Positions 1 to 64,000 of a stretch of 64,000 nucleotides of DNA are shown here, in pieces; position 1 is the first letter of the stretch; each line of letters starts with the position of its first letter. The notes under the pieces were generated by a model that saw nothing but the letters and a program-made list of their open reading frames with translations, was not told the origin of the DNA and made no database searches. The position numbers and the translations under genes are program-made. The stretch lies in the NCBI GenBank assembly GCA_016780385.1, contig JADHLY010000006.1, positions 1 to 64,000 on the forward strand. The letters are read 5' to 3'. The stretch is from Flavobacteriales bacterium (GTDB lineage: Bacteria; Bacteroidota; Bacteroidia; Flavobacteriales_D; Sanyastnellaceae).

Positions 1-1473
1 CAGCTGACCACCGCAGGACACCTGAGCGGGCAGATGTACCTCCAGATCTTGGAAGGAGGTCCCGGTGGGGCCGACAACCGGTATACGCTCACCTTTGGCA
101 ATGCTTGTACAGCGGATGATGGGCAGCAGGAGGGGAGCTTCACTTTTGTGCGCACCTGGCAAAGTGTGGCCACCGACGACTGTGGCAATGCCGACACCTT
201 GTACACCTTCCAGAACATCGCCGTGCGCGATACGCTGGCTCCGCAGCTCACCGAGACCTGTGGTTTGATGAATGGCGAGACCGTATCGTTCGATTGCGCG
301 GGTCCTGAGTTGTTTGATATGGATCCCTTGCCTTTGGCGTGCACAGTGTCCGCAGTGGACAATTGCGACAGCGAAGTGGGTGTGGACCGTTTCGACGACA
401 TCGAAGAGGATGCGCCAACTGGAGGTGTGTGCAACATCTGTGCGCCATCGGACCCCGCTCCCATGGACAATGGACTGACGTGTGACATGGAAGAGCCTGA
501 GGCCATGCGCTTGTTCAACCTCGATGGCGTCTCTGATGCCTCGTTCATCTTGGACCCCATGGAGACCTCGCGTTTTGATGTGCAATGCGACAGCGCTTTG
601 CAGGTAGAGCTTTTCCTGACCGATGGAGCGGGAGGGGGCTTCCACTTCACGGCTGAATACGGTTTTGCTGGCGACTGGGACGCATGGTCCAGTGCGGACA
701 ATCCCTACCACTTAGGCAGCGCGGGCAGCTACAAAAAGGACTGCGAGTCTGTGTACGAAGGGCTGCCCATCTGGTTGGATTGGAACTACTTCGTGCTGTT
801 GGACGGCCAACTCACAGGAACCGGAGTTTACGCGGGTTCCAGCTTTGATCTCGCCCACCAACCCTCCAACCATTTCTTTGGATTCCAGGTGGGAGCAGGC
901 GCCAACAACAAGAACGAGGAGTACGGTGCAGGCGGTTGGTTCTTCTGGGACGGAACCTTGGTTGTAGACGGTGAATCCCAGGGCAACTTGGCCTCGAGCG
1001 GTGACATCTTCGTCGACCTCGATTGCTGCTTGCCTTGGACCGCGGAGCACTTCTATGTCGCGGCCGACGATTGTGCCAACACAACCCCCTTCGCTTATAC
1101 TGTTATAAACACGGGCGAAACCGCCACAGAACAGGCCGGGCTTTCCGGTGGAAGCCAGCATACCACTGGTGCTGTGGTGATCGGAGATGCGGGCCTTTCA
1201 GGGAAGCAACCTTTCCGTGTTTTGGGGCTCAATCCGAACCCGACGATGGACTTGACACAGCTCCAATTTGAGGTGGATGTTACCCAGCGGATGACCATCC
1301 GCTTGCACACCATGACGGGTGAACATGTCATGAATGTATTCGATGGAATGGCCGAGCCCGGAAGCGCTTATCAGGTGGAAATCGGAGTGTCCAGCCTTCC
1401 TGCTGGACTTTATCAGCTGCGCCTGTCCTCCACCATCCACAGCGAAGTCAGGAAGCTTCTAATTGCAGACTAA
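1..1473 (+). CDS. Secreted T9SS-cargo protein, C-terminal part (5' end lies outside window)
   Basis: Open frame continues to base 1; C-terminus 'LGLNPNPTMDLTQLQFEV...GLYQLRLSSTIHSEVRKLLIAD' is a type A T9SS sorting domain; TAA at 1471-1473. Confidence 0.85.
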   Translation, partial: QLTTAGHLSGQMYLQILEGGPGGADNRYTLTFGNACTADDGQQEGSFTFVRTWQSVATDDCGNADTLYTFQNIAVRDTLAPQLTETCGLMNGETVSFDCAGPELFDMDPLPLACTVSAVDNCDSEVGVDRFDDIEEDAPTGGVCNICAPSDPAPMDNGLTCDMEEPEAMRLFNLDGVSDASFILDPMETSRFDVQCDSALQVELFLTDGAGGGFHFTAEYGFAGDWDAWSSADNPYHLGSAGSYKKDCESVYEGLPIWLDWNYFVLLDGQLTGTGVYAGSSFDLAHQPSNHFFGFQVGAGANNKNEEYGAGGWFFWDGTLVVDGESQGNLASSGDIFVDLDCCLPWTAEHFYVAADDCANTTPFAYTVINTGETATEQAGLSGGSQHTTGAVVIGDAGLSGKQPFRVLGLNPNPTMDLTQLQFEVDVTQRMTIRLHTMTGEHVMNVFDGMAEPGSAYQVEIGVSSLPAGLYQLRLSSTIHSEVRKLLIAD

Positions 1474-1501
1474 CAATTATACTTTTAGACCAAACCAAGA
1501 G

Positions 1502-1533
1502 GAGGGGGGGGGTAATGCCCCCTCTTTTTTTTT
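1502..1533 (+). terminator. Rho-independent terminator
   Basis: GAGGGGG...CCCCCTC stem followed by a run of 9 T, just after the stop at 1473. Confidence 0.75.
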
Positions 1534-1665
1534 GGAATCCACTGAAATATCTGCAGTCACAACACCACTTCGTCGCTTACAAGTTTGTGGTTTGTAATGG
1601 GGTTTTCATCGATGAAAATGAGGACAAAATGGTCATTTTCACCTTGACCAAATTCTGTTCTCACT

Positions 1666-4600
1666 ATGTCCAGCATTCGCTGTTTCTTCCGTGCACCATC
1701 CGCTGCACCTGCTTCTTCCTCAAGCCTGAATGGTTTTTCCGCCATCCTCTGCGTGATTGGATTCTCCAGTTTGCTCCTTTCCACAGCCCAGGCCCAGGCT
1801 CCTTCCGGGGACCCCGAGGTGTTTAACGTCCATGACAAATTGGCCAGCTCTGAGCAAGGCGCTGATTTGAATTTCGGCTCTGCCGTGGCCATGGACGGTG
1901 AGGTGTTGATCGCTGCAGATGACAATGAGCACGTCGAAGTTTTCCGCAAGGCGGGTGACGGTTCCTGGTCCTTGGAAGCGGTGATTCCAGCCCCAATCAG
2001 CGGTACGGAATTCGGAGCAAGAGAAGCGCTGGCAACCAATGGAGATTGGATTGCCATCGGTGCCAAACTTGACGATACGTACGAGAACAATGCCGGCGCT
2101 GTCCACATGTACAAGTACGATGGCCTGGATTGGCAATACACTGGTTCCCTCAGCCATATGGCGCCATTTGGCAGCATTGTCACCGATTGGTTTGGAATGG
2201 CAGTGGCCATGGATGGAAACCGGATGGTCGTCGGTTCTCGGGCCGAAAACGGTGTGGGAGCTGCAGGTGCAGTGCACTACTTCGAGTACAACGCCATGTT
2301 GGACATGTGGCTGGAAAGCGGATTCATTGCCAGCCAACACACTGAGGGCAACTCGACGAGCAAGTTTGCGGAAAGCGTCGACATCTCAGGAGACTACATG
2401 ATTGTCGGTGAGCACCGCAACAACACGAATGGTCAGTTTGCGGGTGCGGCACATATTTATGCCTTCTACAACCAGTGCTGGCACCACCAAAATGTATTTT
2501 ACGGTCACAATGCCCAAGACATTTTGGGCAAGGACGTGGCCATCAGCGGAACCACGGCAGTCGCGGGTTCTCCCTTTGCAGATACGGATGACCTGAATGA
2601 GGCTGGAGCCGTCACGCTCTATCGTTTGCTTCCTTTCTCCGGAGGCGACAGCGCTTGGGCCGAAACTGCCCACTTCGCACCCGACGGTACGTCGCAAGGT
2701 GATTGGGTAGGTTCTGCCGTCGACATCGACGGATCCCTGCTGGCTGTGGGGGTTCCAAGAGACGATGAATTCATCATCAATGGAGGTGCGGGTTATTTCC
2801 TTTTTGATTGCACGGACGGCGCACTGACTTGTGTCAATGAAGGTTTCGCTTGTGACGCCATGCAGAACGACCGTTTGGGTTTTGATGTGGCGGTGAGTGA
2901 GGGTTTGGCGGCCATCGGTGCCACCCTTGATGACAACATTTACGAGAACGCCGGTTCCGTGTACATCTTGGGCATGGATGATCTCGGATTTGAGTGTGAT
3001 TTGACCGCGCCCGGAACGCCGGAAACGGACTTGTTGACCTCTGACGATACTGGTGTGAACGCTTATGACGACACGACCCGTCAAACCACCCCCGATTTTG
3101 ATGTCATTCTCCCCGGTGGAGGAGGCCTTTCTGTGACAGCGGATTATCTGGCAGAAGCTGGAGATGCCGTGGTCTTTTACATGGAGGGGACAGGTGACAG
3201 CTCCATTGTGATCCTGACCCAGGAAGACATCGACAATGGTGCCGTGAATGTGGATTTCGTGTACCCTGGTCCTGTACTGGAGGACGGTGAGTACACCTTC
3301 TGCTCATACTTGATTGATGTGTTCGGCAATGTGGGGCCGACCGATTGTACCACCATCCTCATCGACAATGCTGACCCTGAACCCATTGTGGATTTCGGAA
3401 CCTCTGCCGTAGCAGGTTCAGATACTACCCTCTATCTGGATGCCAATGGCGGCATAGACCTCGATGTGCAAGGACAAGCCAACATTTCCGCATCTGACAA
3501 CATCGCGATGGACACGATTTACGTGGACATCACGGAGTTTGATTGCTCTGATGCCGGCAACATTGTGACGGTGACCCTCACCGCAGTGGATCTCGCGGGA
3601 AACCAGGCGACGACCACGTTTGATGTGGCCATCGAAGACGAAGTGGCCCCTGTAGCCATTGCCCAGGACATCACGGTGCAGTTGAATGGCGTTGGCTCAG
3701 CGACGATTACGCCGGAGCAAATCGACAATGGGTCGAACGATGCCTGTGGCATTGCCACACTTTCACTGGACAAAACGACCTTTGACTGCACAGAGGTGGG
3801 CCCCAATACGGTGACCCTCACAGTGACGGACAATCACGGAAACACCGCCACGGCGACAGCTACCGTCACGGTAGAAGACAACGTGGCCCCTACAGCCGTT
3901 GCTCAGGATTTGACCGTTCAACTTGACGCCACAGGCGCAGTCAGCATCACGCCGGAACAACTCAACAACGGCTCCAGCAACGCCTGTGGCATTGAGAGTA
4001 TGACCTTGGATATTTCCAGCTTTACGTGTGCTGATGTCGGCCCCAATACGGTCACTTTGACCGTGACCGACAGCAACGGCAATGTCAGCACAGCCACTGC
4101 GACGGTGACGGTTGAGGACAACGTGCTTCCCGCCATGGTCACCCAGGACATTACGGTCCAATTGGACGCCTCGGGTGCGGTGAGCATCACTGCGGCTCAA
4201 ATCGACAATGGCACCAGCGACGCTTGTGGCATTGACACCCTGTACTTGGACACTTACGACTTCGATTGTGACGACCAAGGGGCCAACACGGTCACCTTGA
4301 CGGCTGTAGATGTCAATGGCAACCTCAATACCGCCACCGCTACGGTGACCGTTCAGGACCTCGCTGATCCCACGGCATCTGCACAGGACATCACCATTGA
4401 ACTCGATGCCACAGGGAACGCATCCATTACTCCCGACCAAGTGGACAACGGATCAGATGACGCCTGCGGCGGCATCGCCAGCATGACGGTGTCTCCGGAC
4501 AGCTTTGATTGCGAGGACCTCGGTACCAACACGGTGACCTTGACGGTCATTGATGGGTCTGGCAACTCCGCTACGGCCACGGCCACGGTGACGGTTGTCG

Positions 4601-7600
4601 ACGAGGTAGCACCAGACGTCACGGGTACCTTCCCGGCGGACATCATCCTCTACGCCGATGACGACAACGGTAGCATCGATGTCACTCCGCTTGGAGCAGC
4701 GGGAGCAGCTTCGGTCGACTACAGTGACAACTGCAGCGGAGAAGGCAACAAGACCTATGGCGTGGCCGGACAAGTGCCGACGGGTGGCCTGATTATCACT
4801 GCCATTGGTGATCCGAACGATGCCGCGAGCACCTGCCGCTTCGTGGAGATCCACAACAGCAGCGATGCCGACATTAATCTGACGGGTTATGCCCTCCAGC
4901 GTTGGACCAACGATTACGCTGGACCGTCCACGGGCAGCAACATCGACCTGAGCGCCATCGGAACCATGGCGCCAGGCACCTATGCCCACATCGCCAACAA
5001 CGCCGGCTTTGAAGGCTGCTACGGCTTTGCTCCAAGCATCATTGCGGGCAGCGGTGGACCGGCTGACAGCAACGGTGATGACAACATCGCCATCATCGAC
5101 GGCAGCTCCAACATCATCGACATGTTCGGTGTGGCCGGCGAGGACGGATCCAATACCTGCCACGAGTTCGAGGATGGTGTCGCCTTGCGCGCCGGTTCTA
5201 ACACGGATCCGAACGGAGGTGCATGGGATGAGTCCGGCTGGATTGTTTACAGCGATGGCTCTTCGGCCAGCGGCTGTACGAACCACAACTCGGGCCAGTC
5301 GCAGAACGCGAGCGACATCGCCCTGTTGATCAACAACTGGGCGGGTGCTGGCCCGGTGGCTCCGCAGGCGGACTTCAACAGTGTGGACATCAGCTATTCC
5401 GATGAGACGACGAGCTACACGGCTTCGGCCTGCTATACCTTCGAGCGGACCTGGACCATCACGGTGACCGACGCCAGTGGCAATGCCACGACGGTGACCG
5501 ATGTGCAGGCCATACAGGTGGCCGACACCTCGGCTCCGGACATCACGGCGTTGGCAAACACCACCGCAGCGTGGGACCTGTTCAGCTTCGACCTTTCCGC
5601 AGGAGACCAGTCCACGGTGCTCGCCTACACGAGCTTCGAGGAGGGGACCAGCGGGGACCAGTACGTCGACACCGGGGATGCTGCCGCCGACCACGCCCTT
5701 GCGAACAACCCGGGCCAGTCCGAAGTGAACTTCACTTCGACCGGCGGTGAGATGGGCTTCTCCAGCTACTACTACAGCACAGGCAGCAACGGACTCACCG
5801 ACGGAGATTTCGTGGGTGTGACCAGCTTCACCGGTGCAGTGGGTGCCTACACGGATGGAAGCCAAGGTTTCCAGATGCAGGATACCGACGGCATCATGGA
5901 GTTGGTGTTTGACAACGTCGACGTCAGCACGGGAGGAGTGACGCTTACCCTCGACTACTTCGTGCAGTCCACGGGCTGGGAGACATCGAATCCCGAGGAC
6001 ATTATTCGCATCTGGGTGGTGACCGACGGAGGTGAAGTCGATTTGCTCAACACCCAAGGACAGGACATCGACAACCTTGGCATCGAGGGCCAGTGGAACA
6101 TGGCCAGCCTCGACCTCGACGGATACGATTCTGCAGAGCTACACATTTCGCTCCAGTCCAACTCTGGAAGCGAGAGTCTCTTCATCGACAACGTTGCATT
6201 CAGCGCTGGCAATAGCCCGCTGGCTGCGCTCGAGGCCAATGGCTACGTGAGCTTCAGCGACAACGTCGAGCTCGCATCCACCGAGGCGGCCATCACACTC
6301 GACGGCAATACATGCGACGGAGCCTACGACATCGTCTACACGGCCACCGACAGCTGTGGCAACACCACGACGATGGCCCAGCACATCGATTTGGAGGACG
6401 CCGTGAATCCGGCCATCAGCGACATGCCGGCCAACATCACCCAAACCAACGATGCAGGAAATTGCGCCGCAGCCGTGAGCTGGACGGCGCCCACTTCGTC
6501 TGACAACTGCTCTGTGGACACGTTTACCTCCGACTACAGCAGTGGCGGCGACTTCCCGGTGGGCACCACGACCGTGACCTACACGGCTGCAGATGCTTCG
6601 GGCAACACCACCACGAGCACCTTCACGGTGACGGTGACGGATGACGAGGCGCCTGTCATCAGCGGCATGCCCTCCAACATTACACAGTCCTCTGATGTGG
6701 GATTGTGCACAGCAGTGGTCAATTGGACGGCGCCTACAGCGGCCGACAATTGTGGCATCGCTTCATTTACCTCTGATGCCGATTCGGGCGATGCTTTCGG
6801 CATCGGTGAGAACACGGTGACCTACACGGCCACGGACATTCACGGCAACACCACGACGGCGAGCTTCACCATTACGGTAGAGGAAACCGAAGATCCCACC
6901 ATTGCGGGCATGCCTTCCGACATCAACCAGACCAACGACCCTGGTGTCTGCGGTGCAGTTGTGACTTGGACCGCGCCTACAGCGGCGGACAACTGCGGCA
7001 TTGCCAGCTTCACCCCCTCGCATGCGATCGGCAGCACTTTTGATGTGGGAACGACGACGGTAACCTACACGGCCACCGACTTGGCGGGAAATACCGCCAC
7101 GGCCACCTTTGACGTGACGATCACGTTTGATGACAATCCTGCCATTGCGGGCATGCCATCTGACATCACGCAGACGGCTGATGCCGGCGTGTGCGACGCG
7201 GTCATCACATGGGTGCCCCCCACGGTTCCCGCCAACTGCGGTGATGTCACATTGACGTCTACCCACAACAGCGGCGATACGTTTGCAGTGGGAGCGACCA
7301 CGGTCAGCTACACAGCAGAGGACATCCACGGCAACACCACCACGTCCACCTTCACGGTGACGGTGACCGACGATGAGGACCCTGCCATCAGTGGCATGCC
7401 TTCTGACATCACGCAAACCGCGGATGCGGGTGAGTGTGAGGCCGATGTAACCTGGACGGCGCCAACGGCCTCCGACAATTGCGCCATTGCCACTTTCACG
7501 TCCGACGCCAATGCTGGTGACGCCTTCGCAGTAGGATCAACAACGGTGACCTACACAGCGACCGATATTCATGGCAACAGCTCCACGGGTTCTTTCACCA

Positions 7601-10600
7601 TAACAGTGACCGACGATGAGGACCCTGTGATCAGTGGCATGCCCGCTGACATCACGCAGTCCAACGAGGCAGGCGATTGCAGCGCTGCAGTTTCATGGAC
7701 GGCTCCGACCGCTTCCGACAACTGTGGTGTGGCTTCCTTGACGACCTCTCACGCCATTGGGAGCGTCTTCGCGGTGGGCAACACAACCGTGACTTACACC
7801 GCCACGGATGTCAACGGCAACACCTCCACGGCCAGCTTCACGGTGACCATTACCGACGATGAAGATCCTGTTATTGCAGGTGTGCCAGCCGACATGACCC
7901 TGTCCAACGACGGGGGCGATTGCAGTGCGGAGGCCAGCTGGACGGCCCCCACGGCGACGGACAACTGTGGCATCGCATCTTTCACTTCGACCCACGACAG
8001 CGGGGATGCATTTGCTGTGGGAACCACAACGGTGTCCTTCACCGCCTCCGATGTAAATGGAAACACCACCACGGAGACATTTACCGTGACGGTAACGGAT
8101 GACGAGGATCCAACGATCAGCGGCACGCCGGCCAACATCACCCTGAACAACGACGCCGGCGATTGCAGCGCAGTGGCCAGCTGGACGGACCCCACGGCGG
8201 CTGACAATTGCGCCATCGCTACGTTCACTTCCACCCACAACAGTGGCGATGCCTTTGCGGTGGGCACGACGACAGTCACCTACACGGCAACGGACATTCA
8301 CAGCAACACCACGACTTCGACCTTCACGGTGACGGTGACCGACAATGAGCAACCCGTGATCAGCGGTTTGCCATCGGACATCACACAAACGGCGGACGCC
8401 GGCGAGTGTGAGGCCGATGTGACCTGGACGGCCCCCACGGCCGCCGACAACTGTGCGATTGCCACCTTCACTTCCACGGCGAACCCCGGCGACGCCTTCC
8501 CAGAAGGCATGACGACGGTGACCTATACGGCGACCGACATCCATGGCAACAGTTCAACGGGTTCCTTCACGATCACAGTGACGGACGATGAGGATCCTGC
8601 CATCAGTGGTACCCCCGCCAACATCACCCAGTCGAACGATGCGGGCAACTGCAGCGCGGCGGTTTCGTGGACGGCACCAACGGCCTCGGACAACTGCGGT
8701 GTGGCCTCGTTGACCGCGACCCACGCCATTGGCAGTGTGTTCGCAGTAGGTACCACGACGGTGACCTATACGGCGACGGACATCAACGGCAATACTTCGA
8801 CGAGCAGCTTCACGGTGACGGTGACCGACGACGAAGACCCCGTCATCAGCCCGTTGGCTTCGGACCACACTTACCAGCGTGATGGTGGTGAAGCCACTGC
8901 CTTTGCGGCCTGGCTCGCCAACTATGGTGGAGCGGCGGCGACGGACAACTGCGGTTTGAGCGGTTGGTCCAACAACAGCACGGGCTTGAGCGATGATTGT
9001 GGCAGCACAGGCACCGAGACGGTGACCTTCACCGCTACGGATATCCACAGCAATACAAGCACCACTTCGGCCACCTTTACGGTGATCGACACCCACGCCC
9101 CAAGCTGTCCATTGATTGACCTGGTGTATGCCAATGATGATGGTCCAGACCAAACAGACAATATCACCAACGATGCATCGCCGACGGTTCGCGTGATGTT
9201 CACGGGTATCGGCGTCGAATCTGCCGAAGCTGGGGATGTGGTCGAGTTGTACATCCAAAACATCTTGACGGAATCGTACACCATTGACCAGACCGATGTG
9301 GACAATGGATACGCCACCTTTGAGATTGGACCGTTTGGAGACGGCCCCGTCATGTTGAGTGCGCGCCACATCGATGATTGTGACCAAGCGAGCATCTTCG
9401 CTTTCCTCAATGTCATCATCAACACGGCCGCTCCCATCTTGGAAGTGCAGCCTGTGACGGTGTCCCTCGACGCCTTTGGATTTGCCAGTGTGCCCATCGA
9501 GGACTTTGTGGTGAGCGCTACCGATGACTTCGGCACAGTGAATCTCAGCGTGGGTGGTAACCCTGAATTGTATGTCGTGGAGGACGACGAGGGCAACCTC
9601 ATCTTGGTCGACCTCGAAAACCAGGAAGCGGAGTTCATCGATATCGATCCGGTGCATGACGTCTTGAACGGCTATGCCCAAATCATGATGTACGACGCCG
9701 CGGCTGGAGGGTTCCTCTTCACCGACGGGTACAGCAACTATGCGGTGACCAACGATGCCTTCGAGGTGCTGTACACCGGTGCTCTGGACGATGGCAGCTT
9801 CGCCGATGGCGACATCAACTTGGACTGTGTCCACGCCGTGGACCAAGCCGGTGGCTGGATTTACGCCATCGAGCGTTCCGATTGTGCCGTCACGGACAGC
9901 CTGAGGTTCTTCCGCTTCCGCTTTGACGGAATCGGCGAGATTGAAGCCGAGTTGCTGCACACCCTCGCCTCTGATGTCAATGGCAATTCGCATGACTTTG
10001 AGTCCATGGCCGTTGACCTGGAGGGCGGCATCGCCTACCTCGTGGGAGACCACGATTTGTACGGTGGTTCAAGCAGCCAAGAGTTGTGGATGCTCGTCAT
10101 GTCGACCGGACAACTCGTCTATCTGGGAGAACTGGACGACGACACCGAAGCCATGTGGTTCGATGAAGGACAGCTTTGGTTGGGCCAAGACAATGGAGAA
10201 GTGGGGCTGCCCCAATTCGAGGAATTGCCTGCTGCGACGCCGTATGTCTGCGGCGATCCTTCTTGCGCCATACCGGACACAGTCCAATTCGTGAAGGCCG
10301 ACGATGCCGAAACGGATGACAGTGCCCTTTGGGACCACATTACCGACAACGTAGCCCTCTTCCGCTCTAACAGTGGCGGTCTATACAATGCCCTTTCTGG
10401 CGGAGGCATCTACTACAAGCGAGGCGCAACCGGCAGCGCTGGGGCTTACATCTCCGACTTCCAGGAGGTCAACGATTACAACGTCAACGACCTCCCAGGA
10501 GACACCTTGTCGCTCTACATTCCGGAAGGTGACCTCTGCTTTGATCTGGTCTTCTCCAGTTGGACCTGTTGCGGTGATGGAGGTGGTTTCGCCTACGAGC

Positions 10601-13600
10601 GGATCCACGTGCCGACGCCATCCATTCTCGTGGGTGGCATACTCGGCTCCTCTGAGTATTTGGATCTGGATGATTTCAATGGCAGCTACAATACGGATGA
10701 CATCCAAGCCGCATACTTCGGCCGGGTATTCACCCAGAGCGTTATGCTGGATTGCGGCGACACCGATGCGCCTGTTGAAGTGGTGGTGCGTGCCGAAGAC
10801 ATTGCGGGCAACGTCACCTTTGATACCACGTATGCCACGGTCATCGACGACCTCGCTCCCACGCTCGTGCTCGAGCCGCACACTGTCTACTTGAGCGACG
10901 CAGGTGAAGGCTACTTCAATTTGAGCGACGTCTTGGGCGATGCGACCATGGACAACTGCAGCTACGCAGCGGAGATGACATGGGACGGACAAAGCTGCGG
11001 TGCTGCGCCGAAGTATGGACTCACTGCAGGAACGCTCGATGCCAACACCAGCAACTGCGACGACTGCACATCGCTGGTGCCACTCGGCTTCGACTTCACG
11101 TTCTACGGAGAGACCTACAACCAGGTGTATATCTCCTCCAACGGTCTCCTCCAATTCGAAAGCAGCAGCTCTGAGTGTTGCGACGGAGAAGCGATTCCGG
11201 ATTCCGATTACGAGGCGGCCATTGCCGTGATCCACACAGACCTGGATCCGGATGAGCGGGATGACGCCAACATCTACTACCAGACCTTGGGCACTGCTCC
11301 GAACCGCGAATTCGTCGTGAGCTGGAGCCAAGTGTCCAACTATGAGGACAACGACATTCGCCATGATGGTCAGGCCGTGCTGTATGAAGCCACAGGCCAA
11401 GTGGACATCTTCTCTGGGTACCATGCTTACCTGCCAGACGATTGTGATGATCCGATGACCACGGGCATTTCAAATCAGGACGGCACATTGGGCATGGCGC
11501 CTCAGCAATTCGTTGAGAATTGTGCCGAGCGAGGAAACCTCTACATCACCTTCACGCCGGATGGTGACAACTATGCGATGGACTACGAAGTCTGCTCTGA
11601 CTTCACCTGTTCGGATGTCGGTGTTGTCGAGGTGGCCGTGACGCTGACCGACCCGAGTGGCAATGCCACGAGCGGAACGGTTGAGGTGACGGTGGTCGAC
11701 GAAGTGGCACCCCTTGTGGTGTCCACCCCATACATTCAGCCTTTGGATGAGAATGGAGAGGCCACCTATGACCTGTCCAATGCTGTGGCAACCGATGCTT
11801 GCGGCATCCAGAGCTTCGAAGCCTTGACCACACTGGATTGTGAAGTGGACGCGCCGGAAACGGGGTCCGTGGACTTCGAGAAACTCGACGATACGTCCGG
11901 CCCGGAGGCCACCGACTTTATCGGCTGGGATGTGGCCCTGACGCGGGGCAACAGCGGCGGACTATACAACGCCCTCACCCAAAACAGCTACAATCAAGCT
12001 GGTCCTGATGGTACCCTGTGGAAACTGGGGGCAGCAGACTCAGAAAATCAGTGGACAAGCCTGTATGATGCCGTTGATGGCAGCTTGGATAACAATTTGG
12101 TAGGCACCACGCTCACCATGGTCACCCTGCAGTCTCAGCGGTTCTTCGAAGTCGCTTTCACCTCTTGGAGCTGTTGCGGGGATGGTGGTTTTGCTTACAC
12201 CCGAACTGAGGTGCCCACGGCCTCAGGCTTATTCACAGAATTGGAGCCGGGCACAGGCTGCGATGGCTTTGTCAGTGAAACCGTGTCCTTTGAGAAAATG
12301 GACTACGACGATCCCAGCCTGGTGCATGACAGCATTGCCCCCGGGGTTTGGATTTCGCGCGGCGACGACCAAGGCCTGATCAATGCGGCTACGGGCGAAT
12401 CTTGGGACGGAGAAGGACCCAGCGGTACGCTGTGGCGCGTTGCCGGCAGCGGAGGCGCGTGGAGTTCATTCTACGATGTGTTCGGAGGTGGAATTGGCAA
12501 TGCCATTCTGTCCACGGAACTCGAATTGTGGGTGCCCAGCGTCAACCAGGTTTGGCACATGGACTTCACGAGCTGGACACAAGGTGGCAATGGAGGCGGA
12601 TTCGCATACACCCGCACCAGCTTGGCACCATGTGCAGGGTGCACGAGTCCTGTCGCCCTCGACTATGATCCGGACGCACTGTTCGCTACCCCATGTGACA
12701 TTCCTGTGTACGAGGAAGTCGAATTGGTCGCCACGGACGTGAACGGCAATGTGACCCATGCCATCGCCTACATGGCCGTTGCCGATGAGATGGCACCTGA
12801 GGTTAACCTCTTCGATCTCGAAGATTACACCTTGTATGCCGGTGAAAGCTGTGTCAATATGGTGGACCTGTTTGCCGCGGGTTCTCCTTGGTATGAAGCG
12901 ACAGACAACTGCGATGTCAGTGTTGAAATTCTCTATGACGAAATCAACGAGACGGGCATTGCGGGCTGCCGTGAGTTTGACCGCCGCTGGATCATTGTGG
13001 CAGAGGACCCTTCAGGCAATGTGGCGACAGATACCACCCTTCAGCACATCACGGTGATCGACAATACCGCTCCTACGGTGTTCCTCGATGGTGTTCCTGC
13101 GGACACTTCGGTTGATCTGGATGCCAGTTGTAGCGGTGCCATGCCTGCTGCCGCAACGGTTGTGGCCAGTGCAACCGACAACTGCACCGACACGCCTACA
13201 GTGGGTCCTGTGACCTACACGGACAGTGCGCCGGCCTACCTCTGTGGTGATGCCGGCAGTTACACCATCGTGAGGACCTACATGGCCACCGCGACTGACG
13301 CTTGTGGCAACGCGGGCATGGTCACGGCCACCCAAACGGTCACCTTCAATGATGTGACAGCACCGCAGATCACCGACAGTGAAGGCATTGCCAATGGCGA
13401 AACCTTGACGCAAGAAGAAGCAACTGGCTTGTTTGACTTCATCTTCATTCCCGGTCCAGCGGACTTGGAGGCAGATGACGCCTGCAGCGATGTGAGCATC
13501 GAGGTGACTGAAGTCTTGGGAGGATTCATTCCTACAGAGACCGCTGACAATTTCTGCGGTGCGGCTACGCCTGAGGCATTCACTGGAGCCGACGCCTGCA

Positions 13601-14559
13601 ACGGTGGCGCTCCTGCGGCCATTGTGCTGGAAGGGATGCCATTTAATGGCGCAGCGTTCACCATCGTCCCCGGCGGCGTGAACATTGTCGAGAGCCGTTT
13701 CGACCAAACCATCAGCATTGAGGTAGAAGTCGAAAATGCCGATGGAACCGGTGGTTTCATTTGGAATGCAGACTACAACGCGGCCATCGACTGGACCACG
13801 TGGACTGACCTGGGGCGTGGCTATAAGAAGGACTGTGCTGACGTCCTGCCTGGCGCAAGCCCCTGGATCAATTGGAACTATTTCGTGATGCAAACCGGTG
13901 GTATGCTCGGTACCGGCATTTACGCCGGCTCTGAATTGAGCTTGACCCACCAGCCGATGAACTACTACTACGGACTGCAGGTCGGCCTGGGTGCCAACAA
14001 CCAGAACGCCAACTACGGCGCCAGTGCATGGTTCTACTGGAGTGGTGAATTGGTGGTCAACGGTGCTTCTCAGGGCATGTTGGGCTCCAGCGGTGACATC
14101 ATGTTGGATTTGGATTGTGTCATGCCTTGGACAGCATCCTATGACTACACGGTCACGGATGCCTGCGGCAACGAGACCACTTTCGGATACGCCATGACCA
14201 ATGCGGCGATGTCTGCGCCTGTTGACGCAGGGGTCAGCGGAGAAGGTGCCGGTCACCATCCGTTCGATGTGTCTGTCGGTTCAGACCTCAAGGAACCCAT
14301 CCGCGTGACGGGATTGCAGCCCAACCCAACCAACGACATCAGCCAGCTTGGTTTCGTGGTGTCCAGCAACATGCGTTTGCGCATCGATTTGTACGACATG
14401 GCTGGCCAGCTCGTCCAAGAGTTGTTCGACGGCAATGCCATGAACAACGTGGAGTACTTCATGGCGGTCGACGCCCAAGGATTGGATGCGGGCATGTACC
14501 AGATCCGATTGACCTCCGACGAATACATGGCCGTCAAGAAGTTGCTGGTGACCCAGTAA
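1666..14559 (+). CDS. Giant (4297 aa) multidomain T9SS-secreted surface/adhesin-like protein with FG-GAP-like and HYR repeats
   Basis: Single uninterrupted ORF with N-terminal hydrophobic signal region, FG-GAP-like beta-propeller repeats, many HYR/Ig-like repeats ('DNCGIASFTS...VGTTTVTYTATD-GNT'), C-terminal sorting domain ('LQPNPTNDISQLGFVV...GMYQIRLTSDEYMAVKKLLVTQ'). Confidence 0.93.
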   Translation: MSSIRCFFRAPSAAPASSSSLNGFSAILCVIGFSSLLLSTAQAQAPSGDPEVFNVHDKLASSEQGADLNFGSAVAMDGEVLIAADDNEHVEVFRKAGDGSWSLEAVIPAPISGTEFGAREALATNGDWIAIGAKLDDTYENNAGAVHMYKYDGLDWQYTGSLSHMAPFGSIVTDWFGMAVAMDGNRMVVGSRAENGVGAAGAVHYFEYNAMLDMWLESGFIASQHTEGNSTSKFAESVDISGDYMIVGEHRNNTNGQFAGAAHIYAFYNQCWHHQNVFYGHNAQDILGKDVAISGTTAVAGSPFADTDDLNEAGAVTLYRLLPFSGGDSAWAETAHFAPDGTSQGDWVGSAVDIDGSLLAVGVPRDDEFIINGGAGYFLFDCTDGALTCVNEGFACDAMQNDRLGFDVAVSEGLAAIGATLDDNIYENAGSVYILGMDDLGFECDLTAPGTPETDLLTSDDTGVNAYDDTTRQTTPDFDVILPGGGGLSVTADYLAEAGDAVVFYMEGTGDSSIVILTQEDIDNGAVNVDFVYPGPVLEDGEYTFCSYLIDVFGNVGPTDCTTILIDNADPEPIVDFGTSAVAGSDTTLYLDANGGIDLDVQGQANISASDNIAMDTIYVDITEFDCSDAGNIVTVTLTAVDLAGNQATTTFDVAIEDEVAPVAIAQDITVQLNGVGSATITPEQIDNGSNDACGIATLSLDKTTFDCTEVGPNTVTLTVTDNHGNTATATATVTVEDNVAPTAVAQDLTVQLDATGAVSITPEQLNNGSSNACGIESMTLDISSFTCADVGPNTVTLTVTDSNGNVSTATATVTVEDNVLPAMVTQDITVQLDASGAVSITAAQIDNGTSDACGIDTLYLDTYDFDCDDQGANTVTLTAVDVNGNLNTATATVTVQDLADPTASAQDITIELDATGNASITPDQVDNGSDDACGGIASMTVSPDSFDCEDLGTNTVTLTVIDGSGNSATATATVTVVDEVAPDVTGTFPADIILYADDDNGSIDVTPLGAAGAASVDYSDNCSGEGNKTYGVAGQVPTGGLIITAIGDPNDAASTCRFVEIHNSSDADINLTGYALQRWTNDYAGPSTGSNIDLSAIGTMAPGTYAHIANNAGFEGCYGFAPSIIAGSGGPADSNGDDNIAIIDGSSNIIDMFGVAGEDGSNTCHEFEDGVALRAGSNTDPNGGAWDESGWIVYSDGSSASGCTNHNSGQSQNASDIALLINNWAGAGPVAPQADFNSVDISYSDETTSYTASACYTFERTWTITVTDASGNATTVTDVQAIQVADTSAPDITALANTTAAWDLFSFDLSAGDQSTVLAYTSFEEGTSGDQYVDTGDAAADHALANNPGQSEVNFTSTGGEMGFSSYYYSTGSNGLTDGDFVGVTSFTGAVGAYTDGSQGFQMQDTDGIMELVFDNVDVSTGGVTLTLDYFVQSTGWETSNPEDIIRIWVVTDGGEVDLLNTQGQDIDNLGIEGQWNMASLDLDGYDSAELHISLQSNSGSESLFIDNVAFSAGNSPLAALEANGYVSFSDNVELASTEAAITLDGNTCDGAYDIVYTATDSCGNTTTMAQHIDLEDAVNPAISDMPANITQTNDAGNCAAAVSWTAPTSSDNCSVDTFTSDYSSGGDFPVGTTTVTYTAADASGNTTTSTFTVTVTDDEAPVISGMPSNITQSSDVGLCTAVVNWTAPTAADNCGIASFTSDADSGDAFGIGENTVTYTATDIHGNTTTASFTITVEETEDPTIAGMPSDINQTNDPGVCGAVVTWTAPTAADNCGIASFTPSHAIGSTFDVGTTTVTYTATDLAGNTATATFDVTITFDDNPAIAGMPSDITQTADAGVCDAVITWVPPTVPANCGDVTLTSTHNSGDTFAVGATTVSYTAEDIHGNTTTSTFTVTVTDDEDPAISGMPSDITQTADAGECEADVTWTAPTASDNCAIATFTSDANAGDAFAVGSTTVTYTATDIHGNSSTGSFTITVTDDEDPVISGMPADITQSNEAGDCSAAVSWTAPTASDNCGVASLTTSHAIGSVFAVGNTTVTYTATDVNGNTSTASFTVTITDDEDPVIAGVPADMTLSNDGGDCSAEASWTAPTATDNCGIASFTSTHDSGDAFAVGTTTVSFTASDVNGNTTTETFTVTVTDDEDPTISGTPANITLNNDAGDCSAVASWTDPTAADNCAIATFTSTHNSGDAFAVGTTTVTYTATDIHSNTTTSTFTVTVTDNEQPVISGLPSDITQTADAGECEADVTWTAPTAADNCAIATFTSTANPGDAFPEGMTTVTYTATDIHGNSSTGSFTITVTDDEDPAISGTPANITQSNDAGNCSAAVSWTAPTASDNCGVASLTATHAIGSVFAVGTTTVTYTATDINGNTSTSSFTVTVTDDEDPVISPLASDHTYQRDGGEATAFAAWLANYGGAAATDNCGLSGWSNNSTGLSDDCGSTGTETVTFTATDIHSNTSTTSATFTVIDTHAPSCPLIDLVYANDDGPDQTDNITNDASPTVRVMFTGIGVESAEAGDVVELYIQNILTESYTIDQTDVDNGYATFEIGPFGDGPVMLSARHIDDCDQASIFAFLNVIINTAAPILEVQPVTVSLDAFGFASVPIEDFVVSATDDFGTVNLSVGGNPELYVVEDDEGNLILVDLENQEAEFIDIDPVHDVLNGYAQIMMYDAAAGGFLFTDGYSNYAVTNDAFEVLYTGALDDGSFADGDINLDCVHAVDQAGGWIYAIERSDCAVTDSLRFFRFRFDGIGEIEAELLHTLASDVNGNSHDFESMAVDLEGGIAYLVGDHDLYGGSSSQELWMLVMSTGQLVYLGELDDDTEAMWFDEGQLWLGQDNGEVGLPQFEELPAATPYVCGDPSCAIPDTVQFVKADDAETDDSALWDHITDNVALFRSNSGGLYNALSGGGIYYKRGATGSAGAYISDFQEVNDYNVNDLPGDTLSLYIPEGDLCFDLVFSSWTCCGDGGGFAYERIHVPTPSILVGGILGSSEYLDLDDFNGSYNTDDIQAAYFGRVFTQSVMLDCGDTDAPVEVVVRAEDIAGNVTFDTTYATVIDDLAPTLVLEPHTVYLSDAGEGYFNLSDVLGDATMDNCSYAAEMTWDGQSCGAAPKYGLTAGTLDANTSNCDDCTSLVPLGFDFTFYGETYNQVYISSNGLLQFESSSSECCDGEAIPDSDYEAAIAVIHTDLDPDERDDANIYYQTLGTAPNREFVVSWSQVSNYEDNDIRHDGQAVLYEATGQVDIFSGYHAYLPDDCDDPMTTGISNQDGTLGMAPQQFVENCAERGNLYITFTPDGDNYAMDYEVCSDFTCSDVGVVEVAVTLTDPSGNATSGTVEVTVVDEVAPLVVSTPYIQPLDENGEATYDLSNAVATDACGIQSFEALTTLDCEVDAPETGSVDFEKLDDTSGPEATDFIGWDVALTRGNSGGLYNALTQNSYNQAGPDGTLWKLGAADSENQWTSLYDAVDGSLDNNLVGTTLTMVTLQSQRFFEVAFTSWSCCGDGGFAYTRTEVPTASGLFTELEPGTGCDGFVSETVSFEKMDYDDPSLVHDSIAPGVWISRGDDQGLINAATGESWDGEGPSGTLWRVAGSGGAWSSFYDVFGGGIGNAILSTELELWVPSVNQVWHMDFTSWTQGGNGGGFAYTRTSLAPCAGCTSPVALDYDPDALFATPCDIPVYEEVELVATDVNGNVTHAIAYMAVADEMAPEVNLFDLEDYTLYAGESCVNMVDLFAAGSPWYEATDNCDVSVEILYDEINETGIAGCREFDRRWIIVAEDPSGNVATDTTLQHITVIDNTAPTVFLDGVPADTSVDLDASCSGAMPAAATVVASATDNCTDTPTVGPVTYTDSAPAYLCGDAGSYTIVRTYMATATDACGNAGMVTATQTVTFNDVTAPQITDSEGIANGETLTQEEATGLFDFIFIPGPADLEADDACSDVSIEVTEVLGGFIPTETADNFCGAATPEAFTGADACNGGAPAAIVLEGMPFNGAAFTIVPGGVNIVESRFDQTISIEVEVENADGTGGFIWNADYNAAIDWTTWTDLGRGYKKDCADVLPGASPWINWNYFVMQTGGMLGTGIYAGSELSLTHQPMNYYYGLQVGLGANNQNANYGASAWFYWSGELVVNGASQGMLGSSGDIMLDLDCVMPWTASYDYTVTDACGNETTFGYAMTNAAMSAPVDAGVSGEGAGHHPFDVSVGSDLKEPIRVTGLQPNPTNDISQLGFVVSSNMRLRIDLYDMAGQLVQELFDGNAMNNVEYFMAVDAQGLDAGMYQIRLTSDEYMAVKKLLVTQ
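1800..2990 (+). other. FG-GAP/integrin-alpha-like beta-propeller region of giant protein
   Basis: Recurrent 'D-V-A-(I/M)-S/D-G-...-A-V-G-(S/A)-...-GAV-(H/T)-' motifs, e.g. 'FGSAVAMDGEVLIAADD', 'DVAISGTTAVAGSPFADTDDLNEAGAVTLYRL'. Confidence 0.7.
3643..4605 (+). repeat. Four tandem ~80-aa Ig-like repeats (240,240,240,243 nt)
   Basis: Unit 'VAPTAVAQDLTVQLDATGAVSITPEQLNNGSSNACGIESMTLDISSFTCADVGPNTVTLTVTDSNGNVSTATATVTVEDN'; unit starts at 3643, 3883, 4123, 4363, next module 4606. Confidence 0.9.
4771..5340 (+). other. Lamin-tail-like (LTD) domain within giant protein
   Basis: 'GGLIITAIGDPNDAASTCRFVEIHNSSDADINLTGYALQRW...YAHIANN...' matches the LTD pattern (FVEI-N-...-L-GY-L). Confidence 0.65.
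6409..8838 (+). repeat. Ten tandem HYR-domain repeats, each exactly 243 nt (81 aa)
   Basis: The conserved Pro codon before 'xIxG-PxxI' falls at 6409, 6652, 6895, 7138, 7381, 7624, 7867, 8110, 8353, 8596 and 8839. Confidence 0.95.
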
Positions 14560-14582
14560 TCTCAAGCGGAACTCGAACTTCA

Positions 14583-14610
14583 GGAAGCCGGCCCATCAGG
14601 GTCGGCTTCC
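14583..14610 (+). terminator. Likely terminator after giant gene
   Basis: GGAAGCCGgCCC-ATCA-GGGtCGGCTTCC hairpin followed by TCTGTTTT. Confidence 0.6.
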
Positions 14611-14668
14611 TCTGTTTTGGGCGGTTATCTTCGCGCTGCCGTCGCCAACAGAACCATTTCTTTTCACC

Positions 14669-15865
14669 ATGCCGCGCATCTCAACCAAAGGGCAGGCCAT
14701 GCCCGATAGCCCCATCAGGAAGCTCGCCCCTTATGCCGTTGCCGCCAAGGCAGCCGGCCGTCAGGTCCTTCACCTCAATATCGGTCAGCCCGACATTGAG
14801 ACCCCCGCTGTGGCCCTTGAGGCGGTGCGCAACATGGAGCGAACCGTCATCGAATACAGCCCCAGTGATGGCTTTGCCACTTACCGCGATGGGTTGGCGG
14901 ATTATTACGCTTCTGTTGGAGTGAAAGTCAGCCCCGATCAGATCCTGGTGACGACCGGCGGAAGCGAGGCCTTGATTTTTGCTTTCCAAGCCTGCTTCGA
15001 GCCGGGCGATGAGGTCATCATTCCCGAGCCGTTTTATGCCAACTACCTCGGGTTTGCCATGTCGGCGGGCGTCAAGGTGGTGCCGGTGACATCCCGCATT
15101 GAAGACGGTTTTGCCCTGCCACCGGTGGCGGAAATTGCCGCGAAGGTGACCGATCGGACCAAGGCCATCCTCATCTGCAACCCGGGCAACCCGACGGGAT
15201 ATGTGTATACCGATGCCGAGCTTGACGCCATTCGGAGCTTGGTGCTCGAGCACGACCTCTACCTGTTTGCCGATGAGGTCTACCGCGAGTTTTGTTACGG
15301 TGACATTCCGCCCCGCAGCGTGCTGTCTTTGGACGGCCTCGATGACCACGTGGTGTTGATGGACTCGGTGTCCAAGCGGTACAGCATGTGTGGTGCGAGG
15401 GTGGGGGCTTTGGTAACGCGCAATGCCGCCCTTCGGCAGGCGTGTATGCGTTTCGCGATGGCCCGTTTGTCACCCCCGACCTTGGGGCAGATTGCCGGAG
15501 AGGCCGCGCTCAAGACGCCGCGTTCCTACTTCGACCAGGTCAAGGCGGCCTACGTGGGCCGGCGCGATGCACTGGTTGAGGGCCTGCGTGCCATCCCCGG
15601 TGTCACCGTGCCCACTCCCGGCGGCGCATTCTATGCGGTGGCCAAGCTGCCCATTGATTCCAGCGATGCCTTCTGCCAGTGGATCCTCTCGGACTTTGAT
15701 GTGGACGGGGAGACCGTGATGATGGCCCCTGCCAGTGGTTTTTATGCCACCCCCGGCGCCGGTACAGACGAGGTCCGCATTGCCTACGTCCTCGAGGAAA
15801 GTGCCATCCGACGCGCTGTAGCGGTCATCGCGGCAGCCTTGAAAGTCTATCCTGGCCGGTCTTAA
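14669..15865 (+). CDS. Pyridoxal phosphate-dependent aminotransferase, class I (aspartate aminotransferase-like)
   Basis: 'NIGQPDIETP', 'NPGNPTGYVYTDAEL', 'DEVYREFCY', PLP-lysine region 'DSVSKRYSMCGARVGALV'. Confidence 0.93.
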   Translation: MPRISTKGQAMPDSPIRKLAPYAVAAKAAGRQVLHLNIGQPDIETPAVALEAVRNMERTVIEYSPSDGFATYRDGLADYYASVGVKVSPDQILVTTGGSEALIFAFQACFEPGDEVIIPEPFYANYLGFAMSAGVKVVPVTSRIEDGFALPPVAEIAAKVTDRTKAILICNPGNPTGYVYTDAELDAIRSLVLEHDLYLFADEVYREFCYGDIPPRSVLSLDGLDDHVVLMDSVSKRYSMCGARVGALVTRNAALRQACMRFAMARLSPPTLGQIAGEAALKTPRSYFDQVKAAYVGRRDALVEGLRAIPGVTVPTPGGAFYAVAKLPIDSSDAFCQWILSDFDVDGETVMMAPASGFYATPGAGTDEVRIAYVLEESAIRRAVAVIAAALKVYPGRS

Positions 15866-15874
15866 CTTTTCCCC

Positions 15875-18800
15875 ATGAATCCATCTGTCTTTCGCCTCTT
15901 TTCATTGCTGTTCGTGCTGAGCGTCTCGTGCAGTGTTTTACATGCAGATACCACAACGGTTCAGACCTACACCTTTGAAGCGCAGAACAATCCGGAAACG
16001 GCGTACGACAGCCCTGGCCGCCGGTGGTTCAACTTCCCGCCTTCGGATAACGGCGTAGAATACGGCAAGGTCTTGATGGAATATACCCTCAAGTGTTTTG
16101 AGGATGGCACAGCGGGTAACCTTGGATACGCTTGCGGTGAGTGGGATTATCTGTCCTACACCTATCTGTTTGACCATACCGGCATGTTGGACAGTGCGGA
16201 TTTGCAGCACCCCTTCCAGCTGCTGGCGGATGCGCCTTTTGACACGACCCATCTGGTGCCTTACGTTGAAGGGGTGCAAGACTCCGTCTGGCTTGAGGCG
16301 GCCCAGTATGTCGCAGACATGGTGGTGTCTGAATCCGTGGTTCAGCCCGGTGAAGTGGTCTACGTAACGCCGTTTTTTGAGTCCACCACCTCGAAGCGCG
16401 CCCAGTTTTTGTGGAAGGCTGAGGAGCTTGCTCCGCTTGGAGCGGGCAGCATCGACCGGATTTTCCTGCCGGTGAGTGGGACACCTGACATCCGTCGGAT
16501 GGACCTGAAGTGGGGGTTGACGGGGGACTCTGCACTCACTGGGTTCATGGACCTCCCCAACACATCTTACACCTACGGGGTATCCCCTTGGCAGTTTGGA
16601 GACAGCCTCTCCATCCGCCTTTCTCCGCCCATCACTTGGGACGGGGAGAGCAACCTGGTATTGGAGTTTGCCTTGGACGGCGTCACCATGGAGGGTGAGG
16701 GAGAACAGCTCGGTGGAGTGCCCGTCACCGGCTCGGCAGGCGGGGCTTGGACCACCGATGGCCACGACGGAGAAGTGGACTTCACGGCGCCAGACCGGGT
16801 AGAAGTGGACGTCACGGACTTGCAAGGCCTTTCTTCTGAAATCACCATCGAATGCTGGGTGTATGGGGACCCCAACAGCCAGCCCGAGAACGGCACCCTG
16901 TTTGAAGGCATCAACGCAGCTGGACAACGTGTGGTCAATGTGCATCTGCCTTGGAGCAATGGCCGCGTCTATTGGGACTGCGGTCAAGACGGCGGCTATG
17001 ACCGCATCGACCAGCAGGCCCAGCCCGAAGATTTTGAGGGGCGCTGGAACCACTGGGCCTTCGTGAAGAACGCCGATACCGGCATCATGGAGATGTACCT
17101 CAACGGTGCCCTCTTTCACTCGGGAACCAACAAGGACAACCCCATTGAGGGGATTGTCAAGATGAACCTCGGCGCCTCGGGCAATGGGAACAACCGCTAC
17201 AATGGCCGCGTCGACGATTTTCGGGTGTGGTCCCAAGCGCTGGATGGCGCCACCATTGCCTCATGGATGAACCGACAGCCCACGGCTTGGCACCCCAACT
17301 ATGATGCGTTGCTGGTCGATTATCGGTTCGATGGCGCCAACGGCACCGAGGAGGTCAACCACCACCCTGGTGGCAGTCCCGGATACCACCACGGCACCAC
17401 GCTCCGCCGGCCAACACCGGGCCGCGAACGCGCCAAAGGACTGGGTGAAGATTTCAGGCCTCATGTCGGGTTCGCCCGCGGCGAATACCTCGAGTATGTG
17501 GTCGACGGGTCCATTCTGGACCTCCGCCCCATAGCCCCCATGAGCCTGTCCACTTGGGAAGTACAGGGCAATGACGTCGCCATGACCGACTTGACCTACC
17601 ACTATGCTCCAGGTGAGACCGCATCGGTACCTGTGTTTGGTGACACGGTTACGTACCCTGTTCCGGGAGCGGTTTCTCAGGTCATCAACGATACGCTCTC
17701 TTATTACGGCGTGCCTTTTGAGGTGATCGACCGCTACGAACTCTACCGCTACATCACGCCTTACGGGATCGGTCTAGACCTGGGCGATGACGGGTGGACT
17801 TGGTGGTATGATGTCACCGACTATTTGCCGCTCCTCCGAGACAGCGTGGAGCTGCAAGCGGGCAATTGGCAGGAATTGCTCGATTTGAAATTCCACTTTA
17901 TTGAAGGCGAGCCTGCCCGCGATGTCCTCGATGTGGAGGCGTTCTGGAAGGGCCAGTACAACCTGTCCACGTTTGACGAAAATGTGGTCGGCTACGAATA
18001 CACGCCGACCTCCGACCAATCCATGTGGCGTCTGAAGACCCGGGCCTCCGGTCATGGCTTTGGCACCGGTAACAACTGCGCGGAGTTTTGCTACAACATT
18101 CACAAGGTGAAGGTCGACGGGCAGGAACTCTGGTCTTGGCAGATCATGCGCGAATGCGCGGACAATGCCTTGTATCCCCAAGGCGGCACTTGGATTTACG
18201 ACAGGGCAGGATGGTGCCCAGGAGCGCCAGTGGACACCCGCGACATGGAGTTGACCCCGCATGTGGCTGGAGACGCTCCTTTCACGGTGGACTATGACGT
18301 CGACTTCGATCCTTATGGCAATTATCGGTTCGAGGGCCAGATCATCGCATACGGCCCCGCAAACCACAGTCTCGATGCTGAATTGGTCGAGGTGTTGGCG
18401 CCGAGTGGCACCAAGTTGGCCTCGCGGACCAATCCCATTTGCGACCGGCCCAAGGTGGTGTTGCGCAACAGCGGCAGCACGCCATTGACCTCATGCACGA
18501 TCACGTTTGGTCTGCCTGACAACCTCCAGTCCTTCACTTGGACCGGTGAGTTGGGCTTCCTCGAAGAAGAGGTCGTCGAATTGGTGGCGCTGTACGCCGC
18601 ACTGTGGGACGGAGATGAAGAAGAGGACCTCACTTTTGTGGCGCGCGTCTCTGCACCCAATGGCGGAGAGGATGAGGTGGCATGGAACGACGAAGTGCGC
18701 AGCACTTTCAGAAGGCCTCCGACCTACACCTACATGGAAGACCCGGGCGATGAAGACGACAACCGCCTCATCGTTTTCGTGCGAACCAACAGCACTCCGT

Positions 18801-19357
18801 GGGAGAACAGCGCCAAGCTGACCCACCAAGATGGCACCGTTTATTTCGAGCGGAGCTATCCCGAGGCCAACACCCAGTACCGCGACACCATCTACCTCAA
18901 CCAAGGATGCTACACCTTCGAGTTTCAGGATGCGGATGACGATGGCATTAGCTTCTGGGCCAATGACGACGGCAGCGGGTTTGTGAGGTTACGCAAAGTG
19001 GGGGGCAACTGGATCACGTTCGAACCGGATTTCGGCAAATCCATTGTGCACCGGTTCCATTTCGAAACCAACCTCGTCAATGACGTTGCAGCGCCCCCGG
19101 TAGATGCCACCTCATTCAAGGTTCACCCGAACCCCACCAGCGGTGACATCGGATTTACGCTTGAAGGTTGGCAGGGTCGTTTTGAATGGCAGCTTCAGGA
19201 TGCCGCTGGACGTGTGGTGCGTTCGGGCATCGGTCAAGCCTTTGAAGGGGCCGCCTTCCAAGGCCGGATCCCTGTGCAAGACGTGGTGCCAGGTGTGCAC
19301 ATGCTCACTTTGATGCAGCCCGGCAGGGTCACACGCCAGCGGGTTGTGATTTTCTGA
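15875..19357 (+). CDS. Secreted PNGase F-like / LamG (concanavalin A-like) domain protein with T9SS sorting domain
   Basis: N-terminal 'TYTFEAQNNPETAYDSPGRRWFNFPPSDNGVEYGKVLMEYTLKC...GEWDYLSYTYL' resembles PNGase F-related proteins; LamG-like 'ITIECWVYGDP...WNHWAFVKNADTGIMEMYLNGALFHSGTN'; C-terminal 'FKVHPNPTSGDIGFTL'. Confidence 0.75.
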   Translation: MNPSVFRLFSLLFVLSVSCSVLHADTTTVQTYTFEAQNNPETAYDSPGRRWFNFPPSDNGVEYGKVLMEYTLKCFEDGTAGNLGYACGEWDYLSYTYLFDHTGMLDSADLQHPFQLLADAPFDTTHLVPYVEGVQDSVWLEAAQYVADMVVSESVVQPGEVVYVTPFFESTTSKRAQFLWKAEELAPLGAGSIDRIFLPVSGTPDIRRMDLKWGLTGDSALTGFMDLPNTSYTYGVSPWQFGDSLSIRLSPPITWDGESNLVLEFALDGVTMEGEGEQLGGVPVTGSAGGAWTTDGHDGEVDFTAPDRVEVDVTDLQGLSSEITIECWVYGDPNSQPENGTLFEGINAAGQRVVNVHLPWSNGRVYWDCGQDGGYDRIDQQAQPEDFEGRWNHWAFVKNADTGIMEMYLNGALFHSGTNKDNPIEGIVKMNLGASGNGNNRYNGRVDDFRVWSQALDGATIASWMNRQPTAWHPNYDALLVDYRFDGANGTEEVNHHPGGSPGYHHGTTLRRPTPGRERAKGLGEDFRPHVGFARGEYLEYVVDGSILDLRPIAPMSLSTWEVQGNDVAMTDLTYHYAPGETASVPVFGDTVTYPVPGAVSQVINDTLSYYGVPFEVIDRYELYRYITPYGIGLDLGDDGWTWWYDVTDYLPLLRDSVELQAGNWQELLDLKFHFIEGEPARDVLDVEAFWKGQYNLSTFDENVVGYEYTPTSDQSMWRLKTRASGHGFGTGNNCAEFCYNIHKVKVDGQELWSWQIMRECADNALYPQGGTWIYDRAGWCPGAPVDTRDMELTPHVAGDAPFTVDYDVDFDPYGNYRFEGQIIAYGPANHSLDAELVEVLAPSGTKLASRTNPICDRPKVVLRNSGSTPLTSCTITFGLPDNLQSFTWTGELGFLEEEVVELVALYAALWDGDEEEDLTFVARVSAPNGGEDEVAWNDEVRSTFRRPPTYTYMEDPGDEDDNRLIVFVRTNSTPWENSAKLTHQDGTVYFERSYPEANTQYRDTIYLNQGCYTFEFQDADDDGISFWANDDGSGFVRLRKVGGNWITFEPDFGKSIVHRFHFETNLVNDVAAPPVDATSFKVHPNPTSGDIGFTLEGWQGRFEWQLQDAAGRVVRSGIGQAFEGAAFQGRIPVQDVVPGVHMLTLMQPGRVTRQRVVIF

Positions 19358-19376
19358 TTGAAGCCCCAAAAAAGGG

Positions 19377-19402
19377 AGTTTGGGTTCATAAAACCCACTT
19401 TT
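19377..19402 (+). terminator. Possible weak terminator
   Basis: AGTTTGGGTT-CATA-AAACCCACTTTT imperfect hairpin with T-run, 20 nt after stop. Confidence 0.4.
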
Positions 19403-19410
19403 CAACACAA

Positions 19411-19485
19411 GACCCCCTTCAAATAGGGGGTGGTTGGGAGAAAAGCAGTCAAATTTTGTGCGTGGCCCCTATTTATGAGGGGGTC
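19411..19485. promoter_or_regulatory. Paired palindromic operator-like elements upstream of glutamine synthetase III
   Basis: CCCCCTTCAAATAGGGGG (19412-19430) and CCCCTATTTATGAGGGGG (19466-19483) are each palindromic and are near reverse complements of each other; TAAATTTG box at 19492-19499. Confidence 0.55.
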
Positions 19486-19519
19486 AGTGCGTAAATTTGC
19501 CCCTTCAGACACAAAAATC

Positions 19520-21709
19520 ATGTCAACGTACCGCATTACCGCCATCGAGGATGTCCTCGAGCGCTCACCGAAGGCTACAGTGCCGCCTTCTTCCAAGATT
19601 TCCGATTACTACGGAGACTTGGCGTTTACTGTCAACGCCATGCGCGAGTACCTCACCGAAGAGGCCTATGACCACGTGGTGGCCGCCATGGTTGATGGCA
19701 TTCGGATTGACCGGAAGATCGCAGACCAAGTGGCCAGCGCTCTGAAGGAGTGGGCCATGGCCCGCGGCGCTACGCACTACACCCACTGGTTCCAGCCGTT
19801 GACAGGCAGCACAGCCGAGAAGCACGACAGCTTCATCCAGCCCGATGGCCAAGGCGGAGCGATCGAGCGTTTTGATGGCAGCCTGTTGGTACAGCAAGAA
19901 CCCGATGCTTCGAGCTTCCCTAACGGCGGCATCCGCTCCACATTTGAGGCCCGGGGTTACACACTGTGGGACCCCAGCAGCCCGCCTTTCCTCATCGGTG
20001 AGACCCTCTGCATCCCCACCATCTTCATCGCCTACACGGGTCAGTCCCTCGACAACAAAGCCCCCTTGCTCAAGGCCTTGGCTGCCGTTGACAAGGCTGC
20101 AACCGAGGTGTGTCAGTACTTCGACAAGAACGTGACCAAGGTGGTGGCCACCCTCGGTTGGGAGCAGGAGTACTTCCTGGTGGACAAGGCGTTGTACAAT
20201 GCCCGTCCGGACCTCAGCCAGACCGGCCGTGCACTGCTCGGTGCTGCGCCTGCCAAGGGCCAGCAATTGGACGACAACTACTTCGGCAGCATTCCTCCGC
20301 GCGTCATGGCGTTCATGCAGGAGTTTGAGTGCGAATCTCACAAGCTCGGCATCCCGGTGACCACCCGCCACAATGAGGTGGCACCCAACCAGTTCGAGGT
20401 GGCACCCGTGTTCGAGGAGGCCAACCTCGCCAACGACCACAACCTGTTGTTGATGGACCTCTTGGAGCGGGTGGCACAGCGCCACGACTTCCGCGTCCTG
20501 TTGCACGAGAAGCCGTTTGCTGGACTTAATGGCTCAGGCAAACACAACAATTGGTCGCTCGGTACCAACACAGGGGTGAACCTCTTGAAGCCCGGTGTCA
20601 ACCCCAAGACCAACCTGCGTTTCCTCACCTTCTTCGTAAACACCATTGCGGCCATCCACCGCCATGCCGATGTGCTGCGTGCAGCCATTGCCGGAGCAGG
20701 CAACGATCACCGTCTCGGTGCCAATGAGGCGCCGCCGGCCATCATCAGCGCCTTCATTGGTTCTAAGTTGACGGAGCTTCTCGACGCTGTCGAAGAAAAC
20801 GTCAGCGCAGGCAAGATGAGTCCCGACGAAAAAACGGCTGTGAAGTTGGAGATCGGTCGCATTCCGGAAGTGCTGCTCGACAATACGGACCGCAACCGGA
20901 CTTCGCCGTTCGCCTTTACCGGCAACAAGTTCGAGTTCCGCGCGGTCGGCAGTACCGCCAACTGCGCTGTGCCCATGACGGTGCTCAACACCATTGTGGC
21001 CGAGCAGTTGAATTTCTTCAAGGCTGCGGTTGATGCACGCATCGCATCCGGAGACAAGAAGGACGAGGCGTTGCTCAAGGAAATCCAAGCCTTGATCAAG
21101 CAGAGCAAGTCCATCCGCTTCGAAGGCAATGGTTATGGCCAGGAATGGGTGGAGGAGGCTGCCAAGCGCGGACTCTCCAACCTGATGGACACTCCGAGCG
21201 CCTTGGCCGTGTGGGACCGCAAGGAAACTGTGGAGCTGTTCGAATCCATGGGCGTTTTGAGCGCAGAGGAGGTGGCCGCCCGTACGGAGGTCGAGTTGGA
21301 GAACTACGTGATGAAATTGCAAATCGAGGCCAGCGTCCTCGGCGACATGGTGACCAACCAGGTGTTGCCTGCGGTGATGGACTACCAAGGCGACTTGCTG
21401 GCCAACATCCAGGGCTTCATGGACGTGTATGGCGACAGTGATGCAGAGGGCATGACCCGGGCCCAGCGTGGAATCTTGGAAGAGCTTTCTGCCGGATTGT
21501 CAGCGACTTATGCTGCGTTGGAGTCATTGCGCGCAGTGCGTTCGAAGGTCAACGGCATTGACGGCCTTCACGAGAAAGCCGCCGCATATGCTTCCGAAGT
21601 CCGTCCGTTGATGGATGAATTGCGTGTCCAAGTGGACCAGTTGGAGAAGTTGACGGAGGACGGCCGCTGGCCTTTCCCAAAACTGCGTGAATTGCTCTTT
21701 ACACGCTGA
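19520..21709 (+). CDS. glnN: Glutamine synthetase type III
   Basis: ~729 aa GSIII-size protein; 'GAIERFDGSLL', 'GWEQEYFLVD', 'PVTTRHNEVAPNQFEVAPVFEEANLANDHN', 'LHEKPFAGLNGSGKHNNWSLGT'. Start moved from 19430 to the ATG at 19520 (MSTYRITAIEDV). Confidence 0.95.
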   Translation: MSTYRITAIEDVLERSPKATVPPSSKISDYYGDLAFTVNAMREYLTEEAYDHVVAAMVDGIRIDRKIADQVASALKEWAMARGATHYTHWFQPLTGSTAEKHDSFIQPDGQGGAIERFDGSLLVQQEPDASSFPNGGIRSTFEARGYTLWDPSSPPFLIGETLCIPTIFIAYTGQSLDNKAPLLKALAAVDKAATEVCQYFDKNVTKVVATLGWEQEYFLVDKALYNARPDLSQTGRALLGAAPAKGQQLDDNYFGSIPPRVMAFMQEFECESHKLGIPVTTRHNEVAPNQFEVAPVFEEANLANDHNLLLMDLLERVAQRHDFRVLLHEKPFAGLNGSGKHNNWSLGTNTGVNLLKPGVNPKTNLRFLTFFVNTIAAIHRHADVLRAAIAGAGNDHRLGANEAPPAIISAFIGSKLTELLDAVEENVSAGKMSPDEKTAVKLEIGRIPEVLLDNTDRNRTSPFAFTGNKFEFRAVGSTANCAVPMTVLNTIVAEQLNFFKAAVDARIASGDKKDEALLKEIQALIKQSKSIRFEGNGYGQEWVEEAAKRGLSNLMDTPSALAVWDRKETVELFESMGVLSAEEVAARTEVELENYVMKLQIEASVLGDMVTNQVLPAVMDYQGDLLANIQGFMDVYGDSDAEGMTRAQRGILEELSAGLSATYAALESLRAVRSKVNGIDGLHEKAAAYASEVRPLMDELRVQVDQLEKLTEDGRWPFPKLRELLFTR

Positions 21710-21726
21710 TTGCTCATTGAATTTTA

Positions 21727-21770
21727 AAGAAGGCCCCGGATTCGTGTTCGCGAAGTTCCGGGGCCTTCTT
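21727..21770 (+). terminator. Strong Rho-independent terminator
   Basis: AAGAAGGCCCCGGA / TCCGGGGCCTTCTT perfect 14-bp stem plus inner TTCG/CGAA. Confidence 0.85.
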
Positions 21771-21790
21771 ACATTCGCCCGTAAACCTAT

Positions 21791-23803
21791 TTGGGAATGC
21801 TGAACCTGCTCTCCGGGCCTTCAATCGCCCTGCGCCCCGCGCTCGCTACTTTTTTTGCGCTTTTTGCGCTTCACACATTCGCTCAGAACGACATCACGTC
21901 CGATGCCGATGATGCCTTCGATCGGGGCGGATATTTCGAAGCGGCGAAAGATTACCAAGCGGCTTATGCCAAGCTGAAGGGTGACTTGGATGAAAAGGGC
22001 CGCGTGTGTTATCGCATTGGTGAGTGCTATCGATTGAGCCGTGCCTTGCCCGCATCAGAAGAGTGGTACAAGCGCGCTGTTGACCTCAAGTGGGCCGATG
22101 ACAACCCCGAGGTGTTCAAACACTACGGCATGGCCCTCATGGGCCAAGGCGAGTTCGAAGACGCCATCGAGCAGTTTTCGAAGTTCAAGGCTGCTGGCGG
22201 TGATGCCGCTTTGGCGCAGACCTTCATCTCTTCTTGCAACGCGGCCGCCGAGAGCCTGATTGTCAACGATAGCCGTTTTGTGGTGGAGCCACTCGTGATG
22301 GTCAACTCCCCCAGTTTTGACTTTGCCATGGCCTTTTCTGATCAGCGTGGAGAGGAAGTCATTTTTGCTTCCAGCCGCAGCAGTGCAGCAGGCAGTGGAG
22401 AGGACCCCATTACCGGTGAGAGCTACATGGACCTTTTCATGGCCGAAGTCGACCGCAAAGGCAAGTGGAGCATTCCCGAGCCTTTGGGCAATGCGGTGAA
22501 CAGCCCGAGCAACGAAGGTGGTGTGACCTTGGATTCGAAGTTCAAGACCCTCTACTTCACGCGCTGTTTGATTGAAAAGGACAACAACTACCCTTGCGAT
22601 ATCTACGTCTCGCAGCGCACAGGTTCGAAGTGGGGTTCTGCTGAAGAGTTGACCGTGGTGGACCGCGCGACAGACGACAGTTCCCAGGTGGGCCAGCCCA
22701 CCATGAGCCCCGACGATATGTACCTCGTTTTTGTGAGCGACATGCCCGGAGGTCAAGGAGGCCGCGACCTGTGGTACATGAAGTACAACGAATCCTCCGA
22801 GGAGTGGGGTGCGCCGTCCAACATGGGTCCTGGCGTCAACTCCGCCTCAGATGAGTACTTCCCGCACATCCGCAAGAATGGCGACCTCTACTTCGCTTCA
22901 GACCGCCCGGGTGGTATGGGAGGACTTGACATCTTGAAGGCCGTTTGGAAAGGCGAGGGCATGAGTTTCGAGGCCCCGGAGTTCATGGAGTATCCCATCA
23001 ATACCGCCAGCGACGATTTCGCGCTGGTGTATCACCCGAAGGAAGAAAGGGGCTACCTCTCCTCTGACCGCCCTGAGAGCAAGGGCAAGGACGACATCTT
23101 CTCCTTTGCCATGCCTCCCCTCGAGTTTGACTACGTGGCCTACGTCTACGACTACGACACCGGCATGCCCATCGAAGGCGCATCTGTGACCGTGACGAGC
23201 AGTGAAGGCGAAAGCGTAGCGTCTAATACCGATTCTGAAGGCGGCACAGAAGAAGGCGATTGGACCATTGGTTCCGAGAGCACGTACTCGGTGGACATCT
23301 CCAAAGAGGGTTACATCAGCGCTGGTGACCAATTCAGTACGGTGGGCCTCTCCAAGTCAACCAACTTCATCAAGGAGTACCTCCTGCGCGAGGTGGTGAC
23401 CAATGAGGATTACCCCATGCCGTTGGTACAATATGAGTTTGCCAAGGCTGATCTGGTGGTGAGCGCGGAAGTCAATTCCAAGGACTCGCTGGACTACCTC
23501 GTCGATTTGCTGTCGCGCAACCCGACGTTTGTCATTTCATTGGAGGCCCACACCGACACGCGCGGTGGCGACAAGGCCAACGATGAGCTGAGCCAGCGCC
23601 GTGCTGAGACCTGCGTGAACTACCTCGTGGAACGCGGCATTGACCGTCAACGCCTGCAGCCCATTGGCCGCGGTGAGAAGATGCCGTTGATCAGCGACGC
23701 TGAAATCGCCGCATTGCCTACAGAGGATGAGCGCGAAGCCGCTCACCAGATGAACCGTCGTACGGTCTTCCGTATCACGAGCTTCGACTACGTACCGGAG
23801 TGA
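21791..23803 (+). CDS. OmpA-family protein with TPR, PD40-type beta-propeller and carboxypeptidase-regulatory-like domain (PorE-like architecture)
   Basis: N-terminal TPR-like helices, 'IFASSRSSAAGSGEDPITGESYMDLFMAE', 'DLYFASDRPGGMGGLDI' PD40 motifs, 'VYDYDTGMPIEGASVTVTS' CRD, OmpA C-terminus 'LEAHTDTRGGDKANDELSQRRAETCVNYLVERGID'. Confidence 0.85.
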   Translation: MGMLNLLSGPSIALRPALATFFALFALHTFAQNDITSDADDAFDRGGYFEAAKDYQAAYAKLKGDLDEKGRVCYRIGECYRLSRALPASEEWYKRAVDLKWADDNPEVFKHYGMALMGQGEFEDAIEQFSKFKAAGGDAALAQTFISSCNAAAESLIVNDSRFVVEPLVMVNSPSFDFAMAFSDQRGEEVIFASSRSSAAGSGEDPITGESYMDLFMAEVDRKGKWSIPEPLGNAVNSPSNEGGVTLDSKFKTLYFTRCLIEKDNNYPCDIYVSQRTGSKWGSAEELTVVDRATDDSSQVGQPTMSPDDMYLVFVSDMPGGQGGRDLWYMKYNESSEEWGAPSNMGPGVNSASDEYFPHIRKNGDLYFASDRPGGMGGLDILKAVWKGEGMSFEAPEFMEYPINTASDDFALVYHPKEERGYLSSDRPESKGKDDIFSFAMPPLEFDYVAYVYDYDTGMPIEGASVTVTSSEGESVASNTDSEGGTEEGDWTIGSESTYSVDISKEGYISAGDQFSTVGLSKSTNFIKEYLLREVVTNEDYPMPLVQYEFAKADLVVSAEVNSKDSLDYLVDLLSRNPTFVISLEAHTDTRGGDKANDELSQRRAETCVNYLVERGIDRQRLQPIGRGEKMPLISDAEIAALPTEDEREAAHQMNRRTVFRITSFDYVPE

Positions 23804-25002
23804 CCGAAGCCACAGTGGACGGCTCCGCTGAGGGTCGGTACGCGCAGCGCGGTGTTTCCTCCGGAAAGGAGGAAGTGCATGCGGCCATCGCAGGCTTGGA
23901 CAAGGGGCTTTTCCCCAAGGCCTTCTGCAAAGTGGTGCCCGATGCCCTCACGGGCAGTGAGGACCATTGTCTGGTGATGCACGCCGACGGCGCAGGGACG
24001 AAAAGCGCACTGGCCTGGATTTACTGGAAAGAGACGGGAGACCTGTCCGTCTGGAAGGGGATTGCCCAAGACGCCTTGGTCATGAACATCGATGACCTCC
24101 TGTGCGTAGGGGCCACCGGTCCCATCCTGGTGAGTTCGACCATTGGGCGCAACAAAAGGCTTGTGCCGGGCGAAGTGGTCTCCACCCTGATCCAAGGGAC
24201 GGAAGCCCTGATGGCGGAGTGGCGCGGTTTGGGCCTCGATGTGCGCGGAACGGGGGGCGAAACCGCAGATGTGGGTGACCTTGTTCGAACGGTGATTGTG
24301 GACTCCACGGTGGTGTGCCGCATGCGACGCGATGAGGTCATCGACAACGCACGCATCCAAGAGGGCGATGTGATCGTCGGGCTCGCCAGCCATGGGCAGG
24401 CCCATTACGAAGAGTCTTGGAATGGCGGTACGGGAAGCAATGGCTTGACCAGCGCCCGCCACGACCTGTTTGGACCGGGGTGGCGCGAGAAGTACCCCGA
24501 GTGCTTCGACCCGGGTTTGCCTGAAGACCTGGTGTACACAGGGCCTTTCGATGTGACCGACGCGGTAGACGGCGTACCTGTTGATGCAGGAAAGCTCGTC
24601 TTGTCGCCTACCCGTACCTACGCTCCGGTGATGGTCGACCTCTTCAAGGAGGGGAGAGAGGATCTTCACGGCCTCGTGCACTGCAGCGGGGGAGGACAAA
24701 CCAAGGTCTTGCACTTCGCATCGCCTGACCTGCACGTGGTGAAGGACGACCTCTTCCCAACTCCAGCACTGTTCTCATTGATTCAGCAACACAGCGGAAC
24801 GGCCTGGAGGGAGATGTACCAAGTGTACAACATGGGGCACCGCATGGAGGTGTACACGACGGCCGAACACGCCCAGCGGGTGCTGGATATTGCCGCAGCC
24901 CATGGAGTGGATGCCCGCATTGTAGGGCGCGTTGAGGCCCGCGACGCGGAGGGTCCAAGGCTGACCATCAAAGGCCCGGAGTCAACCGAGACTTACAGCT
25001 GA
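23800..25002 (+). CDS. purM: Phosphoribosylformylglycinamidine cyclo-ligase (AIR synthetase)
   Basis: PurM-type protein '[45 protein letters not shown]', '[15 protein letters not shown]'; GTG start overlaps preceding TGA. Confidence 0.85.
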
Positions 25003-25003
25003 T

Positions 25004-26092
25004 ATGGAAGGACTGCTTGAGCAGTTGTCTTCATTGGAAGACCGGTACCGAGAGCTGTCGCTCAAGGTGATCGATCCTTCTGTCATCGCGGACGAATCGG
25101 CATATCGGCTGGCCATCCGCGATTTCAAACAGCTCGAACCCATCGTCGAACAGGTTAAGCGATACCGCGAGTGGTCTGTCGCCTTGGAAGAGGCCCGAAA
25201 GGACCAAAGCAGCGAAGACCCCGAATTGCGCGAAATGGCCGCTGACGAAGTGGGGCGGCTGACTGAGGCCATGGCCGCGCTGACCCGCGACCTCCAAGAG
25301 GCACTGGTGCCCGATGACCCGAGCGATGGTCGGGATTGCGTGATTGAAGTGCGGGCGGGAACCGGGGGCGATGAGGCCGCGCTCTGGGCCGGAGACCTGT
25401 TTCGCATGTACCAACGATTTGCTGAGGATAAGGGGTGGAAAGTCGCCATGGTGGGTGCCCATGCTGGAACGGCAGGAGGGTTCAAGGAAGTGGTGGCTCG
25501 GATCTCGGGTGAAGGCGTATTTGGATACCTCAAATACGAGAGCGGGACCCACCGCGTGCAGCGCGTCCCGGCCACCGAATCACAAGGCCGCATCCATACC
25601 AGTGCTGCCACCGTGGCCATTTTGCCAGAGGCCGAGGCCGTAGACTTCGAACTCAACACCAAAGACATCCGCAAGGACACCTTTCGGGCCAGTGGAGCCG
25701 GAGGACAGCACGTCAACAAGACGGAGAGTGCGGTGCGTTTGACCCACCTCCCAACGGGGGTGGTGGTGGAGTGCCAAGACGGGCGTTCGCAACACCAGAA
25801 CTACGACCAAGCGCTGCAGGTCATGCGCACCCGGCTCTGGGAGGCGGCGGACCGAGAACGGCGGGCCACCGAGGCGGCAGAGCGCAAATCACAGGTCGGA
25901 ACGGGGGATCGTTCCGGCAAGATCCGCACTTACAATTACCCCCAGGGCCGCGTGACCGACCACCGCATTGGCTTGACCTTGCATGCCCTTGAACGCATCC
26001 TCGCGGGTGATTTGGGGGAGGTCATCCAAGCATTGCGGACGGTGGAGCGCACAGAGCGCCTGAAGCAAGCGGGCTTGTCGGTGGAGAATTGA
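25004..26092 (+). CDS. prfA: Peptide chain release factor 1
   Basis: GGQ motif '[25 protein letters not shown]'; RF1-type '[23 protein letters not shown]'; PAT tripeptide distinguishes it from RF2. Confidence 0.95.
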
Positions 26093-26125
26093 GGGGCTGT
26101 ACTTCCGCGATATCTTCGCCCCACC

Positions 26126-26947
26126 ATGGATGTACAGCAGCTTGTCGATACCATTCGAAGGAAATCCTCTTTCCTGTGTGTAGGCCTCGATCCGGACCCG
26201 GCGAGGATGCCAGCTCACCTCGGTAAGGGGCCTGAGGCGGTGTTGCGCTTCAACCGTGCCATCATCGAGGCGACCGCCGACTTGGCCGTTGCTTACAAGC
26301 CCAATGTGGCGTTCTACGAGGCGATGGGGCCGGAGGGCTGGGCGGTGCTGAGCGAAACGATGGCGGCCATTCCCGACGGATGCCTGCGCATCGCAGATGC
26401 CAAGCGCGGGGACATTGGCAACACGGCCACCCGTTACGCGCAGGCAGCCTTTGAACAGTGGGGGGCAGATGCGGTCACAGTGGCGCCTTACATGGGGCGA
26501 GACAGTGTGGAGCCGTTCTTGGACTTTGACGGTAAATGGGCCATCCTTTTGGCTGCCACGTCCAATCCTGGAGCGGAGGATTTTGAGTTTCACGGTGCCG
26601 AACAGGGCGCGCCGCTGTGGCGCCGGGTGTTTGAGGTGAGCCGGGGCTATCGCGGGGCGGAGCGCCTCATGTATGTGGTCGGTGCCACGCGGCCATCGTT
26701 ACTGGCTGATTGTCGGGCCGCTGCGCCTGACCGCTTCTTGCTGGTGCCCGGTGTGGGCGCGCAGGGCGGTTCATTGGAGGCGGTGTGCGATGCTGGATGG
26801 GCCGAGGAATTGGCTGGTGGATTGCTGGTCAATGTGGGGCGCAGCTTACTCTACGCTTCAGCCGGGGAAGACTTCGCAGAAGCTGCCCGCAAGGAAGCGT
26901 TGACGATACAGCATTCCATGGCCCTCGCTTTGGCTTCCAGCCGTTAA
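26126..26947 (+). CDS. pyrF: Orotidine 5'-phosphate decarboxylase
   Basis: 'LCVGLDPDPARMP', 'DAKRGDIGNTATRYAQAAFE', 'FLLVPGVGAQGGSLE'. Confidence 0.93.
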   Translation: MDVQQLVDTIRRKSSFLCVGLDPDPARMPAHLGKGPEAVLRFNRAIIEATADLAVAYKPNVAFYEAMGPEGWAVLSETMAAIPDGCLRIADAKRGDIGNTATRYAQAAFEQWGADAVTVAPYMGRDSVEPFLDFDGKWAILLAATSNPGAEDFEFHGAEQGAPLWRRVFEVSRGYRGAERLMYVVGATRPSLLADCRAAAPDRFLLVPGVGAQGGSLEAVCDAGWAEELAGGLLVNVGRSLLYASAGEDFAEAARKEALTIQHSMALALASSR

Positions 26948-26956
26948 ATTCCCGTC

Positions 26957-27985
26957 GTGTACTATCGCTTCAAGTCCTTTTCCCGAATTGCGCTGTCGCT
27001 GGCTGTGGTCGCGGCCGTCATCGTCGTAGGGAGTGTGGGCTTCATGTTGTTGGAGGGGTATACCTTCATCGAGGCGTTTTACATGACCATGATCACGGTG
27101 AGTACCGTGGGATTTCGGGAGGTACATGAATTGAGTCCAAATGGGATGGTCTTTACCTCCCTGCTCATCATCTTCTCCATCGGTACATTCGCCTACACGA
27201 TTTCAGCCATAACGACTTACTTCGTTGCGGGCGAGTATCGGGACCTCTTCAAAGCGAGAAAATTGGAACGCACCATCGACAACCTCAAGGATCATGTCAT
27301 CGTCTGCGGCTACGGCCGTGTGGGAGAGAAGGCATATGCAGACCTCACCGCGAAAGGATACACGGCGGTCATCGTCGAGAAAGACGAGGAGTTGGTGGGG
27401 CACCTCAGGGACGATCTTACGCCGTTGGTCGTCGCAGGCGATGCCACCCGCGACGACCGGTTGATTGCAGCGGGTGTTGACCATGCCTGCGCGGTAATCT
27501 GCACCTTGCCGAGCGACGCGGACAACCTGTACACCGTGCTTTCCGTGAGGGAGCATAACCCAAAGGCCGTCATCATCAGCCGGGCGTCTCAAGCGGGGTC
27601 CCAGGCCAAGTTGCGCAGGGCTGGAGCGGACAATGTCATCATGCCTGACACGGTGGGTGGCGCGCACATGGCCTCCTTGGTCGCCAATCCCGACGTGATG
27701 GACTTCATCGATCACATCCGGATTCAAGGCAAGGACGCCGTCAACCTTGAGGAAGTGGATGTCAAGGATCTGCCCCCTGAATTCAGATTGCCGACCCTCG
27801 GAGAGGTGGATGCGCGCAATCGGATTGGTGTCAATGTCATTGGGGTGAAGACTTCCGAGGGAGAGTTCATTATCAACCCCGGCCCTGAGACACCCTTGGA
27901 CAACGCCTGCAAACTGTTTGTCCTCGGCAGCGATACGCAGCTGCGCTTGCTCAACCGTTTGTTCGGTTTGCAAAGTCCTGAGTAA
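26957..27985 (+). CDS. Potassium channel family protein with TrkA-N (RCK) domain
   Basis: Two TM segments with selectivity-filter-like '[17 protein letters not shown]', then '[34 protein letters not shown]' Rossmann NAD-binding region. Confidence 0.9.
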
Positions 27986-28044
27986 CTCCTTTTCCCGGCC
28001 ATGAGGGCGGGGCCTATATTGCGGCGCAAGTCAACCCACGATTC

Positions 28045-29589
28045 ATGAAACGCCTGATTGCTGCAAGCCTAGCGCTCTGCGCTCCCTTCCTTTTTCCCTT
28101 CACCGCCTCTGCTGCTTCGGTTGACGATGCCATCAATGAAGTGATGGGCCCAGTCACCGACGCCATTACTTCTGTCATCTTTTGGACAGTCAACATCGCG
28201 GGCTTCAGCGTGCCATTCGTGTTGATTTGGCTGTTCTTCGGCGCGTTGTTCTTTACAGTCTACTTCAAGTTCGTCAATATCCGGGCCTTCAAGCACGCCT
28301 TGGATGTAGTGAGGGGCAGGTACGATGATCCGAATCACCAAGGAGAGGTGTCTCACTTCCAGGCCCTCACTGCAGCGCTAAGTGGCACCGTAGGTGTAGG
28401 TAACATTGCCGGCGTGGCGGTCGCGGTATCGCTCGGTGGTCCGGGCGCTACGTTTTGGATGATCATCGCGGGTCTGTTCGGCATGAGCAGCAAGTTTGTA
28501 GAGTGCACCCTTGGCCTGAAGTACCGCCGTCAAAATGCAGATGGGTCGGTTTCGGGAGGCCCCATGTACTATTTGCGGGATGGCTTGGCCAAAAAGAACA
28601 TGGGCGGTTTGGGCAAGGTCCTCGCCGCGTTGTTCGCTGTTGCGTGCATTGGCGGCTCTTTTGGCGGAGGCAACATGGTTCAGATCAACCAGGCCACCCA
28701 GCAGTTGATCTCGGTCACCGGAGGTGAGGCCAGCATGTTCTATGGACAGGGCTGGATTTTCGGTGTGGTCATGGCTGTGATTGTGGGCATCGTGATCCTC
28801 GGGGGCATCAAGTCCATCGCCAAGGTGACCGATAAAATCGTCCCTTTCATGGTGGGCATTTACATCCTTGGTGCCCTTTGGGTGATCCTCACCAATCTGG
28901 GCCAGGTCCCCACGGCGTTTGGACGGATTTTCGCGGGCGCTTTTGATACCGATGCGATGTACGGTGGATTGATCGGGGTACTGATTCAAGGCATCCGCCG
29001 GGCGGCGTTCTCCAATGAGGCTGGTATTGGATCGGCTTCAATCGCGCACAGTGCGGCCAAGACCGATGAGCCCGTGAGTGAGGGCATTGTAGCGCTGCTC
29101 GAGCCCTTCATCGACACGGTGGTCATCTGCACCATGACAGCATTGGTGATTGTCATTACGGATTACGGACAATTCGATGCCGTGACGGTATTCAACAACG
29201 CACAAGGCGGGTCGTTGGACGCCATTGGTTTGACGTCGAGCGCCTTCGAGCAGAGCATATCCTGGTTCCCAGGCGTCCTTTCGTTGGCTGTGATCCTTTT
29301 TGCTTTGTCTACCATGATTTCATGGAGTTACTACGGTCTGAAGGCTTGGACCTACTTGTTTGGCGAAACGCGGGCCGCGGACCTGAGCTATAAGGCGGTG
29401 TTCTGTGTGTTTGTTGTAGTGGGCAGTGCCATCAGTGCCAGCAGTGTGTTTGACTTCGGCGATGCGATGATCTTTGCCATGTGCTTCCCGAATGTGTTGG
29501 GCCTCTATTTCCTCGCTGGTGAAGTCAAGGGTGATTTGACAGACTACCTGAATCGGGTCAAGTCTGGAGAGATCAAGCGTTTCGACTGA
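28045..29589 (+). CDS. Alanine/glycine:cation symporter (AGCS) family protein
   Basis: '[53 protein letters not shown]', '[52 protein letters not shown]'. Confidence 0.93.
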
Positions 29590-29602
29590 CCGCGGATTTT
29601 TT

Positions 29603-30508
29603 ATGCATGTTTTGCGCAGTGAGCGCCTCGGCACCTTGTGGTGTGGGGCGGCCGTCGCCATGTGCCTGGCTGTAGAGGGGTGGCGCGCTGCTTACCCTCC
29701 CGAGCTGCCCCCCCTTTCGATTCGGGAAGTGCTGACCGCTTTGGAGGCCATGCCCAGCGCAGAGGCTCTGCCACAGAGCCGGCAAGCCGACCATCCCAGC
29801 TACCGTGCAGGCGGAGTGGAGCCCATGGCCCGCCAATTTCCTTCGGTTGATGGAGAGGTGCTGGTGACCAGTTTGGATGCAGCAGGCTGGAGGGCTCTGG
29901 GACTTTCGAAGAAGCAGGCCCGGGCCGCAGTCCGTTACAGTGAAGCTGTGGGCGGGATTCGGGATGTGGAGGTCCTCAGTCGCATGCGCGTGTTACCTGA
30001 TGGGTGGCTGACACACTTCGCCCCTCAATTGACGTTTGATGTCCCAGCCGGTCATGAGGACAGTCCCAAGCAAGACAAGACCAAGGAGCGTCTGGACATC
30101 GAGGTGGTCCTTCCGGTCGAGGTCAATGCGGCGGACAGTTTAACCCTGGTGGCGGTGCCGGGCGTGGGGCCATGGGTGGCAGGGCGGATTCTGAAGGCAA
30201 GGCGCCGCTGGGGTGGGTTCGCCAACCTTGGACAATTGGCCTGGGCATTGGACGGTTGGGACAGCCTCGCGCAAGCTTTGGCCCCCGCATTCTGGTGCGA
30301 TACAGCCCTCATTCAAAGGCGTTGTGCCGATACTTTGTCCTTGAAGCATTGGCAGGACTTGCCCGGCATTGGGCAGCGTAAAGCACAGGTCCTCAGCCGG
30401 TTCATTCGCCACAATCCGGGTGCGTTTGAAGCGGGGGTGTCGCATCCCGCGATCGATTCCATCCACGGCATGTGGCTGTCACATTATCTATGGCCTTGCC
30501 CTGAGTGA
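29603..30508 (+). CDS. Helix-hairpin-helix (ComEA-like) domain protein
   Basis: 'EVNAADSLTLVAVPGVGPWVAGRILKARRRWGGFANLGQL' and 'LKHWQDLPGIGQRKAQVLSRFIRHN' HhH motifs. Confidence 0.8.
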   Translation: MHVLRSERLGTLWCGAAVAMCLAVEGWRAAYPPELPPLSIREVLTALEAMPSAEALPQSRQADHPSYRAGGVEPMARQFPSVDGEVLVTSLDAAGWRALGLSKKQARAAVRYSEAVGGIRDVEVLSRMRVLPDGWLTHFAPQLTFDVPAGHEDSPKQDKTKERLDIEVVLPVEVNAADSLTLVAVPGVGPWVAGRILKARRRWGGFANLGQLAWALDGWDSLAQALAPAFWCDTALIQRRCADTLSLKHWQDLPGIGQRKAQVLSRFIRHNPGAFEAGVSHPAIDSIHGMWLSHYLWPCPE

Positions 30509-30550
30509 GGATGGCCGATATGACCGACTTTTGTGCAAACCCCGGACGCA

Positions 30551-31702
30551 ATGACCTTCCAGGACAACGAGACCATTTCCGCGATCCGCCATATGGTCCG
30601 CGACTTTGCCAACCATGAGATGGCAGAACACATCCTTGATTGGGATGAACGTCAATTTTTCCCGCGCGACCTCTTCCGGAAGATGGGAGAGCTCGGGCTG
30701 ATGGGGATGTTGGTCCCCGAGCAGTACGGTGGAACAGGTTTGGGGTATTCCGAATACGTCGCGGCCATCGAGGAGCTGGCGGCCGTCTGTGGTTCAGTCG
30801 GTCTGAGCATGGCGGCACACAACAGTCTGTGCACCAATCACATCCTCACTTTTGGCAACGAGGACCAGAAGCAGAAATACCTCCCCAAATTGGCGTCTGG
30901 TGAGCACATCGGTGCATGGGGCTTGACGGAGGCTGGCACGGGGTCTGATGCCATGCGGATGCGCTGCACTGCAACACGTGACGGAGATGATTGGGTGCTC
31001 AATGGAACCAAGAATTGGATCACCCATGGCCTCAGTGGTGAAGTGGTCGTGGTGTTGGCGCGAACAGGAGCATTGTTGGACAGCCGCGGCATCTCAGCAT
31101 TTGTCGTGGAGCGGGGAACACCTGGGTTCAAAGGAGGCAAGAAGGAAAACAAGCTCGGCATGCGGTCCAGTGAAACCGCGGAGTTGATTTTTGAAGATTG
31201 TCGCATCCCCGGGGCGAACATTTTGGGGACCGAAGGGGATGGCTTCATTCAGGCGATGAAAATTCTGGATGGAGGCCGCATTTCCATAGCGGCTTTGTCG
31301 CTTGGGATTGGCAGGGGGGCGTTTGATGCGGCCCGCGCTTATGCCCTCCAGCGGGAGCAATTTGGCCAGCCGATTGCCCATTTTCAAGGCATCGGGTTCA
31401 AGCTAGCGGACATGGCGGTGGACATTGAGGCTTCGCGGGGATTGATTGCAAAAGCCTGTCATGCCAAGGAGAACGGCGGTGATGTAACGCGCTTCGGTGC
31501 TATGGCCAAATACCTCGCTTCAGAGGCGTGCGTCCGCATTGCCACTGACGCCGTGCAGGTGTTTGGGGGATATGGGTACACCAAGGATTTTCCGGTAGAG
31601 AAGTTTTATCGCGACGCCAAGCTGTGCACCATCGGGGAAGGCACCTCAGAGATCCAAAAGTTGGTCATCTCACGCGGACTCGTCAAGAATGGCCCTTATT
31701 GA
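30551..31702 (+). CDS. Acyl-CoA dehydrogenase
   Basis: 'GAWGLTEAGTGSDAMRMRCTA', 'NGTKNWITHG', 'FGQPIAHFQGIGFKLADMAVDIEASR', 'QVFGGYGYTKDFPVEKFYRDAKLCTIGEGTSEIQKLVISR'. Confidence 0.95.
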   Translation: MTFQDNETISAIRHMVRDFANHEMAEHILDWDERQFFPRDLFRKMGELGLMGMLVPEQYGGTGLGYSEYVAAIEELAAVCGSVGLSMAAHNSLCTNHILTFGNEDQKQKYLPKLASGEHIGAWGLTEAGTGSDAMRMRCTATRDGDDWVLNGTKNWITHGLSGEVVVVLARTGALLDSRGISAFVVERGTPGFKGGKKENKLGMRSSETAELIFEDCRIPGANILGTEGDGFIQAMKILDGGRISIAALSLGIGRGAFDAARAYALQREQFGQPIAHFQGIGFKLADMAVDIEASRGLIAKACHAKENGGDVTRFGAMAKYLASEACVRIATDAVQVFGGYGYTKDFPVEKFYRDAKLCTIGEGTSEIQKLVISRGLVKNGPY

Positions 31703-31771
31703 GCGAGATTCCTGACGAATTAGGACACAGATTTCATTATTTCAGCTATCTTCGCGACCCAATTTTTAGCC

Positions 31772-31960
31772 ATGCTCATCATTCCGGTCAAGGAGGGAGA
31801 AAACATCGAACGGGCGCTCAAGCGCTTCAAGAAGAAGTTCGATCGCACGAAAACCGGGCGTATGCTCCGGGCCCGCAAAGAGTACGTCAAGCCGAAGACG
31901 GTTCGTCGCGAGGCGATGAAGAAAGCCGTTTACAAAAACAAGAAGGCTTTGATGGGGTGA
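31772..31960 (+). CDS. rpsU: 30S ribosomal protein S21
   Basis: 62-aa basic protein 'MLIIPVKEGENIERALKRFKKKFDRTKTGRMLRARKEYVKPKTVRREAMKKAVYKNK'. Confidence 0.93.
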   Translation: MLIIPVKEGENIERALKRFKKKFDRTKTGRMLRARKEYVKPKTVRREAMKKAVYKNKKALMG

Positions 31961-32011
31961 TAATTTGCAGTATTGGTTTGGTAGGGTAATATTCGCCTTA
32001 ACCAAACCAAA

Positions 32012-32917
32012 ATGTCAATTTCGTCCACTACTCAGACGCCTCTGGCGGCTTTCCTGCACTTTCTCGAAAAAGAGAAGAGGGGTAGTGTCCACACCTTGCG
32101 ATGCTATCGCTCGGATCTCAACCAATTCCAACGTTTTCTTGCAGACCAATACGAGCATGACTCGTTGATCGCAATTGATGGAGACTGGGTGCGCGCTTGG
32201 ATCGTGCACATGATGAAGGAAGGACGCAGCCCGCGCACCATTCACCGGAAGGTGAGTGCCTTTAGAACTTTCAATCGATTTGCCCGTCGGATGTCTTACA
32301 CCGACCGGGATCCCAGCAATGGAGTTTCCCTCCCCAAGCTTGAAAAACGGGTCAGGGAAGTTGTTCCAGAGCGCATGATGGTGTCTCTGCTTGATGGCTC
32401 TGTCTTTCCCGAGAGTTGGTCAGGATTGCGAGACCGGTTGATGATGACCTTGCTCTATGAGACGGGTATTCGTCAAGAGGAGCTCATCACCTTGCTTCAT
32501 GTTGATGTCAACGTCAGCCGCAAGACCATCAAGGTGACGGGCAAGGGGGGCAAGGACCGCTATATCCCCATTTCAGACGCGACCATTGATCTGGCCGAAG
32601 ATTACATGCGGTCCAGGCCAGGCGACAGCGAGCGTTTGCTCGTGACAGACGGCGGAAGGGAGCTGTATCCAGCATTTGTTTACCGCAGGGTTAATCACTA
32701 TATTACTGAAGCAAGCTCGCTTAACAAGTGTAGTGCGCACGTCATCCGACATTCGTTCGCAACGCACCTTCTCAATCGCGGTGCGGACATCAATGCCGTG
32801 AAGGAATTGCTCGGTCACAGTAGTTTGAATGCGACCCAGCATTACACCCACGTCACCTCCACTCGGATGAAAGACGTGCACAAGGGATCTCCACTTGATA
32901 CGCGAGGCATCTTCTGA
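32012..32917 (+). CDS. Tyrosine recombinase XerC/XerD type
   Basis: Catalytic pattern 'TGIRQEELITL', 'HVIRHSFATHLLNRGADINAVKELLGHSSLNATQHYTHV'; N-terminal core-binding SAM-like domain. Confidence 0.93.
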   Translation: MSISSTTQTPLAAFLHFLEKEKRGSVHTLRCYRSDLNQFQRFLADQYEHDSLIAIDGDWVRAWIVHMMKEGRSPRTIHRKVSAFRTFNRFARRMSYTDRDPSNGVSLPKLEKRVREVVPERMMVSLLDGSVFPESWSGLRDRLMMTLLYETGIRQEELITLLHVDVNVSRKTIKVTGKGGKDRYIPISDATIDLAEDYMRSRPGDSERLLVTDGGRELYPAFVYRRVNHYITEASSLNKCSAHVIRHSFATHLLNRGADINAVKELLGHSSLNATQHYTHVTSTRMKDVHKGSPLDTRGIF

Positions 32918-32940
32918 AGTCTCACCCTCAAGTGATATCC

Positions 32941-33234
32941 ATGCAAACTCAAGTACAGTCCATTCACTTCAAAGCTGACAGCAAGCTGGTCAGTTTCGTC
33001 AAAGAGAAGCTCAACAAGCTCACCCTGTTTCACCCGGGCATTATTTCGGCCGATGTGGCCATACGCGTCGAGAAGGATCAGGAGCGAGAAAACAAGTGTG
33101 TTGACATCAAATTGAGCGTACCTGGACCTGACTTGTTCAGCAGCCGTAAGGCGACTTCATTCGAAGAGGCCGTTGTAGAGGCCACAGAAGCCCTGCGTCG
33201 ACAGTTGGAAAAGGCCCGCAATCGCGCGGCCTGA
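32941..33234 (+). CDS. hpf: Ribosome hibernation promoting factor / RaiA family
   Basis: Short ~97 aa 'MQTQVQSIHFKADSKLVSFVKEKLNKLTLFHPGIISADVAIRVEKD...FEEAVVEATEALRRQLEKAR'. Confidence 0.85.
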   Translation: MQTQVQSIHFKADSKLVSFVKEKLNKLTLFHPGIISADVAIRVEKDQERENKCVDIKLSVPGPDLFSSRKATSFEEAVVEATEALRRQLEKARNRAA

Positions 33235-33275
33235 CTGCATTTATGAATTCCACCTAAACAGAAAGGCTTCGTCCA

Positions 33276-33305
33276 TTGTGGGCAAGTTTTTCTGCGCTAC
33301 ATTTG
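33276..33305 (+). promoter_or_regulatory. Bacteroidota-type promoter for the tRNA-tuf operon
   Basis: TTG (33276-33278)-N19-TACATTTG (33298-33305), matches TTG/TAnnTTTG. Confidence 0.55.
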
Positions 33306-33335
33306 CCCTCCCGAAATCGGGGAGGGCTTTTTTTT
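33305..33335 (+). terminator. Rho-independent terminator (after hpf) overlapping the tRNA-tuf promoter region
   Basis: GCCCTCCCGAAATCGGGGAGGGC followed by 8 T. Confidence 0.75.
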
Positions 33336-33355
33336 GCCCTTGTTCTTTGACAGAG

Positions 33356-33429
33356 GCCGGTGTAGCTCAGTTGGCCAGAGCAGCTGATTTGTAATCAGCG
33401 GGTCGGGGGTTCGAATCCCTCCACCGGCT
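33356..33429 (+). tRNA. tRNA-Thr (TGT)
   Basis: Acceptor GCCGGTG/CACCGGC, loop with TGT, GGTTCGAATCC T-arm. Confidence 0.95.
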
Positions 33430-33454
33430 CCCTACATCGACCAAAAATTCTCTT

Positions 33455-33537
33455 GGGGATACGCCGGAGTTGGAGAGCCGGGGCAGACTGTAAATCTGTT
33501 GTCTATGACTGAATAGGTTCGAATCCTATTATCCCCA
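33455..33537 (+). tRNA. tRNA-Tyr (GTA)
   Basis: Acceptor GGGGATA/TATCCCC, anticodon GTA in CAGACTGTAAATCTG, long variable arm (class II), 83 nt. Confidence 0.95.
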
Positions 33538-33559
33538 CACCACGCCTTTAAAATGGCAA

Positions 33560-33633
<74 letters not shown>

Positions 33634-33673
33634 AAGAATACGGTATGCGTCCAACGGGACGATACCAACCACT

Positions 33674-33745
33674 GCCGATGTAGCTCAGGGGTAGAGCGCT
33701 TCCTTGGTAAGGAAGAGGTCACGGGTTCAATTCCCGTCATTGGCT
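33674..33745 (+). tRNA. tRNA-Thr (GGT)
   Basis: Acceptor GCCGATG/CATTGGC, CTTCC-TTGGTAA-GGAAG anticodon arm; CCA encoded at 33746-33748. Confidence 0.95.
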
Positions 33746-33798
33746 CCATTGCACAGTGAAATAGAATCCTTTAATCGTTAACTCTAAACAAACCAATC

Positions 33799-34983
33799 AT
33801 GGCTAAAGAAACGTTCGATCGTTCCAAGCCGCACGTGAACATCGGGACCCTCGGTCACGTTGACCACGGCAAGACGACCCTTACCGCAGCTATCACGAAA
33901 GTGATGGCTGATGCCGGCTACAGCGAGGCTTCCTCGTTTGATCAAATTGACAACGCTCCCGAGGAAAAGGAGCGTGGTATTACCATTAACTCTTCACACG
34001 TTGAGTATGCGACGGAGAACCGTCACTACGCGCACGTTGACTGCCCAGGTCACGCGGACTACGTGAAGAACATGGTAACGGGTGCTGCCCAGATGGACGG
34101 CGCCATCCTCGTGGTGGCTGCGACTGACGGCCCCATGCCTCAGACCCGCGAGCACATCTTGCTCGGACGTCAGGTAGGTGTCCCACGTATCGTGCCTTTC
34201 CTCAACAAAGTCGACATGGTCGATGACGAGGAGTTGCTCGAGCTCGTAGAGATGGAGGTGCGCGAGCTCCTCAGCTTCTATGAGTACGATGGAGACAACG
34301 TGCCTTGCATCCAGGGTTCTGCCCTCGGCGCCCTCAATGGCGAGCAGAAGTGGGTTGACACTGTACTCGAGCTGATGAAGGCTGTAGACGAGTACATTGA
34401 GCTCCCAGTTCGCGACAACGAGAAGCCTTTCTTGATGTCAGTGGAGGACGTGTTCACCATCACAGGTCGTGGAACGGTGGCTACCGGTCGTATCGAGACG
34501 GGTATCATCAATACCGGCGACGAGGTCGACATCCTCGGTCTGAATGCCGAAGGCATGAAGTCCACCATCACGGGTGTTGAGATGTTCCGTAAGATTTTGG
34601 ACCGTGGTGAGGCTGGCGACAACGTCGGTTTGCTCCTCCGTGGTATCGACAAGAAGGACATCAAGCGTGGTATGGTAATCGCTGCTCCTGGCACGGTGAC
34701 TCCCCACAGCAAGTTCAAGGCTGAGGTCTACATCCTGAAGAAGGAAGAAGGCGGACGTCACACTCCTTTCCACAACAAGTACCGTCCCCAGTTCTACTTC
34801 CGTACAACGGACGTAACCGGTGAAATCATCCTCGAGGAAGGCCGCGAGATGGTGATGCCTGGTGATAACGTGACCATTTCTGTAGAGTTGATCTACGGTG
34901 TGGCCATGTCTCCAGGTCTGCGTTTCGCTATCCGTGAGGGTGGCCGTACCGTGGGTGCTGGACAGGTGACCGAGCTTAGCTGA
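33799..34983 (+). CDS. tuf: Translation elongation factor Tu
   Basis: '[22 protein letters not shown]', '[39 protein letters not shown]', 394 aa. Confidence 0.98.
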
Positions 34984-35053
34984 GCTTCGGTATTTGACTG
35001 AATACAAATCAGGGGAAAGAAGGTGGCCAAAGGGCCATCTTCTTTCGCCGTCT

Positions 35054-35126
35054 ACGGGCATAGCTCAATTGGTAGAGTAGCGGTCTCCAAAACCGTTGGT
35101 TGCAGGTTCGAGTCCTGCTGCCCGTG
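35054..35126 (+). tRNA. tRNA-Trp (CCA)
   Basis: Acceptor ACGGGCA/TGCCCGT, anticodon loop CTCCAAA; located between tuf and secE. Confidence 0.95.
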
Positions 35127-35144
35127 CAAACACACCGAATCGAA

Positions 35145-35366
35145 ATGGCAAACGTCATAGAATACGTAAAGGATAGCTACACCGAACTGGTGGAGCGTGT
35201 GACCTGGCCTGGCCCCAAGCAGTTGCAAGAGGCCTCAGTGTTGGTCTTTATCGCTTCCCTCCTCATTGCGGGCATTGTGTTCGCCATGGATTGGGTGTTT
35301 GGAGTGAATTCATCTGAGAGCATCTGGCAAGGTGTGATCGGTTTGATCTACACCTACGTCATTTGA
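35145..35366 (+). CDS. secE: Preprotein translocase subunit SecE
   Basis: '[52 protein letters not shown]', short single-TM protein before nusG. Confidence 0.93.
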
Positions 35367-35380
35367 ACGCCGCCAAGACC

Positions 35381-35932
35381 ATGAGCGAAATCGACAAGAA
35401 GTGGTACGTAGTGCGCGCCATCGGTGGGCAGGAGAACAAGGCCAAGGGTTTCCTGGAGTCTGAAATTTCCGCTGCCGGCTTGTCTGATTATGTGGGGCAA
35501 ATCCTGATCCCAACGGAAAAGGTGCTCCAAATCAAGAATGGCAAGAAAGTGACCAAAGAGCGCAACCACTATCCCGGATACGTGTTTGTGGAGTGTGCTT
35601 TGGTGGGAGAGGTGCCCCACGTCATTCGGAACACCCCGAGTGTCATTGGGTTCCTCGGTGCGGAAAAGAGGGGAGACCCCCTTCCATTGCGCGCCAACGA
35701 GGTGAGCCGAATGTTGGGTCGTGTGGACGAGCTGGCAGAAAGCGAACAGGAATTGTCAATTCCTTATAAGGTTGGAGAGGTCGTCAAGGTGGGCGATGGG
35801 CCATTTAATGGTTTCCATGGCACCATTGAGGAGATCAACGAGGAGAAGCGTAAGCTGAAGGTGATGGTGAAGATTTTTGGAAGGAAGACCCCCGTCGAAC
35901 TGGGCTTCCTCCAAGTGGAGAAAGAAGCCTGA
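35381..35932 (+). CDS. nusG: Transcription termination/antitermination factor NusG
   Basis: '[24 protein letters not shown]...[11 protein letters not shown]', KOW region '[51 protein letters not shown]'. Confidence 0.95.
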
Positions 35933-36061
35933 GGCAACAACGAGTTATCACTGAATCAAGAGTACCCAATATAAACCGGAACAGCCAGGACGACCCGTGC
36001 CCTGTACCAGAATGCTTCCCTGGACACTGCGGCCGACCTGTTCATTATAAATAATAGATCC

Positions 36062-36499
36062 ATGGCTAAAGAAGTCGCCAAAATGGTCAAACTGCAAGTG
36101 AGAGGTGGCGCTGCCAACCCCTCACCACCGGTTGGTCCTGCACTTGGTGCGGCAGGTGTGAACATCATGGAATTTTGCAAGCAGTTCAATGGGCGTACCC
36201 AGGACAAAGCAGGCAAGGTTCTTCCGGTGGTCATCACCGTGTACAGTGATAAGTCTTTTGACTTCATCATCAAGACACCGCCCGCAGCAGTGCAACTCAT
36301 GGAAGCTGCCAAATTGAAGAAGGGTTCTCCGGAATCCAACCGACAGAAGGTGGGTAAAGTGACGTGGGACCAGGTCCGCGTAATTGCAGAGGACAAGATG
36401 CCCGATCTCAATTGCTTCTCCATCGAATCCGCCATGAAGGTGGTCGCTGGAACAGCAAGGAGTATGGGGCTGAATGTGACCGGCGATTCGCCATTCTGA
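36062..36499 (+). CDS. rplK: 50S ribosomal protein L11
   Basis: '[44 protein letters not shown]'. Confidence 0.97.
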
Positions 36500-36518
36500 T
36501 CGTCAATCATCAGACACT

Positions 36519-37214
36519 ATGGCAAAATTGACACGCAATCGCAAGGCCGCACTCGACAAGTTCGATGTGGACCAGGCGTATTCGCTCGACGAGGCAGCAG
36601 GCATCGTGAAGGAAATTTCCTCCACGAAGTTTGACTCCTCAGTCGACCTCGCCGTCAGCCTCGGCGTGGACCCGCGTAGGGCCAACCAAATGGTGCGCGG
36701 CACGGTTTCCCTTCCTCACGGAAGCGGAAAGAACGTGCGCGTACTGGTGCTTTGCACTCCCGACAAGGAAGCAGAAGCCAAGGAAGCCGGAGCGGACCAC
36801 GTTGGTCTCGATGAATATGTCGAGAAGATTAAAGGCGGATGGACCGATGTGGACGTGATCGTCACGACCCCCCAAGTGATGGGTAAAGTAGGTGCGCTGG
36901 GCCGAGTTCTCGGACCACGTGGCCTGATGCCCAACCCGAAATCGGGTACTGTCACTATGGAGGTCGGGAAGGCCGTCCAGGACGTTAAGGCAGGTAAAAT
37001 CGATTTCAAGGTGGACAAGTACGGCATCATCCATGCTTCCGTAGGGAAGGTGAGTTTCTCCAAGGAGAAGCTCAAGGAGAATGCCAACGAAGTCCTTCAA
37101 ACCTTGGTTCGTTTGCGCCCGTCTGCTGCAAAGGGCACCTACATCAAGAGCGTTTATTTGAGCTCTACGATGTCTCCCGGTGTCCGGATTGAATCGAAGT
37201 CGCTTAACAGCTGA
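36519..37214 (+). CDS. rplA: 50S ribosomal protein L1
   Basis: '[40 protein letters not shown]', '[19 protein letters not shown]'. Confidence 0.97.
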
Positions 37215-37225
37215 ACCAGGAACCC

Positions 37226-37750
37226 ATGACACGCGAAGAGAAAAACCAAGCGATCGAGGAGCTCCAGGCCATGCTGAAGGACACCAATGTGGTGTACTTG
37301 ACAGATGCTTCGAGCTTGAATTCCGCGGATACGACAAAGCTGCGCGGGGAATGCTACAAGGCCGACATCAATATGCAAGTGGTGAAAAACACACTGCTGC
37401 GCATCGCGATGGAACGTACTGAAGACCGTGAATACGGAGAGCTGTACGAAGTGCTGAAGGGGCAAACCGCTTTGATGACCAGCACGGTAGGGAATGCCCC
37501 CGCCAAGCTCATCAAAGAGTTCCGCAAAAGAAATGAGCGTCCCCTTTTGAAGGGCGCTTATGTCGAAGAGGCGGTGTATATCGGTGACGAACAATTGACG
37601 GCGCTCACGGAAATCAAGAGCAAAGAGGAACTCGTTGGAGAACTCATTGGCTTGCTCCAAAGCCCCATCAAGAACGTACTCGGTTCATTGCAATCCGGTG
37701 GAAACACCATTTCCGGACTGGTCAAAGCACTTTCTGAAAGGGAAGCTTGA
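37226..37750 (+). CDS. rplJ: 50S ribosomal protein L10
   Basis: 'REEKNQAIEELQAMLKDTNVVYLTDASSLNSADTTKLRGECYKADINMQVVKNTLLRIAME', position between rplA and rplL. Confidence 0.95.
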   Translation: MTREEKNQAIEELQAMLKDTNVVYLTDASSLNSADTTKLRGECYKADINMQVVKNTLLRIAMERTEDREYGELYEVLKGQTALMTSTVGNAPAKLIKEFRKRNERPLLKGAYVEEAVYIGDEQLTALTEIKSKEELVGELIGLLQSPIKNVLGSLQSGGNTISGLVKALSEREA

Positions 37751-37799
37751 TTTTGACACCTATATCAACCCAAACTAGTAACCCACAATTCAATATATC

Positions 37800-38180
37800 A
37801 TGGCTGATTTGAAAACCATGGCGGAATCGCTGGTCAACCTCACTGTAAAGGAGGTCAGCGAACTCGCAGATATCCTCAAAGATGAGTATGGCATTGAGCC
37901 CGCAGCTGCTGCGGCCGTTGTCGCTGGTCCCGCCGCTGGCGATGGCGAAGGCGGCGGTGGTGCTGAGCAGACCGAGTTCGACGTGATCCTCAAGGCCGCT
38001 GGTGCTTCTAAGCTCGCCGTTGTGAAGCTCGTCAAAGAGCTGACCGGTGAGGGACTGAAGGAGGCCAAAGGCATCGTTGACGGCGCACCCGCCACCCTTA
38101 AGGAGGGCGTCGCCAAAGACGAGGCTGAAGCCCTCAAGTCACAACTCGAGGAAGCCGGCGCTGAGGTTGAGATCAAGTAA
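37800..38180 (+). CDS. rplL: 50S ribosomal protein L7/L12
   Basis: '[69 protein letters not shown]'. Confidence 0.97.
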
Positions 38181-38201
38181 GATCACAACCCGCTGAATTT
38201 C

Positions 38202-38240
38202 AGGAGGTCAGGCTGGGCGCAGGTCCCGGTCTGACCTTCT
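38202..38240 (+). terminator. Putative rplL-rpoB attenuator hairpin
   Basis: AGGAGGTCAG ... CTGACCTTCT stem (10 bp with one G-U) enclosing GGG...CCC; only weakly T-rich downstream. Confidence 0.5.
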
Positions 38241-38320
38241 TGTACCCTGTATTTCGCAGGTTACGCCCCAAAACCAACCTGCACCACTGCGATTTGTTCC
38301 TCCCTCGTTAAGCCGCCCCC

Positions 38321-41300
38321 ATGTTGACGCCACAACTGCAGCAGCGACATTCTTTCGCCACTACCACCCCGGACATTCCATATCCGGATTTCCTTGACAT
38401 TCAATTGCGGTCCTTCCGCGAATTCTTCCAGCTTGAGACCAAGCCAGAGGACCGCGACACGGAGGGATTGTTCAAGGTGTTCAACGAGAATTTCCCCATC
38501 ACGGACACCCGCAACCAGTTTGTGTTGGAGTTCCTTGACTACTTCATCGATCCTCCGCGCTACAGCATTGAAGAGTGTATCGAGCGGGGACTGACCTACA
38601 GCGTACCGCTCAAAGCGAAGCTGAAGTTGTACTGCACCGACCCGGAGCACGAGGATTTTGAAACGATTGTGCAGGATGTGTACCTCGGTACCATTCCTTA
38701 CATGACGCCCCGCGGTTCCTTCGTTGTGAACGGTGCCGAGCGCATCATCGTCAACCAGCTTCACCGTTCTCCTGGTGTATTCTTCGGCCAGAGCCGTCAC
38801 GCCAACGGGACGAAGCTTTACAGCGCTCGCATCATCCCATTCAAGGGCAGTTGGATTGAATTCGCTACCGACATTAACAGCGTGATGTACGCGTACATCG
38901 ACAGGAAGAAAAAGCTTCCCGTCACGACGTTGCTCCGCTCCATCGGCTACGAATCCGACCGGGACATTCTCGGCATTTTTGACCTCGCTGAGGAAGTGAA
39001 GGTGTCAAAGGCCGGTGTCAAGCGTGTATTGGGCCGCAAGTTGGCCGCCCGTGTGTTGAAGACGTGGATTGAGGACTTCGTGGACGAGGATACCGGCGAG
39101 GTGGTCAGCATCGAGCGGAACGAGCTGGTGCTCGACCGCGATACTGTGCTGGAAAAGGAACACATCGAGCTCATCGTTGATTCTGGTGTCAAGAACATCA
39201 TTCTGCACAAGGAGGACATCAACCAGGCCGACTACGCGATCATCCACAACACCCTTCAAAAGGACCCTTCCAACAGTGAGAAGGAGGCCGTGGAGTACAT
39301 CTACCGTCAATTGCGGAACGCGGAGCCGCCAGACATGGAGACGGCCCGCGGTGTGATCGATAAGCTGTTCTTCTCTGAGCAGCGTTACGACCTCGGAGAG
39401 GTGGGACGTTTCCGGATCAACCGGAAGTTGGGCATCGACATGTCCGAAGAGTCACGCACGCTGACCAAGGACGACATCATCCTGATCATCAAGTTCCTCA
39501 TCGACCTCGTGAACTCGAAGTCAGATGTGGACGACATCGACCACTTGTCCAACCGTCGTATCCGTACGGTGGGTGAGCAGCTGCACAACCAGTTCGGCGT
39601 CGGTTTGGCCCGCATGGCCCGCACGATTCGCGAGCGGATGAACGTCCGCGACAACGAGGTCTTCACGCCAACGGACTTGATCAACGCCAAGACGCTGAGC
39701 TCAGTGATCAATTCGTTCTTCGGAACGAACCAGCTGAGCCAGTTCATGGACCAGACCAACCCACTGAGTGAGGTGACGCACAAGCGGCGGATCTCTGCCC
39801 TCGGTCCCGGTGGTCTCTCCCGTGAGCGCGCAGGTTTTGAGGTGCGAGACGTACACTACACACACTACGGCCGTCTGTGCACCATTGAGACGCCTGAGGG
39901 ACCCAACATTGGTTTGATCAGCTCGCTCTGTGTCTACGCCAAGGTGAACCGCCTCGGATTCATCGAGACGCCTTACCGCGAGGTGAACGAGGGTGTCGCA
40001 CGTGTAGGAGGTGAAGGCATCAGCTACCTCTCTGCGGAGGAAGAAGACAGCGCCACCATCGCTCAGGCGACGGTGGGCCTGAATGACGATGGAACGTTTA
40101 AGAACGACATCATCAAGGCCCGCTTGCAGGGTGACTTCCCACTTGTAGCGCCGACGGAAATCAAGTACGTGGACGTGGCACCGAACCAGATCGCATCCAT
40201 CGCGGCCTCGTTGATTCCATTCTTGGAGAACGACGACGCGAACCGTGCGCTGATGGGATCCAACATGATGCGTCAGGCCGTCCCGTTGATGCGCCCCAAC
40301 AGCCCCATCGTGGGTACGGGCCTCGAAGGTCAGGTGGCACGTGATAGTCGAGTGTTGATCACCGCGGAAGCGGATGGCGTGGTGGAATATGTGGACGGCA
40401 ATGAGATTCACATCCGCTACCACATGGATGAGAACGACCGTCTCGTCTCATTTGAGGAGGACATCAAAGTCTACAACATCACCAAGTTTGCCAAGACCAA
40501 CCAAGGGACTTGCATCAACCTCAGTCCGATTGTGTCCAAGGGCATGCGGGTGGAGCGCGGTGATATTCTCGTGGAAGGGTATTCCACCCAGGCCGGTGAG
40601 TTGGCCCTCGGTCAGAATATGAAGGTGGCCTTCATGCCATGGAAGGGTTACAACTTTGAGGATGCGATTGTCATCAGTGACCGCGTGGTGCGGGAGGACG
40701 TCTTCACGTCCATGCACGTGACCGAATACAGCCTTGAGGTACGTGACACAAAGCGCGGTCAGGAGGAGTTGACGGCGGACATTCCAAACGTCAGTGAGGA
40801 AGCCACGAAAGACCTGGACGAGAACGGATTGATCCGCATTGGTGCCCATGTGGGTGCAGGCGACATTCTGATTGGTAAGATCACGCCGAAAGGTGAGAGC
40901 GACCCCAGTCCAGAGGAGAAGCTGCTGCGCGCCATTTTCGGTGACAGGGCGGGTGATGTCAAGGACGCTTCATTGAAGGTCGGACCGAGCGCGACGGGTG
41001 TGGTCATCGACAAGATGCTCTTCTCCCGCATGGTCAAAGACCGCAAGTCAAAGGCGGCCGACAAGGCAGTGCTCGAGATGATCGATGCTGAGTTTGATCA
41101 AGAGGCGGCAGCATTGCGCAAGACCCTCGTTGAGAAGCTCATGAAGGTCATTGGTGGCAGGACGTCACAAGGCGTGCAGAACTACTACAAGGAGATGCAA
41201 ATCAAGAAGGGCGTGAAGTTTACGCAGCGTGCCCTTCAGACCTTGGACTACAGCATCGTCAACACCGAGGGGTGGACCCGCGATGAGGACAACAACAGCC

Positions 41301-42136
41301 TCGTGAAGCGCGTCGTCCACAACTACAACATGAAGTACAACGATCTGCTCGGCACTTTCAAGCGGAAGAAGTTCCAGGTGACGGTAGGCGATGAGCTTCC
41401 TGCAGGTATTGTGAAGCTGGCCAAGGTGTTTGTCGCCAACAAGCGGAAGCTGAAGGTGGGAGACAAGATGGCCGGACGCCACGGTAACAAGGGCATTGTG
41501 GCCCGCATCGTGCGCCAGGAGGATATGCCGTTCCTCGAGGACGGAACGCCCGTGGACATCGTGCTCAACCCGCTGGGTGTACCCTCGCGGATGAACCTCG
41601 GTCAGATTTATGAGACGGTGCTCGGATGGGCCGGCGAGAAGCTCGGAACCAAGTTTGCAACGCCGATTTTCGACGGTGCGAGCATCGACCAGATTTCCGG
41701 ATTTACCGAGAAGGCGGGCGTGCCCAACTTCGGAGTGACCCACCTCTATGATGGTGAGACCGGAGAGCGTTTCGACCAGCCTGCTACAGTCGGCGTGATC
41801 TACATGATCAAGCTGAGCCACATGGTAGACGACAAGATGCACGCCCGTTCTATCGGACCTTACAGCCTCATTACCCAGCAGCCGTTGGGTGGTAAGGCGC
41901 AGTTCGGTGGACAGCGTTTCGGCGAGATGGAGGTATGGGCGCTCGAAGCGTTTGGTGCCTCACACATCCTTCAGGAAATCCTCACGGTCAAGTCGGACGA
42001 CGTTGTCGGCCGCGCCAAGACTTACGAGGCCATTGTAAAGGGCGACCCGATGCCAACCCCAGGCATCCCGGAGTCCTTCAACGTGCTTATGCACGAGTTG
42101 CGCGGATTGGGATTGACCGTGGCCCTCGAGGCCTGA
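38321..42136 (+). CDS. rpoB: DNA-directed RNA polymerase subunit beta
   Basis: '[68 protein letters not shown]', '[17 protein letters not shown]'. Confidence 0.99.
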
Positions 42137-42174
42137 GTTGCTCCTGCTTCTAACTTTTTGATCCTCACCAAGAG

Positions 42175-45100
42175 ATGACCAACAACAAGACCCCGAAGCT
42201 CTCCAGCGACTTCAACAAGATCCGCATCAGCATGGCTTCGCCCGAGGAAATCCTCGAGCAGAGCCATGGAGAGGTGCTGAAGCCGGAGACCATCAACTAC
42301 CGGACGTACAAGCCTGAGCGCGATGGCCTGTTCTGCGAGCGCATTTTCGGTCCCGTCAAGGACTACGAATGCCACTGCGGTAAGTACAAGCGCATCCGCT
42401 ACAAGGGCATTGTATGTGACCGTTGCGGCGTGGAAGTGACCGAGAAAAAGGTCCGCCGCGAGCGCATGGGACACATCCAGCTCGTCATCCCTGTGGCGCA
42501 CATCTGGTACTTCCGTAGCCTCCCCAATAAGATCGGCTACCTGCTCGGACTTCCGACCAAGAAGCTCGACCAGATCATTTACTACGAGCGCTATGTGGTG
42601 ATTCAGCCCGGTGTGGCGACCAAGACCGACGGTGAAGCGTTGGAGGTGAACGAGTTCCTCACCGAAGAGGAATACCTCGACATCCTTGACACCCTGCCGA
42701 AGGACAACCAGTACCTGGACGAGAAGGACCCCAACAAGTTTGTCGCCAAGATGGGCGCTGAGGCCCTGCACGATATGTTGGGCAGCCTGGACTTGGATCA
42801 GTTGAGCTATGACCTGCGTCATGCCGCCAACAACGAGACAAGCCAGCAGCGCAAGAACGAGGCGTTGAAGCGCCTGCAGGTGGTCGAAGCCCTGCGCGAT
42901 GCCAACCACAGGGTCAACAACAACCCCGAGTGGATGATCGTGAAGGTGGTTCCTGTGATTCCACCAGAGTTGCGTCCATTGGTTCCCCTCGACGGCGGCC
43001 GTTTCGCAACGTCTGACCTGAATGACCTCTATCGCCGTGTGATCATCCGCAACAACCGTTTGAAGCGCTTGATCGAAATCAAGGCGCCGGACGTGATTCT
43101 GCGGAACGAGAAGCGGATGTTGCAGGAGGCTGTGGACAGCCTGTTCGACAACAGCCGGAAGTCCTCCGCCGTCAAGACGGAGAGCAACCGCCCATTGAAG
43201 TCGCTGTCTGACAGCCTGAAGGGTAAGCAAGGCCGTTTCCGTCAGAACCTCCTCGGTAAGCGTGTGGACTACTCTGCGCGTTCCGTCATCGTCGTGGGCC
43301 CTGAGCTCAAGTTGCACGAATGCGGCATGCCGAAGAACATGGCGGCTGAGCTCTACAAGCCGTTCATCATCCGCAAGATGATCGAGCGGGGCGTGGTGAA
43401 GACTGTGAAGTCTGCCAAGAAGATTGTTGACGCCAAGGAGCCTGTGGTATGGGACATCCTCGAGAACGTGATGAAGTCGCACCCTGTGCTGCTCAACCGT
43501 GCTCCGACCCTGCACCGCCTCGGCATCCAGGCCTTCCAGCCCAAGATGATCGAGGGCAAGGCCTTGCAGTTGCACCCCCTGGCATGTACCGCGTTCAACG
43601 CTGACTTCGATGGTGACCAGATGGCTGTGCACCTTCCACTTGGCCCAGCGGCCATCTTGGAGGCGCAGTTGTTGATGCTGGCCAGCCACAACATCCTGAA
43701 CCCTGCGAATGGAGCGCCAATCACGGTTCCCTCTCAGGACATGGTGCTGGGCTTGTACTACATCACCAAGGAGCGCAAGTCGACCAAAGAGGAGCCCGTC
43801 AAGGGAGAGGGCATGACCTTCTACTCTCCAGAAGAGGTCATCATCGCTTACAATGAAGGCCGTGCTGCGTTGCACGCCAGCATCAAGGTGCGCTGGTCTG
43901 ACCATGCCGGCAACGCCAGCATCATCGACACCACTGTGGGCCGTGTGCTCTTCAACGAGGTGGTGCCCAATGAGGCGGGCTATGTCAACGAGCTGCTCAC
44001 AAAGAAGAGCTTGCGGACCATCATTTCAGATGTTTTGCAGTCTGTGGGCGTACCCCGTACGGTTCAGTTCTTGGACGACATCAAGAAGCTCGGCTTCACG
44101 ATGGCCTACAAGGGCGGCCTGAGCTTCAACCTCAACGACATCATCATCCCGAAAGAGAAGGTGGAGTTGGTCGACAAGGCCAATGAGCGTGTGGGTGAGG
44201 TGATGGACAGCTACAACATGGGCCTCATCACCAACAACGAGCGGTACAACCAGATCATCGACATCTGGACCAATACCAACTCGCGGTTGACGAACATCCT
44301 GATGGAGCGCTTGGAGACCGACAAGCAGGGCTTCAACTCCATCTACATGATGATGCACTCTGGAGCCCGTGGTTCCAAGGAGCAGATCCGTCAGTTGAGC
44401 GGCATGCGTGGTCTGATGGCCAAGCCTCAGAAGTCGAGTGCTGCCGGTGGCCAGGACATCATTGAGAACCCCATCCTCTCCAACTTCAAGGAGGGCCTCT
44501 CCATCTTGGAGTACTTCATCTCCACCCACGGTGCCCGTAAGGGTCTGGCGGATACGGCGTTGAAGACGGCTGACGCGGGTTACTTGACCCGTCGTTTGGT
44601 CGATGTCGCGCAGGATGTGATCATCAATGAGCAGGACTGCGGTACCATCCGCGGATTGACCGCAACGGCCTTGCGCAAGAACGAGGAGATTGTGGAGTCA
44701 TTGGCCGATCGCATCATCGGTCGGACCTCTGTTCAGGACATCACACATCCAGAAAGCGGTGACCTCATCGTAGAAACGGGCGCTGAAATCACCGAAGCAG
44801 TGGCCGCAGCCATCGAGGAAGCGGGCATCGACGAGGTCGAAATCCGCTCCGTGCTGACGTGCGAGAGCCGCCGTGGTGTGTGTGCGAAGTGCTATGGCCG
44901 CGCCCTGAGCTCGAACCGCTTGGTTCAGGAGGGTGAGGCTGTCGGTGTCATCGCAGCGCAGTCCATCGGTGAGCCTGGAACGCAGCTGACGCTGCGTACG
45001 TTCCACGTTGGTGGTACGGCGTCCAAAATCTCTGACGAGAACGAAATCACCGCCCGCAAAGATGGTGTGGTAGAGCTGGAGGACCTGCGCACGGTGCAAA

Positions 45101-46473
45101 GGGCCACACCAGACGGTGAGGTTGAAACCGTGGTGGTTTCCCGTTCGACGGAGTTCAAGGTGGTCGATCCCCAGATTGGCATCACGCTGAGCTCTACGAA
45201 CCTGCCTTATGGTGCGGTGCTTCAGGTCAAGAATGGCAAGAAGATCAAGAAGGGCGACACCATTTGCACATGGGACCCCTACAACAACGCCATCATCAGC
45301 GAGGAGCAGGGAACGATTGTCTTCGACATGATCGAGGAGGGCGTGACCTACCGCGAGGAGCTGGACGAGCAGACGGGCTTCCGTGAGATTGTGATCACGG
45401 AGACCAAGGACAAGAAGAAGAACCCGGCCATCCACGTTGTAGGGCCGAAGAAGGAGGTGTTGAAGGTCTACTCTTTGCCTGTGGGCGCCCACGTCAGTGT
45501 GGAGGAGGGAGACAAAGTCGACACCGGCCGCATTCTGGCAAAGATCCCACGTGTGGCCGGTAAGTCCGGTGACATTACGGGAGGTCTGCCACGTGTGACG
45601 GAGCTCTTCGAGGCGCGGAATCCCTCCAACCCAGCGGTAGTGTCCGAGGTCGATGGCATCGTTTCCTACGGAAAGATCAAGCGGGGTAACCGCGAGATCA
45701 TCGTCGAGAGCCGTACCGGTGAGAAGCGCAAGTATCTCGTGCCATTGTCCAAGCACATCCTCGTGCAGGAAAATGACTTCGTGAAGGCGGGCATGCCCAT
45801 GTCTGATGGTGCCACAACCCCTGCTGACATCCTCGCGATCCAAGGTCCGACTGCCGTGCAGGAGTACCTGGTGAATGAGATTCAGGAGGTGTACCGTTTG
45901 CAGGGTGTGAAAATCAACGACAAGCACTTCGAGGTGATCGTTCGCCAGATGATGAAGAAGGTGGTCGTGGAGGATCCCGGTAACACGAAGTTCCTCGAGA
46001 AGCAGTTCGTGGAGAAGGCAGACTTCATTGACGAGAACGACCGCATGTTCGGTATGGTCATTGTGACCAATGCCGGAGACAGCAAGGAGTTCAAGAAAGG
46101 CCAGATGGTCTCTGCGCGCCAGTTGCGCGACGAGAACGGAGCCATCCGCCGCAATGACGGGGCATTGGTGGAAGCCGTTGAGGCCATGCCAGCGACCGCC
46201 CGTCCATTGTTGCAGGGCATCACCCGTGCTTCTTTGCAGACGAAGTCGTTCATCTCAGCGGCATCCTTCCAGGAGACCACCAAGGTCCTCAACGAGGCTG
46301 CAGTGAGCGCCAAGGAAGACCACCTCGGCGGCTTGAAAGAGAACGTCATCGTGGGACACCTGATTCCTGCAGGAACGGGCATGCGCCACTGGCACGACCA
46401 GATTGTCGGCTCCCAAGAGGAGTTCGATCGCTTGGTCGAGGCTGGAGAAGACGAGGAGGTCACTGCAGAGTAA
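42175..46473 (+). CDS. rpoC: DNA-directed RNA polymerase subunit beta'
   Basis: '[15 protein letters not shown]', zinc-binding '[23 protein letters not shown]', '[16 protein letters not shown]'. Confidence 0.99.
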
Positions 46474-46499
46474 CCTTCTCGGCGCAAGCCGACCACCAT

Positions 46500-46536
46500 C
46501 ATGCAAAAGGCGGCCCGAAAGGCCGCCTTTTGCATG
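46500..46536. terminator. Bidirectional terminator between convergent rpoC and downstream gene
   Basis: Perfect 16-bp inverted repeat CATGCAAAAGGCGGCC-CGAAA-GGCCGCCTTTTGCATG with internal A4/T4 tracts. Confidence 0.8.
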
Positions 46537-46590
46537 GGGTGCAGTCCAGCATTTGGGTGCTGTCACACTGCGATGGAAACCCGAGCAGGT

Positions 46591-48051
46591 TTAGTTGAGC
46601 ATGGCGGCGTCCGCCAGTCCTCCACCGCGGGTCGGCGCTGGGCCGTTGTATCCAAACAAGCGGTTGAGCTTGATGATGTGGTCCACCTCCTGTGGCACGA
46701 GGTCTTCCCAACCATGCTCTCCGTCGCGGATCTTCCGCAGCACTTCTGTACTGAAGATGTCGAGGAGGGAGAGGTCATCCAACTGAATGTCGCTGATCCG
46801 CTTGTTGAAGAGCAAGTAATCGTACAGGGGCTTGATCCTCGGGTGAATCGGGGCGTTGTCCGTGCGGATGAGCACGTCGTTCTTGGCGTCGTGCCAAGGG
46901 TACGCGTACACCTTGAGGTCCCGGCTAAACATGACGCCAAAGGCCTCCAGGATGCCGCCGTTGAGGTCGCGGTAATAGCGCTCGTTGAAGAGGTCCATCA
47001 TGGCGTTGCCCCCCATGATGACGCCCATGCGCCGCTTGGTGTAACGCGAGAAGTACTCGATGAGCTTGTAGTACTCCTGGTAATTGGAGATCAACACCGT
47101 GTGGCCCAGCGAGCACAGGATGTCGGCGCGGTCCAAGAAGTCTTTCTCGTCGATGTCGCCCTCGGCCTTGAGGTTGTTGAGCGTGATTTCGAAGAGCAGC
47201 TGGATGCGGTCTTCTTCTACCCGGTTCTCTTCTCGAAACAGGGAGAGTCCCCGTTCCATCATGTCGAGGTTGACCTTGGTCACAGGACGGAAACTGCCGC
47301 GGATGGCCAGGATGTTGCGCTTGTACAGCACATCGGCTGCCTGGAGGTTGCGTCCGTCCGGGCTGAAGATGACGGCATCGGTCATGCCGTGTTTGACCAA
47401 CTGCAAGGAGAGGAGGCGGTTGTCGACCCCCGCGAAATCAGGTCCATTCATCTGAATGGTGTCGATCTCGATGCGGTCCTTGTCCAGCTCGTCGTACAGG
47501 CTCAGCAGGAGGTCGTTGGGCTGCTTGTACAGGAAGTGGCAGCCGTAGATGAGGTTGACCCCGAGAATCCCGATGGTGGCGTGCTGCAGCAAGGCGTCCG
47601 GCTCGTGGAAACGGGCGTGCAGGACGACGGTGTTCGGCTTCTTGTTGGGGCCCGTCTGAAAGCTCATCCCGAACCATCCGTGCCCCTCAATCGTCTTGTG
47701 GTAGTTGATGGTCGCCACCGTATTGGCAAAGGCGAAGTAGCGCTTTGTGGGATGCTTCTCCCGGGGCAGCCGTTCTTCGCACAAGCGGTACTCGTGGTCG
47801 AGCATCTTGTTTACGCGCGCCTCGCAGACGTATCGGCCCGAAGGCTCCACGCCGTAAATGGCATCGCTGAAGTCCTTGTCGTAAGCACTGATGGTCTTGG
47901 CGATGGTGCCACTGGCGCCGCCAGCCCTGAAGAAATGCCGGACCACTTCTTGCCCCGCCCCGATCTCAGCAAAAGTGCCGTAGAGATCGTGGTTCATGTT
48001 GATCCGGAGGGCCTTTTGCTTGGCCGAGAGGACGACACGGTTGGATTCCAC
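46591..48051 (-). CDS. Conserved protein of unknown function (486 aa)
   Basis: Intact ORF 'ALRINMNHDLYGTFAEIGAGQEVVRHFFRAGGASGTIAKTISAYDKDFSDAIYG...'; recalled as widespread in Bacteroidota without secure function. Confidence 0.8.
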   Translation of the reverse strand: MESNRVVLSAKQKALRINMNHDLYGTFAEIGAGQEVVRHFFRAGGASGTIAKTISAYDKDFSDAIYGVEPSGRYVCEARVNKMLDHEYRLCEERLPREKHPTKRYFAFANTVATINYHKTIEGHGWFGMSFQTGPNKKPNTVVLHARFHEPDALLQHATIGILGVNLIYGCHFLYKQPNDLLLSLYDELDKDRIEIDTIQMNGPDFAGVDNRLLSLQLVKHGMTDAVIFSPDGRNLQAADVLYKRNILAIRGSFRPVTKVNLDMMERGLSLFREENRVEEDRIQLLFEITLNNLKAEGDIDEKDFLDRADILCSLGHTVLISNYQEYYKLIEYFSRYTKRRMGVIMGGNAMMDLFNERYYRDLNGGILEAFGVMFSRDLKVYAYPWHDAKNDVLIRTDNAPIHPRIKPLYDYLLFNKRISDIQLDDLSLLDIFSTEVLRKIRDGEHGWEDLVPQEVDHIIKLNRLFGYNGPAPTRGGGLADAAMLN

Positions 48052-48137
48052 GTTGAGGGGGTTGAGGGTGTTGCTCCATGCAAAGGTACTTTCCTTCCGT
48101 GGGAACGCCGGAGCCCCGGCAGATTAACTTTGCCCAC

Positions 48138-48929
48138 ATGGGCGTTCACCTCACTCTTCTCGGCACCGGCACCTCTCAAGGGGTTCCGGTCATCGCCTGC
48201 GATTGTGACGTCTGCACCTCGCCAGATCCGCGCGACAAGCGGCTCCGGTCGAGCGCCATGTTCGAGGTGGACGGCGACCATGCCCCCGGGGGGAAGCGGA
48301 CGTTCGTCATCGACACCGGGCCGGACTTCCGCCAGCAGATGCTGCGGGCCCGGGTCCAACAGCTCGACGCGGTGCTCTTCACGCATGAGCACAAGGACCA
48401 CGTGGCGGGGTTGGACGATGTGCGCGCATTCAACTTCCGCCAGAAGCGGGACATGGACGTCTATGCCACCCCGCGTGTTCAACAAGCACTGCGAAGGGAG
48501 TTTCACTACGTCTTTGCCGAGAATCCTTACCCTGGCGTGCCTCGAGTCCGCTTGAACGACCTTGACGGAGCCCCACTGAATGTGGGCGGGGTGGACATCG
48601 TCCCCTTGCCTGTGAAGCACTACCAGCTGCCCGTGCTGGGGTTCCGGATTGGCCCCATCGCGTACGTCACCGATGCCAATGCGTTTGCTCCTGAGACTTG
48701 GCACCGCCTGGAAGGCGTGGAGGTGTTGGTGATCAATGCGCTCCGCAAGCAGAAGCACATCAGCCATTTCAACCTCGACGAGGCCCTCGAGGTCATCGAG
48801 CGGGTGGGCCCAAGAGAAGCCTACCTCACCCACATCAGCCACTTGCTCGGAGAGCACCAAGACGTGGCACCGGACCTTCCCCGTGGCGTTTTTCTCGGCG
48901 AGGACGGGCTTCGAATTTCTGCCGGATGA
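48138..48929 (+). CDS. MBL-fold metallo-hydrolase (PhnP-like)
   Basis: 'LTLLGTGTSQGVPVIACDCDVCTSPDPRDKRLRSS', 'FTHEHKDHVAGLDDVRAFN'. Start moved to ATG at 48138. Confidence 0.9.
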   Translation: MGVHLTLLGTGTSQGVPVIACDCDVCTSPDPRDKRLRSSAMFEVDGDHAPGGKRTFVIDTGPDFRQQMLRARVQQLDAVLFTHEHKDHVAGLDDVRAFNFRQKRDMDVYATPRVQQALRREFHYVFAENPYPGVPRVRLNDLDGAPLNVGGVDIVPLPVKHYQLPVLGFRIGPIAYVTDANAFAPETWHRLEGVEVLVINALRKQKHISHFNLDEALEVIERVGPREAYLTHISHLLGEHQDVAPDLPRGVFLGEDGLRISAG

Positions 48930-49873
48930 CACGCTTGCTTCACACCCTCTTCGTGGGCCCCATTGGCAGACTGCCCTATTGGATGCTCTATCCGCTGGCG
49001 GATGGACTCGCCTCCCTGCTGTGGTGGAGTGGTTACCGCAAGAAGGTGGTGCTGGGCAACCTCCAGCGGGCCTTTCCCGAGAAGTCCGATGCCGAGCGCA
49101 CCCGCATTGCCAGGGACTTTTTCACGCACCTCGCCGAGGTGGTAGTGGAGTCCTTGAAGCATTTCAAAGCCGACCGGGCCGATCTCGCCAAGCGGTTCCA
49201 CCACGTCAATCCCGAGGTGCTCGCCCCGTTCGCCGATCAAGCGCCGGGCGTACTGCTGTCTTGCGGGCATTACGGCAATTGGGAGCGCTATGCTGTCACC
49301 GCTGGAGATGCGCTCCCGTTGCCCATCATGGGGGTGTACAAGCGGCTGTCCAATGCGTTCTATGATGACCTGATCCTGCGCACACGCAGCCAGTTTGGGA
49401 CGGAGCTTGTCGAGATGAAAAAGGTGTCGGCCTGGATGGTGGAGGAAAAGGGTAGGTCCAAAGCGGTGACCTTGGCCGTGGATCAGAGGCCGCTGGACCC
49501 CAAAAAAGCGTGGTGGATGATGTGGATGGGGCAAGAGACGGCCATGCACTTCGGACTGGAGGCCTTTGCGCGCAAGTACGACATGCCGGTGGTATTCTTC
49601 GGCTTGCGCAAGGCGGAGGGCATGCCGCGCGGACATTGGGAGGTCCATTACGAATTGATCACCGACACCCCTCAAGCCTGGCCCAAGGGCGCCTTGCTCA
49701 AGGCGACTTACGAGCGGTTGGAAGCCCAATTGCGCCGCGACCCGGCGTGCTGGCTGTGGTCCCACACACGTTGGAAGCACACCCGTCCCGAGGGCGTGCC
49801 CCTGCACCAAGTTGAGGTTCCGCAGGATGCCGCGCGAACGGACAAGCCCACCCCTGAACCGACCACCGAATGA
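48926..49873 (+). CDS. Lysophospholipid/lauroyl acyltransferase family (LpxL/HtrB-like)
   Basis: 'VVLGNLQRAFPEKSDAERTRIARDFFTHLAEVVVESLKHF', 'GVLLSCGHYGNWERYAV', 'DQRPLDPKKAWWMMWMGQETAMHFGLEAFARKYDMPVVF'; ATGA overlap with previous gene. Confidence 0.92.
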   Translation: MTRLLHTLFVGPIGRLPYWMLYPLADGLASLLWWSGYRKKVVLGNLQRAFPEKSDAERTRIARDFFTHLAEVVVESLKHFKADRADLAKRFHHVNPEVLAPFADQAPGVLLSCGHYGNWERYAVTAGDALPLPIMGVYKRLSNAFYDDLILRTRSQFGTELVEMKKVSAWMVEEKGRSKAVTLAVDQRPLDPKKAWWMMWMGQETAMHFGLEAFARKYDMPVVFFGLRKAEGMPRGHWEVHYELITDTPQAWPKGALLKATYERLEAQLRRDPACWLWSHTRWKHTRPEGVPLHQVEVPQDAARTDKPTPEPTTE

Positions 49874-51171
49874 ACGCGCCGAACACGCCCGAAGCACCGC
49901 TGGCCGAGCGAATGCGGCCGCGTTCCCTCGAGGAATATGTTGGACAGGCGCACCTCGTTGGTCCGGATGCCACGTTGCGCCGCGCACTGAAGGCGGGTCA
50001 GTTGCCGTCCATGATTTTGTGGGGACCGCCGGGCGTGGGCAAGACCACGCTCGCTCGCCTCATGGCGGAGGCCACCGGCCGTCCATTCCATCAGCTCAGT
50101 GCCATCCGGAGCGGCGTCAAAGATGTCCGCGAGGTCATCGACAGCGCGGAGCGACAAGGGATGTTCAGCACGCGAGCTGTATTGTTCATCGATGAGATTC
50201 ACCGCTTCTCCAAAGCCCAGCAGGACAGCCTGCTTGGCGCCGTCGAACGGGGCTCCGTGACGCTCATCGGGGCGACCACCGAGAACCCGAGTTTCGAGGT
50301 CATCCCCGCTTTGCTTTCCCGAAGCCAGGTCTACGTTCTCGAAGCCTTTGGACGCGAGCAGTTGGAAGAGATGGTGCACCGTGCCCTCGACAAGGACGAC
50401 TGGCTGAAGGCCCATGGTGCAGAGGTCGCCGAATGGGATGCCCTGCTGCGCGCCAGCGGGGGAGACGGGCGTCGGTTGCTCAACGTCCTCGAACTCGTCG
50501 TGGCGGGCGCCGCCTCCGAGCAGGGCGAGGCTGCCGACGGGATCCGCATCGACGACGCGCTGGTGTCCCGGTTCATCCAGGCCAACCTGTCCCGCTACGA
50601 CAAGACCGGCGACACCCATTACGACATCGCCTCGGCCCTCATCAAATCCATCCGCAGCAGCGATCCCGACGGGGCCGTCTACTGGCTGGCGCGCATGATC
50701 GAGGGCGGGGAGGACCCCAAATTCATCGCGCGTCGCCTGCTCATCAGTGCCAGTGAGGACATCGGCCACGCCAATCCAACCGCCCTCGTCCTCGCCAACG
50801 CGACTTTTGATGCGGTCGAACGCCTCGGCGTCCCGGAGTGCCGCATTCCGCTGTCCCAATGCGCGACCTACCTCGCGTCGAGCCCAAAGTCCAACAGCGC
50901 CTACGCCGCCATCGGCATGGCCCAGAAGGCCGTCCGCGATCACGGCGACCTGCCCGTCCCGATGCACCTGCGCAATGCGCCGACGAAACTGATGAAGGAC
51001 CTCGGCCACGGGGGCGGCTACCGCTACGACCACGACCATGGTGGCTTCAGTGGCCAGGAGTGTTTGCCGGAAGCATTGATCGGGCAGCGTTTTTTTAAGC
51101 CTGGGAACTCTCCGAGAGAGCGCAGCATTGCAGAATTCCTGCGCAGCCTGTGGGGCGAACGAAAGGGCTGA
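49870..51171 (+). CDS. rarA: Replication-associated recombination protein A (AAA+ ATPase)
   Basis: '[56 protein letters not shown]', '[41 protein letters not shown]'. Confidence 0.96.
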
Positions 51172-51253
51172 TTCAGAAGTCTTTAATGGGAGTGGCGCTC
51201 CTTGGAACTGATGAAAGTCCGTACAAGTTTGTAACCTTCTTATTCAGCGTGCG

Positions 51254-51261
51254 TATCTTTG
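51254..51261 (+). promoter_or_regulatory. Bacteroidota -7 box for tRNA-Thr(CGT)
   Basis: TATCTTTG with TTTG at 51228-51231 (22 nt upstream). Confidence 0.45.
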
Positions 51262-51288
51262 CCGCCCGCCATTGGTAACGATGTGCAA

Positions 51289-51361
<73 letters not shown>

Positions 51362-51364
51362 CTG

Positions 51365-51391
51365 AAAAGCCCCTCCCACGAGGGGCTTTTT
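51365..51391 (+). terminator. Rho-independent terminator after tRNA-Thr
   Basis: AAAAGCCCCTC-CCAC-GAGGGGCTTTTT. Confidence 0.8.
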
Positions 51392-51575
51392 CATTGCCCC
51401 CCGAACAGATAAGCATGAGATGACGGGGCATGAGCGAGCCAGCAGACCAACCGAATCTAGGCCGCCAGCAACGCGGTCATCCCATTGCCTTCGCTGCCAG
51501 TCCAAAGAGAACCCAAGGCTGTTGAACAAGGAGCCTTCCATCCCCGCCACTTCCCGGGCGGGCAATTGACATCGG

Positions 51576-51959
51576 TCAGTAGGAACGGCGTTTGTGCTTG
51601 CGCTTGAAGAGGTTGCCCACCTTGTTGGCCGCACGCTTGGTCCAAGGGATGGGGCGTCCTGATTTGAACAGTCCCTTGTACCAGCTGTCGGGCCCGCCGC
51701 CCCGCCTCATGCGCTTGGCCGCGCGCCGCTGGGCACGCCACCGCTTTCGCGTGGATCGGTCCTGCGCCTTCCAATGGGTTTTCCTTCCATTGCGGAAAGC
51801 CTGTGCCTGCTCCTTGTCGCGCTCCTTTTGGAGCTTCATCTGCACCTTTCGCTGGTACTTGGCGCTTTGCGTGCGGTCGGGCTGGGCCTCACAGTTGGCC
51901 GCTAGTGCGAGCAGCAAACCCGTCAATACCCCCAACCGAAAAGCCCATACACGCATCAT
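51576..51959 (-). CDS. Small, very basic, signal-peptide-bearing hypothetical protein
   Basis: 'MMRVWAFRLGVLTGLLLALAANCEAQPDRTQSAKYQRKVQMKLQKERDKEQAQAFRNGRKTHWKAQDRSTRKRWRAQRRAAKRMRRGGG...'; start chosen at signal-peptide Met. Confidence 0.65.
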   Translation of the reverse strand: MMRVWAFRLGVLTGLLLALAANCEAQPDRTQSAKYQRKVQMKLQKERDKEQAQAFRNGRKTHWKAQDRSTRKRWRAQRRAAKRMRRGGGPDSWYKGLFKSGRPIPWTKRAANKVGNLFKRKHKRRSY

Positions 51960-51963
51960 GGAG

Positions 51964-53751
51964 TCAACGTGATTCAACAATAAACCGTGCCCAGACTGTT
52001 GGGATGCGGTGTTCGTCCTCTTCGGGAACGCCATACAAGCTGAGGGTGTAAGTTCCCGCTTCCAGCATGTCTACAGACAGTGTGAAGGTCGTGAGCGGTT
52101 GTTTGTCACGTTCGATTTGGCCCACGGCCATCAAACGACCTCGGGCGTCGGACACCATGTAGGTGAGGGCGCTGCCCGATGCGGCGAGCAAATTATTTTC
52201 CTCGAAGACGATGTGCAAGCCGTCATCTGAAGCGGTAACGGGGTTGGGATACATCAACAGGTCACCGGTCTCCGTCAAGGTCTTGCCGCCCAAGGCCAGG
52301 TGGGCTTGCCACAGGTCGGGCACGCCATACCCGATCACGGTATCCGGTGTACTGAATTGATGCGCGGATTCCATCAGCGCCTGCCGGATGGCCCAAGCAG
52401 GGCGGTCAGGGTGGGCGCTCCACAAACTGACAGCAGCACCGCAGAGGATGGGGGATGAAAATGAGGTCCCGTTGCCCGTTCGGATGCTGCCGTCTGGGTG
52501 GACGTATGATGCATCTTGTCCTGTGGCACAGAGGTCGGGTTTAATCCGCCCGTCGGCAGTAGGACCATAACTGCTGAAAGAGGCATGCTGGCCGAAAGAC
52601 GTAACGGCCCCAACGGCAATGACGCTATCGCCATCGGCCGGGGCGGTGATTTTCTGCCAGGGGCTGTTGCCGCTGTTGCCCGCTGAACTAAAGACCAGCA
52701 TGCCCCGGGAAGCGGCAATGTCGGAAGCCTGCGAGATGGGGAAAGTATCGCCATCGAGGTCCCCCACGAGGTGGCTTTGTGATCCGGCATCGAAGAGCGA
52801 GTAACCCAGCGAGGTGTTGAGGACATCGCACCCTATGCTGTCCGCCCTTTCTGCTGCAGCCACCCAATGATACTCCTCCACCAAGTGCTCCCATCCCACG
52901 TCTTCGGTGCGGAACAGCATGTAAGTGGCGTCGGGTGCAGTCCCCATGTAGTGCTGACCACCTGGGGTGTCGAGGAATCCTGCCATGGTGGACAAGACCA
53001 TGGCGCCGTGCGCATGTTCATCGTAGATCCAAGGAGAAATGGCGCCGCCGTTGGGGAAGTTGCCTCCGACCAGGATGCGGCCTTCACCTCGGGCGCGGTC
53101 AAAGGCGGGATTCTCATCGACGCGGTCAAACCCGCTGTCCAACACGCCGACCATCATGCCCCCTCCGCGGTGTCCCAATCCATGGATCAAATCCACCTTG
53201 AGCTGCCGGACTTGTGACCAGCAGGCGCCGTAGGGGCCTGGTCCGCTCTCAAACAGGTCCTCGGCTCCGGAACGCGCTTGGGGCAGTTGAGGAGCGGGTT
53301 GGCTGCCACCGTACCAGCGCGCTCGCCGCACCTGCGCCACACCATCCAGTGCTGCAATGTCGGCGAGCAACGCCGCCATGCCGGCCGAATCGACCACGGC
53401 TGTATCCACTTGGATCACGATGCCATTGAGCCATCGGCTGCGGTGGAGCAAACGCAGGGCTTGGCCATTTTCTCCTGCTCCCAAGGCCAATACGGCTGAG
53501 ATGCGTGGAGGCGATACAGGCAGGTCCAGAGAGTCGAGGGGAATGCCCTGCCTTTGCCGCCTTTCCAAGGCGCGGGGGGAGAGGAGCTCAAGGCCCGCTT
53601 CCGGCGCATTGAGGTCGACGCCACAGTCCGCTTTGTCGGTGAAGCCCACCCAGTGGTGCAGCGGGGCGACCTGTCCTTGGGATGAGGTCAGCGCGAAATT
53701 CCACAGCGCCGCAATGAGCAGCTTGCAGCAAAATGAACCGGCCTGATTCAT
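51964..53751 (-). CDS. S8 family (subtilisin-like) serine peptidase with T9SS-type C-terminus
   Basis: Catalytic triad regions 'MMVGVLDSGFDRVDENP', 'YDEHAHGAMVLSTMAG', 'NGTSFSSPILCGAAVSLW'; C-terminal 'LMYPNPVTASDDGLHIVFEENN'. Start moved to ATG 53751 (MNQAGSFCCKLLIAALW). Confidence 0.92.
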   Translation of the reverse strand: MNQAGSFCCKLLIAALWNFALTSSQGQVAPLHHWVGFTDKADCGVDLNAPEAGLELLSPRALERRQRQGIPLDSLDLPVSPPRISAVLALGAGENGQALRLLHRSRWLNGIVIQVDTAVVDSAGMAALLADIAALDGVAQVRRARWYGGSQPAPQLPQARSGAEDLFESGPGPYGACWSQVRQLKVDLIHGLGHRGGGMMVGVLDSGFDRVDENPAFDRARGEGRILVGGNFPNGGAISPWIYDEHAHGAMVLSTMAGFLDTPGGQHYMGTAPDATYMLFRTEDVGWEHLVEEYHWVAAAERADSIGCDVLNTSLGYSLFDAGSQSHLVGDLDGDTFPISQASDIAASRGMLVFSSAGNSGNSPWQKITAPADGDSVIAVGAVTSFGQHASFSSYGPTADGRIKPDLCATGQDASYVHPDGSIRTGNGTSFSSPILCGAAVSLWSAHPDRPAWAIRQALMESAHQFSTPDTVIGYGVPDLWQAHLALGGKTLTETGDLLMYPNPVTASDDGLHIVFEENNLLAASGSALTYMVSDARGRLMAVGQIERDKQPLTTFTLSVDMLEAGTYTLSLYGVPEEDEHRIPTVWARFIVESR

Positions 53752-54860
53752 TCTTCGGTGGCCGTCAGTTGTCCGAGGGTCCAGCGCTCTGTGCGAATGA
53801 CCCCGCCGCTTTCGTCGAAGTACCGCCAGGTGCCGTCCTTCACACCCGCGGTGTATTCTCCCATTTCCTTCATGGGCTGGTTGCGCAGCTCTTGGCGCAT
53901 GGTGTCCTCGCCGGGACGGCCCCTTCCGCTCATGGGTGGGGCTCCACCGCGACTGGCTTCTTGATCGGCAGGGGCCATCACCCATTCGCCCAGGTCGTAC
54001 CAAGCGGTAAAAGGCCCATCCATTCTTCCAAATGCAAACCGTGCGACCCATTCCGGCCGGCCGCTGGGGTAGGTGGCTTCAAACTCCCCATTCTGGGGTT
54101 CCTCCTTGACAACCCGGCCGCCCTCATAAGTGATGAGGGAGCGGGGTTTTCCGTTGGGGTTGAACAGCGTCCAGACGCCCACAGGCAGGCCACTTTCGTA
54201 GTTGCCTTTACTGAGCAGGGCGCCTTGGTCTTGCATGACCGTCGCCTCACCGTGCCGCTCATCTTCTCGCCACATTTCTTCGGAGCGGAGTTGGCCTTCA
54301 CGGTTGTAGCTCTTCCAGGTGCCGGCTTTTTTTCCGGCCCGGTAGGTGCCTTCCTCCAACAACTGGCCATTGGGATGGTAGGCTTGGTAGCTGCCATCGA
54401 GGGTGTCACCGTCATAATGTTCGTTGACCCGCAAGCGACCTTGCTTGTCCAGCGCTTCCCAGGCCCCAGTTTTGAGCTGCTTCCATTCGCCGTCGAGCTG
54501 CACCGTCGTGTATTGTCCACGGTGTGAAACCGTGCCGTCTTCGCGATACAGCACGGCCTTGGCGATGTCGCTGCCTTCCACATGGTCCACTTCACTCAAA
54601 ACGCGACCGGTCTCTCGGAAAAAGGTGAAGTGCCCCACGGGCCGGCCGTCCTTGAATGAACCGCTGTAATACAACGTCCCATCGGGGTAGACCCGGATCC
54701 AGCGGCCTTGCTTCAGTCCATCGGCATCCGTGAAGTTGAAGTCCGCTCCTGCTTGACCAGCCGGCCAATCTGAGGGGTTCGTTTCGGGTTGCGACCACAG
54801 GGCCAGTGGGAGCCACAAGAGCAGGGCCAGAGGGAAGAGGGAAGTGCGTCGACGATTCAC
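53748..54860 (-). CDS. MORN/YwqK-like repeat protein, probably secreted
   Basis: Repeated 'GxWxxYxxxGxLxxxGxYxxGxxxG' motifs; GTG start at 54860 gives signal peptide 'NRRRTSLFPLALLLWLPLALWSQ'. Confidence 0.75.
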   Translation of the reverse strand: MNRRRTSLFPLALLLWLPLALWSQPETNPSDWPAGQAGADFNFTDADGLKQGRWIRVYPDGTLYYSGSFKDGRPVGHFTFFRETGRVLSEVDHVEGSDIAKAVLYREDGTVSHRGQYTTVQLDGEWKQLKTGAWEALDKQGRLRVNEHYDGDTLDGSYQAYHPNGQLLEEGTYRAGKKAGTWKSYNREGQLRSEEMWREDERHGEATVMQDQGALLSKGNYESGLPVGVWTLFNPNGKPRSLITYEGGRVVKEEPQNGEFEATYPSGRPEWVARFAFGRMDGPFTAWYDLGEWVMAPADQEASRGGAPPMSGRGRPGEDTMRQELRNQPMKEMGEYTAGVKDGTWRYFDESGGVIRTERWTLGQLTATEE

Positions 54861-54879
54861 GAGACCAAATTGGGACTGA

Positions 54880-55893
<1,014 letters not shown>

Positions 55894-55907
55894 AGACCAA
55901 CCTGAAA

Positions 55908-58274
55908 TCAAGGGTCAATCACGACCAACCGGCGGGCGCCTTTTCCATGGGAGGAGGCGCCCGTTTTGCTGCCGCCTTGTCTGGATTCAGGGATGATAAG
56001 GTAGGTGCCGGCTGACCATCGCTGCGGCCATGTGACGCGGCCGCCTTGGGCTTCCAGGCGACCGAGGCGCCGTCCCGCGAGGTCCATCACCTGTATGGCC
56101 TCACCGGGGATCTCAAAGGCGGATCCCCATTTGAGCGGGTTGGGGTGGGGATGCCACACGGGGGCCTCCTCCACAATGTTGTTGATGCCGTCAATAACGT
56201 CTGGGGTGCAGCCTTTCAATGCGGGTGCGGTGGCGTGGCCATTCCAGAGGGTCAAGCCGCCATCCCGCACGCCGACCATGAGGTCGAAGTGCCCGTCGGC
56301 GTCCAGGTCGGCCACGGCCGGTGCTGCAAATTCGCCTTCGTACAGGCCCAGCCATTGCGCATCGGTTTCCGGCCATTCGGCCTCGGCCTCGGAAATGGGG
56401 TTGGCCGGACAGCTGAAGCGTTGCAAGCGGCCGAGTTCATTGCCCAAGATCAGGGTGAGTCCTGTATCGGTGGGCCATACTGAAGGCACAGAAAAACCAT
56501 TGATGCCCAGTAGGTTGTCAGCCAAAACTTGCCCCGCTGATGCCGTCACCAATGAAAAAGAAGGTGCGGATACACTTCCTGAATTTTCGTACAGGCTGAG
56601 TTCGCCATTTTTCTCTCCGACAAGGAGATCCAGGTCGCCATCACCATCCAGGTCATAGAGGCAGGGTGCGGCAAATTGCCCGATGTCGATGGGGGTTCCT
56701 TCCGCATCGAGCATCGCGGCCTCAGTCAGGGTGAGGTCCATGTCCATTCCTGCAGCGGCGGTATTGGTCCACCGGTGAAGGTTGCCCAATTCATCGCCGA
56801 GGATGAGGTCGTCATCTCCATCCCCATCGAGGTCGCCAAAGGCGAGGACCACACTTTCCAAACCAAAATCCGGAAGGGACAACCAGTTGGTATCGAGCTG
56901 CTCGAAAGCTGGGGCTTGGGGCGTACCCACATTGCGGAAGCGGGCCAGCAAGGCAGGGGTGTTGCCGGGTCCGAGGTAGCGTTCTTTGTTGGCCACAACC
57001 AGGTCGAGGTCACCGTCGAGATCGAAGTCTGTAAAGGCCGGGTAAGCCCCCCTGCCCACGTCAATCATGCCTTCCTGAAGAAAGGCGGTCGTCTGGAGTG
57101 TCCATTCGGGGGAAGCCTCAGATCCGGCGTTGCGGTACCACCAGCTCCCGTAGCGTCCGTCCACCTCGAAAGTCTCATTTGGGGTGACCATCAGATCTCG
57201 GACTCCGTCCTGGTCGATGTCCAGGTGGAAGGCGGCCGGAAAGCGTTGAATGTCGAGGGTGTCTTCATCCCCTAAGTCGGCAGGCCAGTGGTTGGTCGTG
57301 TGGGTGGTGCTGTCCTGTCCGTCCACGGCATCGGTCATGTAGCAAGCCACAAACTGGTTATAGGAGACATCGCCCAGCAAGATGTCCAAGTGTCCGTCTC
57401 CGTCCAGGTCGAGGATGGCCGTTGTGCCTCCCGCGTGGCGCATGGTGGTGGTGCCGGCGTCTTCGCCAGTTTCCGCAGAGGCGCGGGGATCCGCGACGTT
57501 GAAATCGCACTCGTGCTCGGTGCCGATATAGACGGTATTGTCCTCGGTGGCTTCGTCCAACATGCCATAGCAGCGGTTGGTCACATCCCAAATGAGGGTG
57601 TCCCCGCAGCCGACAGAGCCTTCTGTGAGTCCGCGGCTGGTATAGCTGTACAGTGTAGAAGAGGTCTCCGTCCAGGTGACCATGTCGAGGTCTCCGTCCC
57701 CGTCAAAGTCGCCAATGGCCGGGATGTCGGTGTTGAGGCATACCATGGGCAGGTTTTGTTCGCCCGACCCAAAGTCCCAGTTGGCCACCACATTCGAGGT
57801 GGGGGCATCCGGGTATTGGGTCAACCCATCGATCACAGCGCCCGGCCAGATCCTCACCCCGCTTTGGCTATTGGCAAAGAGGTCCATGATGCCATCGCAA
57901 TTGGCGTCGCGCAAGAGCACCCAATTTCTCAAGTCTGCTGGAAAGGCGCTGCGCCAATCGGGCCGATGCAAGTAGGTCAGAGGGGCTTCGGGTACATCTG
58001 ATGTGCAGCCTTGGAAGGCCAAGATGCGGTTGCCACTGCGGTCAAACACAAAAAGGTCGCCAATGCCATCCCCATCAAGGTCAGCAGCGGAGTATTGTGG
58101 GGCAGTGAGTCCACCAGCCCAAGGGTTGGAAAGCGGTGCGCCGTTCAATCCCCATACGGCCACGGTGTCCCACCGCTGGTAACCCGCTTCTTGACCAAAT
58201 AAGGTAAACGCACATCCCACCAAGCTCATGGTGACGCAGGCCAAAGCTGCTGACTTCCAAGGTTGAATGGGCAT
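55908..58274 (-). CDS. VCBS/FG-GAP repeat protein, secreted
   Basis: About nine 'DxDxDGxxDLxxx' Ca-binding-like motifs (e.g. 'DLDGDGIGDLFVFD', 'DFDGDGDLDMVTW', 'DLDGDGDDDLILGD'), N-terminal hydrophobic segment, short T9SS-like end 'LIIPES...RRLVVIDP'. Confidence 0.85.
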   Translation of the reverse strand: MPIQPWKSAALACVTMSLVGCAFTLFGQEAGYQRWDTVAVWGLNGAPLSNPWAGGLTAPQYSAADLDGDGIGDLFVFDRSGNRILAFQGCTSDVPEAPLTYLHRPDWRSAFPADLRNWVLLRDANCDGIMDLFANSQSGVRIWPGAVIDGLTQYPDAPTSNVVANWDFGSGEQNLPMVCLNTDIPAIGDFDGDGDLDMVTWTETSSTLYSYTSRGLTEGSVGCGDTLIWDVTNRCYGMLDEATEDNTVYIGTEHECDFNVADPRASAETGEDAGTTTMRHAGGTTAILDLDGDGHLDILLGDVSYNQFVACYMTDAVDGQDSTTHTTNHWPADLGDEDTLDIQRFPAAFHLDIDQDGVRDLMVTPNETFEVDGRYGSWWYRNAGSEASPEWTLQTTAFLQEGMIDVGRGAYPAFTDFDLDGDLDLVVANKERYLGPGNTPALLARFRNVGTPQAPAFEQLDTNWLSLPDFGLESVVLAFGDLDGDGDDDLILGDELGNLHRWTNTAAAGMDMDLTLTEAAMLDAEGTPIDIGQFAAPCLYDLDGDGDLDLLVGEKNGELSLYENSGSVSAPSFSLVTASAGQVLADNLLGINGFSVPSVWPTDTGLTLILGNELGRLQRFSCPANPISEAEAEWPETDAQWLGLYEGEFAAPAVADLDADGHFDLMVGVRDGGLTLWNGHATAPALKGCTPDVIDGINNIVEEAPVWHPHPNPLKWGSAFEIPGEAIQVMDLAGRRLGRLEAQGGRVTWPQRWSAGTYLIIPESRQGGSKTGASSHGKGARRLVVIDP

Positions 58275-58352
58275 GTTGGGGGGTGTTTGGCACATACTGA
58301 TGGTGAGCAGGACATGTTTTATGGAGAACTCTGCTCGAGGAGAAAGAGTTGC

Positions 58353-58934
58353 TCAGTCCCAGTCAATGGGGGACACCATCCCGGATACGGGAATGACCAG
58401 GCCTGCGTCTGTCTCGAGCTCACGGCCCAACAGGCGCGCGCCGCCACACACGAGTTCACCTCGCTCATTCTGCTCGATGATGACGGGTTTGCCGTTGAGG
58501 TCTGTATAGCTGCCCTCCAGCATTTTCGGGCCTTTCATGCGCTCAATCATGTGCGCCCGGACAAAGCGGTCACGGGCCTCCTGCTGATCTTCGTCCAGGA
58601 TGCCCTTCCAGTCCTTGTTCTGGGTGAATGTGGCATCATCAGGCACCAAGAGGGCGTAACCTCCCGAATGGACCGTGCGCGCCAGAGAGGACTCGCCTAC
58701 AATGCGCTCGAAGTATTGTGTTTCCGGGCTGGTCACGATGTAACGCCAGGGGCTCACCGTGCTGTATGGTGCGTTGAGCTCTTCTGCGGTGTAGGCACGC
58801 TTGGGTGTTTTGCCCTTCATTTTGGGGTTTGCCGCTTCCTTTTTGGGAGGTGCAGTTTGCGTGTCGGTTTCTGAACCACCACAGGCAAAGAGCAGAAGGG
58901 GGATGATGAACAGGGGGAGCAGTCGGAAATTCAT
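58353..58934 (-). CDS. Fasciclin-like domain lipoprotein
   Basis: Lipobox 'MNFRLLPLFIIPLLLFACGGSETDT'; 'FERIVGESSLARTVHSGGYALLVPDDATFTQNKDW...' fasciclin-like. Confidence 0.65.
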   Translation of the reverse strand: MNFRLLPLFIIPLLLFACGGSETDTQTAPPKKEAANPKMKGKTPKRAYTAEELNAPYSTVSPWRYIVTSPETQYFERIVGESSLARTVHSGGYALLVPDDATFTQNKDWKGILDEDQQEARDRFVRAHMIERMKGPKMLEGSYTDLNGKPVIIEQNERGELVCGGARLLGRELETDAGLVIPVSGMVSPIDWD

Positions 58935-59006
58935 AGAGGACGGAAAAGAAGTGGGATCGGCGGTTCTCGCCAAAAGGCATTTTTCTTTGCTGCAAATTAG
59001 CGCGGC

Positions 59007-59429
59007 ATGATGGAAGGAGAAGCCCAACGCAACCACTTGCTCACAGCGGGTATTTTGTTGGTCATTGGCATTGCCGCTGGCGCATTTGGTGCGCATGCTT
59101 TGGAAGGTGTCTTGGATGACCGAGGTATGGTGTCCTATGAGACGGCCTCGCGCTATGTTTTGGTGATGGGAGCAGCACTCATGGGGGCGTCAGCGACGGG
59201 CCATGTGCGGGGTTTGGTATGGGTTGAAGTGGGGGTGGCCTTGTTTTCCTTGAGCATTTTCGCCCTCCTTGCCGGTCGCTTATCTGGGTGGACTTGGGTA
59301 GGCTGGGTTGGGCCAGTGACACCGTTGGGCGGACTGTCCATGATGGCGGGGTGGGTTCTGTGGTCCCTTCATTGGATTCGTCCCAGTGGACAAAACAGAG
59401 GCAAATCTGAGGAAAAGTCTGACGGCTGA
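59007..59429 (+). CDS. DUF423 family small membrane protein
   Basis: 'GILLVIGIAAGAFGAHALEGVLDDRGMVSYETASRYVLVMGAALM' plus 4 hydrophobic segments. Confidence 0.85.
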   Translation: MMEGEAQRNHLLTAGILLVIGIAAGAFGAHALEGVLDDRGMVSYETASRYVLVMGAALMGASATGHVRGLVWVEVGVALFSLSIFALLAGRLSGWTWVGWVGPVTPLGGLSMMAGWVLWSLHWIRPSGQNRGKSEEKSDG

Positions 59430-59495
59430 TTCCTGTCGTTGGCGAGGTGGTTGTGTAACTTTGAAGAAGGCAAGCAATGATCTGCCTCGACAATT

Positions 59496-61112
59496 ATGGT
59501 ACACCAAGGAAATACCCCTTTCCACCCCAATCTGGCTGAGATTGGTTTGCGCAAAGCACGCAACATCTGGTGGAATTTACCTCCTGCCCGCCTCATAGAG
59601 CGGACCCTCTTAGCAGGAGAAGGAAGGCTTACTTCAACTGGCGCCATCGCCGTTGACACCGGCCGATTCACTGGCCGCAGCCCCAAAGACCGATTCATCG
59701 TCAGAGACCCCCTCACACAGGACAACGTTTGGTGGGGCGAGATCAACCAACCCATCGATCCAGAACAGGCGAAGACTTTGCATGGCGATTTGATGCGCTA
59801 CCTCGACGGCAAAGGGCTTTACGTCCGCGATGCCTTCGTGGGCTCCGCAAAGGAATACCGCAAGGGGGTCCGGGTCATGACCGAGAAGGCTTGGTCCAAT
59901 TTATTTGCATTCAACATGTTCCTCCGGCCGACGAAGGAGGAAATCGCAGGCTTCAGGCCCGATTGGCATGTGGTCTGCGCCCCCGGGTTCAAAGCGGATC
60001 CTACACGGCATGGCACAAGGCAGTCCAATTTTGCCATCCTCGACTTCACCCACAAGCGCGTCTTGATCGGGGGAACGGGCTATACCGGCGAGATCAAAAA
60101 GGGCATGTTCAGTGCCATGAATTTCTTGTTGCCTACAGAATCCAACGTGCTGCCCATGCACTGTTCGGCCAATGAAGGCCCAGATGGCAAAACCGCAGTG
60201 TTCTTCGGGCTCTCAGGAACCGGCAAAACCACACTTTCCAGCGACCCCGAGCGTCAGCTCATCGGCGATGACGAGCACGGGTGGGGGCCTCGGGGCATTT
60301 TTAACTTTGAAGGCGGTTGTTACGCCAAGACAATCGACCTCGACGCCGCCCTTGAGCCGGACATTTATGGGGCCATCCACCACGGTGCGATGCTGGAGAA
60401 CATTGGTTTTGCGGCCGATGGTGTGACCCCGGACTTCACGGATGCCACCACTACACAGAATACGCGGGTGAGCTATCCGATCCAGCACATCCATGGGGCC
60501 AAGCCCAGCGGAGAAGGGGGGCATCCGGAGCACATTTTTTTCCTGACGTGTGACGCCTTTGGGGTATTGCCACCTCTGGCGCGCCTCGATGCGCCCACTG
60601 CAGCGTACCACTTCATCAGTGGATATACGGCCAAGGTCGCCGGCACCGAGGACGGCATTGACGAGCCCAAGGCCGTATTCAGCGCGTGTTTCGGCGCGCC
60701 GTTTCTGCCCTTGCATCCCGGCAAGTATGCCGACATGCTCAGCCAGCGCATGGCCGAGCACGGTTCCAAGGTATGGCTGGTGAACACGGGATGGACGGGT
60801 GGACCACATGGTGAAGGCCAACGGATGTCCTTGAAGGATACACGGGCATTGCTGAATGCCGTCTTGCAAGGGAAGATGGACCAAGTGGAATACCGCCAGT
60901 GTGACCGCTTTGGTTGGGAAGTGCCCATGACGGCGCCGGGTGTGGACGACACTTTGCTCAATCCACGCAACACTTGGGCGGATCCCCGCGCATACGATGC
61001 CAAGGCGGATGCCCTCGCAGACCGGTTCAATGCCAACTTTGATCCCTTTGCCGATGGTGTGTCAGCCGAGGTGCGCAATGCGGCACCAACAGTGCCAGCA
61101 TACGCAGGTTGA
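59496..61112 (+). CDS. pckA: Phosphoenolpyruvate carboxykinase (ATP)
   Basis: 'TGRFTGRSPKDRFIVRD', 'FFGLSGTGKTTLSSDPERQLIGDDEHGWGPRGIFNFEGGCYAKTIDL', 'YRQCDRFGWEVPMTAPGVDDTLLNPRNTW'. Confidence 0.97.
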   Translation: MVHQGNTPFHPNLAEIGLRKARNIWWNLPPARLIERTLLAGEGRLTSTGAIAVDTGRFTGRSPKDRFIVRDPLTQDNVWWGEINQPIDPEQAKTLHGDLMRYLDGKGLYVRDAFVGSAKEYRKGVRVMTEKAWSNLFAFNMFLRPTKEEIAGFRPDWHVVCAPGFKADPTRHGTRQSNFAILDFTHKRVLIGGTGYTGEIKKGMFSAMNFLLPTESNVLPMHCSANEGPDGKTAVFFGLSGTGKTTLSSDPERQLIGDDEHGWGPRGIFNFEGGCYAKTIDLDAALEPDIYGAIHHGAMLENIGFAADGVTPDFTDATTTQNTRVSYPIQHIHGAKPSGEGGHPEHIFFLTCDAFGVLPPLARLDAPTAAYHFISGYTAKVAGTEDGIDEPKAVFSACFGAPFLPLHPGKYADMLSQRMAEHGSKVWLVNTGWTGGPHGEGQRMSLKDTRALLNAVLQGKMDQVEYRQCDRFGWEVPMTAPGVDDTLLNPRNTWADPRAYDAKADALADRFNANFDPFADGVSAEVRNAAPTVPAYAG

Positions 61113-61179
61113 CCATCTATTGTGGATGAACGGTAGCGGTGCTGAGCGATGATGCTTGGCTCAGGGCTTTCTTTGTCCC

Positions 61180-61911
61180 ATGCGGCGGTTTTATGCACCG
61201 GAAGTCAAGCCTGGTCCCCATTCCTTGGGGGCAGATGAGGCCCGTCACTTGGGACAGGTATTGCGCGCTCGACCGGGTGATGCCGTGGAGTTGGCCGATG
61301 GCCAAGGGGCGGTCTTTCCTGCGGAGGTGGTTTCTGTGGGCAAGCGCGAGGCCGTGTTGCAGGTGGGCATACCCGCCTGCTTTCCAATCCCGGATCCTCA
61401 ATTAACCTTGTGGGTGGCGCCGACCAAGCACACCGACCGCTTTGAGTGGTTTCTGGAGAAGGCCTGTGAATGTGGTGTCTCCCGGATCCAACCCATTTGG
61501 ACGGGGCGCAGTGAGCGCAAAGTCGAAAAGCATGAGCGCTGGCACCGCACATTGGTGGAAGCGATGAAGCAGAGCCAACGGGCGTGGCTTCCAGAGTTGC
61601 TGCCTGCAACACCATTGAAAGAGGCGCTTGAGACAGTAAAGGGGGCAGTGGACGGACCTTGGTTGGGCCTGGCGCACTGTCCCGTGCCGGAACACCCCGA
61701 ATGGCAGCGGCAATCAATCACGGAAGCCATGCCGGCGGGCAGCGATGCGGTTTTGGCGATCGGGCCCGAAGGAGATTTCACGCCAGACGAAATAGAAGCC
61801 TTTGGTGCAGCGGGCTTTACTCCTGTCACCATGGGGACGCACAGGTTGCGGACCGAAACCGCGGCCCTGTATGCCGTGCAGGCTTTTCATTTGATCAATG
61901 CCCTGAAATGA
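61180..61911 (+). CDS. rsmE: 16S rRNA (uracil(1498)-N(3))-methyltransferase
   Basis: 'MRRFYAPEVKPGPHSLGADEARHLGQVLRARPGDAVELADGQG', 'IGPEGDFTPDEIEAFGAAGFTPVTMGTHRLRTETAALYAVQAFHLI'. Confidence 0.93.
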   Translation: MRRFYAPEVKPGPHSLGADEARHLGQVLRARPGDAVELADGQGAVFPAEVVSVGKREAVLQVGIPACFPIPDPQLTLWVAPTKHTDRFEWFLEKACECGVSRIQPIWTGRSERKVEKHERWHRTLVEAMKQSQRAWLPELLPATPLKEALETVKGAVDGPWLGLAHCPVPEHPEWQRQSITEAMPAGSDAVLAIGPEGDFTPDEIEAFGAAGFTPVTMGTHRLRTETAALYAVQAFHLINALK

Positions 61912-62231
61912 AGTCCATCGTCAATCTCATCCTCGTCCTCTCTATCGCATGCGGGGCGCTCTATGTGACCAACCCCGACCAAGAAGCATTCAGCCTTTTC
62001 TTGAGTGACTACGTCCAGACTGAACTTGCCGACGACACGCCGGGAGAAACGGCCTTGGGCAAGAAGCTGCGCAAGGGGTTGGGCGACTTGGCCGCCGTGG
62101 CCGGCCGTGAGGTCACAGAGAGGGAGGACCTGTATATCGCGTCCATTTACAGGCTCGACATCCTCAACAAGCATTACACGTTTGTCGGGGTGGCGGGCCA
62201 GTTTTTTCTCGTCGAGAAAACAGAAGAGTGA
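61908..62231 (+). CDS. Small protein, DUF4359-like
   Basis: ATGA overlap with rsmE; 'MKSIVNLILVLSIACGALYVTNPDQEAFSLFLSDYVQTEL...TEREDLYIASIYRLDILNKHYTFVGVAGQFFLVEK'. Confidence 0.7.
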   Translation: MKSIVNLILVLSIACGALYVTNPDQEAFSLFLSDYVQTELADDTPGETALGKKLRKGLGDLAAVAGREVTEREDLYIASIYRLDILNKHYTFVGVAGQFFLVEKTEE

Positions 62232-62232
62232 G

Positions 62233-62550
62233 TCAGTCCGCTTGGGGCTCTTCCTCCGAAACAGGCGGGGCCTCGGGCATGGGCATCCAATGGGTGACCG
62301 CTTTGAAGTACTGATTGGAAGCCCCTTCGCCCGACCAAAAATGTCGGCCATGGCTGTCTGCCCGGTCGGACTGGGCAGAGAAGAAATTTTCCATAAACCG
62401 AAGGACGATGACATCGCGCATCTCAAAGCTGGCTTTTCCGGGGAGCAATACCTCATTGCCGGGTACGACCGCCAATACCCGCTGGCCATTGGTGGGCAGC
62501 TGGTCATCGCAGGAAATCCAGGGCGCGGGATTGTGCTCGGTGTGCTCCAT
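62233..62550 (-). CDS. DUF551-like small protein
   Basis: 'APWISCDDQLPTNGQRVLAVVPGNE...VTHWMPMPEAPP' resembles the DUF551 pattern. Confidence 0.65.
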   Translation of the reverse strand: MEHTEHNPAPWISCDDQLPTNGQRVLAVVPGNEVLLPGKASFEMRDVIVLRFMENFFSAQSDRADSHGRHFWSGEGASNQYFKAVTHWMPMPEAPPVSEEEPQAD

Positions 62551-62552
62551 GT

Positions 62553-63335
62553 TCAACGTCCTTGAAAGGAAGGGCTACGCTTTTCGAGAAAGGCAGCCAC
62601 CCCTTCTTGGTAGTCCTCTGTACGAGAGGCTGCGCCTTGAAGTTCCAATTCGGTGTCGAGCTGCGCGCTAAACCCTTGCTCAAAAGCGCGGTTGAAGGCC
62701 GCTTTGGTCAAGGCCAGGCCACGTGTGGGCATGTTGGCCAAGTGCTGGGCCAAGGCCATGGTCTCTTCGGCGAATGCCTCCGCAGGAAAGGCCATGTGTA
62801 TCATGCCCATGGCGGCGGCATCGATCGCCGTGACGGGGGTGCCCAGATAGGCGAGTGCGGTGGCGCGCTGCAGGCCCACCAAGCGCGGCAACATCCAGGT
62901 ACCACCGCTGTCAGGGATGAGACCGATCTTGGAAAATGCCTGAATGAATTTGGCGCCTTCTGCTGCGACGCAGAGGTCACAGGCCAGGGCAATGTTGGCT
63001 CCGGCCCCTGCCGCAACACCGTTGACTGCAGCGATCACCGGCTTGTTCAGCGCACGGATGAGCCGGACGGTGGTGTTGTACGATCCGCCTACGATTTCTT
63101 CAAAAGTGGGGGCGTCATCGCCCGTGATTTCCTTGAGGTCCTGGCCGGCACAAAAGGCCTTGCCCTCACCTGTGATGACCACGCAGCGCACGCCCTCGTC
63201 CGCGTCGGCGGTCCGCAAGGCATCCTGCAGCAGGGCAGCCATAGGCTGGGTGAAGCTATTGAAGGCAGCCGGGCGGTTCAGGGTCAATTTCACAACCCCA
63301 CCTTCCCGGGCAGTCAGGATGGTGTCTTCGTGCAT
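62553..63335 (-). CDS. Enoyl-CoA hydratase/isomerase family protein (PaaG-like)
   Basis: 'LNRPAAFNSFTQPM', 'ITGEGKAFCAGQDLKEI', 'AAVNGVAAGAGANIALACDLCVAAEGAKFIQAFSKIGLIPDSGGTWMLPRLVG'. Confidence 0.93.
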   Translation of the reverse strand: MHEDTILTAREGGVVKLTLNRPAAFNSFTQPMAALLQDALRTADADEGVRCVVITGEGKAFCAGQDLKEITGDDAPTFEEIVGGSYNTTVRLIRALNKPVIAAVNGVAAGAGANIALACDLCVAAEGAKFIQAFSKIGLIPDSGGTWMLPRLVGLQRATALAYLGTPVTAIDAAAMGMIHMAFPAEAFAEETMALAQHLANMPTRGLALTKAAFNRAFEQGFSAQLDTELELQGAASRTEDYQEGVAAFLEKRSPSFQGR

Positions 63336-63357
63336 CGTGCGCAATGTAACGTCTGAA

Positions 63358-64000
63358 TTACCTGCGGACGACCAGCCTTTCTATGGCTGTTCCCTTGGCG
63401 TGTTGGACTTCGATGAAGTAAATGCCCTCCGGCCATGAAGACAACGCCATTGTACCCGATGCCGAAAGGCTTGGAGTGGCCAAAGACCGACCGGTGGCAT
63501 CGCGCAGTGTGATGGACCTGACATCCCATGCTGCAGGCAGGGTCAATTGGACAGCATCCGAGGCAGGATTGGGGTACAGCTGATATGAATCAGCGTTCAA
63601 GTCCCCTGCACTCATAGGGCCTACGAGCACACAGGAGATGGCGGAACAACCTGAGGCATCGGTGATTTCCAAGCAATAGGTGCCGTCAGCCAGGCCGACA
63701 AAAACAAAAGAGGGTTCGTCGGATTCTGAAATCGGAAAGCCGATGCTTTGTAGGTTTTCGTCCAGAAGATTGATGGTGTACGGCGCTGTTCCCCCCACCG
63801 CTTCTGCAGTAATGGTGCCGGGGCTTGTGTTGGATGCTGCCAGCAATTCGAGCACGGTGCACAGGGTGGAATCGGGCAGGGCGCAAGGGTTGAAATTGCA
63901 GTATTCTGGGTCGTTACAGCCCGATTCAAAATTGCCCGCAGGTGCCGTATAGCCATCGTAAAGGGGCCAGTACCAGCCTGTGCCATCATAATTGACCACA
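63358..64000 (-). CDS. Secreted T9SS-cargo protein, C-terminal part (5' end outside window)
   Basis: 'CNDPEYCNFNPCALPDSTLC', C-terminal 'YQLYPNPASDAVQLTLPAAWDVRSITLRDATGRSL...GIYFIEVQHAKGTAIERLVVRR'. Confidence 0.85.
   Translation of the reverse strand, partial: VVNYDGTGWYWPLYDGYTAPAGNFESGCNDPEYCNFNPCALPDSTLCTVLELLAASNTSPGTITAEAVGGTAPYTINLLDENLQSIGFPISESDEPSFVFVGLADGTYCLEITDASGCSAISCVLVGPMSAGDLNADSYQLYPNPASDAVQLTLPAAWDVRSITLRDATGRSLATPSLSASGTMALSSWPEGIYFIEVQHAKGTAIERLVVRR

Follow-up and report, generated by a model that had tools for sequence, protein, structure and literature searches.

Several described systems use paired or phased binding sites. In the Firmicutes, glnRA carries two operators, one of which lies near the promoter. 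LysR-type regulators such as GltC use a strong upstream recognition site and a weaker promoter-proximal site, with the two dimers in phase, and regulators of the Lrp/AsnC family occupy phased arrays of multiple sites with A/T-rich centres. The operator of GlnR and TnrA, which belong to the MerR family, is 21 bp long (PMC9249791), and glutamine acts as a cofactor for one archaeal Lrp/AsnC member (PMC3584215). In Bacteroides, the Crp-family protein Cur (BT4338) recognizes the site wwwTATGTTnTAnAACATAwww (PMC6989115). In Prevotella ruminicola 23, ammonium has a strong effect on glnN-2, amtB, glnK, and gltBD (PMC5552732), but the open literature that reports this strong control of glnN gives no regulator or site for it. 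The DNA-level control of ammonia assimilation in the Bacteroidota appears to be undescribed.

The locus considered here lies in a 64,000-nucleotide stretch of a Flavobacteriales genome (the window), directly upstream of glnN, the main gene for ammonia assimilation, which encodes a type III glutamine synthetase (GSIII). Two palindromes, termed sites A and B, precede the gene and are probably the binding sites of one and the same dimeric GSIII regulator, arranged in phase and responsive to nitrogen. The features of the region are as follows.

19364 to 19376, no strand assigned: CCCCAAAAAAGGG, perhaps a third, degenerate site, which precedes site A by about 52 bp
19412 to 19431, no strand assigned: candidate operator site A, ACCCCCTTCAAATAGGGGGT, an ACCCC-N10-GGGGT palindrome kept in relatives
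19432 to 19463, no strand assigned: linker between the sites, with a loose TTGRTRAAAA...TTTTT pattern in relatives that is weak in this genome
19464 to 19485, no strand assigned: candidate operator site B, GGCCCCTATTTATGAGGGGGTC, with the core CCCC-N10-GGGG at 19466 to 19483
19492 to 19499, plus strand: -7 box TAAATTTG, of the Bacteroidota housekeeping promoter type TAnnTTTG
19504, plus strand: predicted transcription start, derived from a box at -12 to -5 (PMC9723704), with a leader of about 16 nt
19520 to 21709, plus strand: glnN, glutamine synthetase type III, 729 aa, assigned by Pfam domains

The glnN product matches GSIII_N (1.5e-72), Gln-synt_C-ter (4.3e-39), and Gln-synt_C (4.6e-16) and classifies as type III. 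Upstream of it, a check of the window finds GACCCCCTTCAAATAGGGGG at 19411-19430 and CCCCTATTTATGAGGGGGTC at 19466-19485. The sequence-only reading, an earlier annotation of this DNA, had described these as two self-complementary palindromes that are also near reverse complements of each other. Both descriptions hold: each site has the form (A)CCCC-N10-GGGG(T), and the arms can form 17 pairs with an internal loop, a mutual complementarity that arises because one palindrome is present twice. The arms of site A are perfect over 7 bp, ACCCCCT-N6-AGGGGGT (19412-19431), and in a common register the site is written ACCCC, CTTCAAATAG, GGGGT; site B is written CCCC, TATTTATGAG, GGGG, then T, with flanks weaker than those of site A. 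The centre of site A lies at about 19421.5, or -83 relative to the predicted transcription start, and that of site B at about 19474.5, or -30. The distance between them is 53 bp, so the five helical turns proposed earlier stand, while the distance of about 55 bp does not. Likewise, a -7-like box does come directly after site B, with a gap of 6 nt, but the ATG starts 20 nt after the box instead of 21.

Sites A and B are the only matches to CCCC-N10-GGGG in the window, where about 2.4 would be expected by chance, and what is unusual is the adjacency of both in one promoter, not their number. The composite AGGGGGT-N(25-50)-CCCCY-N(8-25)-TANNTTTG has one match in the window against 0.01 expected, and ACCCCCT-N6-AGGGGGT with zero mismatches is found as a single copy, site A, in the 1.86-Mb genome. 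Other near-palindromes in the same genome fall almost all within open frames, and loose searches that allow three mismatches return mostly noise. Further upstream, CCCCAAAAAAGGG might, with low confidence, be read as a degenerate third site with a gap of N6 instead of N10; in some members of the genus an additional half-site, AGGGG, precedes the -7 box by 117-120 bp, and CCCCAAAAAAGGG sits near that register. After the upstream gene, TGGGTTCATAAAACCCACTTTT at 19378-19402 of the window looks like a weak terminator hairpin.

In Flavobacterium psychrophilum, the housekeeping TAnnTTTG box occupies -12 to -5 (PMC9723704). A TAnnTTTG starting 15-75 nt before the ATG is present in 141 of 158 glnN upstream regions, compared to 5 for the reversed pattern. 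If TAAATTTG serves as the promoter here, transcription would start near 19504, and sites A and B would both remain untranscribed. On inspection of the sequences, the Flavobacteriaceae have a TTTG some 22 bp before the -7 box. Its counterpart in the window's own genus, TTTTG, is separated from the box by about 33 bp, a distance that could make for a weak glnN promoter in need of help. Neither a sigma-54 -24/-12 element (TGGCACG-N4-TTGC) nor NtrC sites were matched at glnN.

The element is conserved well beyond this genome. Of 60 related genomes, 58 contain GSIII (no match was obtained in G043 and G044, both near-complete genomes from the order), and upstream regions from the genus, the family, and the order share one order of parts: AGGGGGTG, an A/T-rich linker, ACCCCC, TAnnTTTG, and the ATG. 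The same arrangement is seen in named genera of a broader collection, including Tenacibaculum, Polaribacter, Aquimarina, Chryseobacterium, and Arenibacter, as well as in some Bacteroidales. The element is found at glnN in nearly all genus members and in most Flavobacteriales sampled. There is no sign of the motif at glnN in the Sphingobacteriales (Pedobacter, Solitalea) and hardly any in the Chitinophagales, and several distant relatives retain half-sites only. Many of the sequences compared come from uncultured organisms with incomplete genomes.

Counts across these regions define the motif more closely. Among 158 glnN upstream regions, CCCC-N9-GGGG, CCCC-N10-GGGG, and CCCC-N11-GGGG occur 44, 59, and 30 times, giving a sharp optimum at gaps of 9-11 with a mode of 10, and the reversed GGGG-N-CCCC is absent from the same regions at these gaps. 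At least 10 of the 12 half-site bases are found in 14 of 16 regions from the window's own genus, 11 of 19 from the family, 11 of 20 from the order, and 20 of 30 from named Flavobacteriaceae and Weeksellaceae, where shuffled sequences lead one to expect 0-0.3 per group. A strict composite pattern matches 67 of 299 genomes of the order, compared to 5 matches for a reversed-pattern control. Nearly all of the fetched loci with this pattern (29 of 30) run straight into GSIII, and in the remaining one, L177, which lies at a contig end, the pattern is followed by a partial GS-like frame. The distance between the sites, taken between equal edges, is most often 52-53 bp, both within the window's own genus and in other lineages. 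The centre of site A, by contrast, precedes the -7 box by 70 bp in the genus and by 60 bp in other lineages, so both sites seem to have shifted together, by roughly one turn of the helix.

Complementary arms in front of a gene can also point to RNA, and the sequence-only reading had offered a large RNA hairpin as an alternative. The arms would then form one large hairpin or two alternative ones in the glnN leader, acting as a riboswitch or attenuator. Both the complementarity of the arms and the folding of the strand, which is better than that of its shuffles (z -3.05 and -3.64), speak for this, but among 13 genus members there is no covariation, as neither paired cells nor double changes rise above shuffles for the local or the long-range pairing. 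Three genomes (G007, G012, and G013) lose one arm with no compensation, most relatives have the -7 box downstream of both arms, and there is no Rfam match, so an RNA element is very improbable. Protein binding sites are favoured because of this lack of covariation, the uncompensated arm losses, the position of the sites upstream of the -7 box, and the 52-53 bp spacing that is constant although the pair has shifted by about 10 bp against that box between lineages. Still less credible is the view that the palindromes are the terminator remnant of the upstream secreted-protein gene, which had also been suggested earlier, or a mobile palindromic repeat. C/G-rich inverted repeats close to a gene end would fit either origin, but the plus strand has no terminator-like site, the perfect palindrome occurs once in the genome, and across relatives the motif tracks glnN, not the upstream gene. 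This glnN-specific conservation contradicts the terminator remnant.

A closer competitor, though an unlikely one, accepts both sites as protein binding sites and makes them independent, with site A bound by an activator, site B serving as a separate site of repression or polymerase blocking, and no contact between dimers. It would account for the single palindrome visible in several Flavobacteriaceae and for the full palindrome appearing twice in only 7 of 141 regions. It does not sit well with a spacing of 52-53 bp that persists when the two sites shift together and that recurs at a second gene, ald. The paired operator of a dimeric regulator with phased spacing, as first proposed from the sequence, draws its support from this constant spacing and from the conservation in relatives.

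Under the paired-operator reading, each dimer would recognize ACCCC-N10-GGGGT, with a centre that is A/T-rich or unconstrained. Two dimers about 53 bp apart would face the same side of the DNA and could make contact through a short loop or a wrap. Site B would cover the interval that separates the -33 region from the -7 box, and the dimer complex would decide whether RNA polymerase uses the TAnnTTTG promoter, with nitrogen or glutamine status as the most likely signal. The analysis shows the sites with their conservation, phasing, and promoter position, and the N-assimilation genes that they accompany. Which protein binds, whether the dimers touch, and whether control is positive or negative are inferences, and looping between sites A and B is plausible. 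Repression in nitrogen excess is a guess, made because site B overlaps the promoter, and the data do not separate it from activation.

The link to nitrogen comes from the other genes that carry the operator. It lies about 235-300 bp before amtB in G027 and G067, two species of one genus (g12) in the same family whose upstream genes differ, and two copies 52 bp apart precede the alanine dehydrogenase gene (ald) in G057. Like GSIII, both AmtB and alanine dehydrogenase function in ammonium assimilation, and the operator at amtB in g12 and at ald in G057 therefore supports the nitrogen control of GSIII that had been proposed, as far as sequence can indicate it. The suggested search upstream of amt and gltB gave a divided answer: the motif precedes amtB in some relatives, but amtB of the window's own genus is without it, gltB is missing from that genus, and the gltB loci of relatives lack the motif. 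In the genus, a different conserved palindrome, CGTGTCCAAAGTACACG, is found about 100 nt before the amtB ATG (L072, L075, L077-L085, L087, and L090), and a Crp-family gene of about 213 aa lies about 2 kb downstream of amtB; together they suggest a second circuit. The amtB leader in g12 is long and conserved between the two species (L074:1190-1393; reverse strand of L299), with a possible hairpin, CAGGCAAACGACTC...GTGTTTGCCT, and no Rfam match. The sucD promoters of six genus members (L181-L186) hold AGGGGGTGTGC, CCCC, and TACTTTTG in a similar order and give a composite match. As an operator target, sucD is probably a chance hit, because its AGGGGGTG half seems to be located within or at a divergent reading frame.

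The loci compared have no transcription factor gene beside glnN. The LysR substrate-binding domain was found in none of 17 genus genomes, four of which are at least 94% complete, and Lrp/AsnC proteins are absent from 15 of the 17 and present in 2. The Crp HTH domain has no match in G017, which is 98% complete and has the motif. A small MerR-family protein (about 110 aa) occurs almost throughout the order (L300-L343), and its gene in the window's genome (L330:1447-1773) adjoins an M23 peptidase-like gene. The operator size would be plausible for a MerR protein, but this one is a doubtful candidate for the regulator: no autoregulatory site accompanies it, a sensitive search did not detect it in G005 (96% complete, with the sites kept), and it is retained in G043 and G044, which have no glnN match. 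No family tested is represented in all of the motif-bearing genomes, although assembly gaps weaken each exclusion.

The chances are about even that the genes with this motif form the regulon of an undescribed nitrogen regulator of early origin in the Bacteroidota, shared by the Flavobacteriales and some Bacteroidales at least. This regulator would bridge the two phased GSIII operators and, in some lineages, would have acquired control of amtB and alanine dehydrogenase as well. In the open literature searched, no description was found of the motif sequence, of a case in this phylum, or of the probable regulator. A defined 90-bp element with an invariant core offers a direct bait for that regulator in marine flavobacteria and possibly in their rumen and gut relatives.

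Set beside the described systems, the locus resembles each in part. GlnR and TnrA in the Firmicutes likewise use short, loose-centred palindromes at a glutamine synthetase promoter and respond to a nitrogen signal, but they act on GSI, whereas here the gene is GSIII and no glnR-like gene is adjacent. Their operator TGTNAN7TNACA is found in none of the 158 glnN regions, and its best match in 19350-19520 has 3 of 8 positions mismatched. Cur likewise has a palindromic site, of 22 bp, at a promoter that includes a -7 element, and differs in the sequence of that site; neither the Crp/Fnr site TGTGAN6TCACA nor the Cur TATGTTNTANAACATA site occurs exactly in any of the 158. Lrp/AsnC regulators share the phased sites and A/T-rich centres, but the family is missing from most of the genus genomes. 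The layout of sites A and B resembles that of GltC, with the difference that LysR domains are lacking in the genus. For a glutamine synthetase gene, paired operators in phase are an arrangement of a known kind.
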